Source of the DNA: Jiella pelagia
GTDB lineage: Bacteria > Pseudomonadota > Alphaproteobacteria > Rhizobiales > Rhizobiaceae
Direction: 5' to 3'
Assembly: GCF_026898155.1 (NCBI RefSeq)
Contig: NZ_CP114029.1
Location: 4,444,001 to 4,508,000 of the forward strand
Length of the DNA stretch: 64,000 nt
Shown in pieces: positions 1-64,000 of this stretch. The notes beneath the pieces were generated by a model. That model was given only the letters and a program-made list of their open reading frames with translations, did no database searches and was not told the origin of the DNA. The number at the start of each line of letters is the position of its first letter. The first letter of the stretch is position 1. Position numbers and translations under genes: made by a program.

Positions 1-523
1 CGAGGCGATCAACCAACTCGCCTCGGCCGGGCTCGTCGAACTCATCCCCAACCGTGGCGCCTTCGTGCGCGAGACGGGTCTCGCCGAACTGGTCGAGATG
101 TTCGAGGTGATGGCCGAGATGGAGGGAATGGCCGGCCGGCTCGCCGCCCGCCGGATCGCGGCCCCGGCACGGGCGCGGCTGCAGGCGGCGCATCTGGCCT
201 GCGAGAATGCCGCGGCCCGCGAGGCGCCGGACGACTATTATTACGAGAACGAGCGGTTCCATCAGGCGATCTACGATGCCTGTGGCAATGGCTTCCTGGC
301 CGCCGAGGCGCGCCGGCTGCATCAGCGACTGAAGGCGTTTCGCCGGCTGCAGCTGCGGGTGCCCCACCGCATGCACCAGTCGCTCGTCGAGCATCGCCGG
401 ATCGTCGCGGCGATCGAGGTGGGCGACGGCGCGACGGCCGAAGCTGAGCTGAAGAGCCACATCATGGTCCAGGGCGAGCGCTTCGCCGATCTCGTCGCCA
501 GCCTGACGCCGAAGGTGTCTTGA
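1..523 (+). CDS. GntR-family transcriptional regulator, FCD subgroup (5' truncated by window edge)
   Basis: The frame is open from base 2, so the start lies outside the window. The first visible residues (bases about 20-67) match the end of a GntR winged helix, with a LVELIPNRGAFV segment typical of the wing. The rest is an all-helical FCD ligand-binding domain of about 150 residues. Its expected His positions are visible: the FH in ENERFHQAIYDACGN, the H in SLVEHRRIVAAI and the H of LKSHIM near the C terminus; in this family they usually bind a metal or an organic acid. The ligand cannot be read from the sequence. A gap of 214 bases separates it from sodC, so there is no sign of a shared operon. 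Confidence 0.85.
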   Translation, partial: EAINQLASAGLVELIPNRGAFVRETGLAELVEMFEVMAEMEGMAGRLAARRIAAPARARLQAAHLACENAAAREAPDDYYYENERFHQAIYDACGNGFLAAEARRLHQRLKAFRRLQLRVPHRMHQSLVEHRRIVAAIEVGDGATAEAELKSHIMVQGERFADLVASLTPKVS

Positions 524-737
524 TCGTCTCGAAGTGACGCTGCGGGTATCTGCCGCGAGCGTCGAGGAATTGCGATCGTGACGGTGATGCAGCAACGGGT
601 GCGCGGACGAAACCGTCCGCCGTCACGGCTTTGTGAGTCGGGAGGGGCGGTTGGTTGCAGCCGTCGCGCGACTAGGTTGCCCGGTATGAGGCGGTCCTGG
701 AAGGGCCGCCAACCCCCAAACGACGTGGAGTGTACCA

Positions 738-1269
738 ATGCTCAGACTTGCCGCCGCCGCCCTGGCTTCGACGCTGCTGGCAACGCCCGCAGCCTTCGCC
801 CAGACGACTTCCGACATGAGCAACGCCAAGAACATCGAGCCTCAAGGGCACCGACGGGTCCTCCATGGGCACCGCTTCCTTCGTGCCGACGCCCAACGGC
901 GTCCTCATCGAGGCCGATCTTCAGAACCTGCCGGACGGCACCCACGGTTTCCACATCCACGAGACCGGAACCTGCGAGGGCGACTTCACTTCAGCCGGCG
1001 GGCACTACAACCCGGGTGATCGCGAACACGGCTATATGAGCGAAAACGGACCGCATGCCGGCGACATGCCGAACATCGTCGCCGCGAACGGTTCCGCCAA
1101 GGTTTCCGTCTTCAACTCGAAGGTGACGATGACCGGCGGCGAGGCTCCGCTCGACGACGAGGACGGTTCGGCGCTGATGATCCATTCCGGCGCCGACGAC
1201 TATGCGTCGCAGCCTTCCGGAGACGCCGGGTCGCGGATCGCCTGCGGCGTGATCTACCCGGCGCAGTAA
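738..1269 (+). CDS. sodC: Cu/Zn superoxide dismutase, periplasmic (frameshifted at 838-844)
   Basis: Disproportionates superoxide in the periplasm. The ATG at 738 follows a GGAG, and the first 22 codons form a signal peptide ending in AFAQ. The frame is then lost: residues up to AKNIE are in one frame and the whole catalytic domain (GTASFVPTPNG onward) is in the next. The break is GAGCCTC at 838-844; read as GAGCTC it gives IELKGTDG, as expected for the family, and a 176-residue protein. All metal ligands are in the downstream part: HGFHIHE, GGHYNP, the HAGDMPN segment and the late His in ALMIHSG. The Cys pair (TGTCEGD and RIACGV) is also present. A second GAGGCTC at 1140 is in frame and natural. 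The gene is probably intact in the organism; see the GAGCTC finding. Confidence 0.88.
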
Positions 1270-1367
1270 TAGCCGCGAGCAACTCTCCGGATGTGTGAGT
1301 GATTGCGCTGCCAGGCCGGGTCGAAGGGACCCGGCGCGGCGCTCCGTGAAAACAGCGTGAGGCCTCG

Positions 1368-1985
1368 TCAGGAGGCCTCGGGCAGCCAGTCCATCCGCCG
1401 ATAGCCTGGGAGGGCCTCGACGCGCTTCAGCCACGCGCCGATTGCCGGGAAGGCGGACAGGCCGAACCCACCTTCCTCGGCGACATGGGTGTAGGCGTAG
1501 AGCGCGATGTCGGCGAGGCTTGCGGCATTGCCGGCCAGCCAGTCAATCGCGGCGAGACGTCGTTCCATGACGGCGAGCGCCTTGAGGCCGCCCTGAAGCG
1601 TCTCCTCGAGCCGCTCCTCGGTGGCGAAGGCGGCGAGGCGCGGATAGATCCTGAGCGAGCGGCGCACGGCGACATGCGGCTCGTGGCTATATTGTTCGAA
1701 GAACATCCACGACAGCATCTCGGACCTCTCGAACGCGTCTTCGGGTACGAAAGGCGTCGCCTCGCCGAGATAGAAGACAATCGCGTTCGATTCGGGCAGG
1801 CAGCGCCCGTCTTCCAGTTCGAGCAGCGGCACCTTGCCGTTCGCATTCTTGGCGAGATAGGCGGGCTGCTGCGTGCCGCTGTCCTCGGTCGAGACGCCGA
1901 TATGGCGGAAAGGCCGGCCCGTCAGCGCGCAAAGAAGCCGCGGCTTGTAGCAGTTGCCGGAGTCCGACATGCCGTAGATCGTCAT
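1368..1985 (-). CDS. glutathione S-transferase family protein
   Basis: A 205-residue protein with the two-domain GST layout. The N-terminal thioredoxin fold begins MTIYGMSDSGNCYKPRLL, with the Ser-containing loop that usually activates glutathione. A PESNAIVFYL segment (about residue 65-75) is the motif that binds the gamma-glutamyl part of glutathione. The C-terminal half is helical and carries a WLAGNAASLADIALYAY N-capping-box region. The start was taken at the ATG pair 1985/1988, which has GGGAG 9-12 bases upstream; the frame stays open further upstream without homology. The substrate is unknown. The PilZ gene upstream on the same strand is 85 bases away. Confidence 0.88.
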   Translation of the reverse strand: MTIYGMSDSGNCYKPRLLCALTGRPFRHIGVSTEDSGTQQPAYLAKNANGKVPLLELEDGRCLPESNAIVFYLGEATPFVPEDAFERSEMLSWMFFEQYSHEPHVAVRRSLRIYPRLAAFATEERLEETLQGGLKALAVMERRLAAIDWLAGNAASLADIALYAYTHVAEEGGFGLSAFPAIGAWLKRVEALPGYRRMDWLPEAS

Positions 1986-2070
1986 CATCGCGCCAACTCC
2001 CGTGGAAAACCCTCTGGAGCTTGGCATCGTCGGGCATCGGCATGCCAATTCATTTTCGTGAAGACACCGA

Positions 2071-2676
2071 TCAGCCGAGCAGGGAATGCAGTGTCTGTTC
2101 GGTCTGCACCGAGGCGAACTCGATGGCGAATCCCTCTTCGAGATGGCGCACGACCGTTCCCTGCATCATCCCCAGCGTGATTCGGGAATTGAGGGCAGGC
2201 CGCACCGAGCACTGGACCGCCGCACCCGACAGCGACAGGTCGATGATCTTGACCTGATACTTGCGGCCGTCTTCGAGCGTGACCTCGACGCGCGGATCCT
2301 TCGGCATGAGGCGCTGGTGTCGCCGATCTTCCGGCAGGTCGAGTTCGGCGCGATTCGCGAACCAGGTCAGCTGGGCGGCAAGCTTTTCGCGCTTTCGCTC
2401 GGAATTGACGAGATCGACCGCGAAGCCGCCGGGATAGAGACGCGCGACGGCACCTTCGAGACGTCCGATGTGATCGACATAGAAGATGATGCGCTCGCCC
2501 TGGCGCGGCTCGACCGGCGTCGCGACCGCGACACCGCCGGGAGACATGTTCTCCACCCGGCACGGGAACTCCTCGAAGTTCTCGCGCATGAAGCGGCCGA
2601 GAAGATCGAGATTGACGCGGCTGAACCGGCGTCTTTCGGACGGCTCGGACCGCGAAGGCTGGGGCATCATGTTCAT
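2071..2676 (-). CDS. PilZ-domain protein with two PilZ-like repeats
   Basis: Cytoplasmic protein of 201 residues that probably binds cyclic di-GMP. The first PilZ domain shows the RRRFSR arginine motif at about residue 15-20 and NMSPGG at about 43, the two elements that hold c-di-GMP. A second, more degenerate PilZ-like unit starts near residue 115 and keeps a DLSLSG motif at about 127 and a late GFAIEF strand. Proteins of this layout in Rhizobiales and Caulobacter affect motility or envelope functions; the target cannot be read here. A diguanylate cyclase is encoded at 55081-56235, but nothing in the sequence links the two. Confidence 0.88.
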   Translation of the reverse strand: MNMMPQPSRSEPSERRRFSRVNLDLLGRFMRENFEEFPCRVENMSPGGVAVATPVEPRQGERIIFYVDHIGRLEGAVARLYPGGFAVDLVNSERKREKLAAQLTWFANRAELDLPEDRRHQRLMPKDPRVEVTLEDGRKYQVKIIDLSLSGAAVQCSVRPALNSRITLGMMQGTVVRHLEEGFAIEFASVQTEQTLHSLLG

Positions 2677-2841
2677 CGCGGCCGCTCTTCCCGTTCCGAA
2701 CCGGTTCGTGTCACATGCTCCGGATATTATGTTGGGAGGGTTAAGGAAGCGTGGATTTCCGCAGCTTCGCTCGGCGCCTGCGGAGTCACCGTCTCCAAAT
2801 TAGCGAAAAACCGAGCCGTTAACGAAATCTCAGAGATTGCG

Positions 2842-2869
2842 TTGCCGACGACCCATTCCGTTGCTACCT
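2842..2869 (+). promoter_or_regulatory. candidate sigma-70 promoter for a small RNA
   Basis: TTGCCG at 2842-2847 and CTACCT at 2864-2869 with a 16-base spacer resemble the alphaproteobacterial CTTGAC-N17-CTATAT promoter. No coding sequence follows on this strand before the terminator at 2946-2974, so the promoter is assigned to the candidate small RNA. Inference only. Confidence 0.35.
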
Positions 2870-2875
2870 CAACCC

Positions 2876-2974
2876 CGAGGACATATCCGGTCTTCGTAGC
2901 GCAGCCGGTGATTTCTCCCCGACGGGAGCATGGAACCCACTTCAGCCGCCAGGTCGCAGACCTGGCGGTTTTTT
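2876..2974 (+). ncRNA. candidate small RNA of about 100 nt, family not recognised
   Basis: The stretch between the divergent PilZ (minus) and rhomboid (plus) genes contains a promoter-like pair (2842-2869) followed about 100 bases later by a very strong intrinsic terminator (2946-2974). No open frame is present between them. The segment can form a small hairpin CTCCC-CGAC-GGGAG at 2915-2928 and a CCGG/CCGG pairing around 2888-2907, then the terminator stem. Compact Hfq-dependent small RNAs of Rhizobiales are organised in this way, but I cannot place it in a named family. It could also be the leader end of an unseen transcript. Confidence 0.45.
2946..2974 (+). terminator. strong rho-independent terminator
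   Basis: Perfect 10-bp stem CCGCCAGGTC / GACCTGGCGG with a 3-base loop (GCA), followed by six T. No plus-strand gene ends just upstream, which is the main reason for proposing a small RNA at 2876-2974. Confidence 0.85.
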
Positions 2975-3242
2975 CTTGGCTTCCTTAACGGAGCTTCGAC
3001 AATCTGCCTCTGGAAGCTGCTGAAGACCGGGCCGCTCCATCGTCATCTCGCTGCAATGACGACTGCAGAGACCTGCCCGGGCCCTTTCGCTTCATGCCCG
3101 TGGACGAAGCCGTTACCGTTCCATCGTCGTCCCGGATATGCCAATGCGAGATGCCCGCGGATCTGCCGCAGCCGGGGAGGTATGCATCGTCCGGCCCGAA
3201 GCGTCCCTTATCCGCTCATCGCATCATGGCGAAGGAGAATCC

Positions 3243-3986
3243 GTGTCCGAGCAGAGAGTTCCGAATGAACGGTATCCGGACGGGCCGGATCGTCGGCCGC
3301 CACCCGCCTTCAACATTCCAGGGGTCGTCTTCGTTCTGATCGCGGCGATGGGCCTCATCCATGCCTATCGCACCATGGTTCTGGGCGAGGTCACCGACGC
3401 GCGCCTCGTCCTCGACTTCGCCTTCATCCCCGGCTGCTACGGCGGCGGCGGCGATCTCTGCCTGATCCGTCCGCTTGCCGCGGATGTCTGGTCGCCGCTG
3501 ACCTATGCATTCCTGCATGGCAGTTGGACGCATTATGGCATCAACACCGTCTGGCTCATCGCTTTCGGCACGCCGGTGGCGCGGCGCCTTGGCGCCGGGC
3601 GGTTCCTTGCCTTCGCAGCCGCCGGTTCGGTCGCGGGGGCGGCTGTCTTCTACCTCGTCAACAGCGGGCTCGTCGTGCCGGTGATCGGAGCGTCCGGAAC
3701 GGTCTCGGCGCTGATGGGCGGCGCCTGCCGCTTCGCCTTCGTCAAGACGGGCGCTTCGCGCGGCCTCACCGCCAATCCGCGACAGCCGATGATTTCCATT
3801 GGGGAGGCTCTTTCGGACCGGACGGTCCTGGTCTTCGTCATCGCCTTCTTCGCCACCAACTTTCTCGTCGGTTCCGGTGTCGGTGATGCCCTGACCGGGG
3901 GCGGCGAGGTTGCCTGGGAGGCGCATCTCGGCGGCTTCGTCTTCGGCTTTTTCTGCCTTCCGCTGTTCGATCGCATGAGGGCTTAA
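3243..3986 (+). CDS. rhomboid-family intramembrane serine protease
   Basis: A polytopic membrane protease of 247 residues. The catalytic Ser lies in GASGTVSALMG (about residue 151) and the catalytic His in EAHLGGFVFG (about 228). The HGSWTHYGINTVWL segment (about 92-104) supplies the conserved His/Asn of the oxyanion region. About six hydrophobic segments can be seen. The GTG at 3243 was chosen as start because AAGGAG lies 5-6 bases before it; the frame is open further upstream but without family similarity. The loop after the first membrane span carries a GCYGGGGDLC segment with two Cys, seen in the rhizobial branch of the family. The substrate is unknown. Confidence 0.9.
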   Translation: MSEQRVPNERYPDGPDRRPPPAFNIPGVVFVLIAAMGLIHAYRTMVLGEVTDARLVLDFAFIPGCYGGGGDLCLIRPLAADVWSPLTYAFLHGSWTHYGINTVWLIAFGTPVARRLGAGRFLAFAAAGSVAGAAVFYLVNSGLVVPVIGASGTVSALMGGACRFAFVKTGASRGLTANPRQPMISIGEALSDRTVLVFVIAFFATNFLVGSGVGDALTGGGEVAWEAHLGGFVFGFFCLPLFDRMRA

Positions 3987-4205
3987 CGACCGCATCCTGC
4001 ATTGATCGACGGTCCGCCGTTCGTGCTTCGAATGCGCCGTCCGGCTGGTACGATCGTGGCCCTGACGCGATGCCCGAACCTGCCCCTTAGCACCATTGGT
4101 GACGGAGCGCAGGTTCTGATGTGGTCCTTCTTGACGGCGGGGGCCCTTGCGGTCCTATCGAGGTTATCGCACCTTCGTTCTCCGGGAGCAGAATGGGAGG
4201 CAATG

Positions 4206-4637
4206 ATGACCGTTGATAGGATACTGAAGGGAAAAGGCAGCGAGGTGTTCACCTTGCGGCCGGAGGTGACGCTGGCGGAGGTGGTGGAGGTGCTGGCCGA
4301 GCGCCGAATCGGCGCGATCGTGCTTCTCGATCAGGTCGGCCATGTCGCCGGCATCGTCTCCGAACGCGACGTTGTCAGGGTGCTTGCGAAGTTCGGCGCC
4401 AGTGTCCTGGAAAAGCCGATCGGCGAGGCGATGACCGTCAAGGTGCAGACCTGTACCGGCGAGACCCCCATCGACGAGGTGCTGGCAATCATGACCAAGG
4501 GCCGCTTCCGGCATCTTCCGGTGGTCGAGGGCGGGCGGCTGGCCGGCATCGTGTCGATCGGCGACGTCGTCAAGGCGAAGATCCAGGAAGCCGAGCGCGA
4601 AGCGGCGCAAATGCGCGAATACATCGCCGCAGGTTAG
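4206..4637 (+). CDS. CBS-domain pair protein
   Basis: A stand-alone Bateman module of 143 residues: two CBS domains (about 1-70 and 75-135), each ending in the usual GIVSERD / GIVSIGD motif. Such modules bind adenine nucleotides and act as energy sensors, but the partner is not visible. There are two start codons, 4203 and 4206; GGGAGG ends at 4200, so the second ATG has the better spacing. It converges with the patatin gene, the stop codons lying about 70 bases apart. Confidence 0.88.
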   Translation: MTVDRILKGKGSEVFTLRPEVTLAEVVEVLAERRIGAIVLLDQVGHVAGIVSERDVVRVLAKFGASVLEKPIGEAMTVKVQTCTGETPIDEVLAIMTKGRFRHLPVVEGGRLAGIVSIGDVVKAKIQEAEREAAQMREYIAAG

Positions 4638-4709
4638 GTTCACTCGAAGCGCCGTCCTGCGGGCGCCCGGCGCGTCACCGTCAGCCAGAGCCTGTCCGGC
4701 GAGCGCCCC

Positions 4710-5705
4710 TCAGAGCCGGAGCGGCTCGGGGTGGTAGCTTTCGGCGAGACGCTGGATCTCCGACATGCGGCTCTTGGTGGCGCCGTAGCCGATCTCGATC
4801 GCCTCGGCCGCCCGGAAGAACTCCCACAGGCCGATGTCGCGCACCCGCGGTTGCAGCGACAGGTCCGGCGGGTCGCCGGCGAGGCGGGCCCGGGATATGC
4901 GGTCCTGGATGATGTTGAAGGCATCGACCATGGTGCGGGTGAGACCGAGCTTCTTGCGCCGCTGCGCCGAAGTATCGCGCTCGTCGTCGCGTGGCGAGAC
5001 CGCACGAAATGCCTCGTCCTCGGGAAGGTCGGACTCGTGGGCCCGCATCCGCAAGACGGCCGCCCGACCAAACAGATCGTAATGCAGATTGACCGCCATG
5101 ACGTTCTGCTCTTCGAAGACGCGGCAGACATTGGCGGGAACTGGATTGACCAGCGCACCGTCCATCAGGCGGCGTCCCCCGCACATCACCGGCTCGAAGA
5201 CGCCGGGAAGGGCGTAGGAGGCACGCATCGCGAGAACCAGCGATCCGGAATCGAGCCAGACCTCGTGGCCGGTCTGCGCGTCCGTCGCCACGCAGATCAG
5301 CGGCCGGTCGAGATCCTCGATCCTGGTGTCGTGAAGCGCTTCCGCCAGCCGCCGCGACAGCCTGAGGCCGCCGATCAGGCCGGACCCACCGATCCTGAAG
5401 TCGAGATAGCGGATCAGGCCGCGCCGCGTCAGCGAGCGGGCGAAGTCTTCCAAATCGGGGAGCTTGCCGGCGAGATAACAGCCGCCGACCAGGGCGCCGA
5501 TGGAGGTACCGGCGATCATCGAGATCGGCACCTGGTATTCGTCGAGCGCCTTGAGGACACCGATATGCGCCCAGCCACGCGCCGCACCCCCACCCAGAGC
5601 CAGCGCGATGCCGCCCGGCTGCTTTGGCTGGACTGCGGCCGGTCGCGGAGAAATCTGCGATTGGTCGACCGCGACGTCGCGCCAACCGAACACGCGCTCT
5701 AGCAT
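4710..5705 (-). CDS. patatin-like phospholipase (RssA/NTE-type)
   Basis: A predicted serine acyl hydrolase of 331 residues. The patatin catalytic dyad is complete: oxyanion loop GGGAARG at residues 38-44, nucleophile Ser in GTSIG at 66-70, and catalytic Asp in DGALVNPVP at about 182. There is no signal peptide, so it probably acts in the cytoplasm or at the inner face of the membrane. The C-terminal 100 residues are helical and charged. hisI lies 103 bases upstream on the same strand, so co-transcription is possible. The lipid substrate cannot be predicted. Confidence 0.92.
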   Translation of the reverse strand: MLERVFGWRDVAVDQSQISPRPAAVQPKQPGGIALALGGGAARGWAHIGVLKALDEYQVPISMIAGTSIGALVGGCYLAGKLPDLEDFARSLTRRGLIRYLDFRIGGSGLIGGLRLSRRLAEALHDTRIEDLDRPLICVATDAQTGHEVWLDSGSLVLAMRASYALPGVFEPVMCGGRRLMDGALVNPVPANVCRVFEEQNVMAVNLHYDLFGRAAVLRMRAHESDLPEDEAFRAVSPRDDERDTSAQRRKKLGLTRTMVDAFNIIQDRISRARLAGDPPDLSLQPRVRDIGLWEFFRAAEAIEIGYGATKSRMSEIQRLAESYHPEPLRL

Positions 5706-5808
5706 GACGGCTCTCCGCTTTCGGTCCTCAAGATAAACGAGCCTATGCCGAACTCTTGACCATCGTGTTAAGGGTCGACGGCCAATGGAGCGCGGCCGGA
5801 GCGGCTCG

Positions 5809-6237
5809 TCATCTCTTTGGCGAGTGGGATGCGACGACTGTTGTCAATGCGCCGCCGCCGGGTTGCACGATCCTGTAGAAGCAGGTCGTCCTGCCCGTGT
5901 GACAGGTGTCCTCGCGGCGCTCGCAGTCGACTTTCAGCCATACCGCGTCCTGATCACAATCGATCCGCATTTCGCAGACATGCTGCAACGCGCCGGACGT
6001 CTCGCCCTTCTTCCACAGGGCCCCGCGCGAGCGGGACCAGTAGTGGGCGTAGCCCGTCCCGATCGTCCGTTCGAGCGCCTCGGCGTTCATGTGAGCGACC
6101 ATCAGCAGCTCGCCCGTCTTCTCGTCCGTCGTGACCGCCGTGATCAGGCCGTTCGCGTCGAAACGAGGTCGCAGGACCGGCCCTTCCTCCTGTTCCCCAT
6201 GGTCAGTGGAAGGCGGAGAGAAATCGCGTGGAGCCAT
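5809..6237 (-). CDS. hisI: phosphoribosyl-AMP cyclohydrolase
   Basis: Opens the adenine ring of phosphoribosyl-AMP in histidine synthesis, as a stand-alone HisI without the HisE half. The 142-residue protein carries the core [32 protein letters not shown] and the metal-binding [12 protein letters not shown] and [11 protein letters not shown] motifs. The start MAPRDFSPP at 6237 was chosen because the upstream open frame overlaps folE and has no homology; the ribosome binding site is weak. The gene begins 13 bases after the folE stop, so the two are likely co-transcribed, a common rhizobial arrangement. Confidence 0.93.
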
Positions 6238-6250
6238 TTTTGCGTCAGGT

Positions 6251-6875
6251 TCAGTTCGTGCAGCCGGCGAGCCGAAGGATTGCGTCCTTCTGGGCCGGAT
6301 CGTCGACGAAGACGCCACGATAGGTGGCGGTGAAGGTCGACGAGCCGTGACTGCGGATGCCGCGCATCGACATGCACAGATGCTCGGCCTCGAGGATGAC
6401 CGCAACGCCCTGCGGGTGAAGCGAGTCCATCAAGGCATCGGCGACCTGGGCGGTCATCGCTTCCTGGGTCTGCAGCCTGCGGCCGAACATGTCGACGAGG
6501 CGGGCGATCTTCGACAGGCCGAGAACGCGGCCGGCGGGAAGATAGGCCACATGCGCCCGGCCGATCACCGGCACCATGTGATGCTCGCAGTGGGAATGGA
6601 ACTTGATGTCCTTGACGAGAACGATGTCGTTGTAGCCCGCCACTTCCTCGAAGGTGCGGCCGAGGACCTCGGCGGGCTCGTGGCCGTAGCCACCGAAGAG
6701 GCTCCTCATATGCCTTGACGACCCGCTTCGGCGTCTCTTTCAAGCCTTCGCGTTCGGGGTTCTCGCCGATCCAGCGAAGCAGCGTCTGGACGGCTGCCTC
6801 GGCTTCGGCGCGGCTCGGACGGTCGACGACGGTATCCTCCGGCTTTTCGGGAAATTTTTTGACGACTGCTTCCAT
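6251..6875 (-). CDS. folE: GTP cyclohydrolase I (frameshifted at 6697-6703)
   Basis: First enzyme of tetrahydrofolate synthesis. Codons from 6875 give [14 protein letters not shown]... to RVVKAYEE in one frame; the rest, FGGYGHEP... to RLAGCTN, is one frame over. The break is the heptamer GAGCCTC on the coding strand (6697-6703); read as GAGCTC it gives AYEELFGGYG and a normal 207-residue enzyme. The zinc and catalytic segments are all present: [17 protein letters not shown]-type [24 protein letters not shown] and the [11 protein letters not shown] Cys/His. Folate synthesis is essential in most bacteria, so a true null is unlikely. Confidence 0.92.
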
Positions 6876-7148
6876 GTTCCTACGCTCCGAAAATGTCGGA
6901 ATCCGAGCTGCCACCCAAAGGGAATGGAGATCTGGTGCGCCGGAGCGCCCGTCACTGGCGGTTGTGTCTGGCTTCTTCAAGTCTTCTCCGTTGATTCTCG
7001 GACAAAGGCCGTCGGAAGCGACCGAACGAATGCCTATACGGCCACCATCGAAGGCGGTCTATCGAAGCGGCAATCGGAACCCTATATAATTGGCGAAACC
7101 AGCCTTTGACAGGGCGCCCAGGAAAAACCTCGGCGAGGGAAACTAACC

Positions 7149-7637
7149 GTGATCGACGACGTCTATAATGCGAGAATCCTTGAGCTGGCCGGCAACATCC
7201 CCCGTATCGGCCGCCTGCCCGAACCCGATGGAAGCGCGACGGCCCATTCGAAGCTCTGCGGTTCGACCGTGACCATCGACCTGAAAGTCGAGGACGGCAA
7301 GGTGGCCGACTTCGCCCATGAGGTGAAGGCCTGCGCTCTTGGCCAGGCCTCCTCCTCGGTGATGGCCCGCAACGTCGTCGGGTCGACGCCCGAGGAGTTG
7401 CGCCAGGTGCGCGAGGCAATGCGCGCGATGCTGAAGGAAAACGCCGTGCCCCCGGCCGGCCGCTTCGAGGACCTGAAATATCTCGAGCCTGTCCGCGACT
7501 ATAAGGCGCGCCATGCCTCGACCATGCTGACCTTCGACGCGGTCGTCGAGGCGCTGGACAAGATCGAGGCACAGAAGCGCGGCGAGGCGGCCTGGAGGGT
7601 TGCCGCGGCGCAGGAAGCCACGGCGAGGCCTATGTGA
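7149..7637 (+). CDS. Fe-S cluster assembly scaffold protein, IscU/NifU-N type
   Basis: 162 residues, rhizobial version of the IscU/SufU fold. The first cluster-ligand Cys is in SKLCGST (about residue 37) and the second in KACALGQASS (about 61). The position of the third ligand reads ARHASTML, with no Cys, as far as I know a feature of this rhizobial subfamily. The start is GTG 7149, with GAGGGAA 7-13 bases upstream. A TATAAT at 7085-7090 is a possible minus-10 box. The C-terminal tail after about residue 145 is Ala-rich and overlaps the next frame. It lies next to folE/hisI and yidD/thrS as in other Rhizobiales, except that the MNT-HEPN pair sits between it and yidD. Confidence 0.88.
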   Translation: MIDDVYNARILELAGNIPRIGRLPEPDGSATAHSKLCGSTVTIDLKVEDGKVADFAHEVKACALGQASSSVMARNVVGSTPEELRQVREAMRAMLKENAVPPAGRFEDLKYLEPVRDYKARHASTMLTFDAVVEALDKIEAQKRGEAAWRVAAAQEATARPM

Positions 7638-7654
7638 ACCGGGATGCGAAGAAG

Positions 7655-7963
7655 ATGAAGCCGTCGGAGGCCCTGGCAAAGCACCGCGAGACGATCCGCG
7701 AGATCCTCTCGCGCTATCCGGTCAGCAACCCGCGCATCTTCGGCTCGGTTGCTCGCGGCGAGGATACGGAAGAGAGTGACCTCGACATCATGGTGACTAT
7801 CGAGCGCGGGCCGCATGGTGCCACCAGTCTGACGCTGATGGACCTCGCCCGCCTCGAGATAGCTCTCCGCGAAGCCGCCGGTATCTCTGTCCACGTCAGC
7901 CTTCAAGATGGCTTTTCATCCTCTTTTCTGAAACGAGCCGAAGATCGCGCAGTCGTGCTGTGA
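7655..7963 (+). CDS. MNT-type nucleotidyltransferase, antitoxin-like partner of HEPN protein
   Basis: A small (102-residue) minimal nucleotidyltransferase. The GSVARGEDTEESDLD segment is the GS-x10-DxD metal/nucleotide site of the MntA group. In characterised pairs MntA inactivates its HepT partner by adding AMP to a Tyr beside the RNase motif. The ATG at 7655 (MKPSEAL) fits the family start; an in-frame GTG at 7634 overlaps the preceding stop and is an alternative. Its stop overlaps the HEPN start by four bases (GTGA), so the two are translationally coupled. It interrupts the usual scaffold-yidD neighbourhood, which suggests acquisition. Confidence 0.85.
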   Translation: MKPSEALAKHRETIREILSRYPVSNPRIFGSVARGEDTEESDLDIMVTIERGPHGATSLTLMDLARLEIALREAAGISVHVSLQDGFSSSFLKRAEDRAVVL

Positions 7964-8331
7964 GCCGGATTGCGGGGCGCTTGATCGACGATCTGATCGC
8001 GCTTCGCCGCTGGTGCCGCGAGGCAGAAGCCCTCGTGGAGGGGAACCCGGATGCGCTGTTTTCGGAGAATCGCGTCTACGAACTCGCTCTTTCCAAGGCG
8101 ATGGAACAGATCGGCGAGGTCAGTCGGAGAATTATCACCAAGCACCCGGACTTCGCGCGCGGACGCGTCGATCTCGAGCTCGAGGCCGCCTATGGCATGA
8201 GAAATCGCCTAGCTTATGGGTATGACGACGTGATCGTGGAAATCGTCGTGAATGCGGCCAGGCATGACGTGCCGAAGCTTCGCGCCGCCGTAGAGAAGAT
8301 CCTCATCGATGCCGGCGAAGATTTCTCGTAA
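7960..8331 (+). CDS. HEPN-domain protein, HepT/DUF86 family, with altered catalytic motif
   Basis: 123-residue all-helical HEPN protein, toxin-like partner of the preceding nucleotidyltransferase. The family RNase motif is R-x4-H with a Tyr two residues on (typically RNRLxHGY). Here codons around 8200-8226 read RNRLAYGY: the Arg and the modifiable Tyr are kept but the catalytic His is Tyr. RNase activity is therefore doubtful. The start is GTG 7960, overlapping the MNT stop. The 3' end overlaps the yidD start by 23 bases. The gene contains one of the four intact GAGCTC sites (8176-8181). Confidence 0.85.
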   Translation: MSRIAGRLIDDLIALRRWCREAEALVEGNPDALFSENRVYELALSKAMEQIGEVSRRIITKHPDFARGRVDLELEAAYGMRNRLAYGYDDVIVEIVVNAARHDVPKLRAAVEKILIDAGEDFS

Positions 8332-8575
8332 TTACACCGGCCCCTGGCGCAAGACGCCTGGCCGGCTCCTCGGTGTCGGCTTCGTACGGCTCTACCAGCT
8401 GACGTTTTCGTCCATGGTTGGCGGCCATTGCCGGCATCTGCCGACCTGTTCCGAATATGCCTATGAGGCGATCGCGCGGCACGGCCTCGTGCGCGGGGGG
8501 CTGCTGTCGGCAAAGCGGGTGGCGAAGTGCGGCCCGTTCGGCGGCCATGGCATAGACAACGTGCCGGACGCCTGA
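8309..8575 (+). CDS. yidD: membrane protein insertion efficiency factor YidD
   Basis: Small amphipathic protein (88 residues) thought to assist YidC-dependent membrane insertion. The family core is complete: CRHLPTCSEYAYEAI near residue 41-55, the ARHG...GG region, and KCGPFGGHGID near the C terminus. The ATG at 8309 lies inside the end of the HEPN gene (23-base overlap). In most rhizobial genomes yidD directly follows the Fe-S scaffold gene and precedes thrS; here the MNT-HEPN pair is placed in between. Confidence 0.92.
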   Translation: MPAKISRNYTGPWRKTPGRLLGVGFVRLYQLTFSSMVGGHCRHLPTCSEYAYEAIARHGLVRGGLLSAKRVAKCGPFGGHGIDNVPDA

Positions 8576-8667
8576 CAGGAGCGCCATTTCCCCCGCAACG
8601 ATAGGCTGATTGACTTTGGCTGCGCTTCGTCGGACGTTGGTCTTCCGTTCGGATAGGGATCGCAAAA

Positions 8668-8844
8668 ATGGCCCACAAGTTCGAAGTCTACAAGGACAAG
8701 GCGGGAGAATACCGCGTCCGTTTCAAGTACAACAGCGAGATCATATTTTCGACAGAGGGCTACGCCTCGAAGTCCGGAGCGCACCGGGCGATCGAATCGA
8801 TCAAGAAGTTCGTGCCGGAGGCTCCGACCGAGGAGCTGGAATAG
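8668..8844 (+). CDS. DUF1508 (YegP-like) small protein
   Basis: Protein of 58 residues. It reads MAHKFEVYKDKAGEYRVRF at the start, then GYASKSGAHRAIESIK, the single DUF1508 repeat with its conserved aromatic strand and SKxGA.xAIESIK helix. The function of the family is unknown; E. coli YegP carries two such repeats. The last 44 bases overlap the 3' end of the Nudix gene on the other strand. Confidence 0.85.
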   Translation: MAHKFEVYKDKAGEYRVRFKYNSEIIFSTEGYASKSGAHRAIESIKKFVPEAPTEELE

Positions 8845-9346
8845 GCGCCACTGCCTGACCCGCTGCGCGCGCCGCTCTTGCGGCGAGAAGCCTGGTGAGG
8901 GCGGACGGGAAGAGCGTCCCGGCGAGAGCCTCCTCGACGGGCATCCAGCGGATCGCCACCTCGAGTCCGCCATCGATGATGTCGAAGCGGCCTGCTTCGC
9001 TCGGTGGTGGCGCGTCCTGGGGCCGTTCGACGGCGAAGATGAAGACGATCTCGTGCCCCGGTCGCCCATCGTGTTCGAAGAGGTTCTCGCAGGTTTCCAG
9101 AAGCCGCGGCCTGACGATCCGCCAGCCGAGTTCTTCCGCGAACTCCCGGGCGACTGCTGCTTCAGCGCTCTCCATGAATTCGATGCCGCCGCCGGGCGGC
9201 CTGTGGCCAACCAGCTTGCCATTCCCGGCGCGCACTTCCATCAGCAAGACGTGACCCTCGTCCACGCATAGCCCGATGGCTATCGGCCGGACGCGGCGCG
9301 GCGGGATCCATTCATGGGCGGGTCGGCTGGGTGGCGAGGCCATCAT
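8801..9346 (-). CDS. Nudix hydrolase
   Basis: A 181-residue pyrophosphohydrolase-type protein. The Nudix box is complete: GGGIEFMESAEAAV followed by AREFAEELGW fits Gx5Ex7REUxEExGU (about residues 52-75). The substrate is not predictable. Two adjacent ATG codons (9346 and 9343) follow AGGAAG; either may be used. The C-terminal 30 residues are Ala/Pro-rich and overlap the DUF1508 gene convergently by 44 bases, so the last part may be less conserved. Confidence 0.87.
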   Translation of the reverse strand: MMASPPSRPAHEWIPPRRVRPIAIGLCVDEGHVLLMEVRAGNGKLVGHRPPGGGIEFMESAEAAVAREFAEELGWRIVRPRLLETCENLFEHDGRPGHEIVFIFAVERPQDAPPPSEAGRFDIIDGGLEVAIRWMPVEEALAGTLFPSALTRLLAARAARAAGQAVAPIPAPRSEPPARTS

Positions 9347-9536
9347 TAGCTTCCTACTTGAGGGGATTGTTCGCGCCGACTATAGGACGGTCGCTGCCAC
9401 GCCCGGAAGAACGCCTTGCCGTTCCCATTCATCGTGGTTTGATGCCCATGCAGGCAGCGGCGGCCAGCTGTTTGCCGCGCCGATTTCACACCCCCACCCG
9501 CGCTCGTAGGCGGGACTGGACGCAAAGGAGACAACG

Positions 9537-11552
9537 ATGGCCGAGGCCATATCCCTCAAATTTCCCGACGGATCCGAACGCTCCTTCGACGCTGCGATCA
9601 GCGGTGCGGAGATCGCCGCCGGCATTTCCAAGTCGCTCGCCAAGAAGGCCATCGCTTACGCCCTCGACGGCGTGGTGCGCGATCTCGCCGATCCCGTCGG
9701 GCATTCGGGCGCCCTCGAAATCCTCACCCGCGACGATCCGCGTGCGCTGGAACTCATCCGCCACGATGCCGCCCACGTCATGGCGGAAGCCGTGCAGGAG
9801 CTGTGGCCCGGCACCCAGGTGACCATCGGCCCGGTGATCGAGAACGGCTTCTATTACGACTTTGCCAAGAACGAGCCCTTCACGCCCGAGGACCTGCCGG
9901 TCATCGAGAAGAAGATGGCCGAGATCATCCGCCGCAACGCGCCGTTCTCGAAGGACGTCTGGTCGCGCGAAAAGGCAAAGCAGGTGTTCCGCGACAAGGG
10001 CGAGAACTACAAGGTCGAGCTGGTCGACGCGATCCCCGAGGGGCAGGATCTCAAGATCTACAGCCAAGGCGAGTGGTTCGATCTCTGCCGCGGGCCGCAC
10101 ATGGTCTCGACCGGCCATATCGGCGAGAATTTCAAGTTGATGAAGGTCGCCGGCGCCTATTGGCGCGGCGACTCGAAAAACGCGATGCTCAGCCGCATCT
10201 ACGGCACCGCCTGGGCCACCAAGGAGCAGCTGGCGAACTACCTCCACATGCTGGAGGAGGCGGAAAAGCGCGACCATCGCCGGCTTGGCCGCGAGATGGA
10301 TCTCTTCCATTTTCAGGAAGAAGGGCCGGGCGTCGTCTTCTGGCACGGCAAGGGCTGGAAGATGTTCCAGACCCTCGTTTCCTACATGCGCCGCCGGCTC
10401 GATGGCGTCTATGACGAGGTCAACGCGCCGCAGATCCTCGACAAGTCGCTGTGGGAGACCTCCGGCCACTGGGGCTGGTACCAGGAGAACATGTTCGCGG
10501 TGAAGTCGGCCCACGCCTTCACCCATCCGGACGACGAGGAGGCCGATCACCGGGTCTTCGCGATCAAGCCGATGAACTGCCCGGGCCATGTCCAGATCTT
10601 CAAGCACGGGCTGAAGTCCTACCGAGAGCTGCCGATCAGGCTTGCGGAGTTCGGCAACGTCCATCGCTACGAGCCGTCCGGCGCGCTGCATGGCCTGTTG
10701 CGCGTGCGCGGCTTTACCCAGGACGATGCCCACGTCTTCTGCACCGAGGAGCAGATGGCGGCCGAGTGCCTGAGGATCAACGACCTGATCCTGTCGGTCT
10801 ACGAGGATTTCGGCTTCGATGAGGTCGTCGTGAAGCTCTCGACCCGGCCGGAGAAGCGCGTCGGCTCCGACGAGAGCTGGGACCGCGCCGAGACGATCAT
10901 GACGAAGGTGCTGGAAGAGATCGCCGCCAAGTCCGGCGGCAAGATCAAGACCGGCATCCTGCCGGGCGAGGGCGCTTTCTACGGGCCGAAGTTCGAATAC
11001 ACCCTGCGCGATGCCATCGGCCGGGAATGGCAGTGCGGCACCACCCAGGTCGACTTCAACCTGCCGGAACGCTTCGGCGCCTTCTATATCGACCAGAATT
11101 CGGAGAAGAAGCAGCCGGTGATGATCCACCGGGCGATCTGCGGCTCAATGGAGCGCTTCCTCGGCATCCTGATCGAGAACTTCGCCGGCCACATGCCGCT
11201 GTGGTTCGCGCCCGAGCAGGTGGTGGTCGCAACCATCACCTCGGAGGCCGACGACTACGCTCTGGAGGTGGTCGCGGCGCTGAAGGAGGCTGGCCTCAGG
11301 GCGAGCGTCGATCTGCGCAACGAGAAGATCAACTACAAGGTCCGCGAGCACTCGCTCGCCAAGGTGCCGGTGATGCTGGTCTGCGGCAGGCGTGAAGCCG
11401 AGGAGCGGACGGTCAACATCCGCCGGCTCGGCTCGAAGGACCAGACGTCGCTCTCCCTCGACGGGGCGCTCACCGCGCTGTCCGACGAGGCGGTGCCGCC
11501 GGACCTGAAGCGCAAGGCGGCCGCCTCAACGGGAAAGAGCGTGGCGGCGTAA
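9537..11552 (+). CDS. thrS: threonyl-tRNA synthetase
   Basis: Charges tRNA-Thr. At 671 residues it is of normal length. In order: N-terminal TGS domain (1-60); editing domain with [10 protein letters not shown] (HxxxH) near residue 75 and the DLCRGPH segment; class II catalytic core with MNCPGH (zinc Cys), motif 2 [19 protein letters not shown] and motif 3 near [12 protein letters not shown]; and a C-terminal anticodon-binding domain ending in SLDGAL. AAAGGAGAC lies directly before the ATG at 9537. The 190-base leader carries no recognised tRNA-sensing element. Confidence 0.97.
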
Positions 11553-11559
11553 TCGGGCT

Positions 11560-11583
11560 CGGGGCCGCCCGTCAGCGGCCCCG
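11560..11583. terminator. hairpin between convergent thrS and exported-protein genes
   Basis: Perfect 9-bp inverted repeat CGGGGCCGC / GCGGCCCCG with a 6-base loop, just after the thrS stop and overlapping the stop of the opposing gene. There is no T run on either side, so it is a weak candidate for termination or 3' end protection. Confidence 0.4.
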
Positions 11584-12093
11584 GAATGCCAGGTTGGACA
11601 CGAGGACGCTCTTGCCGTCGATCTTCTCGACGACCTGCATGGTGAAGGCGCCCCGGCCGTTGTTCTTGATGAGCATGCGGGCGAAGTTGTCGTCATAGAT
11701 CTTCTTCGACCAGGTGACGCGCAGATCGAGCGTGTCGCCCTTCAGCCGGCCCGCAAGCGTCGCAGGGCCGCTGGTCGAGCCGCGATAGGTGCCCGAATAG
11801 CGCTGGGAACCAGGATCGAAGGTAATGTTCGCCGCGATCTCGCGGCTCATCAGAAGCATTGCGCGGCACGTCCCGCCGAGCGAGAAAGACTGCGCGTTGC
11901 GCCGATCCCCCGACATGTTGCAGGATACGTCGACCGGCGTCGGCAGCTGGGAGACGGTGACGCTGCCGCCGCCGCGCCACGTGCCGTCGAATCGGGAGAG
12001 ATAGTCCGTCGCGGCCTTGGTTTGCGGCACGAATGCGAGCGCGAGCGTCGCACCCACTGCGCCGCAGCGCAGCAGATTGTTCACGAAGGGCAA
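11572..12093 (-). CDS. exported protein of unknown function
   Basis: 173 residues with a cleavable signal peptide (LLRCGAVGATLALAFVPQTKAA). The mature part is a lipocalin-like or beta-rich chain: DGTWRGGGSVTV, then a strand pattern with SLGGTCRAMLL, RYSGTYRGSTSG and LDLRVTWSKKI. It contains a Cys pair (SCNMSGD and GGTCRAM). I do not recognise the family with confidence; similar small secreted proteins are common in Rhizobiales. The start is TTG 12093, favoured because AGGAG lies 7 bases before it; GTG 12084 is the alternative. Confidence 0.75.
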   Translation of the reverse strand: MPFVNNLLRCGAVGATLALAFVPQTKAATDYLSRFDGTWRGGGSVTVSQLPTPVDVSCNMSGDRRNAQSFSLGGTCRAMLLMSREIAANITFDPGSQRYSGTYRGSTSGPATLAGRLKGDTLDLRVTWSKKIYDDNFARMLIKNNGRGAFTMQVVEKIDGKSVLVSNLAFRGR

Positions 12094-12260
12094 GGGTGGT
12101 CTCCTCGTCTGACTTCAATGAGGTGGTGGAACATCTTTCCACTCGCCGAAGAGATTGCACCCCCGAAATGGCCAAACCTTGGCTCACGTCGCTGCCAACC
12201 TGCGGAACGGGCGCCACATCACCACGTTAGGGTCACAATCCTTTCAACGGAGTCCTGCCA

Positions 12261-12419
12261 ATGGATATCGTCCGCATCATCATCGCCATCCTCCTGCCGC
12301 CGCTCGGTGTCTTTCTGCAGGTCGGACTCGGCAAGCACTTCTGGATCAACATCATCCTCACACTGTTCGGATACATCCCGGGCATCGTTCACGCGGTCTG
12401 GGTGATCGCAAAATACTGA
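12261..12419 (+). CDS. YqaE/Pmp3-family small membrane protein
   Basis: 52 residues. The sequence MDIVRIIIAILLPPLGVF begins a typical Pmp3 protein: two hydrophobic helices with LLPPLGV in the first and FGYIPGIVHAVWVI in the second. Members are small inner-membrane proteolipids linked to stress and membrane potential. A terminator follows 70 bases downstream (12489-12518), so the gene is probably transcribed alone. Confidence 0.88.
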   Translation: MDIVRIIIAILLPPLGVFLQVGLGKHFWINIILTLFGYIPGIVHAVWVIAKY

Positions 12420-12488
12420 GGCTTGCTCGCCTTTTGAAACGGCGGCGGCGTTGACATCGATCCGACATCCGCTTAACACCCGCCTCAG

Positions 12489-12518
12489 CCGGCTGGAGCA
12501 CTGCTCCGGCCGGTTTTT
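12489..12518 (+). terminator. rho-independent terminator after the Pmp3 gene
   Basis: 11-bp stem CCGGCTGGAGC / GCTCCGGCCGG (one G-T pair), 3-base loop, then five T. Confidence 0.8.
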
Positions 12519-12649
12519 AACGTGTCCCGTGAGCGGCGTCGGTTTGTGCCCATGCTGCTCTGTCGTCCCTTGATGGGGAGAGGAGGGCGCGTTTCCTTGC
12601 CGGTCTGTGGCGATCCATGGGCCTTCATGTGTTGCAAAAAGGAAATGCG

Positions 12650-13267
12650 ATGACCAAGCGCACATCCGCGAAATACAAGATCGATCGCCGTATGGGCGAA
12701 AACATCTGGGGGCGTCCCAAGTCCCCGGTGAATCGCCGCCAGTACGGCCCTGGCCAGCATGGCCAGCGCCGCAAGGGCAAGGTCAGCGACTTCGGCGTGC
12801 AGCTGCGCGCCAAGCAGAAGCTGAAGGGCTATTACGGCGATATCCGCGAGAAGCAGTTCCACAAGATCTACGACGAGGCCGCCCGCCGCAAGGGCGACAC
12901 CTCCGAGAACCTGATCGGCCTGCTCGAAAGCCGCCTCGACGCCATCGTCTACCGTGCGAAGTTCGTCCCGACGGTGTTCGCCGCGCGCCAGTTCGTCAAT
13001 CACGGCCACGTCAACGTCAACGGTGTCCGGACCAACATCCAGTCTTACGTCTGCAAGCCGGGCGATGTGATCGAGGTCCGCGAGAAGTCCAAGCAGAACG
13101 TCGCAGTCATCGAGGCGACCCAGCTCGCCGAGCGCGACGTGCCGGACTACATCGAGGTCGATCACCACAAGATGGTCGCGACCTACATCCGCGTGCCGGG
13201 CCTCCACGACGTGCCTTACGCCGTCCAGATGGAACCGAACCTGGTGGTCGAGTTCTACTCGCGCTGA
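12650..13267 (+). CDS. rpsD: 30S ribosomal protein S4
   Basis: Primary 16S rRNA binding protein of the small subunit; 205 residues. It begins [21 protein letters not shown]; the S4 core and S4 RNA-binding fold ([34 protein letters not shown], quoted by its ends [11 protein letters not shown] and NHGHVNVNG) are intact, and it ends VVEFYSR. The ATG at 12650 has AAAAAGGAA upstream; the open frame continues upstream without similarity. It stands alone, bracketed by terminators at 12489-12518 and 13295-13321, as in other Rhizobiales where rpsD is outside the main ribosomal cluster. Confidence 0.97.
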
Positions 13268-13294
13268 CTGGAGCTTTCTCCGCAAGCCATATCG

Positions 13295-13321
13295 AAGGCC
13301 GCCTCCGGGCGGCCTTTTTTT
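13295..13321 (+). terminator. rho-independent terminator of rpsD
   Basis: 9-bp stem AAGGCCGCC / GGCGGCCTT, TCCG tetraloop, run of seven T; 28 bases after the rpsD stop. Confidence 0.88.
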
Positions 13322-13506
13322 GTAGCCAACGGCATTGCAGATTCGTCGGCCGCGGCGTTCTATCGGCGTGACGGGCGCCGTCACGGCGGTTGCCGCAAGC
13401 GGGCGGTGCGAGCACGCCCGCAAACCGACAGTGGCACAGTGCCGCTCTGACCTTCCGTTTTCCACTCCGACCCACTACACCAGCCTCGCAACCGGTGAGG
13501 TAATCC

Positions 13507-14409
13507 ATGCTCGAGACGGAAGAAGCGGCGGGGCTCGAAGGGGCCGAGGCGATCGACGCGGCGGACGACGGCAATGCCGGCGAGGGCGGTCATCCGCTGT
13601 TTCGCGACGTGCCCTCGACGGTCGGCTTCAAGAAGCTGCGCAAGCGGCTCTTGAGAGAAATGCGCGAGACGCTCGAGCGCTTCGCCATGGTTCGGCCGGG
13701 GGCTCGCTGGCTCGTGGCGATCTCCGGCGGCAAGGACTCCTACGCGCTGCTCGCGCTGCTGCACGATCTGAAATGGCGCGGCCTGTTGCCGGTCGATCTC
13801 CTCGCCTGCAACCTCGATCAGGGCCAGCCGAACTTTCCCAAGCACGTCCTGCCGGAGTGGCTCTCGGCTTATAGAATTCCGCACCGGATCGAATATCGGG
13901 ACACCTATTCGATCGTTACCGACACGCTGCCGCAGGGCGCGACATACTGCTCGCTCTGTTCGCGTCTGCGGCGCGGCAATCTCTACCGCATCGCCCGCGA
14001 GGAGGGCTGCGAGGCCCTCGTCCTCGGCCATCACCGGGACGACTGCCTCGAAACCTTCTTCATGAACCTTCTCCATGGCGGCCGGCTTTCGGCCATGCCG
14101 GCAAAGCTCCTCAACGACGAGGGCGACCTCTTCGTCCTCAGGCCGCTGATCCAGTCGGCCGAGAGCGATCTGGAACGGTTTGCCACGGCCATGCGCTTCC
14201 CGATCATCCCCTGCGACCTCTGCGGCAGCCAGGACGGGCTGCAACGCAACCTCACCAAGGCGATGCTCGACGACATCGAGACCCGTTATCCCGGTCGCAA
14301 GAGTGTCATGATGCGCGCCCTGTCGAATGTCCGACCGGGCCATCTCGTCGACCCGACACTCTTTGATTTTTCCGGCCTGTCGCTCAAATCCGAAGGACCC
14401 GACGCTTGA
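13507..14409 (+). CDS. ttcA: tRNA 2-thiocytidine(32) synthetase TtcA
   Basis: Thiolates C32 of certain tRNAs using ATP and a [4Fe-4S] cluster. The 300-residue protein has a non-conserved acidic N terminus (about 30 residues), the ATP PP-loop SGGKDS (about 74-79), the Cys pair [12 protein letters not shown] and the third Cys region [10 protein letters not shown], and the [16 protein letters not shown] helix typical of TtcA. Its stop overlaps the TTG start of the next gene (TTGA), so the two are translationally coupled. Confidence 0.93.
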
Positions 14410-15233
14410 ACCTCAATATCGACGTTGCTCGCCTGGCAGACCTCCTGCGCGAGGCCGCCCGAGCCGAGATCATGCCGCGCTTCCGCAATCTGTCCGAGGG
14501 CGACATCCGCGAGAAGACGTCGGCGACCGATCTCGTCACCGAGGCCGACGAGGCGGCGGAGCGCTTCATCGCGCGGGAATGCCGGAGCTTGATGCCGGAT
14601 GCGCTGTTCGTCGGCGAAGAATCGGTCGCTGCGGACCCGTCGCTGCTGGACCGGCTCGACGAGGCCGATCTCGCCATCGTCGTCGATCCGGTGGACGGCA
14701 CCGCGAATTTTGCCGCCGGCGTGCCGCTGTTTGCCGTGATGATGGCGGTCGTCAGCCGCGGCGAGACGGTGGCCGGCCTGATCTACGATCCGCTCGGCGA
14801 CGACTGCATGCTGGCCGAAAAAGGCGCCGGGGCGCGGCGCAGGCTCTCTTCAGGCGAGGAATTCAAGCTCGCGACGGCGAAGCATCTGCCGCTGTCGGAA
14901 GCGGTCGCCTGCGTCAGCTACACCTATTTTCCGGATGAATTGAAGAAGGTGGTTCTGCCGAAGCTCGATCGGGTGAAGATCAGCGCCAACTTCCGATGCG
15001 CCGGCCACGAATACCGTCTGCTGGCCTCCGGCGGCGCCCAGTTCTCGGTCTACTCCAAGCTGATGCCCTGGGATCATCTCCCCGGCGCGCTGATCACCAC
15101 CGAGGCGGGCGGCCATGTCGCCAAGATCGACGGCTCGCCCTACACGCTGCGCGACCGTGAAGGAACGCTGATCGCCGCCGGCAGCAAGGAAAGTTGGCAG
15201 GCGGCACTGGACGGGCTCTTCACCGACGCCTGA
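14406..15233 (+). CDS. inositol monophosphatase family protein
   Basis: Mg-dependent phosphatase fold, 275 residues. Motifs in order: GEES (about 75), the metal-binding DPVDGTANF (about 98), and the second half [15 protein letters not shown] (about 220). Members hydrolyse inositol phosphate, histidinol phosphate or related sugars; the substrate is not decidable here. The start is an unusual TTG at 14406 that overlaps the ttcA stop by four bases; the next in-frame ATG is well inside the fold, so TTG is favoured. A terminator follows at 15240-15266. Confidence 0.88.
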
Positions 15234-15239
15234 AAGCAG

Positions 15240-15266
15240 AAGGCCGGCAATGCGCCGGCCTTTTTT
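15240..15266 (+). terminator. rho-independent terminator of ttcA-IMPase operon
   Basis: 9-bp stem AAGGCCGGC / GCCGGCCTT with a 5-base loop and a T run, 6 bases after the stop codon. Confidence 0.88.
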
Positions 15267-15338
15267 GGTCTTTCCGCGTCGTCCCATCGCTTGATGCCGG
15301 GAGACCTCGTGAATGGCTCCCGATTCCGTCAGCGCCGA

Positions 15339-16620
15339 TCACTCCGCCGCGCTTGCCTTGGTCGACTTCGTGCTCGGCCCGGTGACGTCATCGTATTTGG
15401 CGTCGAACAGCCGGCCCTCGGCGAGATAGACGCACAGGGTCGAGAGCGCCGACAGGACGATGAAACCCGCGATCAGCGGGATCAGCGTGCCGTCGTAGAG
15501 ATAGCCGAGAACGGCCCCGAGGAGGCCGCCGCCGAAAGTCTGCATGAAGCCCAGAACCGAGGACGCCGTGCCGGCGACATGGCCGAGCGGGTCCATGGCG
15601 AGGGCGTTGAAGTTGGTTCCGATGAAACCGAAGATGCAGAAGTTGAAGGTCATCACCGGAATGAAGAACCACAGCGGTGCAATGCCGCCGGAGAGCCAGG
15701 CGACGACAAGATGAAGCGTGGCGGTCGCCATGAAGACGATCAGCGCACCATGGGAGAGACGGCGCATGCCGAACCGCTCGACCAGCCGCGAATTGGCGAA
15801 TGAGGCGATCGCCATGAAGATCGCCGTCGCCGAGAAGACGAGGGTGAAATAGGGGCCGAGGCCATAGGCACCGGTATAGATCTGTTCGGCTTGGTTGATG
15901 AAGCCGAACAGGACACCGAAGATCATCGCCGTCGCGACGGTGTAGCCGAAGGCGACGCGGTTGGTCAAAACGATCTTGAACGCTTCAGCGACACGCTTGC
16001 CGGTCAGTTCGCGGCGGTTTTCCGGCGCAAGGGTCTCCGGCAGCCGTAGCGCCGACCAGATGCCGATGCCGGCGCCGAACAAGGCGACGATCACGAAAAT
16101 CTCCCGCCACGAGCCGAACAGCATGATGCCCTGGCCGATGTTCGGAGCAATCACCGGGATCGCCATGAACACCATCATCACGAGCGACATGACGCTCGCC
16201 ATCCGCCGACCGCCGAAGCAGTCGCGAACCACGGAAATGGCGATCACACGCGTCGACGCGGCGCCGAGCCCCTGGATCACGCGCATCGTCAAAAGCATGG
16301 TGAAGCTGGAGGAGAAGGTCGCGATGCCTGCGGCAACGACATAGACGGCGATGCCGAACAGCAGCAGCGGACGCCGCCCGAAACGGTCGCTGAGCGGGCC
16401 GTAGGCGATCTGTCCAAGGCCGAAGCCCAGGAGATAGGCGGTGATGACGAACTGACGCTGATTGGCATCATCGACGTCGAGCGCCGCGCCGATATCCTGC
16501 AGAGCCGGAATGAAGATGTCGATGGCGGCCGCGTTCATCGCCATCAAGCATGCGACCATCAACACGAGGCTCCCAATAGGGCATCCCGTGCGTCTCGGTG
16601 TGTTGTGCAGGCGGAGCCAT
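15339..16620 (-). CDS. MFS transporter, Bcr/CflA drug-efflux subfamily (frameshifted at 16566-16572)
   Basis: Inner-membrane proton-driven exporter with twelve predicted helices. Family marks: IDIFIPALQDI after helix 1, GQIAYGPLSDRFGRRPLLL (motif A loop), and RVIQGLGAASTRVIAISVVRD. The conserved frame has no good start codon. One frame over, ATG 16620 with GAGG 5 bases upstream starts MAPPAQHTETHGMPYWE, and the two frames join exactly at GAGCCTC (coding strand, 16566-16572): read as GAGCTC it gives YWELVLMVACLMAMN, a normal family N terminus, and 426 residues. This was found by applying the GAGCTC rule and supports it. A perfect inverted repeat lies 36 bases upstream of the ATG. Confidence 0.88.
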
Positions 16621-16655
16621 GCGGACCTCAGCGTATCGAAGCAGCAAACGCCGTC

Positions 16656-16683
16656 GCCGCCGTCATCCGAAAATGACGGCGGC
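16656..16683 (-). promoter_or_regulatory. inverted repeat, candidate operator of the MFS gene
   Basis: Perfect 11-bp inverted repeat GCCGCCGTCAT / ATGACGGCGGC with a 6-base spacer, 36 bases upstream of the corrected MFS start. Its size and place fit the binding site of a dimeric repressor; no regulator gene is adjacent. It could also form an RNA hairpin in the leader. Confidence 0.4.
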
Positions 16684-17022
16684 ACGGCGCGAGTGATTGC
16701 AGGGCATTCCAAACAGAGATCCCGGAGCGATCTCGGACGGAATTGCGGTTGATTGATCTGGGAGACATAGCATGGTGGATGGCATTGGCTATCCACCAGC
16801 GACGCACGTAGCGGATACGCTGCGTTCACGGCGGGCGAATCTGCGGCCGAAACTTCTGGTTCGGTGGTGCCGGACCGATAAAGTCTCGGCACCACAGGGG
16901 TACGATCCGGCGAGGAGACCGCTGACAGCGGACGACCATATTCGCCGATGCCACGCTCAACCGCCGGATGACTTCAGCAGTGGCCGAACGCGTTGGCGAG
17001 GCAATTCGGCGTCGCCGAAGCC
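16684..17022. other. gap without a gene between MFS transporter and grxD
   Basis: No conserved frame on either strand. It contains a 9-bp inverted repeat GTGGTGCCG / CGGCACCAC (16864-16872 and 16887-16895) without a T run, possibly a weak 3' structure for grxD. Nothing else is recognised. Confidence 0.4.
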
Positions 17023-17370
17023 TCAGCCGTTGGCCGCTGCCGCTTCAGTGGTCGTGACACCATTCTCAGCAAAGAAGCCCTTCAGCTCCCCCGCCTGGAA
17101 CATCTCGCGAATGATGTCGCAGCCGCCGACGAACTCGCCCTTGACGTAGAGCTGCGGGATCGTCGGCCATTCGGAATAGCTCTTGATGCCCTGGCGCAGC
17201 TCGTCCGAGGTCAGGACGTTGACGCCCTTGTAGTCGACGCCGAGATAATCGAGAATCTGGACGATTTGGCCCGAGAATCCGCACTGCGGGAAGGACGGCG
17301 TGCCCTTCATGAAGACGACGACGTCGTTCGTCTTCACCTCGTTGTCGATCCACTCGTTGATACCGGTCAT
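17023..17370 (-). CDS. grxD: monothiol glutaredoxin, CGFS type
   Basis: Carries and hands on [2Fe-2S] clusters, usually together with BolA. 115 residues; active site QCGFS at about 29-33, the [17 protein letters not shown] glutathione-binding region at about 70-86. The C-terminal tail is short and Ala-rich. bolA lies upstream on the same strand, consistent with the known Grx4-BolA partnership. Confidence 0.95.
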
Positions 17371-17508
17371 TTCAAAACTCCTTGCGGGATTAGGGGCGCT
17401 GGCTCGTCCGGTCCCGCTTCCAATCTTGCCTCGAGGCGATCAAGCCGGCTCGAGCATTGCTTCTCTGCGCACAAGCGATTGATAAGCTGATTTCCGAGGA
17501 GCGCAAAA

Positions 17509-17688
17509 TCACCCTGTATTTCGGAGAAGGTCTCGCTGCACGGACACGAAGCCTTCGCACATCGTCCGCTCCAGCCGGCCGATCAGCTCCTGCTGACGAA
17601 GGAGTAAGCCACTAAACTCCGTCTGGCGAGGACCCAACCGTCGCAGATCTGCGAGCTTATGGCTGACCAGCGCATCCGTTTCGCTCAT
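17509..17688 (-). CDS. possible small protein between bolA and grxD
   Basis: A 59-codon frame starting MSETDALVSHKLADLRR, 5 bases after the bolA stop and 138 bases before grxD. The ribosome binding site is weak. The product would be a charged, mostly helical peptide with one Cys; I know of no family. The tight spacing behind bolA is the only support, and it may be chance. Confidence 0.3.
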   Translation of the reverse strand: MSETDALVSHKLADLRRLGPRQTEFSGLLLRQQELIGRLERTMCEGFVSVQRDLLRNTG

Positions 17689-17693
17689 TGCGC

Positions 17694-17927
17694 CTACTTA
17701 GGTGCGCTGGTCTGCAGCGCAAGAGCGTGCAGTTCGCCGCCCATGTTGCCTCGCAGAGCCTTGTAGACCATCTGGTGCTGCTGGACGCGCGACTTGCCGC
17801 GGAAGCTCTCGGAGACGATCTCTGCGGCGTAGTGGTCCCCGTCCCCGGCGAGATCGCGGATCGAGACGATGGCGTCCGGTATCTCCTCCTTGATCATCTT
17901 CTCGATGTCTTGGGCATTCATCGGCAT
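17694..17927 (-). CDS. BolA-family protein
   Basis: Small (77-residue) partner of monothiol glutaredoxin in Fe-S and iron regulation. It begins MPMNAQDIEKMIKEEIPDA and contains GDGDHYAAEIVSESFRGKSR, which carries the conserved cluster-ligand region and the FxGKxxxxxHQxVY helix-turn-helix-like core. The start at 17927 has GGAG 8 bases upstream. It lies between purL and grxD, the standard order in Rhizobiales. Confidence 0.93.
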   Translation of the reverse strand: MPMNAQDIEKMIKEEIPDAIVSIRDLAGDGDHYAAEIVSESFRGKSRVQQHQMVYKALRGNMGGELHALALQTSAPK

Positions 17928-18015
17928 GCTGCGTCTCCGGCGCGGGTGGTCGGTCGTTCTGCAATGATAAATGCCGCCGGCGCCGACGGCAATGCGTTCC
18001 CCGCCTGGCATCCGG

Positions 18016-20244
<2,229 letters not shown>

Positions 20245-20701
20245 CGTCCATCCATCCGCTGCGACCCTTCAGCTTGCGGCTGTTAGCATTCCGCGCCCCC
20301 CGCAACCAAGCCTTTTCCCGCCTTTGACTGCCCGTTTTCTCCCAATGGGCATACCGCCGTCCGGTGAGAGGACCTGGGCACCGGTGCCAGCCGGCGCCGG
20401 CGACCCGCATCCACGGTTCTTCCATGATTGCGCGGCCGATCAAGCGTCAAATAATTCCCGCAGTCGCAATCATCGTTGCTGCTACCTGCCGCCACGCCGC
20501 GGGTAATATTCAGGCAAAGTGACAGGCAGAGTGCCCCACGACTTGTCCGTGCGAAGTGAGGATGGTCGCTGCACTTGGCGCCAATGTTTGTTGTGTTATC
20601 TATGATTTGAAACTTTGTGTCGGCTGATTCGAGGTACAAGTCCCCCACCGGTTTCCTGCTCGCAGCCGGCTCGTTGCAACTGACTACGGAAGGCGCTTTT
20701 C
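20245..20701. other. gap between divergent purL and the output-domain gene
   Basis: No conserved frame. It should contain promoters in both directions; the rightward candidate is listed at 20575-20603. No riboswitch structure was recognised on the purL side. Confidence 0.4.
20575..20603 (+). promoter_or_regulatory. candidate promoter of the output-domain/histidine-kinase pair
   Basis: TTGGCG (20575-20580), 17-base spacer, ATCTAT (20598-20603), close to the alphaproteobacterial CTTGAC-N17-CTATAT form; it would give a leader of about 90 bases. Confidence 0.4.
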
Positions 20702-21274
20702 GTGGCTGATATCATACGCCCACCCGAAGTGCGGGCCGACGCGGTCCAGATCGCCGAGGTCGGGCTCGATCGTGACCGATTTCTGCGCAAGCTGGTCCGG
20801 GAGTTGAGCGGGACGATCGAGCGGGTGGTGGGTCTCGAAGATGCCAGCGGCTATGTCGCCACGGTCGGTGGCATCATGGGCGAGTGGCTGGACGAGGCCT
20901 ATCACGCCGAGCTTGGCGAAGGCGACTTCGACCCGGAAACGGTGGCGCGTATCTTCGTCGATCTGAAACGGCGCATCGAGGGCGGCTTTTACATCGTCGC
21001 GGTCGAGCCGGATCGGATCATCCTGCGCAATACCAGATGCCCCTTCGCCGAGGACGTCGTCGGCCGTCCGTCGCTCTGCATGATGACGTCAAATGTTTTC
21101 GGGCGCATCGCAGCCGACAATCTGGGTTATGCTCGCGTGCGGCTGAGCGAAGTGATCGCCAAAGGCGATCCGGAATGTCACGTCGTTGTCTACCTCACGC
21201 CGCAGGATGGGCTGGAAGCCGATGAACGGGAGTACTACCGTCTCAAGCCAGGCGATGATTTCGCCGGTCTCTGA
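20702..21274 (+). CDS. methanogen-output-domain-1 type signalling protein
   Basis: 190 residues, cytoplasmic. The chain resembles the output domain called metOD1: an N-terminal helical part (RDRFLRKLVRELSGTIERVVG), a GGIMGEWLDEAY segment, and a strand-rich C-terminal part containing LRNTRCPF and SLCMMTSNVFG with two Cys, as in the family. The domain is thought to bind a small molecule or transmit a signal; the ligand is unknown. The start is GTG 20702 with GGAAGG upstream. The stop lies 20 bases inside the next gene, a sensor kinase, so the two likely work as one system. Confidence 0.72.
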   Translation: MADIIRPPEVRADAVQIAEVGLDRDRFLRKLVRELSGTIERVVGLEDASGYVATVGGIMGEWLDEAYHAELGEGDFDPETVARIFVDLKRRIEGGFYIVAVEPDRIILRNTRCPFAEDVVGRPSLCMMTSNVFGRIAADNLGYARVRLSEVIAKGDPECHVVVYLTPQDGLEADEREYYRLKPGDDFAGL

Positions 21275-22400
21275 CTGCGGCGAGGCCGCTTCGGCCGCTC
21301 TGGCGGGCCAGATCCTGGCGCAGCTCGACGTCGAGATCATCGTCACGAATTCCGACGGGCACGTGGTCTACGCCAACCAGCGGGCGCAAATCGGTGCAGG
21401 ACTCAAGCCGCTGGCGCCGGCATCCGCGTCATTCACCGACTACTGGGTGATCGACGAGGCGGCGGACGGCGACCTGATGCGTCGTCTCGCGCGTTCCTCG
21501 TCGTGGCAGGGCATGCGGCTCGCCCGTCGCAGCGGACGCGATGCCGGCAAGCTCGTCCCTCTGCGAGGCCGCGGCTTTCTCGCCGAAACCCCTGTCGGGC
21601 GGGCCGTTCACGTCATGATCATGCAGGATCCGGGTCGGGGTCGTCAGTTCGACGAGCACCGGCAACTGATCCAGAAGCTCAATTCGGAACTGGCCCACCG
21701 CCGGCGCATGGAGCAGGCGCTGAAGAACCTTCTGGCGATGCAGAAGCGGTTGCACCGCGAACTCGTCCACCGTGTGAAGAACAATCTGACGCTGCTGATC
21801 TCCATGGTGACGGTCGGTCGGCGCAAATGCAAAGTGCCGGCGGCGGTCGAGCAGTTCAGGCAGCTCGAACACCGGATCATGTCGCTCGCGACCATCCACG
21901 AGCTTCTGGACCGCGAGCACGAGACCGACCACGTTGCCGCCGACAAGCTTCTCGGGCAGATCTGCAGCGAGTTGTCACGCTCCCTGGCGCCGCCGACGGT
22001 GACTCTGTCGTGCGATCTGGCGCCGATCAGGCTGCACATCTACGAGGCGACGCCGCTTGGCCTGATCGTCAACGAACTTGCCACCAACGCGGTCAAGCAT
22101 GCCTTTCCCGATGGGAGAGCCGGGCATGTGGCCGTCTCGCTGACAGCCGCCGCCGATGGGACCGTCAGCGTGACGATCGCCGACGACGGGGTTGGACTTG
22201 GCGGGCAGGGCTCGACGGCGCAGGGCTCCGGCAGCGCCATCGTCCACGCGCTGGCATCGCAGTTGAAAGCCAAGCTGACTCGGATCGAGGACGCAGGGAC
22301 GACCTGGCAGGTCGTCTTCAAGCCGCAAAAAAGCGATGGCGCGGAGGCGCAGGGCGAATATTCGCCGCTATCCAGTCATCCGACCGTCACGTCGTGGTGA
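21255..22400 (+). CDS. sensor histidine kinase, HisKA_2/HWE type, with N-terminal PAS-like domain
   Basis: 381 residues, no membrane span. The N terminus (about 15-130) contains LAQLDVEIIVTNSDGHVVYAN, a PAS-type start (quoted by VEIIVTNSDGHVVYAN). A coiled segment leads to the phosphoacceptor helix LHRELVHRVKNNLTLLISMV (His about 175), then the ATPase domain with N box NELATNAVKHAF and a short ADDGVGLGG G box. Kinases of this group serve general-stress or light responses in Alphaproteobacteria. The ATG at 21255 overlaps the preceding gene by 20 bases; an open frame reaches further upstream but only as overlap. No response regulator is adjacent. Confidence 0.87.
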   Translation: MISPVSDCGEAASAALAGQILAQLDVEIIVTNSDGHVVYANQRAQIGAGLKPLAPASASFTDYWVIDEAADGDLMRRLARSSSWQGMRLARRSGRDAGKLVPLRGRGFLAETPVGRAVHVMIMQDPGRGRQFDEHRQLIQKLNSELAHRRRMEQALKNLLAMQKRLHRELVHRVKNNLTLLISMVTVGRRKCKVPAAVEQFRQLEHRIMSLATIHELLDREHETDHVAADKLLGQICSELSRSLAPPTVTLSCDLAPIRLHIYEATPLGLIVNELATNAVKHAFPDGRAGHVAVSLTAAADGTVSVTIADDGVGLGGQGSTAQGSGSAIVHALASQLKAKLTRIEDAGTTWQVVFKPQKSDGAEAQGEYSPLSSHPTVTSW

Positions 22401-22920
22401 CCCAGCTGAGACGCGCCGCACGGCACGGCGCGGCATCGGCCGGCCGGCGCATGACCAGCGTCTCGTCGTCGACCTGGCTGATGGGCCCGCCGGAAAGCCG
22501 CTGCGGCATCAGGATGAGGACATAGTCGTAGCCGGCGCCCTTGCGGGCGGGCGAGCGGAGGCAGAGGCCGTACCCATCGACGGTTCCGACGGACAGGAAG
22601 GTCGTCGCCCGCTCGGCCCTGCGGCGGCGGAAGACGCCGGCCGCCGTAGCGTCGGCATAGGCGATCTCGGCGGAAGAAGGCGCGCCGCCGCCCGTTGCGA
22701 TGCTGGCGGTCGAAAACTCCGGCGTCTCCTGTAAAGCCGCGGAGGGACGCGCAGCCGTCGCCGACGCGGCCACATCGCTGCCGATCCGCGACGCCGTGTC
22801 CGCCGTCTCGACATTCGGCAACGGGCGAAGGGACGGCATATCCGGGGCGCCGCCGCTCGCGCATGCGGGCAAGGCGAGTGTCGCGATAATGACAAGACAG
22901 AGGGGCGGGCGGGCGCTCAT
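22387..22920 (-). CDS. lipoprotein of unknown function
   Basis: 177 residues. The N terminus MSARPPLCLVIIATLALPACASG ends in a lipobox (LPAC), so the mature protein should be lipid-anchored. A low-complexity Ala/Ser/Thr stretch (about 30-75) leads to a compact domain with GYGLCLRSPARKGAGYDYVLI and a C-terminal Cys, probably disulfide-bonded. Family not recognised. The 3' end overlaps the kinase gene on the other strand by 14 bases. The GAGGCTC at 22921-22927 lies in the six-base gap to the next lipoprotein gene and may hide another inserted base. Confidence 0.72.
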   Translation of the reverse strand: MSARPPLCLVIIATLALPACASGGAPDMPSLRPLPNVETADTASRIGSDVAASATAARPSAALQETPEFSTASIATGGGAPSSAEIAYADATAAGVFRRRRAERATTFLSVGTVDGYGLCLRSPARKGAGYDYVLILMPQRLSGGPISQVDDETLVMRRPADAAPCRAARLSWVTTT

Positions 22921-22925
22921 GAGGC

Positions 22926-23326
22926 TCAGGCCGCGCAGCCGTTATCGCCGGCCGTCCAGCGCCCGAGATCGGCCTCGACGCGCCCGCCGAGGGGTTCGCT
23001 CGTCAGGGGGCCGTAGGTGTCGATCCGCGCCGATCCGCGGAGGCCTTCGACGACGAGGAGCGGGCGCGCCTCTGGCTGGCCCTTGGGAACAAGGAGAAAG
23101 CGCGGCTTGCCGGAAAAGGAGGAGAGTTCCGGCGCCAGCGAGTAGCGCGCGAAGGCCGGGTCCTTCGACTTGAACCAGCAGCGATTGGCGTTGAGGGTCA
23201 GCCGCTCCATCCGGTCGAGGCCGGTGTCGGCCTTCGCCCTGGCAGGTGCGGCCGGGGGGCGGCGCAGGCGGAAAGTGCTACGAGTGACAGGAGGGCGATG
23301 ATCGCAAGCGGCGTCTGATGGCGCAC
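22926..23326 (-). CDS. lipoprotein of unknown function (frameshifted in a G run)
   Basis: The GTG at 23326 (GAGGAA 6 bases upstream, 11 bases after the purQ stop) starts VRHQTPLAIIALLSLVALSACAAP, a lipoprotein signal with lipobox LSAC. The rest, RMERLTLNANRCWFKSKDPAF to DNGCAA, is one frame over. Adding one G to the run of six near 23250 (plus strand) joins them as SACAAPPAAPARAKADTG and gives 133 residues. This is not a GAGCTC site; it looks like a homopolymer-length error. The mature domain has two Cys and is of unknown family. It follows purQ and may be co-transcribed with it. Confidence 0.65.
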
Positions 23327-23336
23327 CGGCGCTTCC

Positions 23337-24017
23337 TCAGGCCGCAACGCTCTGCGAGACGCCAAGCGCGCTCTCGAAGATGCCGCGCCCGTCGGTGCCG
23401 CCATGCTCCGGCTCGATCAGGTTTTCCGGATGCGGCATCATGCCGAGGACGTTGCCGGCCGCATTGACGATGCCGGCGATGTCGTTGATCGCGCCGTTCG
23501 GGTTCGTGCCCTCGGCATAGCGGAAGACGATCCGGTCGTTATCCCGAAGGTCTTTCAGCGTCGCCTCGTCGGCGAAGTAATTGCCGTCGTGATGGGCGAC
23601 GGGGCAGCGGATGATCTGGCCTTGGCCATAGGCGGAGGTGAATCTCGTCCGGGCGTTGACCACCTCGAGCTTCACCTCGCGGCAGACGAAGCGCAAGGCC
23701 GCGTTGCGCATCAGCGCGCCGGGCAGGAGCCCCGCCTCGCAGAGGATCTGGAAGCCGTTGCAGACGCCGAGGACCGGCATGCCCTTGGCCGCAGCCTCGG
23801 CGACGGCCCGCATCACCGGCGAACGGGCGGCGATGGCGCCGGCCCGCAGATAGTCGCCGAAGGAAAAGCCGCCGGGAACGACGACGAGATCGACGTCGGG
23901 CAGGGAGGTCTCGGTCTGCCAGACGGTCTGCGGCGCCTTGCCGGTGATCGTCCTCAGTGCCGCGATCATGTCGCGGTCGCGGTTGAGGCCGGGAAGAAGG
24001 ACGACGGCGGTTTTCAT
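23337..24017 (-). CDS. purQ: phosphoribosylformylglycinamidine synthase, glutaminase subunit
   Basis: Supplies ammonia from glutamine to PurL. 226 residues, class I glutamine amidotransferase fold. The nucleophile Cys is in GVCNGFQIL (about 86), the His/Glu of the triad in MMPHPENL (about 203). [13 protein letters not shown] is the oxyanion-loop region. The start [10 protein letters not shown] follows purS by 11 bases. The order purC, purS, purQ on one strand is the usual rhizobial one. Confidence 0.96.
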
Positions 24018-24028
24018 CTGGACGCCTC

Positions 24029-24271
24029 TCAGACGATCTCGACCGAATAGTTCTCGATCACCGTGTTGGCGAGAAGCTGCGCGCACATCGCGTCGAGCCT
24101 GGTCTTGGCGCTGGCCGCATCGTCGCCTTCGAGGGTGACGTCGAAGACCTTGCCCTGGCGCACTTGTCCGACGCCATCGATGCCGAGATTGGACAGGGCG
24201 GATTCGATCGCCTTGCCCTGCGGGTCGAGGACGCCGGTCTTCAGCGTGACGATGATGCGGGCCTTGATCAT
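24029..24271 (-). CDS. purS: phosphoribosylformylglycinamidine synthase subunit PurS
   Basis: 80-residue structural subunit that joins PurL and PurQ. It begins [26 protein letters not shown] and carries [17 protein letters not shown] and the C-terminal [10 protein letters not shown], all typical. purQ follows after 11 bases. Confidence 0.95.
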
Positions 24272-24365
24272 TGGTCTTCTGCGGTCCTGTGGGCAGGAAT
24301 GCGTCGTTCGCTGGAATAGACCAGCTTGAGTGCCGGTGCCGGCTGTTTCACGGGCCTTCGCCGCT

Positions 24366-25130
24366 TCACTTGACCAACACCGGCCCGGAGGGGCGGGGCG
24401 GCTCGTTTTCGTTCATGATGCCGAGCCGGCGTGCGACTTCCTGATAGGCCTCGACCAGCCCGCCCATGTCGCGGCGGAAGCGGTCCTTGTCCAGCTTGTC
24501 CTGGGTCTGGACGTCCCACAGGCGGCAACTGTCCGGCGAGATCTCGTCGGCAACGACGATGCGCATCATGTCGCCCTCGAACAGGCGGCCGGTCTCGATC
24601 TTGAAGTCGACGAGCTGGATGCCGACGCCGAGGAAGAGGCCGGAGAGGAAGTCGTTGACGCGGATGGCCAGCGCCATGATGTCGTCGATTTCCTGCGGGC
24701 TCGCCCAGCCGAAAGCCGTGATGTGCTCTTCGGAAACCAGCGGATCGTCGAGCGCGTCGGCCTTGTAGTAGAATTCGATGATCGAGCGCGGCAGGACGGT
24801 GCCTTCCTCGATGCCGAGGCGCTTGGCCAGGGAGCCTGCGGCGACGTTGCGCACGACCACCTCGAGCGGGATGATCTCGACTTCCTTGATCAGCTGCTCG
24901 CGCATGTTGAGCCGGCGGATGAAGTGCGTCGGGATGCCCATCTTGTTCAGATGGGTGAAGACATATTCCGAGATCCGGTTGTTCAGGACGCCCTTGCCGT
25001 CGACAACCTCGTGCTTCTTCTTGTTGAAGGCCGTCGCGTCGTCCTTGAAGAACTGGACGAGGGTACCGGGTTCGGGGCCTTCGTAAAGAATCTTGCCCTT
25101 GCCTTCATAAATTCGGCGACGACGTGTCAT
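24366..25130 (-). CDS. purC: phosphoribosylaminoimidazole-succinocarboxamide synthase
   Basis: SAICAR synthetase, 254 residues. Motifs: [14 protein letters not shown] at the start, [11 protein letters not shown] (ATP binding), [19 protein letters not shown] (quoted by [12 protein letters not shown]), [12 protein letters not shown] and [13 protein letters not shown]. The last two are the metal- and substrate-binding signatures. The ATG at 25130 is chosen because upstream in-frame residues have no homology; the ribosome binding site is weak. A 94-base gap separates it from purS. Confidence 0.95.
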
Positions 25131-25498
25131 CAGAAGTACTCTATCGTAGTAAGGCTCCGCCCGGCGGGAATCGCCTGAGAACGTGCACATATCGACCGGG
25201 TCAATAGACCAAAAGGTCCGGCATCACAATCGGCCGAGCCGTTGCGAGGAAGGATGTGGTGGGTTCGTCCACCGATTGCCAGCTTCCGCCTCCGGTGCGT
25301 CCAGGGTCCGGTCCTTCGCGGCGGCGCCCGGATCTGCCGCCGCTTTGGCTGCCAAGACCTTCGATCGCCACCCGGCCCGCATCGCATCGACAGCTGTCAT
25401 CAAGCGGTTGCGGGCGACGCTTAGTCCCGCAAGGCTACGCGATTTGTGGTGATTGGCGGCGGGCACGGGGCTCGTCTTGGCGATCGTGCTCGAGCGTT
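25131..25498. other. gap between purC and tRNA-Cys
   Basis: No conserved frame on either strand; several short open frames look like GC-rich chance. It presumably holds the purC promoter on the minus strand; I see no clear minus-35/minus-10 pair. Confidence 0.35.
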
Positions 25499-25572
25499 TG
25501 GAGGCCTCGGAGGGAATCGAACCCCCGTGCAAGGATTTGCAGTCCTCTGCGTAACCACTCCGCCACGAGGCC
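25499..25572 (-). tRNA. tRNA-Cys (GCA)
   Basis: Read on the minus strand it folds as a cloverleaf: acceptor GGCCTCG paired with CGAGGCC, D arm GGCGGAGTGGTTACGC, anticodon loop ACTGCAAAT with GCA, T arm GGGGGTTCGATTCCCTC (one mismatch tolerated), discriminator U and an encoded CCA. A U discriminator and GCA anticodon identify Cys. The gene is single, with no neighbour tRNA. Confidence 0.97.
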
Positions 25573-25808
25573 TCAACGGCGCCCTACCTACTGATACGCC
25601 TGACGTTTCGCAAGAGGGCGATTGCGTCAGGTGGAGAAAAGACGTGGTGGCGTGCGCGGCCGCGAGCACAGAGAGATGATCCGCGGCGGCCCGCGGCTTA
25701 AGGTCTGACCGGTCGGGCCGGTCGAACGGCTGCGCAAGTCAGAGGCATGCGCCAAAAGCGCAGTGAGTGGCCAGGACCTTTCAAATTTCTTGCTTTCGCC
25801 ACAGTCGG

Positions 25809-25824
25809 TTAACCGACGCTTAAC
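25809..25824 (+). promoter_or_regulatory. CtrA-type binding site upstream of ddl-ftsQAZ
   Basis: TTAA-CCGACGC-TTAAC matches the full TTAA-N7-TTAAC consensus for the cell-cycle regulator CtrA. It is 58 bases before the ddl start. CtrA control of the ftsQA(Z) region is established in Caulobacter and supported in Sinorhizobium; here it is inferred from sequence only. Confidence 0.6.
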
Positions 25825-25881
25825 CATCGGTCTGCGAAAGATTGATTCAAACCCTTCGTTAATTCTTGGGTAGTGGGTCTT

Positions 25882-26805
25882 ATGGCGAAGCATGTGGCGG
25901 TCTTGATGGGTGGATTCTCCTCGGAGCGGCCGGTGAGCCTCTCTTCGGGGAAGGCCTGCGCCGACGCGATCGAGTCGCTCGGCCATCGCGTCACCCGGCT
26001 CGATGTCGGCCGCGACGTCGCAGAGCGGCTCGCCGAGATCACCCCGGACGTCGCCTTCAACGCGCTGCACGGCCCGTTCGGCGAGGACGGCACGATCCAG
26101 GGTATCCTCGAATATCTTCAGATTCCCTATACTCATTCCGGCGTTCTCGCCTCGGCCTTGGCGATGCACAAGGAGCGAGCGAAGATCGTCGCCAAGGCGG
26201 CTGGCGTTCCGGTGGCCGAGGCTCGCGTGCTGCATCGTCTCGACGCAGCGCCCGCCCATGTCCTGTCGCCACCCTACGTCATCAAGCCGGTTGCCGAAGG
26301 ATCGAGCTTCGGTGTCCTGATCGTGCGCGAGGATCAGTCGAAGCCGCCGCAGGAGCTTTATTCGAACGACTGGCCCTATGGCGACACGGTGATGGTCGAG
26401 CGTTACGTCCATGGCCGCGAACTCACCTGCGCGGTGATGGGCAACGTCGCCCTCGACGTCTGCGAGATCGTGCCCGAGGGCCACGCCTTCTACGACTACG
26501 ATTCGAAATACGCGCCCGGCGGCTCCCACCACGTCGTGCCGGCGGAGGTTCCCAAGAAGGTGGCGCGGCGCATCCAAGAGTATTCGCTGGCTGCGCACAA
26601 GGCGATGGGCTGCAGGGGCGTCAGCCGCTCCGACTTTCGCTATGACGACCGCTTCGGCGAAGGCGGCGAATTGATCTGGCTGGAGGTCAACACCCAGCCC
26701 GGCATGACGTCGACCTCGCTCGTACCCGACATCGCGCGGGCTGCCGGACACAGCTTCGAGGACCTCATCGGCTGGATGGTGGAGGACGCCTCTTGCGCCC
26801 GCTGA
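25882..26805 (+). CDS. ddl: D-alanine--D-alanine ligase
   Basis: Makes the D-Ala-D-Ala dipeptide for peptidoglycan. 307 residues, ATP-grasp fold: [17 protein letters not shown] (N-terminal), [13 protein letters not shown] (ATP binding), ELTCAVMG, and the active-site [15 protein letters not shown] near the end. The start is ATG 25882 ([11 protein letters not shown]); GTG 25873 is possible. It overlaps ftsQ by 13 bases and heads the division gene run. Confidence 0.95.
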
Positions 26806-27701
26806 ACCACCGGACCGATTTCGACGGCAGCTGGACCGGCACCCGGATGCCGCTGTTCATGAGCCGCATGGCACGCCGGATGACCGGCCTTGTTGCCACC
26901 GCATCCACGTTGCGGCTGCCGAGTTTCGGCGCGCTCGCCACCGTCGTCGTCGGTGGCGCCATCGTCTACGGCGTCTCGGCCGGCGGCCACACAGCCGCGG
27001 TCATGGACGGCTTCGGCCAGCCGCTCGGCTTTTCGATCGAGAAGGTCTCGGTTCGCGGCAACAGCGAGACGTCGGAAATCGACGTCCTGCAGGCGCTCTG
27101 GCAGACCGGCTCGCAGACGCTTCTTTCGCTCGATCCGACCGAGGCCCGGCAGACGCTGGAATCGATGCCGTGGATCGACCGCGCCTCGGTCTCGAAGATC
27201 TTCCCGGACCGGGTGACCATCGATCTTAACGAGCACCGGCCCTACGCGATCTGGCAGAGCGACAAGTCCTTCTACGTCGTCAATCGCGAGGGCAAGAAGA
27301 TCGTCCCCTACATGCCGGGCCGCTTCGACGCCCTGCCGGTGATCGTCGGCGAGGGCGCGGCGGGCGCTGCTGCCGGCATCCTCGACGATATGGAAGGGTT
27401 TCCCGAGTTTCGCGCAAGGGTGCGCGCGTACATTCGCGTGGGCAGTCGCCGCTGGGACCTCGACCTGAAGAATGGCGTCACCATTCGGCTGCCGGAAGAA
27501 AAACCCATGGAGGCCGTGGCGCAGGTCGTGCGGATGGACAGGGAGAACACGCTGCTCGAGCGCGACATCGCCATGGTCGACATGCGCCTGTCCGATCGGG
27601 TCGTTGTCCGGTTGACGGAAGATTCCCTGAAGCGGCGCAAGCAGCGCCTCGAAGAACGCGCGAAGCTGATCAAGCGCCTTGGCAAGGATAAGCCGGTATG
27701 A
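26793..27701 (+). CDS. ftsQ: cell division protein FtsQ
   Basis: Bitopic divisome protein, 302 residues. Cytoplasmic N terminus rich in Arg, one membrane span (about 48-68), POTRA domain starting at [20 protein letters not shown], then the FtsQ domain with [21 protein letters not shown] and EHRPYAIWQ. The start is an unusual TTG at 26793 with GGAGG 7 bases before it, lying inside the ddl end. The stop overlaps the ftsA start (ATGA). Confidence 0.93.
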
Positions 27702-29027
27702 GTCTGTTCGGTTTCGGCAAATCCGATCTGCCCCGGATCAAGGCGCTGCCGCCGCGCCGCTCCCGGGTAATCTCCGTCCTCGACGTCGGTTCGGAGAAGA
27801 TCTCCTGCCTGATCGCGCGGCTGCGTCCGCGGATCGCCGGGGAGATGCTCCCCGATCGCTCGCACACGATCGAAGTGCTGGGCGTCGGCCATCATCGTTC
27901 GCGTGGCATCAAGGCCGGCGCCGTCGTCGATATCGCGGCGGCCGAGATGGCGATCCGCCAATGCGTCGATGCCGCCGAGCGGATGGCCGGGCTGACGGTG
28001 GAATCGCTGATCGTCTCGCTCACCGCGGGCCGGCTGAAGAGCCAGCGCCGCCGGGCCGATACCGAGGTCGTCGGCGAGGTTTCGGCGGCCGATCTCTCGC
28101 GCGTCACCGCCAGGGCGGCCCGGATGCCCCTCGAAGAGGGACGCGTGGCGCTGCACTCCACCATCTACGACATGCAGCTGGACGACGACGCCGGGCTGGA
28201 AAACCCCGTCGGGATGACCGGCGAGCGGCTGTCGTCCAACCTCCACGTCCTGTCGGCGGAGATCGCTCCGCTGCGCAATCTGGAAGCCGCGATCAACCGG
28301 GCGCAGCTCGTCGTCGAGGCCTTCGTCGCGACGCCCTATGCCAGTGCTCTCGCCACCATGGTCGAGGACGAGGCCGCGATGGGTTCGGCCTGCATCGACA
28401 TGGGCTCGGGCGCCACCACTATCGCCATCTTCCAGAACGGCCGCTTCGTCTATGCCGACCAGATCGCCGTCGGCGGCTCCAACATCACCATGGACCTCGC
28501 CCGCGGCCTGTCGATCAGCCCGGCGGACGCCGAGCGGATCAAGGTCATGCACGGCTCGACGATGGCCGAGGCTCCTCGACGACACCGGCGAGCCGATCAC
28601 CGTCACGCCGCTCGGCGAGAGCGGCGACGCCCATCCGATCGTCGTCAAGCGCTCCCTGTTGACCAAGATCATTCGTCCGCGAGCCGAAGAGACGCTGGAG
28701 CTGGTGCGCGACCGGCTGAATGCCTCGGGCCTCGGCCACGTCATCGGCAAGCGCGTCATCCTGACCGGCGGCGCCAGCCAGCTGGCCGGCCTTGCCGAAA
28801 CGGCCCGCATCGTCCTGCAGCGGAACGTCAGGCTCGGGCGACCGCTGGGTGTTACGGGACTCAATCCATCGAGCAAGGGGCCCGGCTTTTCCACCGCCGT
28901 CGGTCTCTTGATCTATCCGCAGGTTGCCCACCGCGAATACGTCGCGGAGCGATCGATCGCCTTCCAGGCAGTTGAAAAGGCCATGGAGGGGGGCCGGTTC
29001 GGCTCCTGGCTGCGACGGGCGCTGTGA
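27698..29027 (+). CDS. ftsA: cell division protein FtsA (frameshifted at 28568-28574)
   Basis: Actin-like membrane tether of FtsZ; 442 residues after correction. The first part (to KVMHGSTMAE) and the second (DTGEPITVTPLGES onward) are in adjacent frames, joined at GAGGCTC 28568-28574; GAGCTC gives STMAELLDDTGEP. Features: SVLDVGSEKISCLIA (phosphate 1), the 1C domain, IDMGSGATTIAIF, LTGGASQLAGL, and the C-terminal amphipathic membrane helix (GSWLRRAL end). Loss of FtsA would be lethal or close to it in this group, so the break is very likely a sequence error. ATG 27698 overlaps ftsQ by four bases. Confidence 0.94.
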
Positions 29028-29154
29028 GGCGAGGGCACGGCGGGCGCCGTGCCGAAGGGAAAACACGGTGCGCGCCGCGCGCCCTGGAGAGAATGGCAAA
29101 GAACGGCCGCGCGGCGAGACGGCCTTATTGCGAATCTGAAAGAGGAATGAGGGC

Positions 29155-30723
29155 ATGAGTATCACCTTGAAGAAGCCGGACATCACCGAACTGAAGCCCC
29201 GCATCACCGTCTTCGGTGTCGGTGGCGGTGGCTGCAATGCGGTCAACAACATGATCAGTGCCGGCCTCGAGGGGGTCGACTTCGTGATCGCCAACACCGA
29301 CGCCCAGGCGCTGCGGTCTTCGCGTGCCGAGCGGATCATCCAGATGGGCGTCGCCGTCACCGAGGGTCTCGGCGCCGGCTCCCAGCCGGAGGTCGGCCGG
29401 GCTGCGGCGGAGGAATCGATCGACGAGATCTGCGATCATCTCCTCGGCTCGCACATGTGCTTCGTCACCGCCGGCATGGGCGGCGGCACCGGCACGGGCG
29501 CTGCCCCGGTCGTGGCGCGCGCGGCGCGTGAAAAGGGCATCCTCACGGTCGGCGTCGTCACCAAGCCGTTCCACTTCGAGGGCCAGCGCCGGCTGCGCAT
29601 CGCCGAGCAGGGCATCGAGGAACTGCAGAAGAACGTCGACACGCTGATCGTCATTCCGAACCAGAACCTCTTCCGCATCGCCAACGACAAGACCACCTTC
29701 GCCGACGCCTTCGCGATGGCCGACCAGGTGCTCTACTCGGGCGTCGCCTGCATCACCGACCTGATGGTCAAGGAAGGCCTGATCAACCTCGACTTCGCCG
29801 ACGTCCGTTCGGTGATGCGCGAGATGGGCAAGGCGATGATGGGCACCGGCGAAGCGTCCGGCGAGGGCCGCGCGATGGCCGCCGCCGAGGCCGCGATCGC
29901 CAACCCGCTGCTCGACGAGACCTCGATGAAGGGCGCCAAGGGCCTCCTGATCTCGATCACCGGCGGCCGCGACCTGACCCTGTTTGAAGTCGACGAGGCG
30001 GCGACCCGCATCCGCGAAGAGGTCGATCAGGACGCCAACATCATCCTCGGCGCCACCTTCGACGAGAATCTCGAGGGCGTGATCCGCGTGTCGGTCGTCG
30101 CGACCGGCATCGACAAGAGCGAAGTCGAGATGGCGGCGCGCCCGACGATGACGGCCAGCCAGACGGCCTTCGTGTCGCAGCAGCGGGTCTCGGCCCAGGC
30201 CGCCCAGGCGCCGCAGTCGGCGGTCCAGCACGCCCCGGCGGCCGCCGCCCAGGCCGCGCCTGCCAATGTGGCCGAAGAGGAGCCGGAGATCGAGGACGCC
30301 TTCTCCGCGGCGCTTGCCGCCGAGATTGCCCATGTCGCTCCGCAGCCCTCGGCCCGCCCGACGGTGTCGAGCGCCGAAACGGCGTCTGAGCCGGTCCCGT
30401 CGCCGCGCATGCCCCGCGTCGAGGACTTCCCGCCGGTGGTGCGTGGCGAGATCGAGCAGCGTGCGTCGGCTGGCGAACAGCCAGCTGACGAGCGCGGCGC
30501 CATGGGCCTGTTGCGCAGGCTGACCACGGGCTTGTCGCGCCGCGAGGACGAGGAGCATCATGCAGCCGAGCCGGCGGCGCGCCGCGCCCATGTCGAGCCG
30601 AACCCGTATGCACCGCGCCGCGTCGCGTCCGACTCGGCCGCCCGCCCGGCGACGGCCACCCGGCCCGTCAGCGAAGAGGACCAGCTCGACATTCCTGCGT
30701 TCCTGAGGCGCCAAGCCAACTGA
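29155..30723 (+). CDS. ftsZ: cell division protein FtsZ
   Basis: Tubulin-like GTPase that forms the Z ring. 522 residues, longer than the E. coli protein because of the extended Ala/Pro-rich linker (about 330-500) usual in Rhizobiales. GTP-binding signature GGGTGTG at about 109-115; T3 loop [13 protein letters not shown]; synergy loop [11 protein letters not shown]. The C-terminal peptide [11 protein letters not shown] is the FtsA/ZipA contact. It starts 127 bases after ftsA, with GAGGAATGAGGGC before the ATG. A terminator follows at 30754-30784. Confidence 0.97.
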
Positions 30724-30753
30724 TCGCCCGCCCATGTTGCGGTGATGTTACAG

Positions 30754-30784
30754 TGCCCGTTGGAGAAATCCGACGGGCATTTTT
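30754..30784 (+). terminator. rho-independent terminator of ftsZ
   Basis: 10-bp stem TGCCCGTTGG / CCGACGGGCA (one G-T pair), 6-base loop AGAAAT, five T. It closes the ddl-ftsQ-ftsA-ftsZ run and separates lpxC. Confidence 0.85.
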
Positions 30785-31019
30785 GGTTAAGGCATTGAAA
30801 ATAGGCTGTTAAGCGAACCCGGTCACGTGTCGCTTTTAATACAGGGTAAGAAAGCGTGATTTTGCCGAAACGGCCCGGCGATTTACCAACAAAGTCAACA
30901 AATGAGGAACCGGGGAAGTTCCTCGGGGGGCGTCGGCAGCAAGGCAGGCGAAATTCTGTGTGTGAGCGGGCCCGGTGAACCGAAGCGACCGGCATGCCGT
31001 GGGGAAAGGTTATCCTGAC

Positions 31020-31964
31020 GTGTTGATGTTTCAGCAGACGATAGCGTCGCGTATCGATTTTTGCGGCGTGGGCGTGCATAGCGGCCTGCCGGTCCGGCTC
31101 GCCCTGCTGCCTGCCGAGGTCGATACCGGGGTCGTCTTCCACCTTGCCGGAACGAACGGGCTCGTCCACGAGATTCCCGCCATCGCCAGCAATTCCGTTC
31201 CAACCGATCTTTCGACCGTCGTCGGCGACCTGAAGGGCGCCCACGTCTCCACCATCGAGCACCTGATGGCCGCGCTCTACGCGATGGGCGTCGACAATGT
31301 CGTTGTGAAGATCGACGCCAAGGAGACGCCGATCCTCGACGGCTGCGCGGCCGAATATGTTCGCGGCATCAGCGAGGCCGGCGTCGTCAGCCAGGTCGCC
31401 AAGCGCCGCTATCTGCGGATCCTCAAGCCGGTCTGCGTCGAACTGAACGAGGCGAGGGCGGAGTATCGTCCCTATGCCGGCACCCGGTTCGAGATCGAGA
31501 TCGATTTCGCCAATCCGGCGATCGGGCAGCAGGCCTACCGGGCCGATCTCACCGCCGCCCGCTTCACCAAGGATCTCGTCAGGGCCCGCACCTTCGGCTT
31601 CATGGCCGATGTCGAGCGGCTCTGGGCCGCCGGCTACGCGCTCGGCTCGTCGCTGGAGAATTCGGTGGTGCTGTCCGACGACGGGCGGGTGGTCAATCCG
31701 GAGGGCCTGCGCTTCGAGGACGAGTTCGTTCGCCACAAGGCCCTGGACGCCGTCGGCGATCAGGCTCTGGCCGGCTTCAGGATCCTCGGCTGCTACAGCT
31801 CCTATCGCGGCGGCCACCGCCTGAACGCTCTGGCGCTCCGCGCGCTTCTGGCCGACCGCAAGGCCTACGAGATTGTCGAGATGCCGTCCCGCCGGGTTGA
31901 CCCTGTACGCCATGCGCCGCTGGTCGCCGTCGCCGCGCCGGCCTACGGACCGCAGGTTCTCTGA
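31020..31964 (+). CDS. lpxC: UDP-3-O-acyl-N-acetylglucosamine deacetylase
   Basis: Zinc deacetylase, committed step of lipid A synthesis. About 314 residues. Family motifs: GVGVHSGLPVRL, the zinc His in STIEHLMAALYAMG, PILDGCA, LENSVV, and the HKALDAVGD zinc/catalytic motif near the C terminus. The start is uncertain: GTG 31020 has AAAGG 10 bases upstream and gives a normal N terminus; GTG 30975 would add 15 residues without a clear ribosome binding site. It is monocistronic, after the ftsZ terminator, as in other Rhizobiales. Confidence 0.93.
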   Translation: MLMFQQTIASRIDFCGVGVHSGLPVRLALLPAEVDTGVVFHLAGTNGLVHEIPAIASNSVPTDLSTVVGDLKGAHVSTIEHLMAALYAMGVDNVVVKIDAKETPILDGCAAEYVRGISEAGVVSQVAKRRYLRILKPVCVELNEARAEYRPYAGTRFEIEIDFANPAIGQQAYRADLTAARFTKDLVRARTFGFMADVERLWAAGYALGSSLENSVVLSDDGRVVNPEGLRFEDEFVRHKALDAVGDQALAGFRILGCYSSYRGGHRLNALALRALLADRKAYEIVEMPSRRVDPVRHAPLVAVAAPAYGPQVL

Positions 31965-32338
31965 GCGGTCCATCGAGGCCCGTCGGGAGAGGTCGAGCTT
32001 CGGTCTTCGTCCGGTTCCACGCCGCCTTATGCGATCGGCTGTGCGATTCTGTCGCTGGCAGATCCCGGCTCTGCCGACGACAAGATCATTGTCAGCCGTC
32101 GGTCATGCGTGCTCCCCCTTTGCCTGTCGGCAAGGGGTGTGGCGGCTTCATCGAAGTCGTTACCGCGTCGAATGGTGACGCAACGGCAACAGCCGGGTCT
32201 GGAAGGGCGCAATCTGCCTAGAATCCGCAGCCCGGCCACAAAAAAGGCACCTTGATCAGGCTTCGGCATTGTTCGTGCCTCGTTCGGAGCGTAGGGATGC
32301 CGACCGGAGGCTGAATGGGGGTAGGGGACCCGCGAGAC
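31965..32338. other. gap between lpxC and bamD
   Basis: No conserved frame. It contains an imperfect hairpin CCCCTTTGCC / GGCAAGGGG near 32115-32137 without a T run. No clear terminator or promoter pair was identified. Confidence 0.35.
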
Positions 32339-33223
32339 ATGATTGAAACGTCGCGGCATTATGCCGGATCCATCACCAGGGCTGCACGCATAACGCTGCG
32401 CGCCACGGTCCTCGTTGCAGCATTCGGCCTCGCCGGCTGCATGTCGGGGGGCGACGACGACATCAATGTGTTGGCGCTCGCCGCCGAGACCGATCCGCCG
32501 GACGTGCTCTACAATCAGGGCCTTGCCAATCTCGAAGGCGGCCGGCTCGGCGAGGCGTCGAAGAAGTTCGAGGCGATCGATCGCCAGCACCCCTATTCGG
32601 AGTGGGCCCGCAAGGCGCTGATCATGCAGGCCTTCGCGAGCTATCGCGGCGGCAACTACGACGAGGCGACGTCGGCGGCCAAACGCTACATCTCGCTCTA
32701 TCCCGATTCCGAAGACGCTCCCTATGCCGAGTACATCATCGGCCTGTCGCACTACCGTCAGATCCCGGACGTGACGCGCGACCAGAAGCAGGCAGCCTAC
32801 ACGGCGCAGGCGATGCGGGCGCTGATGGAGCGCTTCCCCGACACGATGTATGCCGACGACGCCAAGTCGAAGCTGCGAATCGCGAGAGACCAGCTCGCCG
32901 GCAAGGAAATGCTCGTCGGCCGCTATTATCTGGAGCGGCGGGACTACCTCGCCGCCGTCAACCGTTTCAAGAACGTCGTCGACGTCTATCCGGACACGCG
33001 CCAGGTCGAAGAGGCGCTGGCCCGCCTGACCGAGGCCTATTACGCCATGGGTCTGACCCGCGAAGCGCAGGCATCTGCCTCCGTGCTCGGCCAGAACTTC
33101 CCGGATTCGCCGTGGTACAGCGACTCCTACGCGCTTCTGCAGGGCCATGGGCTGGAGCCGCGGGACGGCTCGTCGGATTCCTGGTTCGCGGCCGCGACGA
33201 AGAAGATCGTCGGCGCATCCTGA
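32339..33223 (+). CDS. bamD: outer membrane assembly lipoprotein BamD
   Basis: Outer-membrane lipoprotein of the BAM beta-barrel assembly complex. The signal peptide ends in the lipobox GLAGC (Cys about residue 34). Five TPR-like repeats follow, beginning [21 protein letters not shown] (quoted by [13 protein letters not shown]), with [19 protein letters not shown] typical of BamD. Two starts are possible, 32315 (GGAGG four bases upstream) and 32339 (GGGG upstream); the shorter was chosen for a more normal signal peptide. recN follows after 168 bases, a common order in Rhizobiales. Confidence 0.93.
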
Positions 33224-33391
33224 CGCAGGAGGCCAGCCTGATCGTTCGGCTGGCCGGCGCTGTGCTGTCGATTGGCGACCCGTGGCGATCGCGAGGGCCG
33301 CGAGGCACGTCGCGGTGCCTCGGGTTGCGAAACGGCGGTTCGCGACCGACATTACGCCAGCCCTATCCTGCTTCTCACCGACGATTCGGAC

Positions 33392-35065
33392 ATGCTGGTC
33401 CATCTTTCGATTCGTGACATCGTCCTGATCGAGCGCCTCGACCTGACGCTCGACGCGGGCTTGTCCGTGCTAACCGGCGAGACCGGAGCGGGCAAGTCGA
33501 TCCTGCTCGACGCCCTGTCGCTCGCTCTCGGCGGGCGGGGCGACGGTTCGCTGGTGCGCCACGGTGCCAAGCAGGGCGAGGTGGTCGCCGCATTCGACCT
33601 CGATCACGATCATCCGGCCCGGCATCTTTTGGCCGACAACGGCTTCGACGACGACGGCGACCTCGTGCTGCGCCGGGTCCAGAACGCCGACGGGCGCACC
33701 CGCGTCTTCATCAACGACCGCCCCTCTAGCGTCGCCCTGATGCGGCAGCTCGGCCTGTCCCTTGTCGAGATACATGGTCAGCACGACGACCGTGCGCTGG
33801 TCGACAGCGACAGCCACCGGATGCTGCTCGACGAGTTCGGCGGTCTCGAACCGGATGCCTCTGCCGTGGGTCGTCTTTACGGTGCATGGCGGGGTTCGCG
33901 CGATGCGCTCACGAAGCACCGGGCAAAGGTTGAGGCCGCCGCGCGCGAGGCGGACTTCCTGCGCGGCGCCGTCGAGGAACTGTCCGACCTCCAGCCGATC
34001 GCCGGCGAGGAGGAGGAACTCGCGGAGCGGCGGCAGGTCATGATGCGCTCCGAGAAGATCGCCACGGACGTCAACGATGCCAACGAGGAGCTTTCCGGGC
34101 CGGCCTCGCCGATCCCGGGACTTGCCAACCTGTTGAAGCGTCTCGACCGCAAGCGCGACGAGCTTCCCGGTCTGCTCGACGAGGCGATCGAGCGGATCGA
34201 CACGGCGCTGGATGCCTTGTCGGACGCGCAGACTTCGCTGGAAGTGGCGCTTCGCAACCTGGAATTCGATCCGCGGGCGCTGGAATCCACCGAGGAGCGG
34301 TTGTTCGCGCTGAGAGCCGCCGGGCGGAAGTACAATGTTCCTGTCGATGATCTGCCGGAGTTGACCGCCACGATGATCGGCGATCTTGCCGATCTCGACG
34401 CCGGGGAGGAGCGCCTCGTCGCGCTCGAAGCCGAGGTCCAGGCGGCGCGAGGACGCTTCGATGCGGCCGCAGCCGAGCTATCCGCAAAGCGCGCGACGAC
34501 GGCGCGCATGCTGGAGGCCGCCGTCATGGCAGAGCTTCCCGATCTGAAGCTCGAACGGGCAAGCTTCATGGTGACGATCGACACCGATGCCGGCCGCCCG
34601 GACGCCTCCGGCATCGACACGGTGGAGTTCCACGTCCGCACCAATCCGGGCACGCGGGCCGGGCCGATGATGAAGGTCGCCTCGGGCGGCGAGCTCTCGC
34701 GCTTCCTGCTCGCCTTGAAGGTGGCGCTGGCCGATCGCGGCTCGGCGCCGACATTGGTCTTCGACGAGATCGACACCGGCGTCGGCGGCGCCGTCGCCGA
34801 TGCCATCGGCAGGCGATTGAAGCGGCTGTCGGGCTCGGTGCAGGTGCTTGCCGTCACCCACGCGCCGCAGGTCGCGGCCCGGGCGTCGACCCATCTTCTG
34901 ATCTCGAAGTCTGATGTCGGCGAGGAGGACCGGGTCGCCACTCGCGTCGCGACGATCGATCTCGCGGGCCGCCGCGAGGAGATTGCCCGAATGCTTGCCG
35001 GCGAGAGCGTCACGGAGGAGGCACGCGCGGCAGCGGCCCGGCTGATCGGCGCCGGCGGGGCGTGA
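33392..35065 (+). CDS. recN: DNA repair protein RecN
   Basis: SMC-like ATPase of double-strand break repair; 557 residues. It starts MLVHLSIRDIVLIE; Walker A GETGAGKS at about 29-36; long central coiled coil (about 160-360); ABC signature VASGGELSRFLLALK, and Walker B LVFDEIDTGVGG. The upstream open frame has no homology. The signature carries one of the few intact GAGCTC sites (34691-34696). ligA is about 2.5 kb downstream, so the usual recN-ligA adjacency is interrupted by accessory genes. Confidence 0.95.
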   Translation: MLVHLSIRDIVLIERLDLTLDAGLSVLTGETGAGKSILLDALSLALGGRGDGSLVRHGAKQGEVVAAFDLDHDHPARHLLADNGFDDDGDLVLRRVQNADGRTRVFINDRPSSVALMRQLGLSLVEIHGQHDDRALVDSDSHRMLLDEFGGLEPDASAVGRLYGAWRGSRDALTKHRAKVEAAAREADFLRGAVEELSDLQPIAGEEEELAERRQVMMRSEKIATDVNDANEELSGPASPIPGLANLLKRLDRKRDELPGLLDEAIERIDTALDALSDAQTSLEVALRNLEFDPRALESTEERLFALRAAGRKYNVPVDDLPELTATMIGDLADLDAGEERLVALEAEVQAARGRFDAAAAELSAKRATTARMLEAAVMAELPDLKLERASFMVTIDTDAGRPDASGIDTVEFHVRTNPGTRAGPMMKVASGGELSRFLLALKVALADRGSAPTLVFDEIDTGVGGAVADAIGRRLKRLSGSVQVLAVTHAPQVAARASTHLLISKSDVGEEDRVATRVATIDLAGRREEIARMLAGESVTEEARAAAARLIGAGGA

Positions 35066-35159
35066 AATCCGTCACCTACCGTTCCCCGACAGATGGCGGC
35101 CGAGGGTGCGACAGGCCGGGCCGGCGCCTCGAGTGCCCCGGCCATCGAGTTCCAGTCGG

Positions 35160-35594
35160 CTACAGCGTGATCTGGCCTTCATCGCTGCCGTCCCAGTAAC
35201 GGATGGTCTTGGCGGACACGCGGATCATCACCGCGCCGGGAGTGTCCATGCCTTGCGGGAAGTACCGGTCGAGATCCTTGGTCCAATGGTCGGCGAAGGT
35301 TGCCTTGTCGGTGGAAAGCGAGGCGACGCCTTCGACGGCGACGAACAGGGGCGGACCGCCGAGCATGCCGACGGCGCCCGTATAGCTGAGGCCGACCTGG
35401 CTGTTGGCACGGATCTCGCCGATCTTGCGAGATTGTTCATACGCGAAGAAATAGCTGTCGCCGTCGTAATCGACGTCGCCATTGTTGCTCATCGGCCGGG
35501 CCGTCTGGCCGCCATCGGCCGACTGTGTGATCAGCATGGCGAAATCGAGCTTCGCCATTTTCTTGGAAAGGTCGGAAAGCGATAATTCTGACAT
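35160..35594 (-). CDS. pyridoxamine 5'-phosphate oxidase-like (general stress protein 26 type) protein
   Basis: 144-residue split-barrel flavin-binding fold. It has the FAMLITQSADGGQTARPMS start and a FFAYEQSRKIGEIRANSQVGLSY core, as in the general-stress-protein-26 group. The last segment IRYWDGSDEG is typical. Members bind FMN or F420; the reaction is unknown. Confidence 0.85.
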   Translation of the reverse strand: MSELSLSDLSKKMAKLDFAMLITQSADGGQTARPMSNNGDVDYDGDSYFFAYEQSRKIGEIRANSQVGLSYTGAVGMLGGPPLFVAVEGVASLSTDKATFADHWTKDLDRYFPQGMDTPGAVMIRVSAKTIRYWDGSDEGQITL

Positions 35595-35959
35595 GAATGC
35601 TCCCTGGGCGCAGCCGGACTGAGCGCCGCTCCTCGAAACCTCCGCTGTCAGGTGTTTGTTCCAGCCCCCTCCCGCGCCTCAGAGCCCATGCTTTCAGATA
35701 CGCCAGAAGGCAGCGCCATCAGGCTTGCCCCGGCCCGAGGTGGGGCGATGACCATGCCCGCCTCGACCGCCAGCGCTTCTCCATGGGAAAAGGGGCTGCT
35801 TGCCAAGACTTTCAGAGCCGTGCCTCACCTTCCGGGCTTCTAGTTTTTTAATCTCGTCTGCACGCATGATGCTACAGGCTCGATGGCTGATCGCTCGGGA
35901 CGCTCCGGGGGTGGCTGCCGGCATCCTTGCCGTGTGACTGAGCCGAACGGGAGTAGTGG
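35595..35959. other. gap between divergent PNPOx-like and monooxygenase genes
   Basis: No supported gene; short open frames here show no recognised motif. It must contain the promoters of both flanking genes; none is clear enough to call. A TTTTTTAA tract at about 35843-35850 is the only AT-rich spot. Confidence 0.35.
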
Positions 35960-37069
35960 ATGGCGCGCGACGACTTGGTGTTCATTGCCGGAGCCGGCCC
36001 TGTCGGCCTCGCCGCAGCCGTCGAGCTGACGCGGCGGGGCGTTCCGGTCCGGATCGTCGACGCGGGCTCGGGGCCGACGTCGGCGGAGCAGTCGCGGGCA
36101 CTGGGTGTCCTGCCGACGACCTTGCGCATCTTCGAGGCCTCCGGCCTGACGCAGGAACTGCTTGCGGCCGGTACGACGATCGCCGGGGCGGACATTGCGA
36201 TCGGCGGAAAGCCGGCTCTGTCGCTCGGTTTTGCGAAGGCGAGAACGCCCTATCCGTTCATTCTCTCGCTGCCGCAGGGCAAGACCGAGCGGCTGATGAT
36301 CGCCTGGCTCGAAGCCCGCGCCATCGCCGTCGAGTGGAACGTTGTCGTCACCGGCGTCGGCGACACCCGTCGGCCGACGGTGAGGCTCTCGACCGGCGAG
36401 GACGTGGCGGCGCGGGCGGTTCTCGGCTGCGACGGCAGCCACTCGGCGGTGCGCGAGGAACTCGGCGTTCCCTGGGTGGGCGAGAGCTATCCCGGTGTCT
36501 TCGCCCTTGCGGACGTGACGTTCTCCGAACCGATCGATCCCCACCGGGCCAAAATTTCGCTCGGCGCCGATACGCAGAGGTCCCACGCGCTGCTGCCGAT
36601 GAGCGATCGTTCGGCCCGGTTGATCGGCTTCCATGATGCGCCGGAGACGCTTCTCGAAGCCGTCGCGGGGATCGAGCGCGTCACCTGGCAGTCGACCTTC
36701 CACGTCGCCTTCCGGCGGGCCGAGCGGATGTCGCGCGGCTGGGTGTTCCTCGCCGGCGACGCCGCCCACGTCCATTCGCCGGTCGGCGGCCGGGGAATGA
36801 ATCTCGGCATCTGGGACGTCGCGACCTTCGCCCAGCTGTTTGCCGAAGGCCGCGAGACCGAATACGAATCGCAGCGCCTGCCTGTCGTGAAAGCCGTGCT
36901 CGACCAGACGCTCGAAGGCACGACGACGCTCGGTGCGCCGCCTGCCTATGCGAAGCTCGCCCTGCGCTACCTCATGCCCACCGCCACCCTGCTGCCGCCG
37001 GTCAGCCGCCGGATCGCCGAGCGAGTGCTCGCCCTTGACCTGCCGCAGCCGGAATGGCTCAGATCATGA
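35960..37069 (+). CDS. FAD-dependent aromatic-type monooxygenase (PHBH fold)
   Basis: 369 residues. The Rossmann GAGPVGLAAAVELTRRG at residues 10-26 binds the FAD ADP; the DG motif is in LGCDGSHSAVREELG (about 155) and the GD motif in LAGDAAHVHSPVGGRGMN (about 270-287). This set defines the class A flavoprotein hydroxylases that act on phenols or polyketide-like rings with NAD(P)H. The substrate cannot be read. The gene is single, without adjacent catabolic genes. Confidence 0.9.
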   Translation: MARDDLVFIAGAGPVGLAAAVELTRRGVPVRIVDAGSGPTSAEQSRALGVLPTTLRIFEASGLTQELLAAGTTIAGADIAIGGKPALSLGFAKARTPYPFILSLPQGKTERLMIAWLEARAIAVEWNVVVTGVGDTRRPTVRLSTGEDVAARAVLGCDGSHSAVREELGVPWVGESYPGVFALADVTFSEPIDPHRAKISLGADTQRSHALLPMSDRSARLIGFHDAPETLLEAVAGIERVTWQSTFHVAFRRAERMSRGWVFLAGDAAHVHSPVGGRGMNLGIWDVATFAQLFAEGRETEYESQRLPVVKAVLDQTLEGTTTLGAPPAYAKLALRYLMPTATLLPPVSRRIAERVLALDLPQPEWLRS

Positions 37070-37138
37070 TCGGCGACCAGTTATCGTCGCGGAGGAATTT
37101 GCCCGCGGTTTCCGGTAGCTGAACCGGCGGCTTTCTCA

Positions 37139-37399
37139 TCAACCGGAATGGCAAATCGAGATTTCGTTCCGGATACGCTCGAACGCCTCGCCGATCGGAA
37201 CGGACGGGCGTGGGTCGTTGAGCGCGGTCTCAACCCTTGCCCGCAGGGCTTCGAGGCGCCTCTTTCGATCTGCTTCGAAGTAGGCTTCGAGCGCTTGGCT
37301 TACGAGTTCGTCCGCCGTCGGCGCCCGCCCGGATTCGACCGCGTCGGCGATATCCTGCATGAGATTGTCGGACAGCGTGACTTGCAGAGGTTTGGCCAT
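37139..37399 (-). CDS. ribbon-helix-helix (ParD/CopG-like) antitoxin-type protein without adjacent toxin
   Basis: 86 residues. MAKPLQVTLSDNLMQDIADAV begins a ribbon-helix-helix DNA-binding fold; TADELVSQALEAYF is the second helix, followed by a basic/acidic helical tail. The C-terminal PIGEAFERIRNEI resembles ParD tails that wrap a ParE toxin. No ParE/RelE frame lies on either side: the flanks are the monooxygenase and ligA. It may be an orphan antitoxin or a simple regulator. Confidence 0.72.
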   Translation of the reverse strand: MAKPLQVTLSDNLMQDIADAVESGRAPTADELVSQALEAYFEADRKRRLEALRARVETALNDPRPSVPIGEAFERIRNEISICHSG

Positions 37400-37521
37400 A
37401 TTTCGCTTTTCCACACGATCATAGTCCAACAGAAAAAGCGGTAGATGGCACCGCAGAGCAAGTTACGGCAGCGACCACGGCGCAACGCCTTTTTGCTGGC
37501 GCCGGCCGACGAGAACAGTAG

Positions 37522-40078
<2,557 letters not shown>

Positions 40079-40133
40079 TCTGAAGTTGCTATGGCCCTCT
40101 CGCCTGCAATGGGGCTCAGGCTGGAGGAAATGC

Positions 40134-40939
40134 GTGCGAGCCATCGCGATCGACTTCGAGACAGCCAACCAATCCCGGGCAGTGCCTGCGCGCTCGGTCT
40201 TGTCTGGATCGAAGGATTGATGATCGTTCGTCAGGAATACCGGTTGATCCGGCCGAAGATCATGGACTTCCATCCGATCAACGTCGGGGTCCATGGCATC
40301 CGGCCCGCAGACGTCCGAACGGCAGCGGAGTTTCCGGATGTCTATGCCGAGTTCAAGGACGATCTCGAGGATGCGATCCTGATCGCGCACAACATGTCGT
40401 TCGATCTCGCCGTTCTACATGCGGCCGGCGCAGACTACGGCCTGCCGATCGGAAGGCTCGGAACATTCTGCACGCTGAGAATGGCGCGCCATCTCTGGCC
40501 GAGCTACGGGACCTTCAAACTGTCGTCGCTGGCGTTAAGGCACCAGATCGCCTTTCGGCATCATCACGCCGGTGACGATGCCTATGCGTGTGCAAGACTT
40601 GCAATCGACGGAGCCAAGACGGCCGGATCGGCCGATATCCTCGATCTTGCCCGGCGAACAAGGCTCCTGCAGCATGCGCCGCCAAGAAGCGCCGTGCGGC
40701 GACCGACCGAGGGCAGCATCGCTTCGCGGGCTTTGGCGGGCCTGAATTCCGCTCGGCAAGGATCGGAACGGACTTTCGAGGTCCGCGGCAGTACGGGCAA
40801 TCTCTACACCGTGACCATGCATGGCGAGGGAAAATCGGCGGTCTATCGATGCAACTGCACCGCCGGTCGTTTCCATCGATCGTGCAAGCACGTGCGAGCG
40901 ATCTTTCCCGGGGATCATGTCCCCGGGGATGGTGTATGA
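40134..40939 (+). CDS. DnaQ-type 3'-5' exonuclease with C-terminal SWIM zinc finger (frameshifted, 3' end altered by IS)
   Basis: GTG 40134 (GGAGG 6 bases upstream) starts VRAIAIDFETANQSR, with DxE motif I. The frame changes in the CCCGGG at about 40174-40179; one more G gives QSRGSACALGLVWIEG, the family sequence. Then come motif II AHNMSFDLAVLHA and motif III HHHAGDDAYACARLA. Residues near the end, YRCNCTAGRFHRSCKHVRA, fit a CxC-x8-CxH SWIM finger. Before the IS insertion the gene would have ended FPG-stop (260 residues); the IS adds DHVPGDGV and a stop at 40937-40939. Role in repair or RNA trimming is unknown. Confidence 0.8.
40904..40912 (+). repeat. left target-site duplication of the IS256-family element
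   Basis: TTTCCCGGG, repeated at 42312-42320. In the exonuclease frame it encodes FPG; in the right-hand copy the next codon is TGA, the original stop. Confidence 0.85.
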
Positions 40940-42311
40940 GCGCCGACCTTCGGAGAAGTCCGAGGCTGATCAGGCTGCCACGGCGGGCAGTCTGATGGTA
41001 GGATTGTCGGTGATGCGGGCCAGCGTTTCAAGGCTCATGTAGCGTCGCGCCACGGCCCACTCGTCGTTCGTCTCGAGCATCAGGGCGCCGACGAGGCGGA
41101 CGATGGCCTCGTCGTTGGGAAAGATTCCGATGACGTCGGACCGCCGTTTCACCTCGCGGTTCACCCGTTCCAGTGGGTTCGTCGACGCGATCTGGGCCCA
41201 GTGCTCGCGTGGGAAGGACATATAGGCCAGCACGTCGTCGCGGGAGGCGTCCATCAAGGCTCCGAGCTTGGGCTGTTTCTCCCGGAGAGCGTCGGCAACG
41301 ACTTCCCACTGGTTCTCGGCGTCGGCCTTGGTTTCCTGGGCGAAGATCGTCTTCAGCATCGCCGCCACCGCCATGCGCTGCTTCGTCGGCGCATGGGCAA
41401 GCGCGTTCCTCATCCAGTGAATGCGGCAACGCTGGTGGGTGGCGTTGAACACCCGGCGGGCGGCGGCGCGCAGGCCCTTGTGGTCGTCAGCAATGACCAG
41501 CTTCACGCCGCGCAGGCCGCGGTCGGCCAGAGATCGCAGGAACTCGGTCCAAAACGTCTCGGCTTCGGACGGGCCGGTCGCGACGCCCAAGACCTCGCGC
41601 TTGCCGTCGTTGTTGACCGCCACGGCGATTATCACGGCACGGCTGACGATCCTGCCGCCCTCGCGCACCTTCACATAGGTCGCGTCGAGCCAGAGATAGG
41701 GCCAGGCGCCTTCCAGCGGCCGCGAGAGGAAGACGTTCACCCGTTCGTCGATGTCGGCGCAGAGGCGACTGACTTGGCTCTTCGACATCCCACCGGCGCC
41801 CATGGCCTTTACCAGATCGTCGACCGAGCGTGTCGAGATGCCTTGGACATAGGCTTCCTGGATCACGGCCACCAAAGCCTTCTCGGCTGTCCTGCGTGGT
41901 TCGAGAAAGCTCGGGAAGTAGCTCCCCTTGCGCAGCTTCGGGATCTCCAGCGCGATCCTTCCGGCGCGGGTATCCCAGTCGCGATCCCGATAGCCGTTCC
42001 GCTGAACCTCGCGCAACGGCGAACGCGCTCCCTTCGCGGCGCCCGTGCGCGCTTCCACTTCCATCTCCATGATGCGATCGGCAGCGAAGGCCAGCATGTC
42101 GCGGACGAAGTCGCTGTCGGCCTGCTTCTCAATCAGCTCGATCAGCGCCATTCTCTCGTCGGTCATCGTCGTCTCCGTTTCAGGTTCCAGGTGTTGCAAC
42201 CCGAACCTTCTCGAAGATCGGCGATGACCGCCAGCGCTACCGTCGGCCGCGCGCTGCGCTACGCCGAAGGCTCCGCACGCGGCCTCCTACACCACCACCA
42301 AGGACACGGCC
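40913..42311 (-). mobile_element. complete IS256-family insertion sequence, about 1.4 kb
   Basis: Element of 1399 bases bounded by imperfect inverted repeats: left GATCATGTCCCCGGGGATGG..., right (reverse strand) GGCCGTGTCCTTGGTGGTGG..., matching at 20 of 28 positions without gaps. It is flanked by a 9-base direct repeat TTTCCCGGG, the expected duplication size for IS256 elements. One transposase gene fills it. The exact edge could shift by one base because the duplication may be read as ten bases (CTTTCCCGGG). No passenger genes. Confidence 0.88.
40970..42166 (-). CDS. IS256-family transposase
   Basis: 398-residue DDE transposase. Catalytic residues: D in [13 protein letters not shown] in [12 protein letters not shown], and E in [15 protein letters not shown]. 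The CxxH-type region [11 protein letters not shown] is family-typical, and the IS256 signature around these is complete. The start [11 protein letters not shown] at 42166 was chosen; an ATG at 42199 in the same frame would add 11 residues. No frameshift or stop, so the element may still be active. Confidence 0.95.
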
Positions 42312-42320
42312 TTTCCCGGG
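42312..42320 (+). repeat. right target-site duplication of the IS256-family element
   Basis: TTTCCCGGG followed by TGA, the original stop of the exonuclease gene. Pair of 40904-40912. Confidence 0.85.
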
Positions 42321-42492
42321 TGACGCATCGTCGAAAGCTGTTGACGTAGCTGTGTCCTGATCGGCACCGGTGTCTATACAAAGATGCAGAAGCGCCACGG
42401 GCCGTGGTCAAAGCGGCCGGCATTCGGTTTCCCGTCTTGCATCGCCGGCCTTCGCGCCGCAGCGTCGGGCAAAACGAACCCACGGATTCTCC

Positions 42493-43002
42493 ATGCTCGA
42501 CCGTCCGGCGCGATTGACCCGCGCAGCCTTTCTCGCCGCCGCGTGTATCACGACTGCGCTCGGCAGCGCCTCCGCAACCGAAACGCGGCCCGCCGCAAAG
42601 GCGATCGAGGCGAACAATTTCGCCACGATGCTCCACATCGCCCAGGGCTATGGCGAAGCCGAGCTGACCAAGACGGAAACGGGCGATCCAGTCATCACCG
42701 GCGATATCAACGGCACGGCCTACCAGCTGTTCTTTCTCGACTGCCGTGACAATCTGGACTGCCGAACGCTGAATTTCTATGCGATCTGGGGTACGCCCGG
42801 GGTCTCGCTGGAGCTGATCAATCGCTGGAACGCGATGGGCGCCTACAACAAGTCCTATCTGACAATCGACGGGTTTCCCGCGGTCGAACTGAACGCCTCG
42901 GCGATCGACCTCGGCGAGGACCGGCTTGCCGATCTCTTCGACCGTTGGACCGTGACGCTCGCGGCCTACCCGCGCGAGGTTCTGGACAATGCGAACGAGT
43001 AG
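42493..43002 (+). CDS. YbjN-domain exported protein
   Basis: 169 residues. The N terminus MLDRPARLTRAAFLAAACITTALGSASA is a signal peptide. The mature part is a YbjN domain: GYGEAELTKTETGDPVITGDINGTAYQLFF (quoted by GDPVITGDINGTAYQLFF), then LDCRDNLDCRTLNFYA with two Cys and WNAMGAYNKSYLTIDG. The domain is chaperone-like (type III secretion chaperone fold) but its role outside E. coli is unclear. It lies 170 bases after the IS; no operon partner. Confidence 0.82.
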   Translation: MLDRPARLTRAAFLAAACITTALGSASATETRPAAKAIEANNFATMLHIAQGYGEAELTKTETGDPVITGDINGTAYQLFFLDCRDNLDCRTLNFYAIWGTPGVSLELINRWNAMGAYNKSYLTIDGFPAVELNASAIDLGEDRLADLFDRWTVTLAAYPREVLDNANE

Positions 43003-43122
43003 GGGCCAGCGCCCCTCAGGCGGACGGCTTCGTGCGCACCGGGATTGCTGTATCGTCCGCAATAGGCGAATCGGCGGCTTTGGCCGCCCGCCGCAACCAG
43101 AACCCGATCCGGCAGCGATTCC

Positions 43123-43884
43123 TTGAGCTTGGCAGACGGCCCTTCGAACGAGACGTCGGCGGATGCCGCGAGCGAGCGCATGGCCGCCATCCGTGCGCTT
43201 CTGCCCGTGCTTCTGGCGGTGCTGCCCTTCGGCATCGTCTATGGTGCGGTCGCCGTGCAGGAGGGGCTCACCATCCTCCAGGCGATGGGCTTTTCCGCCA
43301 CGATCTTCGCGGGTGCCTCGCAACTCGCCGCGCTGCAGCTGATGGGGATCGGCGCGCCGATCTGGTCGGTGCTCCTCACCGTCTTCGCGCTGAATTTTCG
43401 CCACGTCCTCTATTCGGCCTCGCTCAGCCGGCATCTCGGAACGTTTTCCGGCCCTCAGAAGGCACTGGCCTTCTTCCTGCTCGTCGATCCGCTCTTCGGC
43501 GCGGCCGAGGCGCGGGCGGCGACGCGGCGGCTGACCCCGGCCTACTACCTTACCTACGGGGTCCTGATGTATGTCGGCTGGCAGCTGGCGACGCTGGCGG
43601 GTGCCAGCTTCGGCGAGCTGATCGAGGATCCGGACGCCTTCGGCCTCGATTTCGTCCTGCCGGTCTATTTCCTCGGCCTCGTCATGGGGTTTCGCAAGCG
43701 CGGCCTGTTCTACCCCGTCGCCGGCACGAGCCTCGTCGTCTCCGTCGTCGTCTACTGGCTGGCCGGACCGCCCTGGCACGTCAGCTTCGGGGGCCTTGCC
43801 GGCATCGCCGTTGCGGCGGTGATCGGCCCGCAGAAGCGCGTTGACGAGGTGGCTCGCGAAGACAAAGCGGGAGGCGCTTCGTGA
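43123..43884 (+). CDS. azlC: branched-chain amino acid exporter, large subunit AzlC
   Basis: Inner-membrane permease (LIV-E family large subunit), about 253 residues with seven or so membrane spans. Family segments: VLPFGIVYGAVAVQEGL, FAGASQLAALQLMG, ALNFRHVLYSASLS. Works with AzlD. The start is uncertain: TTG 43123 opens the frame, ATG 43180 lies just before the first span; neither has a strong ribosome binding site. The end overlaps azlD (GTGA). Confidence 0.9.
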   Translation: MSLADGPSNETSADAASERMAAIRALLPVLLAVLPFGIVYGAVAVQEGLTILQAMGFSATIFAGASQLAALQLMGIGAPIWSVLLTVFALNFRHVLYSASLSRHLGTFSGPQKALAFFLLVDPLFGAAEARAATRRLTPAYYLTYGVLMYVGWQLATLAGASFGELIEDPDAFGLDFVLPVYFLGLVMGFRKRGLFYPVAGTSLVVSVVVYWLAGPPWHVSFGGLAGIAVAAVIGPQKRVDEVAREDKAGGAS

Positions 43885-44216
43885 ACGGCGAAGCGCTCTT
43901 GTCCGACACGGGCTGGTCGATCGGCTCGATCTGGTTCGTGATGCTCGCCGCCGGTGCGCTGACCTATCTGACGCGGTTCGGCGGCCACATCCTGATCTCG
44001 CTGCTCGGCACCATCCCGCCGCGCGCCTCGGCGGCACTCGATGCCGTGCCGGCCGCGGTGATGACGGCAATCGTCGCGCCGGTGCTGGTCTCCGGCGACT
44101 GGCCGGAGCGGGTGGCGATCGTCGTCTGCCTGATCCTGTCGCTCCGCCTGCCGCTGATCGCCGTCGTCGTCATCGGCACGGCGATGGTGGCCGGGGCGCG
44201 GGCGCTGGGGCTGTGA
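43881..44216 (+). CDS. azlD: branched-chain amino acid exporter, small subunit AzlD
   Basis: 111-residue membrane protein, four predicted spans, with GALTYLTRFGGHILI and the IPPRASAALDAVPAAVMTAIVAP region typical of AzlD. The GTG start overlaps the azlC stop by four bases, so the two subunits are translationally coupled. Confidence 0.92.
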   Translation: MNGEALLSDTGWSIGSIWFVMLAAGALTYLTRFGGHILISLLGTIPPRASAALDAVPAAVMTAIVAPVLVSGDWPERVAIVVCLILSLRLPLIAVVVIGTAMVAGARALGL

Positions 44217-44261
44217 TGCGTGCTTGTGCCTGACATCCGGCTCGCGTTTGTCAGGGCAAGA

Positions 44262-44861
44262 TCATCCGACGAGGGCAGCTTTGCCTGGCTTGCTCTCCTC
44301 TTTTTCGACAGCGGGTCGCAGTTGCGCGATCTTTTTCAGTTTGCTCGAGCTGCGCAGCATCTGAGGAGTGGCACGGGCTGCATCATCGGCAAGCTCCACC
44401 CCGGCATGCTTGAATGCGAGAACGATCAATTCGGAGCAGAAGAGGCTGCTCCCCGGATCGCGCGAATTGATCAAATACGATCCCATCTGGGTCGCTGTGA
44501 CCAGAAGGAACGTGTTCAACGGTTGCGGGTGTGAAATCGACGACCCGTATGCTCCGACGTAGTCATATTGCTTGTGGAGTTGCTTCAGGACGAAATCACC
44601 GGCGAGCTTGGCTTGCTGCGGCGTCAGGCCGGTGACGCGATATGCATCGGCGATCGATGCCTTGAGGAGACAAGTTTCGATCGCTGCTTTCCTGACGCCA
44701 CTGGTGATCGCCTCGACAACATAGCCATCGCCGAGACAAAAGGCGGCATGGCTGTAGGATGACCTCGTCGCATTTCGGATCACGCGGGACGGAACGTCAT
44801 CTGTCGTCAACATGATGATGTCGCCAAGAAACAGTTTTGCATCCTGAGGTGTTTTGGCCAT
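44262..44861 (-). CDS. YiiX/YebB-like NlpC/P60-family cysteine hydrolase
   Basis: 199 residues, no signal peptide. LFLGDIIMLTTDD starts a permuted papain-like fold; the His is in SYSHAAFCLGDGYVVEA (about 37) and the nucleophile Cys in SSLFCSELIVLAF (about 141). Such proteins hydrolyse amide or thioester bonds, the substrate is unknown. Base composition is less GC-rich than its neighbours, and codons such as AAA/TTG are frequent, so acquisition is possible. Confidence 0.78.
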   Translation of the reverse strand: MAKTPQDAKLFLGDIIMLTTDDVPSRVIRNATRSSYSHAAFCLGDGYVVEAITSGVRKAAIETCLLKASIADAYRVTGLTPQQAKLAGDFVLKQLHKQYDYVGAYGSSISHPQPLNTFLLVTATQMGSYLINSRDPGSSLFCSELIVLAFKHAGVELADDAARATPQMLRSSSKLKKIAQLRPAVEKEESKPGKAALVG

Positions 44862-44935
44862 CAGACCGCCTCTAAATTTCAGAGCCGATCATCACTACAA
44901 CCAAAAGGAGAATTCCGGCAACTGACGATGCCGCC

Positions 44936-45448
44936 TCATAGCGTGCCGGGCACGAAGATCCGCTTCAAAACGCCCGTCTTGAACCAGAACTGCTGGGCGA
45001 GGGCGCCCGCGACGTGCAGCCCGATCAGGACCAGCAGCGGCGTCCACAGGAATTCGTGGATCTCGCCGGCCTCGCCGATCATCCCGAACCAGGCGATCAG
45101 GCCGGCGATCGGCATGAGGATGAGGATCGCATAGATCAGGACGTGTGTGATCCTGGCGAGCCATGACGCCCAGCTGGGCTCATCGACGGGATAGGGCGGC
45201 CGGCCATGGGAATAGCGGTCCCACAGCCGGACGAGGGCGGCGGCGAGGATCAGCGAACCGGCGATGATGTGCACCCAGCCCAGGGTCACGGTTGTGGTAT
45301 CGATCGGCGCCGCGCGCCGCGTCTTGCGCCAAAGGTCGACCATCCATTCGTGGTCGATGAGCTGGACGACGATGAGGACGACGATCATCCAGTGGAGGGC
45401 GACGCTAAGCGTCGACCAGCCTTTCGCATGCGGGGCGGTGGTGGACAT
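44936..45448 (-). CDS. cytochrome b561-family protein
   Basis: 170-residue membrane protein with four spans. Heme-ligand His candidates: VALHWMIVVL (span 1), GWVHIIAGSL (span 2), ITHVLIYAIL (span 3), and LIGLHVAGALA (span 4), matching the prokaryotic CybB pattern of two b hemes. MSTTAPHAKGW at 45448 was taken as start; an upstream frame has no homology. Likely electron donor or superoxide-linked quinone reductase. Confidence 0.88.
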   Translation of the reverse strand: MSTTAPHAKGWSTLSVALHWMIVVLIVVQLIDHEWMVDLWRKTRRAAPIDTTTVTLGWVHIIAGSLILAAALVRLWDRYSHGRPPYPVDEPSWASWLARITHVLIYAILILMPIAGLIAWFGMIGEAGEIHEFLWTPLLVLIGLHVAGALAQQFWFKTGVLKRIFVPGTL

Positions 45449-45729
45449 GGGGCGGATCCTCTTTCGGAACAGGAGCGGCCGGCTTGCGACCAGCCTCCGG
45501 ATGCCTCCTGCGCCGCGGAGCGGCGTCATCGGCAATTTCGCCCGCCCAATGATCCGGCGGCAAGTTAAGATGAGTTATAAACTGCAACGGGATGTGGCGG
45601 CCGTTGCGGCGGCAACAGTGCCGCTGCGCTGGCGCGGGCGTCCGATCCCTTCCGTCGCGCCGGCCCATGTCGTCGTCGGTGAAACCGCGACGACGACCCC
45701 CGCGTTCGAGCCGCGCGGAAGAGCCACCC

Positions 45730-46921
45730 TCAGCGGGCGAGTGCGCGCGTCGCCGCCTCGATGCCCGCGAGCGTCAGCGGAAACATCCGCTCGTCCATCG
45801 CCTCGCGGATCATCCCGACCGACTGGGTGTAGTGCCAGTAGCGCTGGTTCGACGGATTGAGCCAGGCGGACTTCGCCCACTTCCCAGTAAGCCGGTCCAG
45901 CCAGACGCGACCGGGTTCGGCGTTCCAGTGCTCGACAGAGCCGCCGGGCATGGCGATTTCATAGGGGCTCATCGAAGCGTCGCCGACGAACAGCGCCTTG
46001 TAGTCCGGCCCGTAGGTGCGGATCACTTCCGCCGTCGGGGTCGTCTCGGCGTGGCGGCGGCGGTTGTCCTTCCACAGTCGCTCATAGGGGCAGTTGTGGA
46101 AATAGAAGAAGTCGAGATGCTTGAACTCCGCCCGGGCCGCCGAAAACAGCTGCTCCACTTCGCGGACGTGGTCGTCCATCGAGCCGCCGACGTCGAGAAA
46201 GAGCAGCAGCTTCACCGCATTGTGCCGCTCGGGCCGGGTCTTGACGTCGAGATAGCCTTTGCGCGCGGTGGAATCGATCGTCTCGTCGAGGGCGAACTCT
46301 TCCTGCGAGCCCTGGCGCACCCACCGGCGCAGCCGTTTCATGGCCACGCGGATGTTGCGGGTGCCGAGCCTCGACGTCGTCGTCGAAATCCTTGAATTCC
46401 CGCTTGTCCCAGACCTTCACGGCGCGGCGGTGCCGGCTCTCCTCCTGGCCGATGCGCACGCCTTCGGGGTTGTAGCCATAGGCGCCGAAGGGCGAGGTGC
46501 CGCCGGTGCCGATCCACTTCGAGCCGCCCTGGTGGCGGCCCTTCTGTTCTTCCAGCCGCTGCTTGAGCGTCTCTATCAGCTTGTCGAAGCCGCCGAGGCT
46601 TTCGACCAGCTTCTTCTCGTCCTCCGTCAGGTGCTTCTCGGCAAGCCGCCGCAGCCATTCCTCGGGAAGCTCGCGAGCGGCGATCTCTCCGTCCGCAGAG
46701 CCTGCGACGGCCTCGACGCCCTTGAAGACGTCGGCGAACACCCGGTCGAAGCGATCGACGAAGCGCTCGTCTTTCACGAGCGTCGCGCGGGCAAGAAAAT
46801 AGAAGGCCTCGACGTCGTAGGTGACGAGATCGGCCTGCATCGCTTCGAGAAGCTGCAGGTGCTCGCGCAGCGTGACGGGGACGCCGGCGGCGCGCAGCTT
46901 GAGAAAGAAGGTCAGGAACAT
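45730..46921 (-). CDS. VWA-domain (CoxE-like) protein (frameshifted at 46366-46372)
   Basis: 396 residues after correction. The N-terminal part MFLTFFLKLRAAGVPVTLREH to KDFDDDVE is helical; the von Willebrand A part (IRVAMKRLRRWV onward) is one frame over. GAGGCTC on the coding strand read as GAGCTC gives DDDVELGTRNIRVAMKR, the conserved join. The metal site is LFLDVGGSMDD (DxGxS) with a second element FVGDASMSPYE. CoxE-like proteins work with a MoxR-type AAA ATPase in metal or cofactor insertion; no MoxR gene is in the window next to it. Confidence 0.85.
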
Positions 46922-47069
46922 GGGGAGGAGGGTAGGGCGGTTTGCAGGAGGATGCGAGAGGCTTCTAGAAGGCGGGAGCATTAAGAGACGCACCAACTCT
47001 CTGCCATGAAGAAACCGGGCCCGCTCTTGTAAGGCCCGGCCCCGTCATCATCCGGTCGACTGGAAAAAC

Positions 47070-47291
47070 TTATTTCTCCGGATCCTCAACGTCCTCGCCG
47101 ACCTCGACGGTTTCGGCAGGATGGCGCTCGATCTCGCCGCCCGTCCGATCGACGCTGCCAGGCCGGTCGAAGGCGTTGTCTTCGCTGGGCCGGGCCTTCG
47201 GGGCGTTCTGGCGATAGGACATGTCCTGATCGCGATCCTGCTCGTCGGCCCGGTTCTGCTGATTGTCGAACTTGTCCGGGGCGTTGCTCAT
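47070..47291 (-). CDS. small hydrophilic protein of unknown function
   Basis: 73 residues, MSNAPDKFDNQQNRADEQDRD..., highly charged, Asp/Glu/Gln-rich and probably disordered. AAGGA lies about 8 bases before the ATG. Not recognised; similar stress-related small proteins occur in Rhizobiales. No conserved neighbour. Confidence 0.55.
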   Translation of the reverse strand: MSNAPDKFDNQQNRADEQDRDQDMSYRQNAPKARPSEDNAFDRPGSVDRTGGEIERHPAETVEVGEDVEDPEK

Positions 47292-47603
47292 CACTTGGTC
47301 CTTGTTCGGCACGATCGTCCAAGCTGCCGGATCGGTCTCCGACAGCGACACGCATTCCTAACAGGCTCAGCCGGACCTTCGTTCCGCTTCGACCGAGAGT
47401 GGTGCAAAAGCTGGATTACGCCCAAAAACGGCAAAATAACCCATGTTGAATATACGTATGCAAAGCAATCGCAAGCGAAACCTTGTGTCAACGAACAGGA
47501 GTTACCTCTTTCTATAAATTGAGTGAGCTATCTTTTGAGGGCTGAAACGTGGCGCGCGCTACGAGGCCCGGAGACAAACCAAGTGTCGCCTGGAGTTCTT
47601 TGC
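47292..47603. other. gap with promoters of divergent small-protein and chemoreceptor genes
   Basis: 312 bases, clearly AT-richer than the surroundings around 47440-47520. No conserved frame. It should hold the promoters for both genes; no convincing minus-35/minus-10 pair could be fixed. Confidence 0.4.
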
Positions 47604-49581
47604 ATGCGGAAACGGTCGAATCGGATTCAGAAGACCATCATCATTGCCATCGGGGTGGCGATCGCCGCGATCCTCGGGGGTGAGGTGGTTCTCGACCGGA
47701 TCCTGGAAGCCAACAACGAGCGAATTCAAGTGGAAGCCGAGCACCAGATCGAGGTAGCGCGGCAAGGCCTCGATCTGGCCGTTCTGCAGAAGGAGATCCA
47801 GCTCAATGTCGTACAGGTGCAGCAATTCCTGACGGACGTTTCGGCGACGCGCGGACTCGACGGCTTGGCGGACGGCTTCGATCTCGCGGCTGAGAACGCC
47901 ACGGCCTTCGAAGTCAACGTCGCGAAGGCGCGCGATCTCGCGGAAGAACTGGAGGCGACGGACGCGCTTGCGACGCTGGACGCGATGGAAGCCGCTTTTC
48001 CGCCGTACTACGCCCTGGGTCAGAAGATGGCACGCGCCTACGTCGCGGCAGGACCGGCAGAGGGCAACCGGCTCATGGGCGACTTCGACGCCACCGCCCA
48101 ACGCATGGGCGAGGCGATCGACGACGCCCGCTCGAGCATCGATGCGCTGCTTGCAAGGCTGAAGGACGAGCAGGCCCGTGTTCAGGCAAGGGCGGCTGCC
48201 GAGTCCACCGTGGCTCTGGTGATCGCGCTCGCACTCGGACTAGCGACGATCCTGGCGGGCGTCGCCCTGACGCTGTTCGTGCGGCATCGCCTGCTGAAGC
48301 CCTTGGACAACGTCACCGAGGCGCTCGATCGCCTAGCGGGCGGAGAGCAGGTTGACGACCTACGTGCCGCGGACCGCGATGACGAAGTCGGCGACCTCGC
48401 CCGCGCCTTCCAGGTCTTCAAGCGCCAAGCGGAAGAGAAGGAAGATCTCGAGAGGGATGCAAGAGCACGGCGGGCCGAAGCGGACGCAGAGCGCGATCGC
48501 AACGCCGACTTCCAAGCCGTCACCGCCCGCGAGCAGGCGATGGTCGTGGCCGAGATCGGCAAAGGGTTGGCCGAGGTTTCTGCCGGTCGGCTGGCCTATC
48601 GGATCGCCGCAGCGTTTCCGCCAGCCTATGAAGGCCTGAAGGCAGACTTCAATTCAGCCGTGACGACACTCGACGGGACGATGGGGACGATCGCACGGGG
48701 CGGCGACGAGATCCGGGTCGGCGCCCGCGAGATGTTCGAGGCGACCGACGACCTGTCGCGTCGCACCGAACAGCAGGCAGCGAGCCTCGAGGAGACGGCA
48801 GCAGCACTCGGCGACGTGACCGATGCGATCAAGCGCACGGCGGAAAGCGCCCGCGACGCCCGCAGCCTCGTCGCCAAGGCCAAGCAGGAAGCGGACCGCT
48901 CGGCAGCGGTCGTCGATGGCGCCATCTCGGCGATGGGCAACATCGAGACGTCGTCGCAGCAGATCTCCGAGATCATCGGCGTGATGGACGAGATAGCATT
49001 CCAGACCAACCTCCTCGCTCTCAATGCCGGCGTCGAAGCGGCGCGCGCAGGCGAAGCGGGCAAAGGGTTTGCAGTCGTCGCCCAGGAGGTGCGGGCCCTT
49101 GCTCAGCGGTCAGCCGAAGCGGCCAAGGAGATCAAGGATCTGATCGGCAAGTCGGCGAGCCAGGTCGATGACGGCGTCGAACTCGTCGGCAAGGCGGGAA
49201 CCGTGCTGAAGACCATCGCCGAACAGGTTGCCATGATCAACGGCATCGTCGAGCAGATCTCGGCGTCGTCCGAGGAGCAGGCGGCAAGCCTTGCCGAAGT
49301 CAACACGGCTGTCGTCAGCATGGACCAGATGACCCAGCAGAACGCCGCGATGGTCGAAGAGTCGACCGCCGCGTCCAACCACCTTCTGAAGGAGACCGAC
49401 GAGCCTCGCCCGCCTGATCGGCCAGTTCGAACTCGCCGCGAGCCAGGGCGCGCCGAAGCCCAGCGCGACCTCCGGCATCGGCGGCCAGGCAGCCCCAGTC
49501 GCTCGTCTGAAGGTCGTTGGATCTGCCGCATTGAAACCGTCGCCGGATGGCCAAGAGCAAGCCGACTGGCGCGAGTTTTGA
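47604..49581 (+). CDS. methyl-accepting chemotaxis protein (frameshifted at 49401-49407)
   Basis: 658 residues after correction. Span 1 about 12-30, periplasmic helical sensor domain (about 35-205), span 2 ([22 protein letters not shown]), HAMP ([19 protein letters not shown]), and the signalling hairpin with tip [20 protein letters not shown] (quoted by its 20 residues). The last 60 residues are one frame over; GAGCCTC read as GAGCTC gives [16 protein letters not shown], the usual end after the methylation helix. ATG 47604 has GGAG 8 bases upstream; the frame opens earlier without homology. Ligand unknown. Confidence 0.92.
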
Positions 49582-49677
49582 GGTGTCGCGGGCCCGTGCG
49601 CCCGAATGCGAGCCCGAGATGAAGCTGCCTTGGAGAGCAATCTCCGCGGCAGCATTTTTTGCCGGTTTGGGCAACGG

Positions 49678-49893
49678 TCACGCGAAGCGTCGGCGCACCA
49701 GCTCCTCGAGAAGTTGGGGATCGACGTGGTCGCGGGCCATGAGCAGTCGGGCGATCGGTTCGTCGAGCAGCTCTTCGAGCGTCGGCTCGCCTTTCATGCA
49801 GTCTTCGGACAGGCCGGGCCGCCGCCCCGATGGCAGCCGAATCTGCTCGAAAGAATCTTTAAAACATTCTGAAGTGGCTTGAGAATCCATCAT
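49678..49893 (-). CDS. small protein of unknown function
   Basis: 71 residues: MMDSQATSECFKDSFEQIRLP then GEPTLEELLDEPIARLLMARD and a basic end VRRRFA. The TLEELLDEPIxRLLMxRD core looks like a conserved small rhizobial family, function unknown. The ATG pair at 49893/49890 follows GAGGGTGAGG. An upstream extension in the same frame is possible but shows no similarity. Confidence 0.65.
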   Translation of the reverse strand: MMDSQATSECFKDSFEQIRLPSGRRPGLSEDCMKGEPTLEELLDEPIARLLMARDHVDPQLLEELVRRRFA

Positions 49894-50074
49894 CCTCACC
49901 CTCATTGATGGAAGTTGATATGTGCCAGATCCGGACGGCGGGAAGATGACGGTCTCGTTTGTGGCCATAACTTTCGCAGTTGTGACCGTGCCGTCGTGAC
50001 TGGTGCGCAAAAGCACCGTAGGGCTGCCGCCTCGAAGGGGAGGCAGCGGGGCTAGCGCTGCGCCGAGGAGAACG

Positions 50075-50114
50075 AAAAAAGCCGCCGGGCGGTGAACCAC
50101 CCGGCGGCCTTTTT
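50075..50114. terminator. bidirectional rho-independent terminator after rpsI
   Basis: 12-bp stem GCCGCCGGGCGG / CCACCCGGCGGC with a TGAA loop (one G-T type pair). It is flanked by six A on the left (U run for the minus-strand rplM-rpsI operon) and five T on the right. It lies 31 bases past the rpsI stop. Confidence 0.85.
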
Positions 50115-50144
50115 GCATGTGCGCCTTGCGGCGAGTGGCGAAGC

Positions 50145-50627
50145 TTAGCGCTTCGAGAACTGGAAGGACCGGCGGGCCTTGGCCTTACCGTACTTCTTGC
50201 GCTCGACGACGCGCGAGTCGCGGGTCAGGAAGCCGCCCTTCTTAAGGACCGTGCGCAGGGCCGGCTCGTAGTAGGTCAGCGCCTTGGAGATGCCGTGACG
50301 AACGGCACCGGCCTGGCCCGACAGCCCGCCGCCCGCCACGGTGGCGACGATGTCGAACTGGCTGGAGCGCTCGGTGGCGACGATCGGCTGGCGCAGCACC
50401 ATCTGCAGGACCGGCCGCGCGAAATAGGCGGTGTAGTCCTTGTCGTTGACGATGATCTTGCCGGAGCCCGGCTTGACCCAGACGCGAGCGACGGCGTTCT
50501 TGCGCTTGCCGGTGGCATAGGCTCTGCCGAACTTGTCGAGCTTCTGGACGTGAACCGGGGCTTCGGCCTGGGGCGACGGGACGTTCGCTGCCGTGCCGAG
50601 ATCTTCGAGGGAAGAGAGCTGAGACAT
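50145..50627 (-). CDS. rpsI: 30S ribosomal protein S9
   Basis: 160 residues. [26 protein letters not shown] begins the S9 core (quoted in part), with [19 protein letters not shown] and the C-terminal [11 protein letters not shown] tail that reaches the decoding site. The start codon shares one base with the rplM stop (TAATG), so translation is coupled. Confidence 0.97.
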
Positions 50628-51091
50628 TATGCTGCCCTCGCATTCTTGGAGTTCATCGACTTGATGTCGAGGGTTTCGGGGGTCTGCGCCTCGTGCGGAT
50701 GGGTCGGGCCGGCATAGACGCGGAGGTTCTTCAGCTGGCGACGGCCGAGCGGCCCGCGCGGCAGCATGCGCTCGACGGCCTTCTCGACGACGCGCTCGGG
50801 AAAGCGGCCCTCGAGAATGTCGCGCGCCTTGCGCTCCTTGATACCGCCGGCATAGCCGGTGTGCCAGTAGTAGGTCTTGTCCCAGTATTTCTTGCCGGTC
50901 AGGACGATCTTATCGGCATTGACGATGATGATGTTGTCACCGTCGTCGACATGCGGCGTGAAGGTCGCCTTGTGCTTGCCCCGAAGGCGAAGCGCGACGA
51001 TGGAGGCGAGGCGGCCGACGACGAGCCCTTCGGCGTCGATCAGAATCCACTTCTTCACCACCGTCTCGGTCTTCTGCGAGAAGGTTTTCAT
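50627..51091 (-). CDS. rplM: 50S ribosomal protein L13
   Basis: 154 residues. [19 protein letters not shown] starts a standard L13, with [17 protein letters not shown] and the [21 protein letters not shown] motif. The upstream frame start at 51133 is not supported. The strong promoter at 51185-51213 and a hairpin at 51149-51170 lie in its leader of about 86 bases. Confidence 0.97.
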
Positions 51092-51148
51092 GGGTTGCCC
51101 CTGGATGTTGGTCTGGTTTTTAAGGCAAGCCATCCTTGGCCGCCATGC

Positions 51149-51170
51149 AAAAAGGGCGGCCCGCGGCCGC
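51149..51170 (-). terminator. terminator-like hairpin at the very start of the rplM-rpsI leader
   Basis: On the minus strand: GCGGCC-GCG-GGCCGC stem (6 bp) then CC and five U. It begins about 8 bases after the transcription start predicted from the promoter at 51185-51213. It could be an attenuator or autoregulatory site for L13/S9, or the terminator of the thioesterase transcript read from upstream; both are inference. Confidence 0.55.
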
Positions 51171-51184
51171 TCTTCCTGGGCGTC

Positions 51185-51213
51185 TCCATACGGTCACATC
51201 AGCCGGCTGTCAA
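51185..51213 (-). promoter_or_regulatory. strong sigma-70 promoter of rplM-rpsI
   Basis: Minus strand TTGACA (51213-51208), 17-base spacer, TATGGA (51190-51185): perfect minus-35 box with optimal spacing. The transcription start would be near 51178. Confidence 0.75.
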
Positions 51214-51273
51214 CGCGTAAAGACTTGTGGCGCCAGCCCCGATCCCCTGCAAATCAGAGGATCGAAGGGTATG

Positions 51274-51287
51274 GGTATCATGATACC
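51274..51287. promoter_or_regulatory. 14-base perfect palindrome upstream of the rplM promoter
   Basis: GGTATCATGATACC is fully self-complementary and AT-rich for this genome. It lies about 60 bases upstream of the rplM minus-35 box. A dimeric regulator could bind here; none is known to me with this site. Confidence 0.3.
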
Positions 51288-51391
51288 GCACGAATTTGCG
51301 GCTTTCCTCGAGCGCAGCGAGCGCGGCCGGGAGGCCCAAGCCGGCATCAAGCCGAAATCGTCGCGGTCGCTTCCTTGCGGGCGGCGACGCC

Positions 51392-51817
51392 TCAGCGGGG
51401 CGGAATCGAATAGGTCGCGACCGCGTGACACACCGTGGTGCCGTCGTGCTCGCCGGCGATTGCCACCTCGACCACGGCGAGGCGTTTTCCCAGTTTGAGG
51501 ATAGTTGCCTGCGCCACCAGCGTGCCAAGCGGCGGCTTGATCAGGAAGTTGATCGACATGTTGGTGGTGACCGCGAGCGCCACAGGCCCGATATGGGCGA
51601 GGATCGCGACATAGGCCGAGACGTCGGCAAGGGTGAAGAGCGTCGGGCCGGAAACAGTGCCCCCGGGGCGCAGGTGGCGATCGGCGGCGATCAGTTTCAT
51701 GGTGATGAAGCCGTTGCCGACCTGGTCGACGGAAAAGCCGCTTTCGGGCCCCATCACCTGCGGAAATTCGTCGCGCAGGAAAGTCTGCAGCTCATCGAGT
51801 GTCATCACTGGTTGCAT
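51392..51817 (-). CDS. PaaI-family thioesterase (hotdog fold)
   Basis: 141 residues. ADRHLRPGGTVSGPTLFTLAD contains the hotdog active-site region (quoted in part: RPGGTVSGPTLF), followed by VTTNMSINFLIKPP and the EVAIAGEHDGTTVCHAVATY strand. Acts on acyl-CoA; the chain is unknown. ATG 51817 (MQPVMTLDEL) was chosen. It is divergent from the enoyl-CoA hydratase gene, a common pairing in Rhizobiales beside rplM-rpsI. Confidence 0.86.
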   Translation of the reverse strand: MQPVMTLDELQTFLRDEFPQVMGPESGFSVDQVGNGFITMKLIAADRHLRPGGTVSGPTLFTLADVSAYVAILAHIGPVALAVTTNMSINFLIKPPLGTLVAQATILKLGKRLAVVEVAIAGEHDGTTVCHAVATYSIPPR

Positions 51818-51967
51818 GGCTACTTCCTCACCATTTCTTTCCTGCGCCCCAGAGCATTGGCGCCGGCGGTGCACCCGGCTATGTTCAGATCATGAAATCA
51901 AATGTCGCGGCAAGCCGCGAAGGTAGTGTCGATTCTTCCCGACCGCTCGTAAGAAACAGATGGTGGC

Positions 51968-52789
51968 ATGGCCGAAATTCTCCCGCTCAACCCTGACACC
52001 ACCCCTCATCCCATCGAGGTCCAGAAGGCGCCGGGCATCACCCGGATTGCCCTGTCGAACCCGCCGGCGAACGCGCTGTCGATCGCAATGATGGACGCCC
52101 TGATGGCGGCGCTGGCCGAGGCAGGCGAGGACCGGGACTGCCGCGTCGTCGTCCTCGCCGCCAATGGCAAGGTGTTCTCCGCCGGCCACGACCTCAAGGA
52201 ACTGACCGCCCACCGGAAGGACGAAGACCGCGGCCGCGCCTTCTTCGAGACGACCATGCGCCGGTGCTCGCAACTGATGCAGGCGATCGTCCGCCACCGC
52301 TGCCCGGTGATCGCCGAGGTAAACGGTCTCGCCACCGCCGCCGGCTGCCAGCTCGTCGCCTCCTGCGATCTCGCCATCGCATCAGAGGAGGCGCAGTTCT
52401 GCACGCCGGGCGTCAATATCGGCCTGTTCTGCTCGACGCCGATGGTGGCGCTTTCGCGCAATCTGTCGCGCAAGCATGCCATGGAAATGCTTTTGACGGG
52501 CGAGCGGATCGACGCTCGGACGGCCCGCGAGTTCGGCCTCGTCAACCGCGTCGTGCCGCCGGACTATCTCGGCGCCATCGTCGGCAAATATGCGAACACC
52601 ATCGCCTCAAAGTCGGCGATGACGGTGAAGACCGGCAAGGAGGCCTTCTACGCCCAGGCCGAGATGGGGCTCTCCGAAGCCTACGACTACGCCGCCAACG
52701 TGATGGTCGAGAACATGCTGGCGCGGGATGCGGAGGAGGGCATCGGCGCCTTCCTCGAAAAGCGCCAGCCGGAATGGACGAACGAATGA
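51968..52789 (+). CDS. enoyl-CoA hydratase/isomerase family protein
   Basis: 273-residue crotonase fold. Oxyanion-hole segments FSAGHDLKEL (about 74) and NGLATAAGCQLVASCDLAIA (quoted by NGLATAAGCQLV, about 119) are present; FCTPGVNIGLFCSTP and RIDARTAREFGLVNRVV follow. It resembles the ECHDC3 branch more than a beta-oxidation hydratase, so the natural reaction is uncertain. Its stop overlaps the next start (ATGA). Confidence 0.9.
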   Translation: MAEILPLNPDTTPHPIEVQKAPGITRIALSNPPANALSIAMMDALMAALAEAGEDRDCRVVVLAANGKVFSAGHDLKELTAHRKDEDRGRAFFETTMRRCSQLMQAIVRHRCPVIAEVNGLATAAGCQLVASCDLAIASEEAQFCTPGVNIGLFCSTPMVALSRNLSRKHAMEMLLTGERIDARTAREFGLVNRVVPPDYLGAIVGKYANTIASKSAMTVKTGKEAFYAQAEMGLSEAYDYAANVMVENMLARDAEEGIGAFLEKRQPEWTNE

Positions 52790-53358
52790 GCCAGCAGGCA
52801 TCAACAGAGACCAGCGCCCCGAATGGCACGGCGCCGCTCATCTATCCGGATGCTGAGATCCGGCGCATCCTCTCCGAGACGAAGACCATCGCCTTGGTCG
52901 GGGCGAGCGCCAAGGAGGTCCGCCCGTCCTTCTTCGTCCTGAAATATCTTCTGGCCAAGGGTTTCGACGTCATCCCGGTCAATCCGGGCCTTGCCGGCAA
53001 GGAGATCCTCGGCCGGACGGTCTATCCGGATCTCCAATCGATCCCCCAGCCGATCGACATGGTCGACATCTTCCGCGCCTCGAACGCCGTTCCCGGCATC
53101 GTCGAGGAGGCGCTTAGCCTCGATCCGCTCCCGAAGGTGATCTGGATGCAGCTCACCGTTCGCCACGACGAGGCGGCGGCACGAGCCGAGGCGGCCGGCC
53201 TGACCGTGATCATGGATCGCTGCCCGAAGATCGAATACGCTCGGCTCTGCGGCGAGATCGGCTGGAACGGCGTCAATTCGCGGGTGCTCTCGTCGAAGAA
53301 GCCGAAGCTCGGCAAGGGCTACCAGAGCTACGGGCTGAACCCGCGGCGAGCAGACTGA
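52786..53358 (+). CDS. CoA-binding domain protein (YccU-like)
   Basis: 190 residues, Rossmann-like CoA_binding_2 fold: TIALVGASAKEVRPSFFVLKYL, then FDVIPVNPG, GRTVYPDLQSIP, and WMQLTVRHDEAAARAEAAGL with MDRCPKIEY near the end. The last Cys-containing motif is typical of the family. Function unknown, probably binds CoA. ATG 52786 overlaps the hydratase stop by four bases, so the two are coupled. Confidence 0.9.
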   Translation: MSQQASTETSAPNGTAPLIYPDAEIRRILSETKTIALVGASAKEVRPSFFVLKYLLAKGFDVIPVNPGLAGKEILGRTVYPDLQSIPQPIDMVDIFRASNAVPGIVEEALSLDPLPKVIWMQLTVRHDEAAARAEAAGLTVIMDRCPKIEYARLCGEIGWNGVNSRVLSSKKPKLGKGYQSYGLNPRRAD

Positions 53359-53381
53359 ACCATTCAAGAGACGACAGCAAC

Positions 53382-54293
53382 ATGGCCGCCAAGGGCACCC
53401 ACGACTATGCGCCCGACAAGCGCAACGAAACGATCCTGATCGACGTCAACGGCACGCTGTTTCCGCGCGCCGAGGCGATGATCAGCGTTTTTGATTCCGG
53501 CTTCATGCTGGGCGACGGCGTCTGGGAGGGGCTGCGGGTCCACAAGGGCAGGATCGCCTTTCTGGATCGCCATCTCCAGAGGCTCTATCGGGGGGCGAAG
53601 GCGATCGATCTCGACATCGGGCTGACCCGGGAAGAGATGAGCGACCGTCTCCACGCCTGCCTTCAGGCGAACGGCATGGAGGAGGGGGCGCATATCCGCC
53701 TGATGGTGACGCGCGGCATCCGCTCGACCCCCTATCAGGACCCGCGCGTCGTCATCTCGCCGGCCACCGTGGTGATCGTGCCGGAATACAAGGAACCGCT
53801 GCCCGAAACCGTGGAGAAAGGCATCCGCCTCTTCACGGTGCATGTGCGCCGCGGCGATCCGGCGGTGCAGGACCCCAAGCTCAACTCCCATTCCAAGCTC
53901 AACTGCATCACCGCCTGCATCCAGGCGATCAAGGCCGGCTATGACGAGGCCCTGATGCTCGATCCGCACGGCTTCGTCGCCACCTGCAACTCCACGCACT
54001 TCTTCATCGTCCGGGACGGCGAGGTGTGGACCTCGACCGGCAAATACTGCCTCGACGGGATCACCCGGCAGGTGGTGATCGAGCTTTGCCGGGAGAACGG
54101 CATTCCGGTGTTCGAGAAGGACTTTTCCCTCACCGACGTCTATGGCGCCGAGGAGGCCTTCGTGACCGGCACGTTTGCCGGCGTCGTGCCGGCCCGCGAG
54201 GTCGATGGCCGCGTCCTTACCGAAGGGCGGGGCGAGACGACGGCGCGCCTCCAGGAGCTTTATCGCAAGAAGCTCGCCGAGGAATGCCGATGA
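53382..54293 (+). CDS. class IV aminotransferase (branched-chain/D-amino-acid type)
   Basis: 303 residues, PLP fold type IV. SVFDSGFMLGDGVWEGLRVH is the N-terminal domain mark (quoted by 20); PLP Lys in NSHSKLNCITACIQA (about 172); ATCNSTHFFIV and GAEEAFVTGTFAGVVP form the cofactor phosphate and substrate loops. The donor and acceptor are not decidable. It lies 23 bases after the CoA-binding gene and overlaps the sulfotransferase gene, so the four genes form one operon. Confidence 0.9.
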   Translation: MAAKGTHDYAPDKRNETILIDVNGTLFPRAEAMISVFDSGFMLGDGVWEGLRVHKGRIAFLDRHLQRLYRGAKAIDLDIGLTREEMSDRLHACLQANGMEEGAHIRLMVTRGIRSTPYQDPRVVISPATVVIVPEYKEPLPETVEKGIRLFTVHVRRGDPAVQDPKLNSHSKLNCITACIQAIKAGYDEALMLDPHGFVATCNSTHFFIVRDGEVWTSTGKYCLDGITRQVVIELCRENGIPVFEKDFSLTDVYGAEEAFVTGTFAGVVPAREVDGRVLTEGRGETTARLQELYRKKLAEECR

Positions 54294-55030
54294 CCATCCG
54301 GATCGCCATGTGGTCCGGTCCGCGCAACATTTCGACGGCGATGATGCGATCCTTCGGCGCCCGTCCGGACACGGCGGTATCGGACGAGCCATTCTTCGGC
54401 GCCTATCTGAAGCTGACCGGGGCGCCGCATCCGATGTCGGCGGAGACCATCGCCTCGATGGATTGCGACTTTGGCTCGGTGCTCGGCGCAGTGTCCGGCG
54501 AGGCGCCGGGCGGCGAGGCGATCTGGTATCAGAAGCACATGGCGCACCACATGGTCGGCGACGTCGGGATCGGCGACATGCCGGAACATCGCCACGCCTT
54601 TCTCATCCGCACGCCTGAGCGGGTCGCCGCGAGCTATGCGGCGAAGAACGAGCTGAGCCAGCCGGAGGTGCTGGGCTACGGTATCCTCCGCCGCTATTTC
54701 GAGGCGGAGGCCGAGCGCCTCGGCAAGGCGCCGGCGGTGATCGACGCCGACGACGTCCTGCAGGATCCGGCCGGCACCCTCGAAGCGCTCTGCTCGGCAC
54801 TCGGCATTCCCTGGTCCGAGGCGATGCTGTCCTGGAAGAAGGGGCCGCATCGCCAGGACGGCGTGTGGGGTGCGCACTGGTACCAGAGCGTCAACGCCTC
54901 GACCACCTTCGCGCCGCCGCCGAAGACGATGCCGACGCTGACGCCAGAGCATCAGGCGATCGCCGAGGCCTGCCGCGCTGATTACCAGAAGCTCCACCGG
55001 TACCGGCTGAGGAGGTCGGAGCACGGCTGA
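54290..55030 (+). CDS. sulfotransferase-family protein
   Basis: 246 residues. MWSGPRNISTAMMRSFGAR near the start fits the 5'-phosphosulfate loop of PAPS-dependent sulfotransferases, with AFLIRTPERVAASYAAK as the 3'-phosphate-binding region. Proteins of this kind are often annotated with, or fused to, branched-chain aminotransferases, matching its place here. ATG 54290 overlaps the preceding stop (ATGA) and has GAGGA 5 bases upstream; ATG 54284 is the alternative. The last codons lie inside a perfect 20-bp inverted repeat. Confidence 0.82.
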   Translation: MTIRIAMWSGPRNISTAMMRSFGARPDTAVSDEPFFGAYLKLTGAPHPMSAETIASMDCDFGSVLGAVSGEAPGGEAIWYQKHMAHHMVGDVGIGDMPEHRHAFLIRTPERVAASYAAKNELSQPEVLGYGILRRYFEAEAERLGKAPAVIDADDVLQDPAGTLEALCSALGIPWSEAMLSWKKGPHRQDGVWGAHWYQSVNASTTFAPPPKTMPTLTPEHQAIAEACRADYQKLHRYRLRRSEHG

Positions 55031-55050
55031 GCTCCGACCTCCTCAGCCGG
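55003..55050. terminator. perfect 20-bp inverted repeat between convergent genes
   Basis: Arms CCGGCTGAGGAGGTCGGAGC (55003-55022) and its exact complement (55031-55050) with an 8-base loop that holds the stop codon of the sulfotransferase gene. No T run on either side. It probably works as a transcript 3' barrier for both convergent genes; it also contains one intact GAGCTC (55029-55034). Confidence 0.6.
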
Positions 55051-55080
55051 GCTTAGAATGACGGCCGACAGCATAACCTC

Positions 55081-56235
55081 TCAGGCGGCGCGCCAGGCCC
55101 GCCCGCTGGTCGCAGCCTCAGCGTCGATCTCCACGCGGTTGCGGCCGCTTCGTTTCGCCCGGTAGAGAGCCTGATCGGCCGCGGCGATCGTCTGATCGGC
55201 CGATCTGTCGGGCGAGAATGCGGCAACGCCGAAACTCGCGGTCAGGCGATGGCCGGGGTCGATCTTCAGGTGGCCGATCGCTTCGAACTTGCGCCGGATC
55301 GACTCCCCCACCGCCACGGCCTCCAGGAGGCTTGCGCCCGGCAGGGGAAGGGCGAATTCCTCGCCGCCCAGTCGCGCGGCCGAGCCGTTCGTTTCCCGCA
55401 AGAGCGAGGCGAAGGCGCAGATGACGTCGTCGCCCACGAGATGGCCGTAGCTGTCGTTGATCCGCTTGAAGTTATCGAGGTCGCACAGGACCACCGCACC
55501 GCCCGCGCGGCGGGTATCCTCGGCGACCTGCTCGAAGGCCCGTCGGTTGAGGAGGTCCGTCAGGCTGTCACGCTCGGACTTCGTGCGATATTCGGTGAGG
55601 ACGTTGGCGACAATCTTTGCGACGACCAGAAGAACGGTAGCCGGTGCCAGAAAGGCGCTGATTGTCAGGAGAACGCTGGCAATTTCCGAGCGGTCGAGCC
55701 CATAGGGCGAGGGTACACCGTCGCTCATGCTCGGATAGATCGGAAGCCGCAACAGGAAGATCATGCCAAGGCCGCAAACGGCGAAGAAGAGCGCGACGTC
55801 GATGACATCCTTGCGTTCCACCCGGCCGAGGCAGAACAGGATGTCGGCCAGGGCCAGGGCGGCGGCGGCCTTGAATGGCAGGGTCTGGTAGACGCCGCTC
55901 ATTCCCATCCCCGACAGGACGAGTGAAATCGCCACCAGCGCCGCGATGAGCGCAACGAAGGCGCCGCTCGACGGGCTGCGCCCCGACAACAGCCGAACAG
56001 CCTGGCTCGCGCAAAGATAGGTGAAGGGCATGAGGATCGACTCGCCGATCGTCTGAACGACGGGGTCGACACCAGGCGACAGGACGATGATCTCAAAGCC
56101 GGCGCATAAGAGCGCGGCGGAGAGCCAGAGCAACTGCCCGTGGCTGCGCAAGGCGACGTAGATCAACGCGCAGAGGACGGCCAGCCCAAGAGTCAGCGCG
56201 AATGCCGCCGAATATATGCTGATCGACTCGCCCAC
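55081..56235 (-). CDS. membrane-bound diguanylate cyclase (GGDEF domain)
   Basis: 384 residues. The N-terminal half holds six to seven hydrophobic spans with no recognised ligand domain. The GGDEF domain (about 220-370) starts DSLTDLLNRRAFEQV; the active site is RLGGEEFALPL (GGEEF, a working variant), with CDLDNFKRINDSYGHLVGDD before it for metal binding. The RxxD inhibitory site is not evident. It makes the c-di-GMP that PilZ proteins read; no phosphodiesterase is nearby. Confidence 0.92.
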   Translation of the reverse strand: MGESISIYSAAFALTLGLAVLCALIYVALRSHGQLLWLSAALLCAGFEIIVLSPGVDPVVQTIGESILMPFTYLCASQAVRLLSGRSPSSGAFVALIAALVAISLVLSGMGMSGVYQTLPFKAAAALALADILFCLGRVERKDVIDVALFFAVCGLGMIFLLRLPIYPSMSDGVPSPYGLDRSEIASVLLTISAFLAPATVLLVVAKIVANVLTEYRTKSERDSLTDLLNRRAFEQVAEDTRRAGGAVVLCDLDNFKRINDSYGHLVGDDVICAFASLLRETNGSAARLGGEEFALPLPGASLLEAVAVGESIRRKFEAIGHLKIDPGHRLTASFGVAAFSPDRSADQTIAAADQALYRAKRSGRNRVEIDAEAATSGRAWRAA

Positions 56236-56478
56236 CTGCCATCCTCGTCGAAACCGTAGCCGGCTCGTTATCCTTTCGTCTTAACACGGCCTTGTTAAAC
56301 AGCACTTACCCTTTTGCTAGCTGCCGGCTCGTGGCAGCAAAGGTGGTGATGCGACCGTGCACTGAAACGTGGAGCCCGATGAGCGGTCACCGGCCGGAAT
56401 GAACTGGATGGTCCCTTTGCTCGCGATGCGGTGAGACCGGAGCCCGGCTTGTCTTCGGCCCCGGCCTCGAAGCCATGA

Positions 56479-57057
56479 TTACTTCATGTCCTTGACCATC
56501 GACAGGTGCTTCTCGAGCGTCGGCAACGTGTTTGCCGCGAAGATCCTGATCGGCCCCTCTTCGCCGTTCTGCGAATAGGCTGTGAACAGCGCTACCGCCT
56601 CCTCATGGGCCTGACGCTGTATGGTGACATACATCGCGTCGAACTCGCTGTCGTCGGCCGCCGACAGCTGGTTCAGCAGCTCCTGATGCCTGGCGTCGAG
56701 CCCGGTCGGTACAGCAAGCCCGGTTTCGGATTCCTGCACCGCCTGCTTCATCTTCATGGCGGCGGTTGAATGGTCGTCCGCCATCGTCTGCGCGAAGCCG
56801 CGAACATCTTCGTCCTGCGACTTGGTCAGAGCGAGATTGCTCGTCTCGATCTCGAAGCTGTTGCTGACGGCCGCCATCGGAACGAAGTTCTCGGCCGTCT
56901 TGACGTTCTGGGGCGCGGGCATCGGCGCCTTGTCGGTGTCCATGGCGTTGGTGCCGATGGCCTGGCCGCTCGAGCCTTCGTTGGAGCTTTGGGCGAGGCT
57001 GGGAGCGGACGCCGAAAGAAGGAGAGCGGTTGCGACGGTAAGGACCTTGCGCTGCAT
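56479..57057 (-). CDS. DUF4142 exported protein
   Basis: 192 residues with signal peptide (MQRKVLTVATALLLSASAPSLAQ). The mature chain after a short linker is a ferritin-like helical bundle of the DUF4142 type: FVPMAAVSNSFEIETSNLAL, then QTMADDHSTAAMKMKQAV and LSAADDSEFDAMYV, with the EHxxH-like positions replaced by family residues. Often found in stress-related contexts; function unknown. The gene is single. Confidence 0.85.
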   Translation of the reverse strand: MQRKVLTVATALLLSASAPSLAQSSNEGSSGQAIGTNAMDTDKAPMPAPQNVKTAENFVPMAAVSNSFEIETSNLALTKSQDEDVRGFAQTMADDHSTAAMKMKQAVQESETGLAVPTGLDARHQELLNQLSAADDSEFDAMYVTIQRQAHEEAVALFTAYSQNGEEGPIRIFAANTLPTLEKHLSMVKDMK

Positions 57058-57299
57058 GCAGTTTCTCCGTGTGTGGCAGTGGCCGGACGATGTTCGCCCG
57101 GCTTTCCATCATCAAGAGAGAATTTGCATTTCTGGTTCCGGTGCGCATGCTTGGCTGTCACCAAGGAATGAGTGCCGGACATTGCAGATGCAGGCTTTGG
57201 CGCGGGGGATTCTCTCCCGTTGGTTCGCTCAAGACGCATAACAGGCGCGGAGCGGCTCAACCGTTCCGCGCCTCAATCATCTCGGCCTTGGGCTGCCGT

Positions 57300-58977
57300 C
57301 TACTGCTGGCCGTTCGGTTCGCTCGCGCCGGTCTCGATGGTTCCTTGCGGCAGGGTCGCCGGCGCGATTTCCGTCTGCGAGGGTTCCGGCGACCCGCCGC
57401 TGGACGGTGCCGTCGATTGTTGTCCCGTCAGCTGCTCGTCCGTCGATGAGCCGCCGTCGGTGCCGGAAGTGACGCCCCCAGGGGTTGCAACGCCATTTGC
57501 CCGAGCGGGCGCAGCCGCCTGTGCAGAGTCCTGAGAGTCGGGGTTCTCGGAAGCTGCGGGCTGAGCGGCCTGCTGCGCCGAGGCGCCCTGAAGCTGCTGG
57601 CCGTCGGTTCCCATCGGCTGGGATGAGATGTTCCCGTCAGCGGCCGCCACGCGCCAGACCGTATTGCCTGCGTCGTCCGCAACGAGCAGCGCGCCGGTTC
57701 CGTCGATGCCGACGCCAACGGGGCGCCCATGTGCCTCGTCCCCGTCGATGAAGCCGGTGACGACGTCCTGTGTCTTACCCGACGGCTTGCCGTTCTCGAA
57801 CGGGACATAGACGACCCTGTAGCCGTTGAAGAAGTCGCGGTTCCAGCTGCCGTGTTCGCCGATGAAGGCGCCATGGGCGAACTGATCGGGCAGCGCCGAG
57901 CCATAGGAGAAAGCGAGACCCAAAGCGGCGACGTGGCTGGACAGGGCGTAGTCCGGCGAGATCGCCTTCTCCACCATGTCCGGCCGCGGCGGGTGGACCC
58001 GTGGGTCAACGTGTTCGCCGTAGTAGCTCCATGGCCAGCCGTAGAAGGCGCCCTCCTTGACCGACGTCATGTAGTCGGGAACGAGGTTCGGCCCGAGTTC
58101 GTCGCGCTCGTTGACGACCGTGTAGAGCCTCGCCGGTCTCGGGATGGAACGTCAGGCCGTTCGGGTTGCGTAGCCCCGAGGCGAAGACGCGCGATGCCCC
58201 CGTCTGCCTGTCGACCTGCCAGATTGCGGCCCGACCCTTTTCGGCCTCGAGGCCATTCTCGACGATGTTCGAGTTCGAGCCGACGGAGGCATAGAGAAAC
58301 CGGCCGTCCGGGCTGAGCGCCAGATCCTTGGTCCAGTGATGGTTGATGGGTCCGCCAGGCAGGGGCGTCAGCACCCGGGGATCGGCGGTGATCTCGGTCT
58401 GTCCGAGCTGGTAGGGATAAGCGAGGATCGCATCGGTCGCGGCGACGTAGAGCGTGTCGTCGGCGAAGGCGACGCCGAAAGGCGAGTCGAGGTTGGTCAG
58501 AAGGTCATGGCGTTCGTCGACCGCGCCGTCGCGGTCGGCGTCGCGCAGCAACGTGATGATGTTGCTCGGCTTCTGCTCGCCGCCGCCGCCATGGGCCATC
58601 GACATGATCCAGCCGCGGATGATGTCCTTCGGCCGGTTCGGTGGCTCGCCGGCGGGGCCGCGAGACTGGACGACGAGGACGTCGCCGTTGGGCAGCGTGT
58701 GCACCGTCCGCGGATTGGCGAGGTCGGTGGCATAGGCGGTGATCGTCAGGCCCTCGGGCACCGTCGGCGTCTGGCCGTCCTGCCAGCCGATCACCTCGGC
58801 GACCTTCAGGCTCGGCAACAGCGATTGCGCTGGTTCGGGAAGAAAGGGGTCCGGGCCGATCTGGGAGGAAATGTCGAAGTCCGAGCCGCTATCCTGGGCG
58901 AGGGCGGGAGCAGCGCCCACTGCAAGGCAGGTGGCGGCGAGCAGCGATGCGCGGAGGAGATTTTGGCGATCATGCAT
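57300..58977 (-). CDS. sorbosone/glucose dehydrogenase-like periplasmic protein with long tail (frameshifted at 58125-58131)
   Basis: 558 residues after correction. Signal peptide to AALA-type site (PALAQ), then a six-bladed beta-propeller of the PQQ sugar dehydrogenase class: [54 protein letters not shown]. The frame changes at GAGGCTC (coding strand); GAGCTC gives [17 protein letters not shown], the conserved catalytic region with WSYYGEH after it. The final 100 residues are Gln/Ser/Ala/Pro-rich and not part of the propeller. PQQ use is family knowledge, not proved. It overlaps the DUF2231 gene by 8 bases. Confidence 0.88.
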
Positions 58978-59425
58978 GATGGTAGGCTCCAGCGACGGGC
59001 CGGTTCGTCGCGGCGCGGCCGATGACGGCCGCCACGAGAACGAGGACGAATGTCAGGGCGGACAGCGCCAGGCCCCACGGGACGACGGCGGTCCAGCCGT
59101 CACCGGCATGGACGAGGCTGTTGACGAAAGCGACGACGAGGATGATGACGCCGAGGACGACATAGCCCCAGCCGGGCGACGCGGCGCGAACCGACTTGCT
59201 CGCAAGCAGCTCGATGACACCGACGACGAGCGCCAGCCCGCCGATCACTTCTCCGGCGAACAGCAGCCAGGACGAGAAGTTCTGCCACATCAGGGTGGCG
59301 GTTTGCCAATAGGCGAGGTCGGTCAGGAGCGCCAGGGTGAAACAGACGGCCGGAAAGGGTATGAGGAAATTGGCGATCGGGCGGCGCGGCACCACCGGCG
59401 CGTGATTGCGATGTTCAGGGTCCAT
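58970..59425 (-). CDS. DUF2231 membrane protein
   Basis: 151 residues, four predicted membrane spans, with HAPVVPRRPIANFLIPFPAVCF at the start and an ALLTDLAYW turn typical of DUF2231. Function unknown; in proteobacteria it is often next to a sorbosone-type dehydrogenase, with which it overlaps here by 8 bases, so the two are co-transcribed and may share an electron path. Confidence 0.85.
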   Translation of the reverse strand: MDPEHRNHAPVVPRRPIANFLIPFPAVCFTLALLTDLAYWQTATLMWQNFSSWLLFAGEVIGGLALVVGVIELLASKSVRAASPGWGYVVLGVIILVVAFVNSLVHAGDGWTAVVPWGLALSALTFVLVLVAAVIGRAATNRPVAGAYHHA

Positions 59426-59739
59426 GTAAACTTCTCGAATGCATCCAACGTGTTGGTCGTGTCCCCCTAACGAGGCGGCGGCGTTATGGTTCGCCGTCGC
59501 TTTGCCGCCTCACGGCTCTCGGCGGCTCGCACGCCGCGTCTGGCCGCCCGCCTGGTTCGGCGGCAGCCCGGCCCGATTGGCGGGACCTCCCGGGCTGCCG
59601 GGTGAGGACGTGCCCGATAGGCGAAGGCGCAAGCGCAGACGCCGAAGGCGCCTTGCGGCTTCGTTTGGGGGAAGTCTCGGAAGGGACGAGCCGCAGTAGC
59701 AGCGGCGCGTCTCGCTTCTGGTCGGCCTGTTCGCGGAGG
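59426..59739. other. gap between DUF2231 and oxidoreductase genes, with inverted repeat
   Basis: No conserved frame; very GC-rich. Contains an 11-bp perfect inverted repeat CGGCAGCCCGG / CCGGGCTGCCG (59561-59571 and 59590-59600) with an 18-base loop, 140 bases past the end of the oxidoreductase gene; possibly a weak 3' structure. Confidence 0.4.
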
Positions 59740-60843
59740 CTATTCCATCGGCAGTTCGATGCCGACGAGATCCGGGCTCTTGGCCAGCGAAAGCTCGCGC
59801 TTCTGGTCTGGGCCGATGCGACGCAGGCGTGAGCGGGGCGGCAATTTCTGCACCTGGCCGGTCTCGATCGCACGCTCGATGGCGGCAAGGACAATCATGT
59901 CGAGTACACCTTCTTCACCGTCGGGCTCGGGATCGCGGCCGTCGAGGATGCAAGCGGAGAAATACTCCGTCTCGCCGCCGAACTGATCGACCTCCGGCGC
60001 CTCGTGGGTGCTGGTTTCGCCATTCTTGGTGAGCTCGTAGGTGATCTTCGTGCCGTCGCCGAAGCCGAAGGCTGGCGAGGCGCTCATCGCCCCTTGGGTG
60101 CCGACGAGGTAGAACTGGTCGACGCCCTCGGAGGAATAGGAAAGGGTGAAGCTTGCCTGCCGCCCCTCGGTGAATTTCAGCATGACCGACACGGTGTCGT
60201 CGCAGCCGAGGTCGCGCTCGGTCTTCGAGGCGAAGGCCATCACCTCGGTCGGCTCGGCCTCGAAGAGGTTGCGCACGGCGTTGATCGGATAGGTGCCCAT
60301 GTCCGAAACTGGCCCCGCCCAGTAGCCGCTGGTCGCGCGGTGGTTGGTCGCCTTGACGGTCTGCGAGAAGGTCGAGGTGAAGTAGCGGGGCTTGCCGATC
60401 TCGCCCTTGCGGACGCCTTCGACCATGGCGATCGTGCCCGGCTCGCAGTGCAGGCGATAGGCGATCATCAGCTTGGCGCCGGACGCCTTCGCCGCCGCCT
60501 CGATCGCTTCGGCGTCTTCGAGGCTGGATTCCATCGGCTTTTCGAGGAGAACGTGGATGCCGGCCTTCAGCGCCGGCTCGGCGAATTCGCGGTGACGGAA
60601 GTTCGGTGTCGCGACATAGACGGCGTCGACCGTCCCGCTCGCCAGCATCTTGGCGTATTCGTCGTAGCCATAGACGTCGAGCCCGTAGCGGCGGGCGAGT
60701 TCGGCGCCCTTTTCCTTGTCGCCGGTGACGATGGCGGTCATCAGCGAGTTCGACGTCTGACCGACGCCCGGCATGAAGGCGGCCTGGGAGATCCAGCCGC
60801 CACCGACGACGGCATAGCGAATTTTTCCTTCGAGGCTCGGCAT
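59740..60843 (-). CDS. Gfo/Idh/MocA-family oxidoreductase
   Basis: 367 residues. The N-terminal Rossmann part starts MPSLEGKIRYAVVGGGWISQ with a GxGxxx motif (VVGGGWISQA), then EKPMESSLEDAEAIEAAA with the EKP motif; the second domain includes SDMGTYPINAVRNLFEAEPTE (quoted in part). NAD(P)-dependent sugar or cyclitol dehydrogenase by family; substrate unknown. ATG 60843 has AGGAG 7 bases upstream. The GAGGCTC at its start codon region is in frame. It contains one intact GAGCTC (60031-60036). Confidence 0.9.
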   Translation of the reverse strand: MPSLEGKIRYAVVGGGWISQAAFMPGVGQTSNSLMTAIVTGDKEKGAELARRYGLDVYGYDEYAKMLASGTVDAVYVATPNFRHREFAEPALKAGIHVLLEKPMESSLEDAEAIEAAAKASGAKLMIAYRLHCEPGTIAMVEGVRKGEIGKPRYFTSTFSQTVKATNHRATSGYWAGPVSDMGTYPINAVRNLFEAEPTEVMAFASKTERDLGCDDTVSVMLKFTEGRQASFTLSYSSEGVDQFYLVGTQGAMSASPAFGFGDGTKITYELTKNGETSTHEAPEVDQFGGETEYFSACILDGRDPEPDGEEGVLDMIVLAAIERAIETGQVQKLPPRSRLRRIGPDQKRELSLAKSPDLVGIELPME

Positions 60844-61018
60844 GGCGGCGCTCCTGCTTGGATGGAAGGATGATGGCGGGCGAATTTGCTCCGCTCCGGC
60901 CGAAAAACGGGTTGTCGCCCACTCGTCGGGCGATCGGCTCACATGATAAGGCGGGCGGGAGACGCGAAAAGCCGGCAGACCGAAGAAATCGCAGAGGCCG
61001 GCATTAGGGAGAGAGACG

Positions 61019-62296
61019 ATGACCGAACCGAAATTCGAGACGCTGGCGATCCATGCGGGCGCCCAGCCCGATCCCGCAACGGGGGCGCGGGCGACGCCGA
61101 TCTACCAGACGACGTCCTTCGTCTTCGACGACGTCGACCATGCCGCCTCGCTGTTCGGCCTCCAGCAGTTCGGCAACATCTATACCCGCATCATGAATCC
61201 CACCCAGGCGGTGCTGGAGGAGCGGGTGGCGGCCCTCGAAGGCGGCACCGCGGCGCTCGCCGTCGCCTCGGGCCATGCGGCGCAGCTGCTGGTCTTCCAG
61301 GCACTGATGCAGCCAGGCGACGAGTTCGTCGCCTCCCGCAAGCTCTATGGCGGCTCGATCAACCAGTTCGGTCACGCCTTCAAGTCCTTCGACTGGCGGG
61401 TGAAATGGGCCGACCCCTTCGATCCGGCGAGCTTCGAGGCGCAGATCACCGAGAAGACCAAGGCGATCTTCATCGAATCGATCGCCAATCCCGGCGGCGT
61501 CGTCCTCGACATCGCGGCGATTGCCGAAGTGGCGCGGCGCCACAAGCTGCCGCTGATCGTCGACAACACCATGGCGACGCCGTATCTCTGCAAGCCCCTC
61601 GATCATGGCGCCGACATCGTCGTCCACTCGCTGACCAAGTTCATGGGCGGCCATGGCAATTCGATGGGCGGCGTCATCGTCGACGGCGGCAAGTTCGACT
61701 GGTCGGCCGACGACCGCTATCCGATGCTGTCGCAGCCGCGGCCGGAATATAACGGCATCGTCCTGCACGAGACCTTCGGCAATTTCGGCTTCGCCATCGC
61801 CTGTCGCGTGCTCGGCCTGCGCGATCTCGGGCCTGCGATCTCGCCCTTCAACGCCTTCATGATCCTCACCGGCATCGAGACGCTGCCACTCAGGATGCAG
61901 CGCCATTGCGACAACGCCCGGCAGGTTGCCGAGCATCTGCGGGGCCATGAGAAGGTCTCGTGGGTCTCCTATGCCGGCCTGCCGGAAGACCCGGGCCATG
62001 CGATGATGCAGAAGTACTGCCCGAAGGGCGCTGGCGCCGTCTTCACCTTCGGCCTGAAGGGCGGCTTCGATGCCGGCGTCACCTTCGTCGAGGCGTTGGA
62101 GCTGTTCTCCCACCTCGCCAATATCGGCGACACCCGCTCGCTGGTGATCCACCCGGCTTCGACCACCCACCGCCAGCTCTCCGACGAGCAGAAGACCGCG
62201 GCCGGCGCCGGACCGGACGTCGTGCGCCTGTCGATCGGCATCGAGGACGCCTCGGACATCATCGCCGACCTTGACCAGGCACTCGCCAAGGTCTGA
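61019..62296 (+). CDS. metY: O-acetylhomoserine sulfhydrylase (aminocarboxypropyltransferase)
   Basis: 425 residues, PLP-dependent Cys/Met metabolism family. LAIHAGAQPDPATGARATPIYQTTSF starts it (quoted by ATPIYQTTSF), with YTRIMNPT, the PLP Lys in DIVVHSLTKFMGGHGNSMGG (about 207) and the STTHRQL near the end, which place it in the MetY/MET17 group rather than MetB or MetZ. Forms homocysteine from O-acetylhomoserine and sulfide. AGGGAGAGAGAC precedes ATG 61019. I looked for a SAM-II riboswitch in the 175-base leader and found none. Confidence 0.93.
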   Translation: MTEPKFETLAIHAGAQPDPATGARATPIYQTTSFVFDDVDHAASLFGLQQFGNIYTRIMNPTQAVLEERVAALEGGTAALAVASGHAAQLLVFQALMQPGDEFVASRKLYGGSINQFGHAFKSFDWRVKWADPFDPASFEAQITEKTKAIFIESIANPGGVVLDIAAIAEVARRHKLPLIVDNTMATPYLCKPLDHGADIVVHSLTKFMGGHGNSMGGVIVDGGKFDWSADDRYPMLSQPRPEYNGIVLHETFGNFGFAIACRVLGLRDLGPAISPFNAFMILTGIETLPLRMQRHCDNARQVAEHLRGHEKVSWVSYAGLPEDPGHAMMQKYCPKGAGAVFTFGLKGGFDAGVTFVEALELFSHLANIGDTRSLVIHPASTTHRQLSDEQKTAAGAGPDVVRLSIGIEDASDIIADLDQALAKV

Positions 62297-62316
62297 TCGG
62301 CCAAGGCCTGATGGAC

Positions 62317-62350
62317 AAAGGGGCCGGGCCGTCAGCTCGGCCCTTTCTCC
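62317..62350 (+). terminator. probable terminator of metY
   Basis: Imperfect stem AAAGGGGCCG / CGGCCCTTT (one bulged G) followed by TTTCTCC, 21 bases after the metY stop. Short T run, so only probable. Confidence 0.5.
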
Positions 62351-62473
62351 CTCCCGGCAGTCATTGCTGCCATGCAGGAACGAAAGGCCATGCCGGCCAT
62401 TTCGGCCCGTCTGCCAATTTTGGGGCCGCGCCATGCGGTCCGTCCGGCAAGATCACAGCCAGAGGGGCCGAAC

Positions 62474-62821
62474 ATGACCGAGCATCTGATCCGTTTCGAC
62501 AAGGACGGTGTGGAAGCCGAAGCGGGGGCGCCCGACAAGGCGAAGATCAGGAGTGGTCGGCCGACCACCAAGACCTGGAATCTCGAAGACGACGGCAACG
62601 GCCTCTTTGCCGGCATCTGGGAGGCGACGGCCGGCGAATGGGACGTCGAATATACCGAGTGGGAGTTCTTCCACATCCTCGAAGGCGTCTCGACCCTCAC
62701 GGAGGACGGCGGCGAACCGGTCAAGCTGAAGGCCGGCGACAGCTTCGTCATCCGCCCCGGCTTCAAGGGCCGCTGGAAGGTCATCGAGCCGACGAAGAAG
62801 CATTACGTGGTGAAGGTGTGA
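62474..62821 (+). CDS. cupin-domain protein
   Basis: 115 residues; one DUF861/EutQ-type beta-barrel with WEATAGEWDVEYTEWEFFHILEG (quoted in part) and FVIRPGFKGRWKVIEP. The metal-ligand set is incomplete compared with true dioxygenases (one clear His in FFHILEG), so a binding role is as likely as catalysis. ATG 62474 has AGAGGGG upstream. It lies 177 bases after metY. Confidence 0.85.
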   Translation: MTEHLIRFDKDGVEAEAGAPDKAKIRSGRPTTKTWNLEDDGNGLFAGIWEATAGEWDVEYTEWEFFHILEGVSTLTEDGGEPVKLKAGDSFVIRPGFKGRWKVIEPTKKHYVVKV

Positions 62822-62830
62822 TCTTTGGGA

Positions 62831-63496
62831 TCACGCCATGGCGGCTTCGTCCTCGTCTTCGGCGGTCTCCGGGACAGCCATGACAGCCATGACAGCAACG
62901 AGAGCGTGCTGGCTGAACTTTTCATAGGCCGCTTTCAACTTGTTCGCATAGAAGACGGCTTGTCCGGGCCCATTGTAAGGACCGGCGAAGTCCACCCAGC
63001 GATGCGCACGCAAGTCATCATCGATTCCGCGGGATTGGAAGAATTTCAACATCGCCACTAATTGTTGGCGTTCGCCTTTCTTGAAATCTTCGACCATGCT
63101 GATCACCCCAGCGTAGCCACAGACAGTATAGTTGAAGCCCATCATCTGTGGCAGCCCCCATGAGGCCGATCGGAGCGCCATCGTGATGTTGATATTCATG
63201 GCGGTGGCGAGTTGCTGATATCGCTCGTTAGCCGATTTGGGGTAGGGTTTCGTCTTCCACTTCTTGTAGGCGACACCCGCCTGCACTGCCGCGTCTCGTT
63301 CCATGCCGGGTCCGAGTTGCCTGTAGAAAACGTGCGGCTCGAAGAGAATCTTCGGCCGATTGTCAGGAAAGAATCCTCTTCCCGCGGCTTCAACTTCAAC
63401 GACAGCCCTGATTTCCGCGACGCCGGTCTTCAGGAAATTGGCGGCGTCTTGATAATCCGTGGCCGTCAGTCGGATGCCAGTTCCCACAAAGTTCAT
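62831..63496 (-). CDS. N-acetylmuramidase-family (DUF3380) lysozyme-like protein
   Basis: 221 residues, no signal peptide. The DUF3380 domain is clear: AVVEVEAAGRGFFPDNRPKILFEPHVF (quoted as EVEAAGRGFF with the catalytic Glu, and PKILFEPHVF), then ASWGLPQMMGFN and the YNGPGQAVFYANKLKAAY end. In phages such proteins are endolysins, usually with a peptidoglycan-binding domain, absent here. Less GC-rich than its surroundings, so a prophage or gene-transfer-agent remnant is possible, but no other phage gene is present. ATG 63496 was chosen over 63565. Confidence 0.8.
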   Translation of the reverse strand: MNFVGTGIRLTATDYQDAANFLKTGVAEIRAVVEVEAAGRGFFPDNRPKILFEPHVFYRQLGPGMERDAAVQAGVAYKKWKTKPYPKSANERYQQLATAMNINITMALRSASWGLPQMMGFNYTVCGYAGVISMVEDFKKGERQQLVAMLKFFQSRGIDDDLRAHRWVDFAGPYNGPGQAVFYANKLKAAYEKFSQHALVAVMAVMAVPETAEDEDEAAMA

Positions 63497-63605
63497 GACG
63501 ATGGCTCCACAATTCCGCAAGGGAACGGGAGGATTGTTACATGAAGAATTCCCCGAAAACAACAAGTGCGTGTTTTTTAATTGAGTGATCGTCGAAGTTA
63601 CAGCA

Positions 63606-64000
63606 TCAGGTCAGGTCGCGCCGCGCGCCTGCCGTCACCTCCAGCTTCTCCAGCCCGTGAAAATGCCAGCTGTCCCGGTATTGCGACGAGGCCGTCATCT
63701 GCAGCTGCGGGCATCTCGCAAACACCCGCTCGAGTGCGATCTTCAGCTCCAGCCGCGCTAGCGGGGCGCCGATGCAGAAATGGATGCCGCCGCCAAACGA
63801 GGTCGGGATCTTGGTGCTCTTTTCGAGATAGCGCTCCGGCCGGAATGTGTCCGGATCCGCGTAGGCGGCAGGATCGCGATTGGCGGCGGCTAGCAGCAGC
63901 GCCACCTTGTCGCCCCGCGCGAGCGTCACGCCGCCCGGCAGATCGAGCGCCTCCAGAGCGTAGCGTTCGAAGAGATGCAGCGGCGGATCGAAGCGCAGCG
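63606..64000 (-). CDS. cytochrome P450, C-terminal part (cut by window edge)
   Basis: The frame is open to the end of the window, so only the last 130 codons are seen. LRFDPPLHLFERYALE, VALLLAAANRDPAAYADPD and FRPERYLEKS are typical; the heme Cys is in TSFGGGIHFCIGAPLARLEL, about 60 codons from the C terminus. Bacterial class I P450, substrate unknown; the partner ferredoxin is not in the window. Confidence 0.93.
   Translation of the reverse strand, partial: LRFDPPLHLFERYALEALDLPGGVTLARGDKVALLLAAANRDPAAYADPDTFRPERYLEKSTKIPTSFGGGIHFCIGAPLARLELKIALERVFARCPQLQMTASSQYRDSWHFHGLEKLEVTAGARRDLT

Follow-up and report, generated by a model that had tools for sequence, protein, structure and literature searches.

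A conserved hairpin at the predicted start of the Jiella pelagia rplM–rpsI transcript and its probable double use as upstream terminator and mRNA leader

The window, as we call the whole stretch of DNA analyzed here, comprises 64,000 nucleotides of the Jiella pelagia genome (NZ_CP114029.1, forward-strand positions 4,444,001 to 4,508,000), and coordinates are given within it. Its minus strand carries rplM, the gene of ribosomal protein L13 (50627–51091; PF00572, E 2.3e-44; ATG 51091–51089), followed by rpsI, the gene of ribosomal protein S9 (50145–50627; PF00380, E 3.8e-48). Upstream of rplM and on the same strand lies a gene for a 4HBT (PaaI-like) thioesterase (51392–51817; PF03061, E 1.5e-13). 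The L13 of the window is up to 94% identical to homologues from Jiella, which are its nearest relatives among the best 80 of 572 loci.

The predicted rplM–rpsI promoter, also on the minus strand, is composed of the −35 element TTGACA (51208–51213) and the −10 element TATGGA (51185–51190), separated by a 17-base spacer; from this spacing, transcription is predicted to start at 51178/51177. With a weight matrix derived from the leader set itself, the promoter scores 15.0; the 99th-percentile score of shuffles is 12.0. It is absent from the list returned by an automated promoter scan of the region, because that scan demands T at the last −10 position.

Next to the promoter is a hairpin, H1 (51148–51178, minus strand), the predicted 5′-terminal hairpin of the transcript. 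Its upper stem pairs GCGGCC (51170–51165) with GGCCGC (51161–51156) around the loop GCG, and its lower stem pairs CAGGAAG with CUUUUUG and contains an A·C mismatch. The U tract (51149–51153) has the position of a terminator tail and also belongs to the 3′ arm of the lower stem. From the T run to the rplM ATG there are 57 bases (51148–51092). A second hairpin, H2 (GGCGGCCA..UGGCUUGCC; 51124–51144, minus strand), is present in predicted folds and corresponds to a second folding-energy peak in 74 family leaders. A Shine-Dalgarno-like AGGGG (51098–51102, minus strand) precedes the ATG, and AGGGGCAACCC recurs there in close relatives. An earlier note on this DNA had described the order of promoter, GC hairpin, five T and 57 bases to the rplM ATG, and we confirm all of it on the minus strand. 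Upstream of the promoter is an operator-like palindrome, GGTATCATGATACC (51274–51287).

The predicted first transcribed bases, CAGGAAG (51178–51172), are positioned to pair with CUUUUUG (51154–51148). As the U run pairs with these first bases, H1 begins at approximately +1 and the 5′ end of the mRNA would be paired from there. The earlier note had the hairpin begin about 8 bases past the start, which is correct for the GC stem but not for the hairpin as a whole. Folded alone (33 nt), H1 has an energy of −18.0 kcal/mol (z −2.72). In the 85-nt leader of the window H1 forms as well, yet the total stability is close to that of shuffles (z 0.20). H2 is present in the best fold of 69 nt; for 85 nt it is in the centroid and absent from the best fold. 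H1 has the stem of an intrinsic terminator (six GC pairs and a loop of three) and also its U tract, CCUUUUU lying directly 3′ of the stem.

For comparison, we collected rplM leaders, taken as the sequence upstream of the gene to a maximum of 300 nt, from the best 80 of 572 loci encoding a relative and from genomes of the family, class, and order to which the window genome belongs (no more than 30 loci used per genome set). Counts for the order and the class refer to leaders elsewhere in each rank. A match was obtained in 60 of 61 family, 136 of 142 class, and 55 of 61 order genomes. The total is 166 leaders including that of the window, of which 159 are distinct. In 112 of the 159 distinct leaders the best promoter outscores 99% of shuffles, an optimistic figure because the matrix was trained on 97 of them. 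Removal of redundancy (at least 75% identity over the first 70 nt) leaves 74 family, 28 order, and 28 class leaders. Folding energy was calculated in 40-nt windows against dinucleotide shuffles. Stem counts exclude leaders with a weak promoter or shorter than 45 nt (3 of 74 family, 1 of 28 order, and 14 of 28 class leaders), and the element was scored as a strong 6-bp stem with at least five U within the next ten bases. Pairs were counted by stem-anchored pairing in place of a MAFFT alignment of 14 close leaders, because the stem arms were misplaced in the alignment.

The hairpin is conserved at this position. In the 74 family leaders the folding Z is lowest at the −10 element (mean −2.35; 70% below −1.5) and flat from 100 to 15 bases upstream (means of −0.3 to +0.3). 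Further folding peaks, corresponding to H2 and a third hairpin, H3, are located about 30 and 65–70 bases on, with an unstructured stretch between. The order leaders have their deepest dip just past the −10 element (−1.54) and another about 100 bases upstream, at the palindrome (−1.20). In the class leaders the dip past the −10 element is weak (−0.85), and deeper ones occur about 90 bases upstream (−1.11) and about 35 bases downstream (−1.36, n=10). Among 71 family leaders, 45 have a strong stem with at least five U next to the promoter (shuffles, 1.5%), as do 9 of 27 leaders elsewhere in the order (shuffles, 1.0%); in the rest of the class the element is almost lacking (1 of 14; shuffles, 0.6%). 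Nearly every family leader having a strong stem has at least five U (45 of 46), with a mean of 6.5 U in ten bases, and by inspection the U tract extends past the paired bases in many leaders. The first paired base is found at a median of 8 bases past the −10 element in the family, corresponding to about +1 of the predicted start. Absence of the stem in relatives, which the earlier note had named as a refutation, is thus not what we see.

The earlier note had also proposed a search for covariation, and the lower stem does covary. In the upper stem, all six positions show at least two types of Watson–Crick pair in the family, among stems that had been selected for pairing. The lower stem played no part in the selection; in the family (n=46), pairing with its own partner gives −6.12 kcal/mol, compared with −4.00 kcal/mol with the partners of other species, and none of 5000 permutations is as good. 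In the order, 39 of 5000 permutations are as good (n=16). A previous version of the lower-stem comparison, in which the flanks were involved in the choice of stem, went in the same direction (−5.48 and −3.59) and is superseded.

If H1 terminates transcription, its proposed user is the thioesterase gene, which 35 of 74 family leaders have upstream on their own strand. A second terminator-like hairpin between the thioesterase stop and the promoter is present in 3 of these 35, and in those three the thioesterase lies 757, 802, and 949 nt from the −10 element; between a nearby thioesterase gene and the rplM promoter, no other terminator-like hairpin is found in the family leaders examined. The order leaders have such a second hairpin in 0 of 18 cases and the class leaders in 1 of 9. 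In the window, the terminator scan detects no other minus-strand terminator-like hairpin ahead of the rplM promoter.

The U tract follows the orientation of the upstream gene. GC-frame calls of orientation are unreliable; therefore, upstream genes were assigned by a thioesterase search, neighbour homology, and reading of open reading frames, partly by hand and after the hairpin flags were visible. The comparison excludes 7 of the 74 family leaders: three in which a divergent gene is more than 550 nt away (two with the element) and four that are unassigned (two with the element). Where the upstream gene is on the same strand, 39 of 51 leaders have both stem and U tract; where it is divergent, 5 of 16 do (p=0.0019 by Fisher's test, not corrected for relatedness). 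The exceptions are thus 12 same-strand leaders without the full element and the five divergent leaders with it. Strong stems irrespective of U are found in 40 of 51 same-strand and 11 of 16 divergent leaders. Among strong-stem leaders, a U tract follows in 39 of 40 with a same-strand gene and in 5 of 11 with a divergent gene (p=0.00016, likewise uncorrected). No significant effect of orientation is seen in the order and class together (8 of 30 versus 1 of 10, p=0.40, with 16 of 56 leaders excluded as unassigned).

Leaders of other ribosomal-protein genes, taken from the same family with related loci retained, in many cases have a hairpin in this position too. For rplU, 21 of 30 leaders have a usable promoter; the mean Z just past the −10 element is −2.65, with 16 of 21 below −1.5. 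Strong stems are present in 11 of the 21 (shuffles, 23%), and stem plus U tract in 6 (shuffles, 2%). We had tried rplU as a negative control and rejected it, as it shares the hairpin feature. For rpsT, with 28 of 30 leaders usable, the mean Z just past the −10 element is −1.63, 18 of 28 being below −1.5; strong stems number 15 of 28 (shuffles, 21%) and stem plus U tract 13 (shuffles, 4%). A conserved same-strand neighbour is found in 28 of 30 rpsT loci, and no clear conserved neighbour is identified among 30 rplU loci, a pattern that fits the orientation rule without proving it. The rpsB and atpH controls yield no promoter above the score threshold (0 of 30 and 0 of 29), and hence there is no strong-promoter control outside ribosomal proteins.

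The motif TTGAC-N18-TATAAG is hardly enriched in the 61 family genomes (94 matches, 0–4 per genome, versus 80 for the reversed control). In the 30 loci examined, however, at least 9 matches lie before rplM and 11 before rpsT, judged by open reading frame start or coordinates, and a few before an apparent rpmH–rnpA.

We propose that H1 is probably one element with two uses, ending the transcription that arrives from upstream and becoming the 5′ hairpin of the rplM–rpsI mRNA. Of the three ideas in the earlier note, this dual role, as thioesterase terminator and rplM leader, is the best supported: in the family no other terminator-like hairpin separates a nearby thioesterase gene from the promoter, and the U tract tracks orientation. 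The note had argued that so early a stem could not be an ordinary terminator, which holds for the rplM transcript itself but not for polymerases coming from upstream. H1 would be the intrinsic terminator of the thioesterase gene, sited just inside the next transcription unit; polymerases reading on from the thioesterase gene would cross the rplM promoter and halt at H1 and its U tract. For polymerases starting at the rplM promoter, H1 would make up the first ~31 nt of the RNA. Transcripts that read through would retain it as a 5′-terminal stem-loop, which might be expected to hinder 5′-end-dependent decay.

What is shown for H1 is its sequence, pairing, conservation, and position next to the predicted promoter; the start site, termination, and mRNA protection are inferred. 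Protection of the 5′ end, another idea of the earlier note, is compatible with a hairpin from about +1, with covariation of the lower stem, with the strong stems behind divergent genes (11 of 16), and with the like layout of many rplU and rpsT leaders. Purified B. subtilis RppH requires a 5′ end with two or more unpaired bases (PMC3997798), and pairing from +1 would therefore be expected to slow 5′-end-dependent decay in Jiella. H1 perhaps also sets a basal level of early termination of rplM transcripts, and some self-termination is plausible because in E. coli a fraction of rplM transcripts ends within the 5′ UTR.

Terminators and 5′ stabilising hairpins are each well known. A single conserved element doing both at ribosomal-protein promoters, if true, would show how a key operon is insulated among packed genes, and H1 would offer a simple test of whether a terminator that halts other polymerases is ignored by those that have just left a promoter. 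In the open-access literature we found no description of a conserved placement of a neighbour's terminator at the starts of ribosomal-protein transcripts, no description of an rplM leader of this kind, and no rplM start sites in Sinorhizobium.

An alternative, which we consider unlikely, is that H1 is solely a 5′-terminal stabilising stem-loop and that the U run, as the 3′ strand of the lower stem, stops nothing. Pairing from about +1 of the predicted transcript and covariation of the lower stem are what such a stem-loop would show; it would also account for the strong stems behind divergent genes, and for the similar layouts in rplU leaders, where a U tract follows 6 of 11 strong stems, and in many rpsT leaders. 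However, the U tract would then have no reason to be common behind same-strand genes and not behind divergent ones, or to be longer than the paired stretch in many leaders.

It is more doubtful that H1 is a promoter-proximal attenuator of rplM–rpsI, at which a regulated share of transcripts would end at about +30 and a factor (a helicase, L13, or another protein) would lift the block. There is a precedent in E. coli, where intrinsic termination in the rplM 5′ UTR restricts L13 and S9 and the DEAD-box protein SrmB relieves it (PMC6736130). In addition, the first 32 nt fold into H1 in all 13 leaders folded, those of the window and 12 close relatives. The 3′ arm of H1 can alternatively pair with the 5′ arm of H2 (GGCCGCC/GGCGGCC, window 51161–51138, minus strand), and this pairing is available also in relatives L002, L004–L007, L082, and L083 (as GGUCGCC/GGCGACC in L083). 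In folds of the longer leader, the 3′ arm of H1 pairs with the 5′ arm of H2 in 5 of 13, and H1 is kept in 8 of 13, the window among these. However, the sole competing partner found for H1, GGCGGCC (51144–51138), is 3′ of the U tract and would be made too late for the termination decision; a competing structure that regulates H1 is therefore unlikely, and we rejected an RNA switch deciding termination there. No competing structure that forms before that decision was found in the 13 leaders. A later rearrangement of H1 with the H2 arm in the longer leader is possible in these folding models. Moreover, an attenuator should have its U tract regardless of the upstream gene, whereas that of the family varies with the orientation of the neighbour.

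The earlier note had also suggested a site for autoregulation by L13 or S9, and we regard H1 as very unlikely to be the binding site of either protein. L13 leaders of rplM operons exist elsewhere, verified in E. coli and predicted in Firmicutes and Bacteroidetes according to one survey (PMC7247131). The idea is nevertheless poorly supported at H1, because rplU and rpsT leaders carry hairpins of unlike sequence at the corresponding position. All six upper-stem pairs vary among relatives, which also argues against a protein-binding site, as does the lack of an Rfam match. At gathering thresholds, Rfam gives no match at the leader in six relatives, and the only match in the window is a tRNA elsewhere; four weak matches below the gathering scores, obtained when the region was scanned permissively, were put down to chance. 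An L13 leader may be absent from Rfam, for example if it is group-specific. H2 or downstream parts of the leader seem better candidates than H1 for an L13 or S9 site.

A chance GC-rich palindrome beside a T run, without function, is extremely improbable and was rejected: a single terminator-like match is unremarkable in 4 kb, where the scan gives 4 such matches versus a mean of 3.1 in shuffles, and what exceeds chance is the position-specific conservation across genera, together with lower-stem covariation.

A stretch close to CAAGCAACAAGAAACGCC is highly conserved, by eye, about 50–70 nt before the rplM ATG in Rhizobium, Mesorhizobium, Sinorhizobium, and others (for example, leaders L030, L043, and L078), and is not seen in leaders of the Jiella group. 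It contains AAC-AAG-AAA, which we take to resemble the ARN motif of Hfq.

The palindrome upstream of the promoter is conserved across the class. Of 130 non-redundant rplM leaders, 123 match its consensus, GGTATNATNATACC, at 9 or more of 12 positions (shuffles, 6%), among them 24 of the 28 that come from other orders. Matches of this quality within 400 nt upstream of other genes are at background (rplU 1 of 30, rpsB 2 of 30, rpsT 3 of 30, and atpH 0 of 29). Genome-wide searches used the exact pattern only. Exact GGTATNATNATACC has a single match in the 5.95-Mb genome, at rplM. Of 61 order genomes, 21 contain it, with 22 matches in all, and 40 lack it. Thirteen of these matches are situated 102–225 nt from the start of rplM; the remaining 9 are comparable to the reversed control (7).

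About 7 bases beyond the palindrome we scored YAANNNNTTGATW, which we take to be the IHF consensus. A match of 8 or 9 of 9 is present in 67 of 123 palindrome leaders (shuffles, 6%), and the offset is 7 in 89 of 123. The match in the window is weak (7 of 9, at offset 9). The distance from the palindrome to the −35 element falls at 64–68 for 60 of the 66 family leaders; for the 37 leaders from the order and class it is near 44 (5 leaders), 55 (14), or 65 (10), with 8 elsewhere, of which 5 are at 48–52. A periodicity of 10.5 bp in these 37 spacings (one leader with negative spacing being dropped) gives a Rayleigh p of 1.8e-5, but counted per distinct spacing p is 0.20, which is not significant.

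The palindrome looks like the site of a dedicated activator and, linked to rplM and usually beside an IHF-like site, it may be a larger lead than H1. If functional, the palindrome and its usual IHF-like neighbour would suggest that Alphaproteobacteria have a regulator of ribosomal protein synthesis of which we found no description; no paper with the palindrome sequence was found in the open-access literature. As a broader and quite speculative idea, which we hold to be improbable as a whole, ribosomal-protein operons of this family might carry a built-in filter at their first transcribed bases: a terminator of the H1 type would stop the polymerases of the neighbour and pass most of those fresh from the promoter, so that output would reflect the operon's own promoter only. 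The hairpin passed would become the mRNA 5′ end, and at rplM the filter would be joined to the palindrome, usually near an IHF-like site, so that rplM–rpsI transcription would depend on a dedicated regulator conserved across Alphaproteobacteria.

Stem-loops at the 5′ terminus stabilise E. coli mRNAs such as those of ompA and papA. H1 is like them in lying at the very 5′ end, by the predicted start, with few or no unpaired 5′ bases, and unlike them in being followed by a terminator-like U tract. With ordinary same-strand intrinsic terminators it shares a GC stem, a short loop, a U tract, and a purine-rich 5′ flank that partly pairs with it. It differs from them in that the promoter of the next gene precedes it, so that H1 is the first thing transcribed, and this order is conserved. 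As in the L13 leaders of E. coli, Firmicutes, and Bacteroidetes, the rplM leader is structured; unlike for those, no alphaproteobacterial L13 leader is named in the accessible part of the survey (PMC7247131), and there is no Rfam match here. The closest comparison is with the E. coli rplM–rpsI leader, which, as described (PMC6736130), belongs to the same operon and has a terminator hairpin in the rplM 5′ UTR. There, the proposed terminator, hp3, is the last of three leader hairpins and has no poly(U), whereas H1 of Jiella is at about +1 and has a U tract, and, in further contrast to the E. coli leader, the U tract of the family is linked to the upstream gene.
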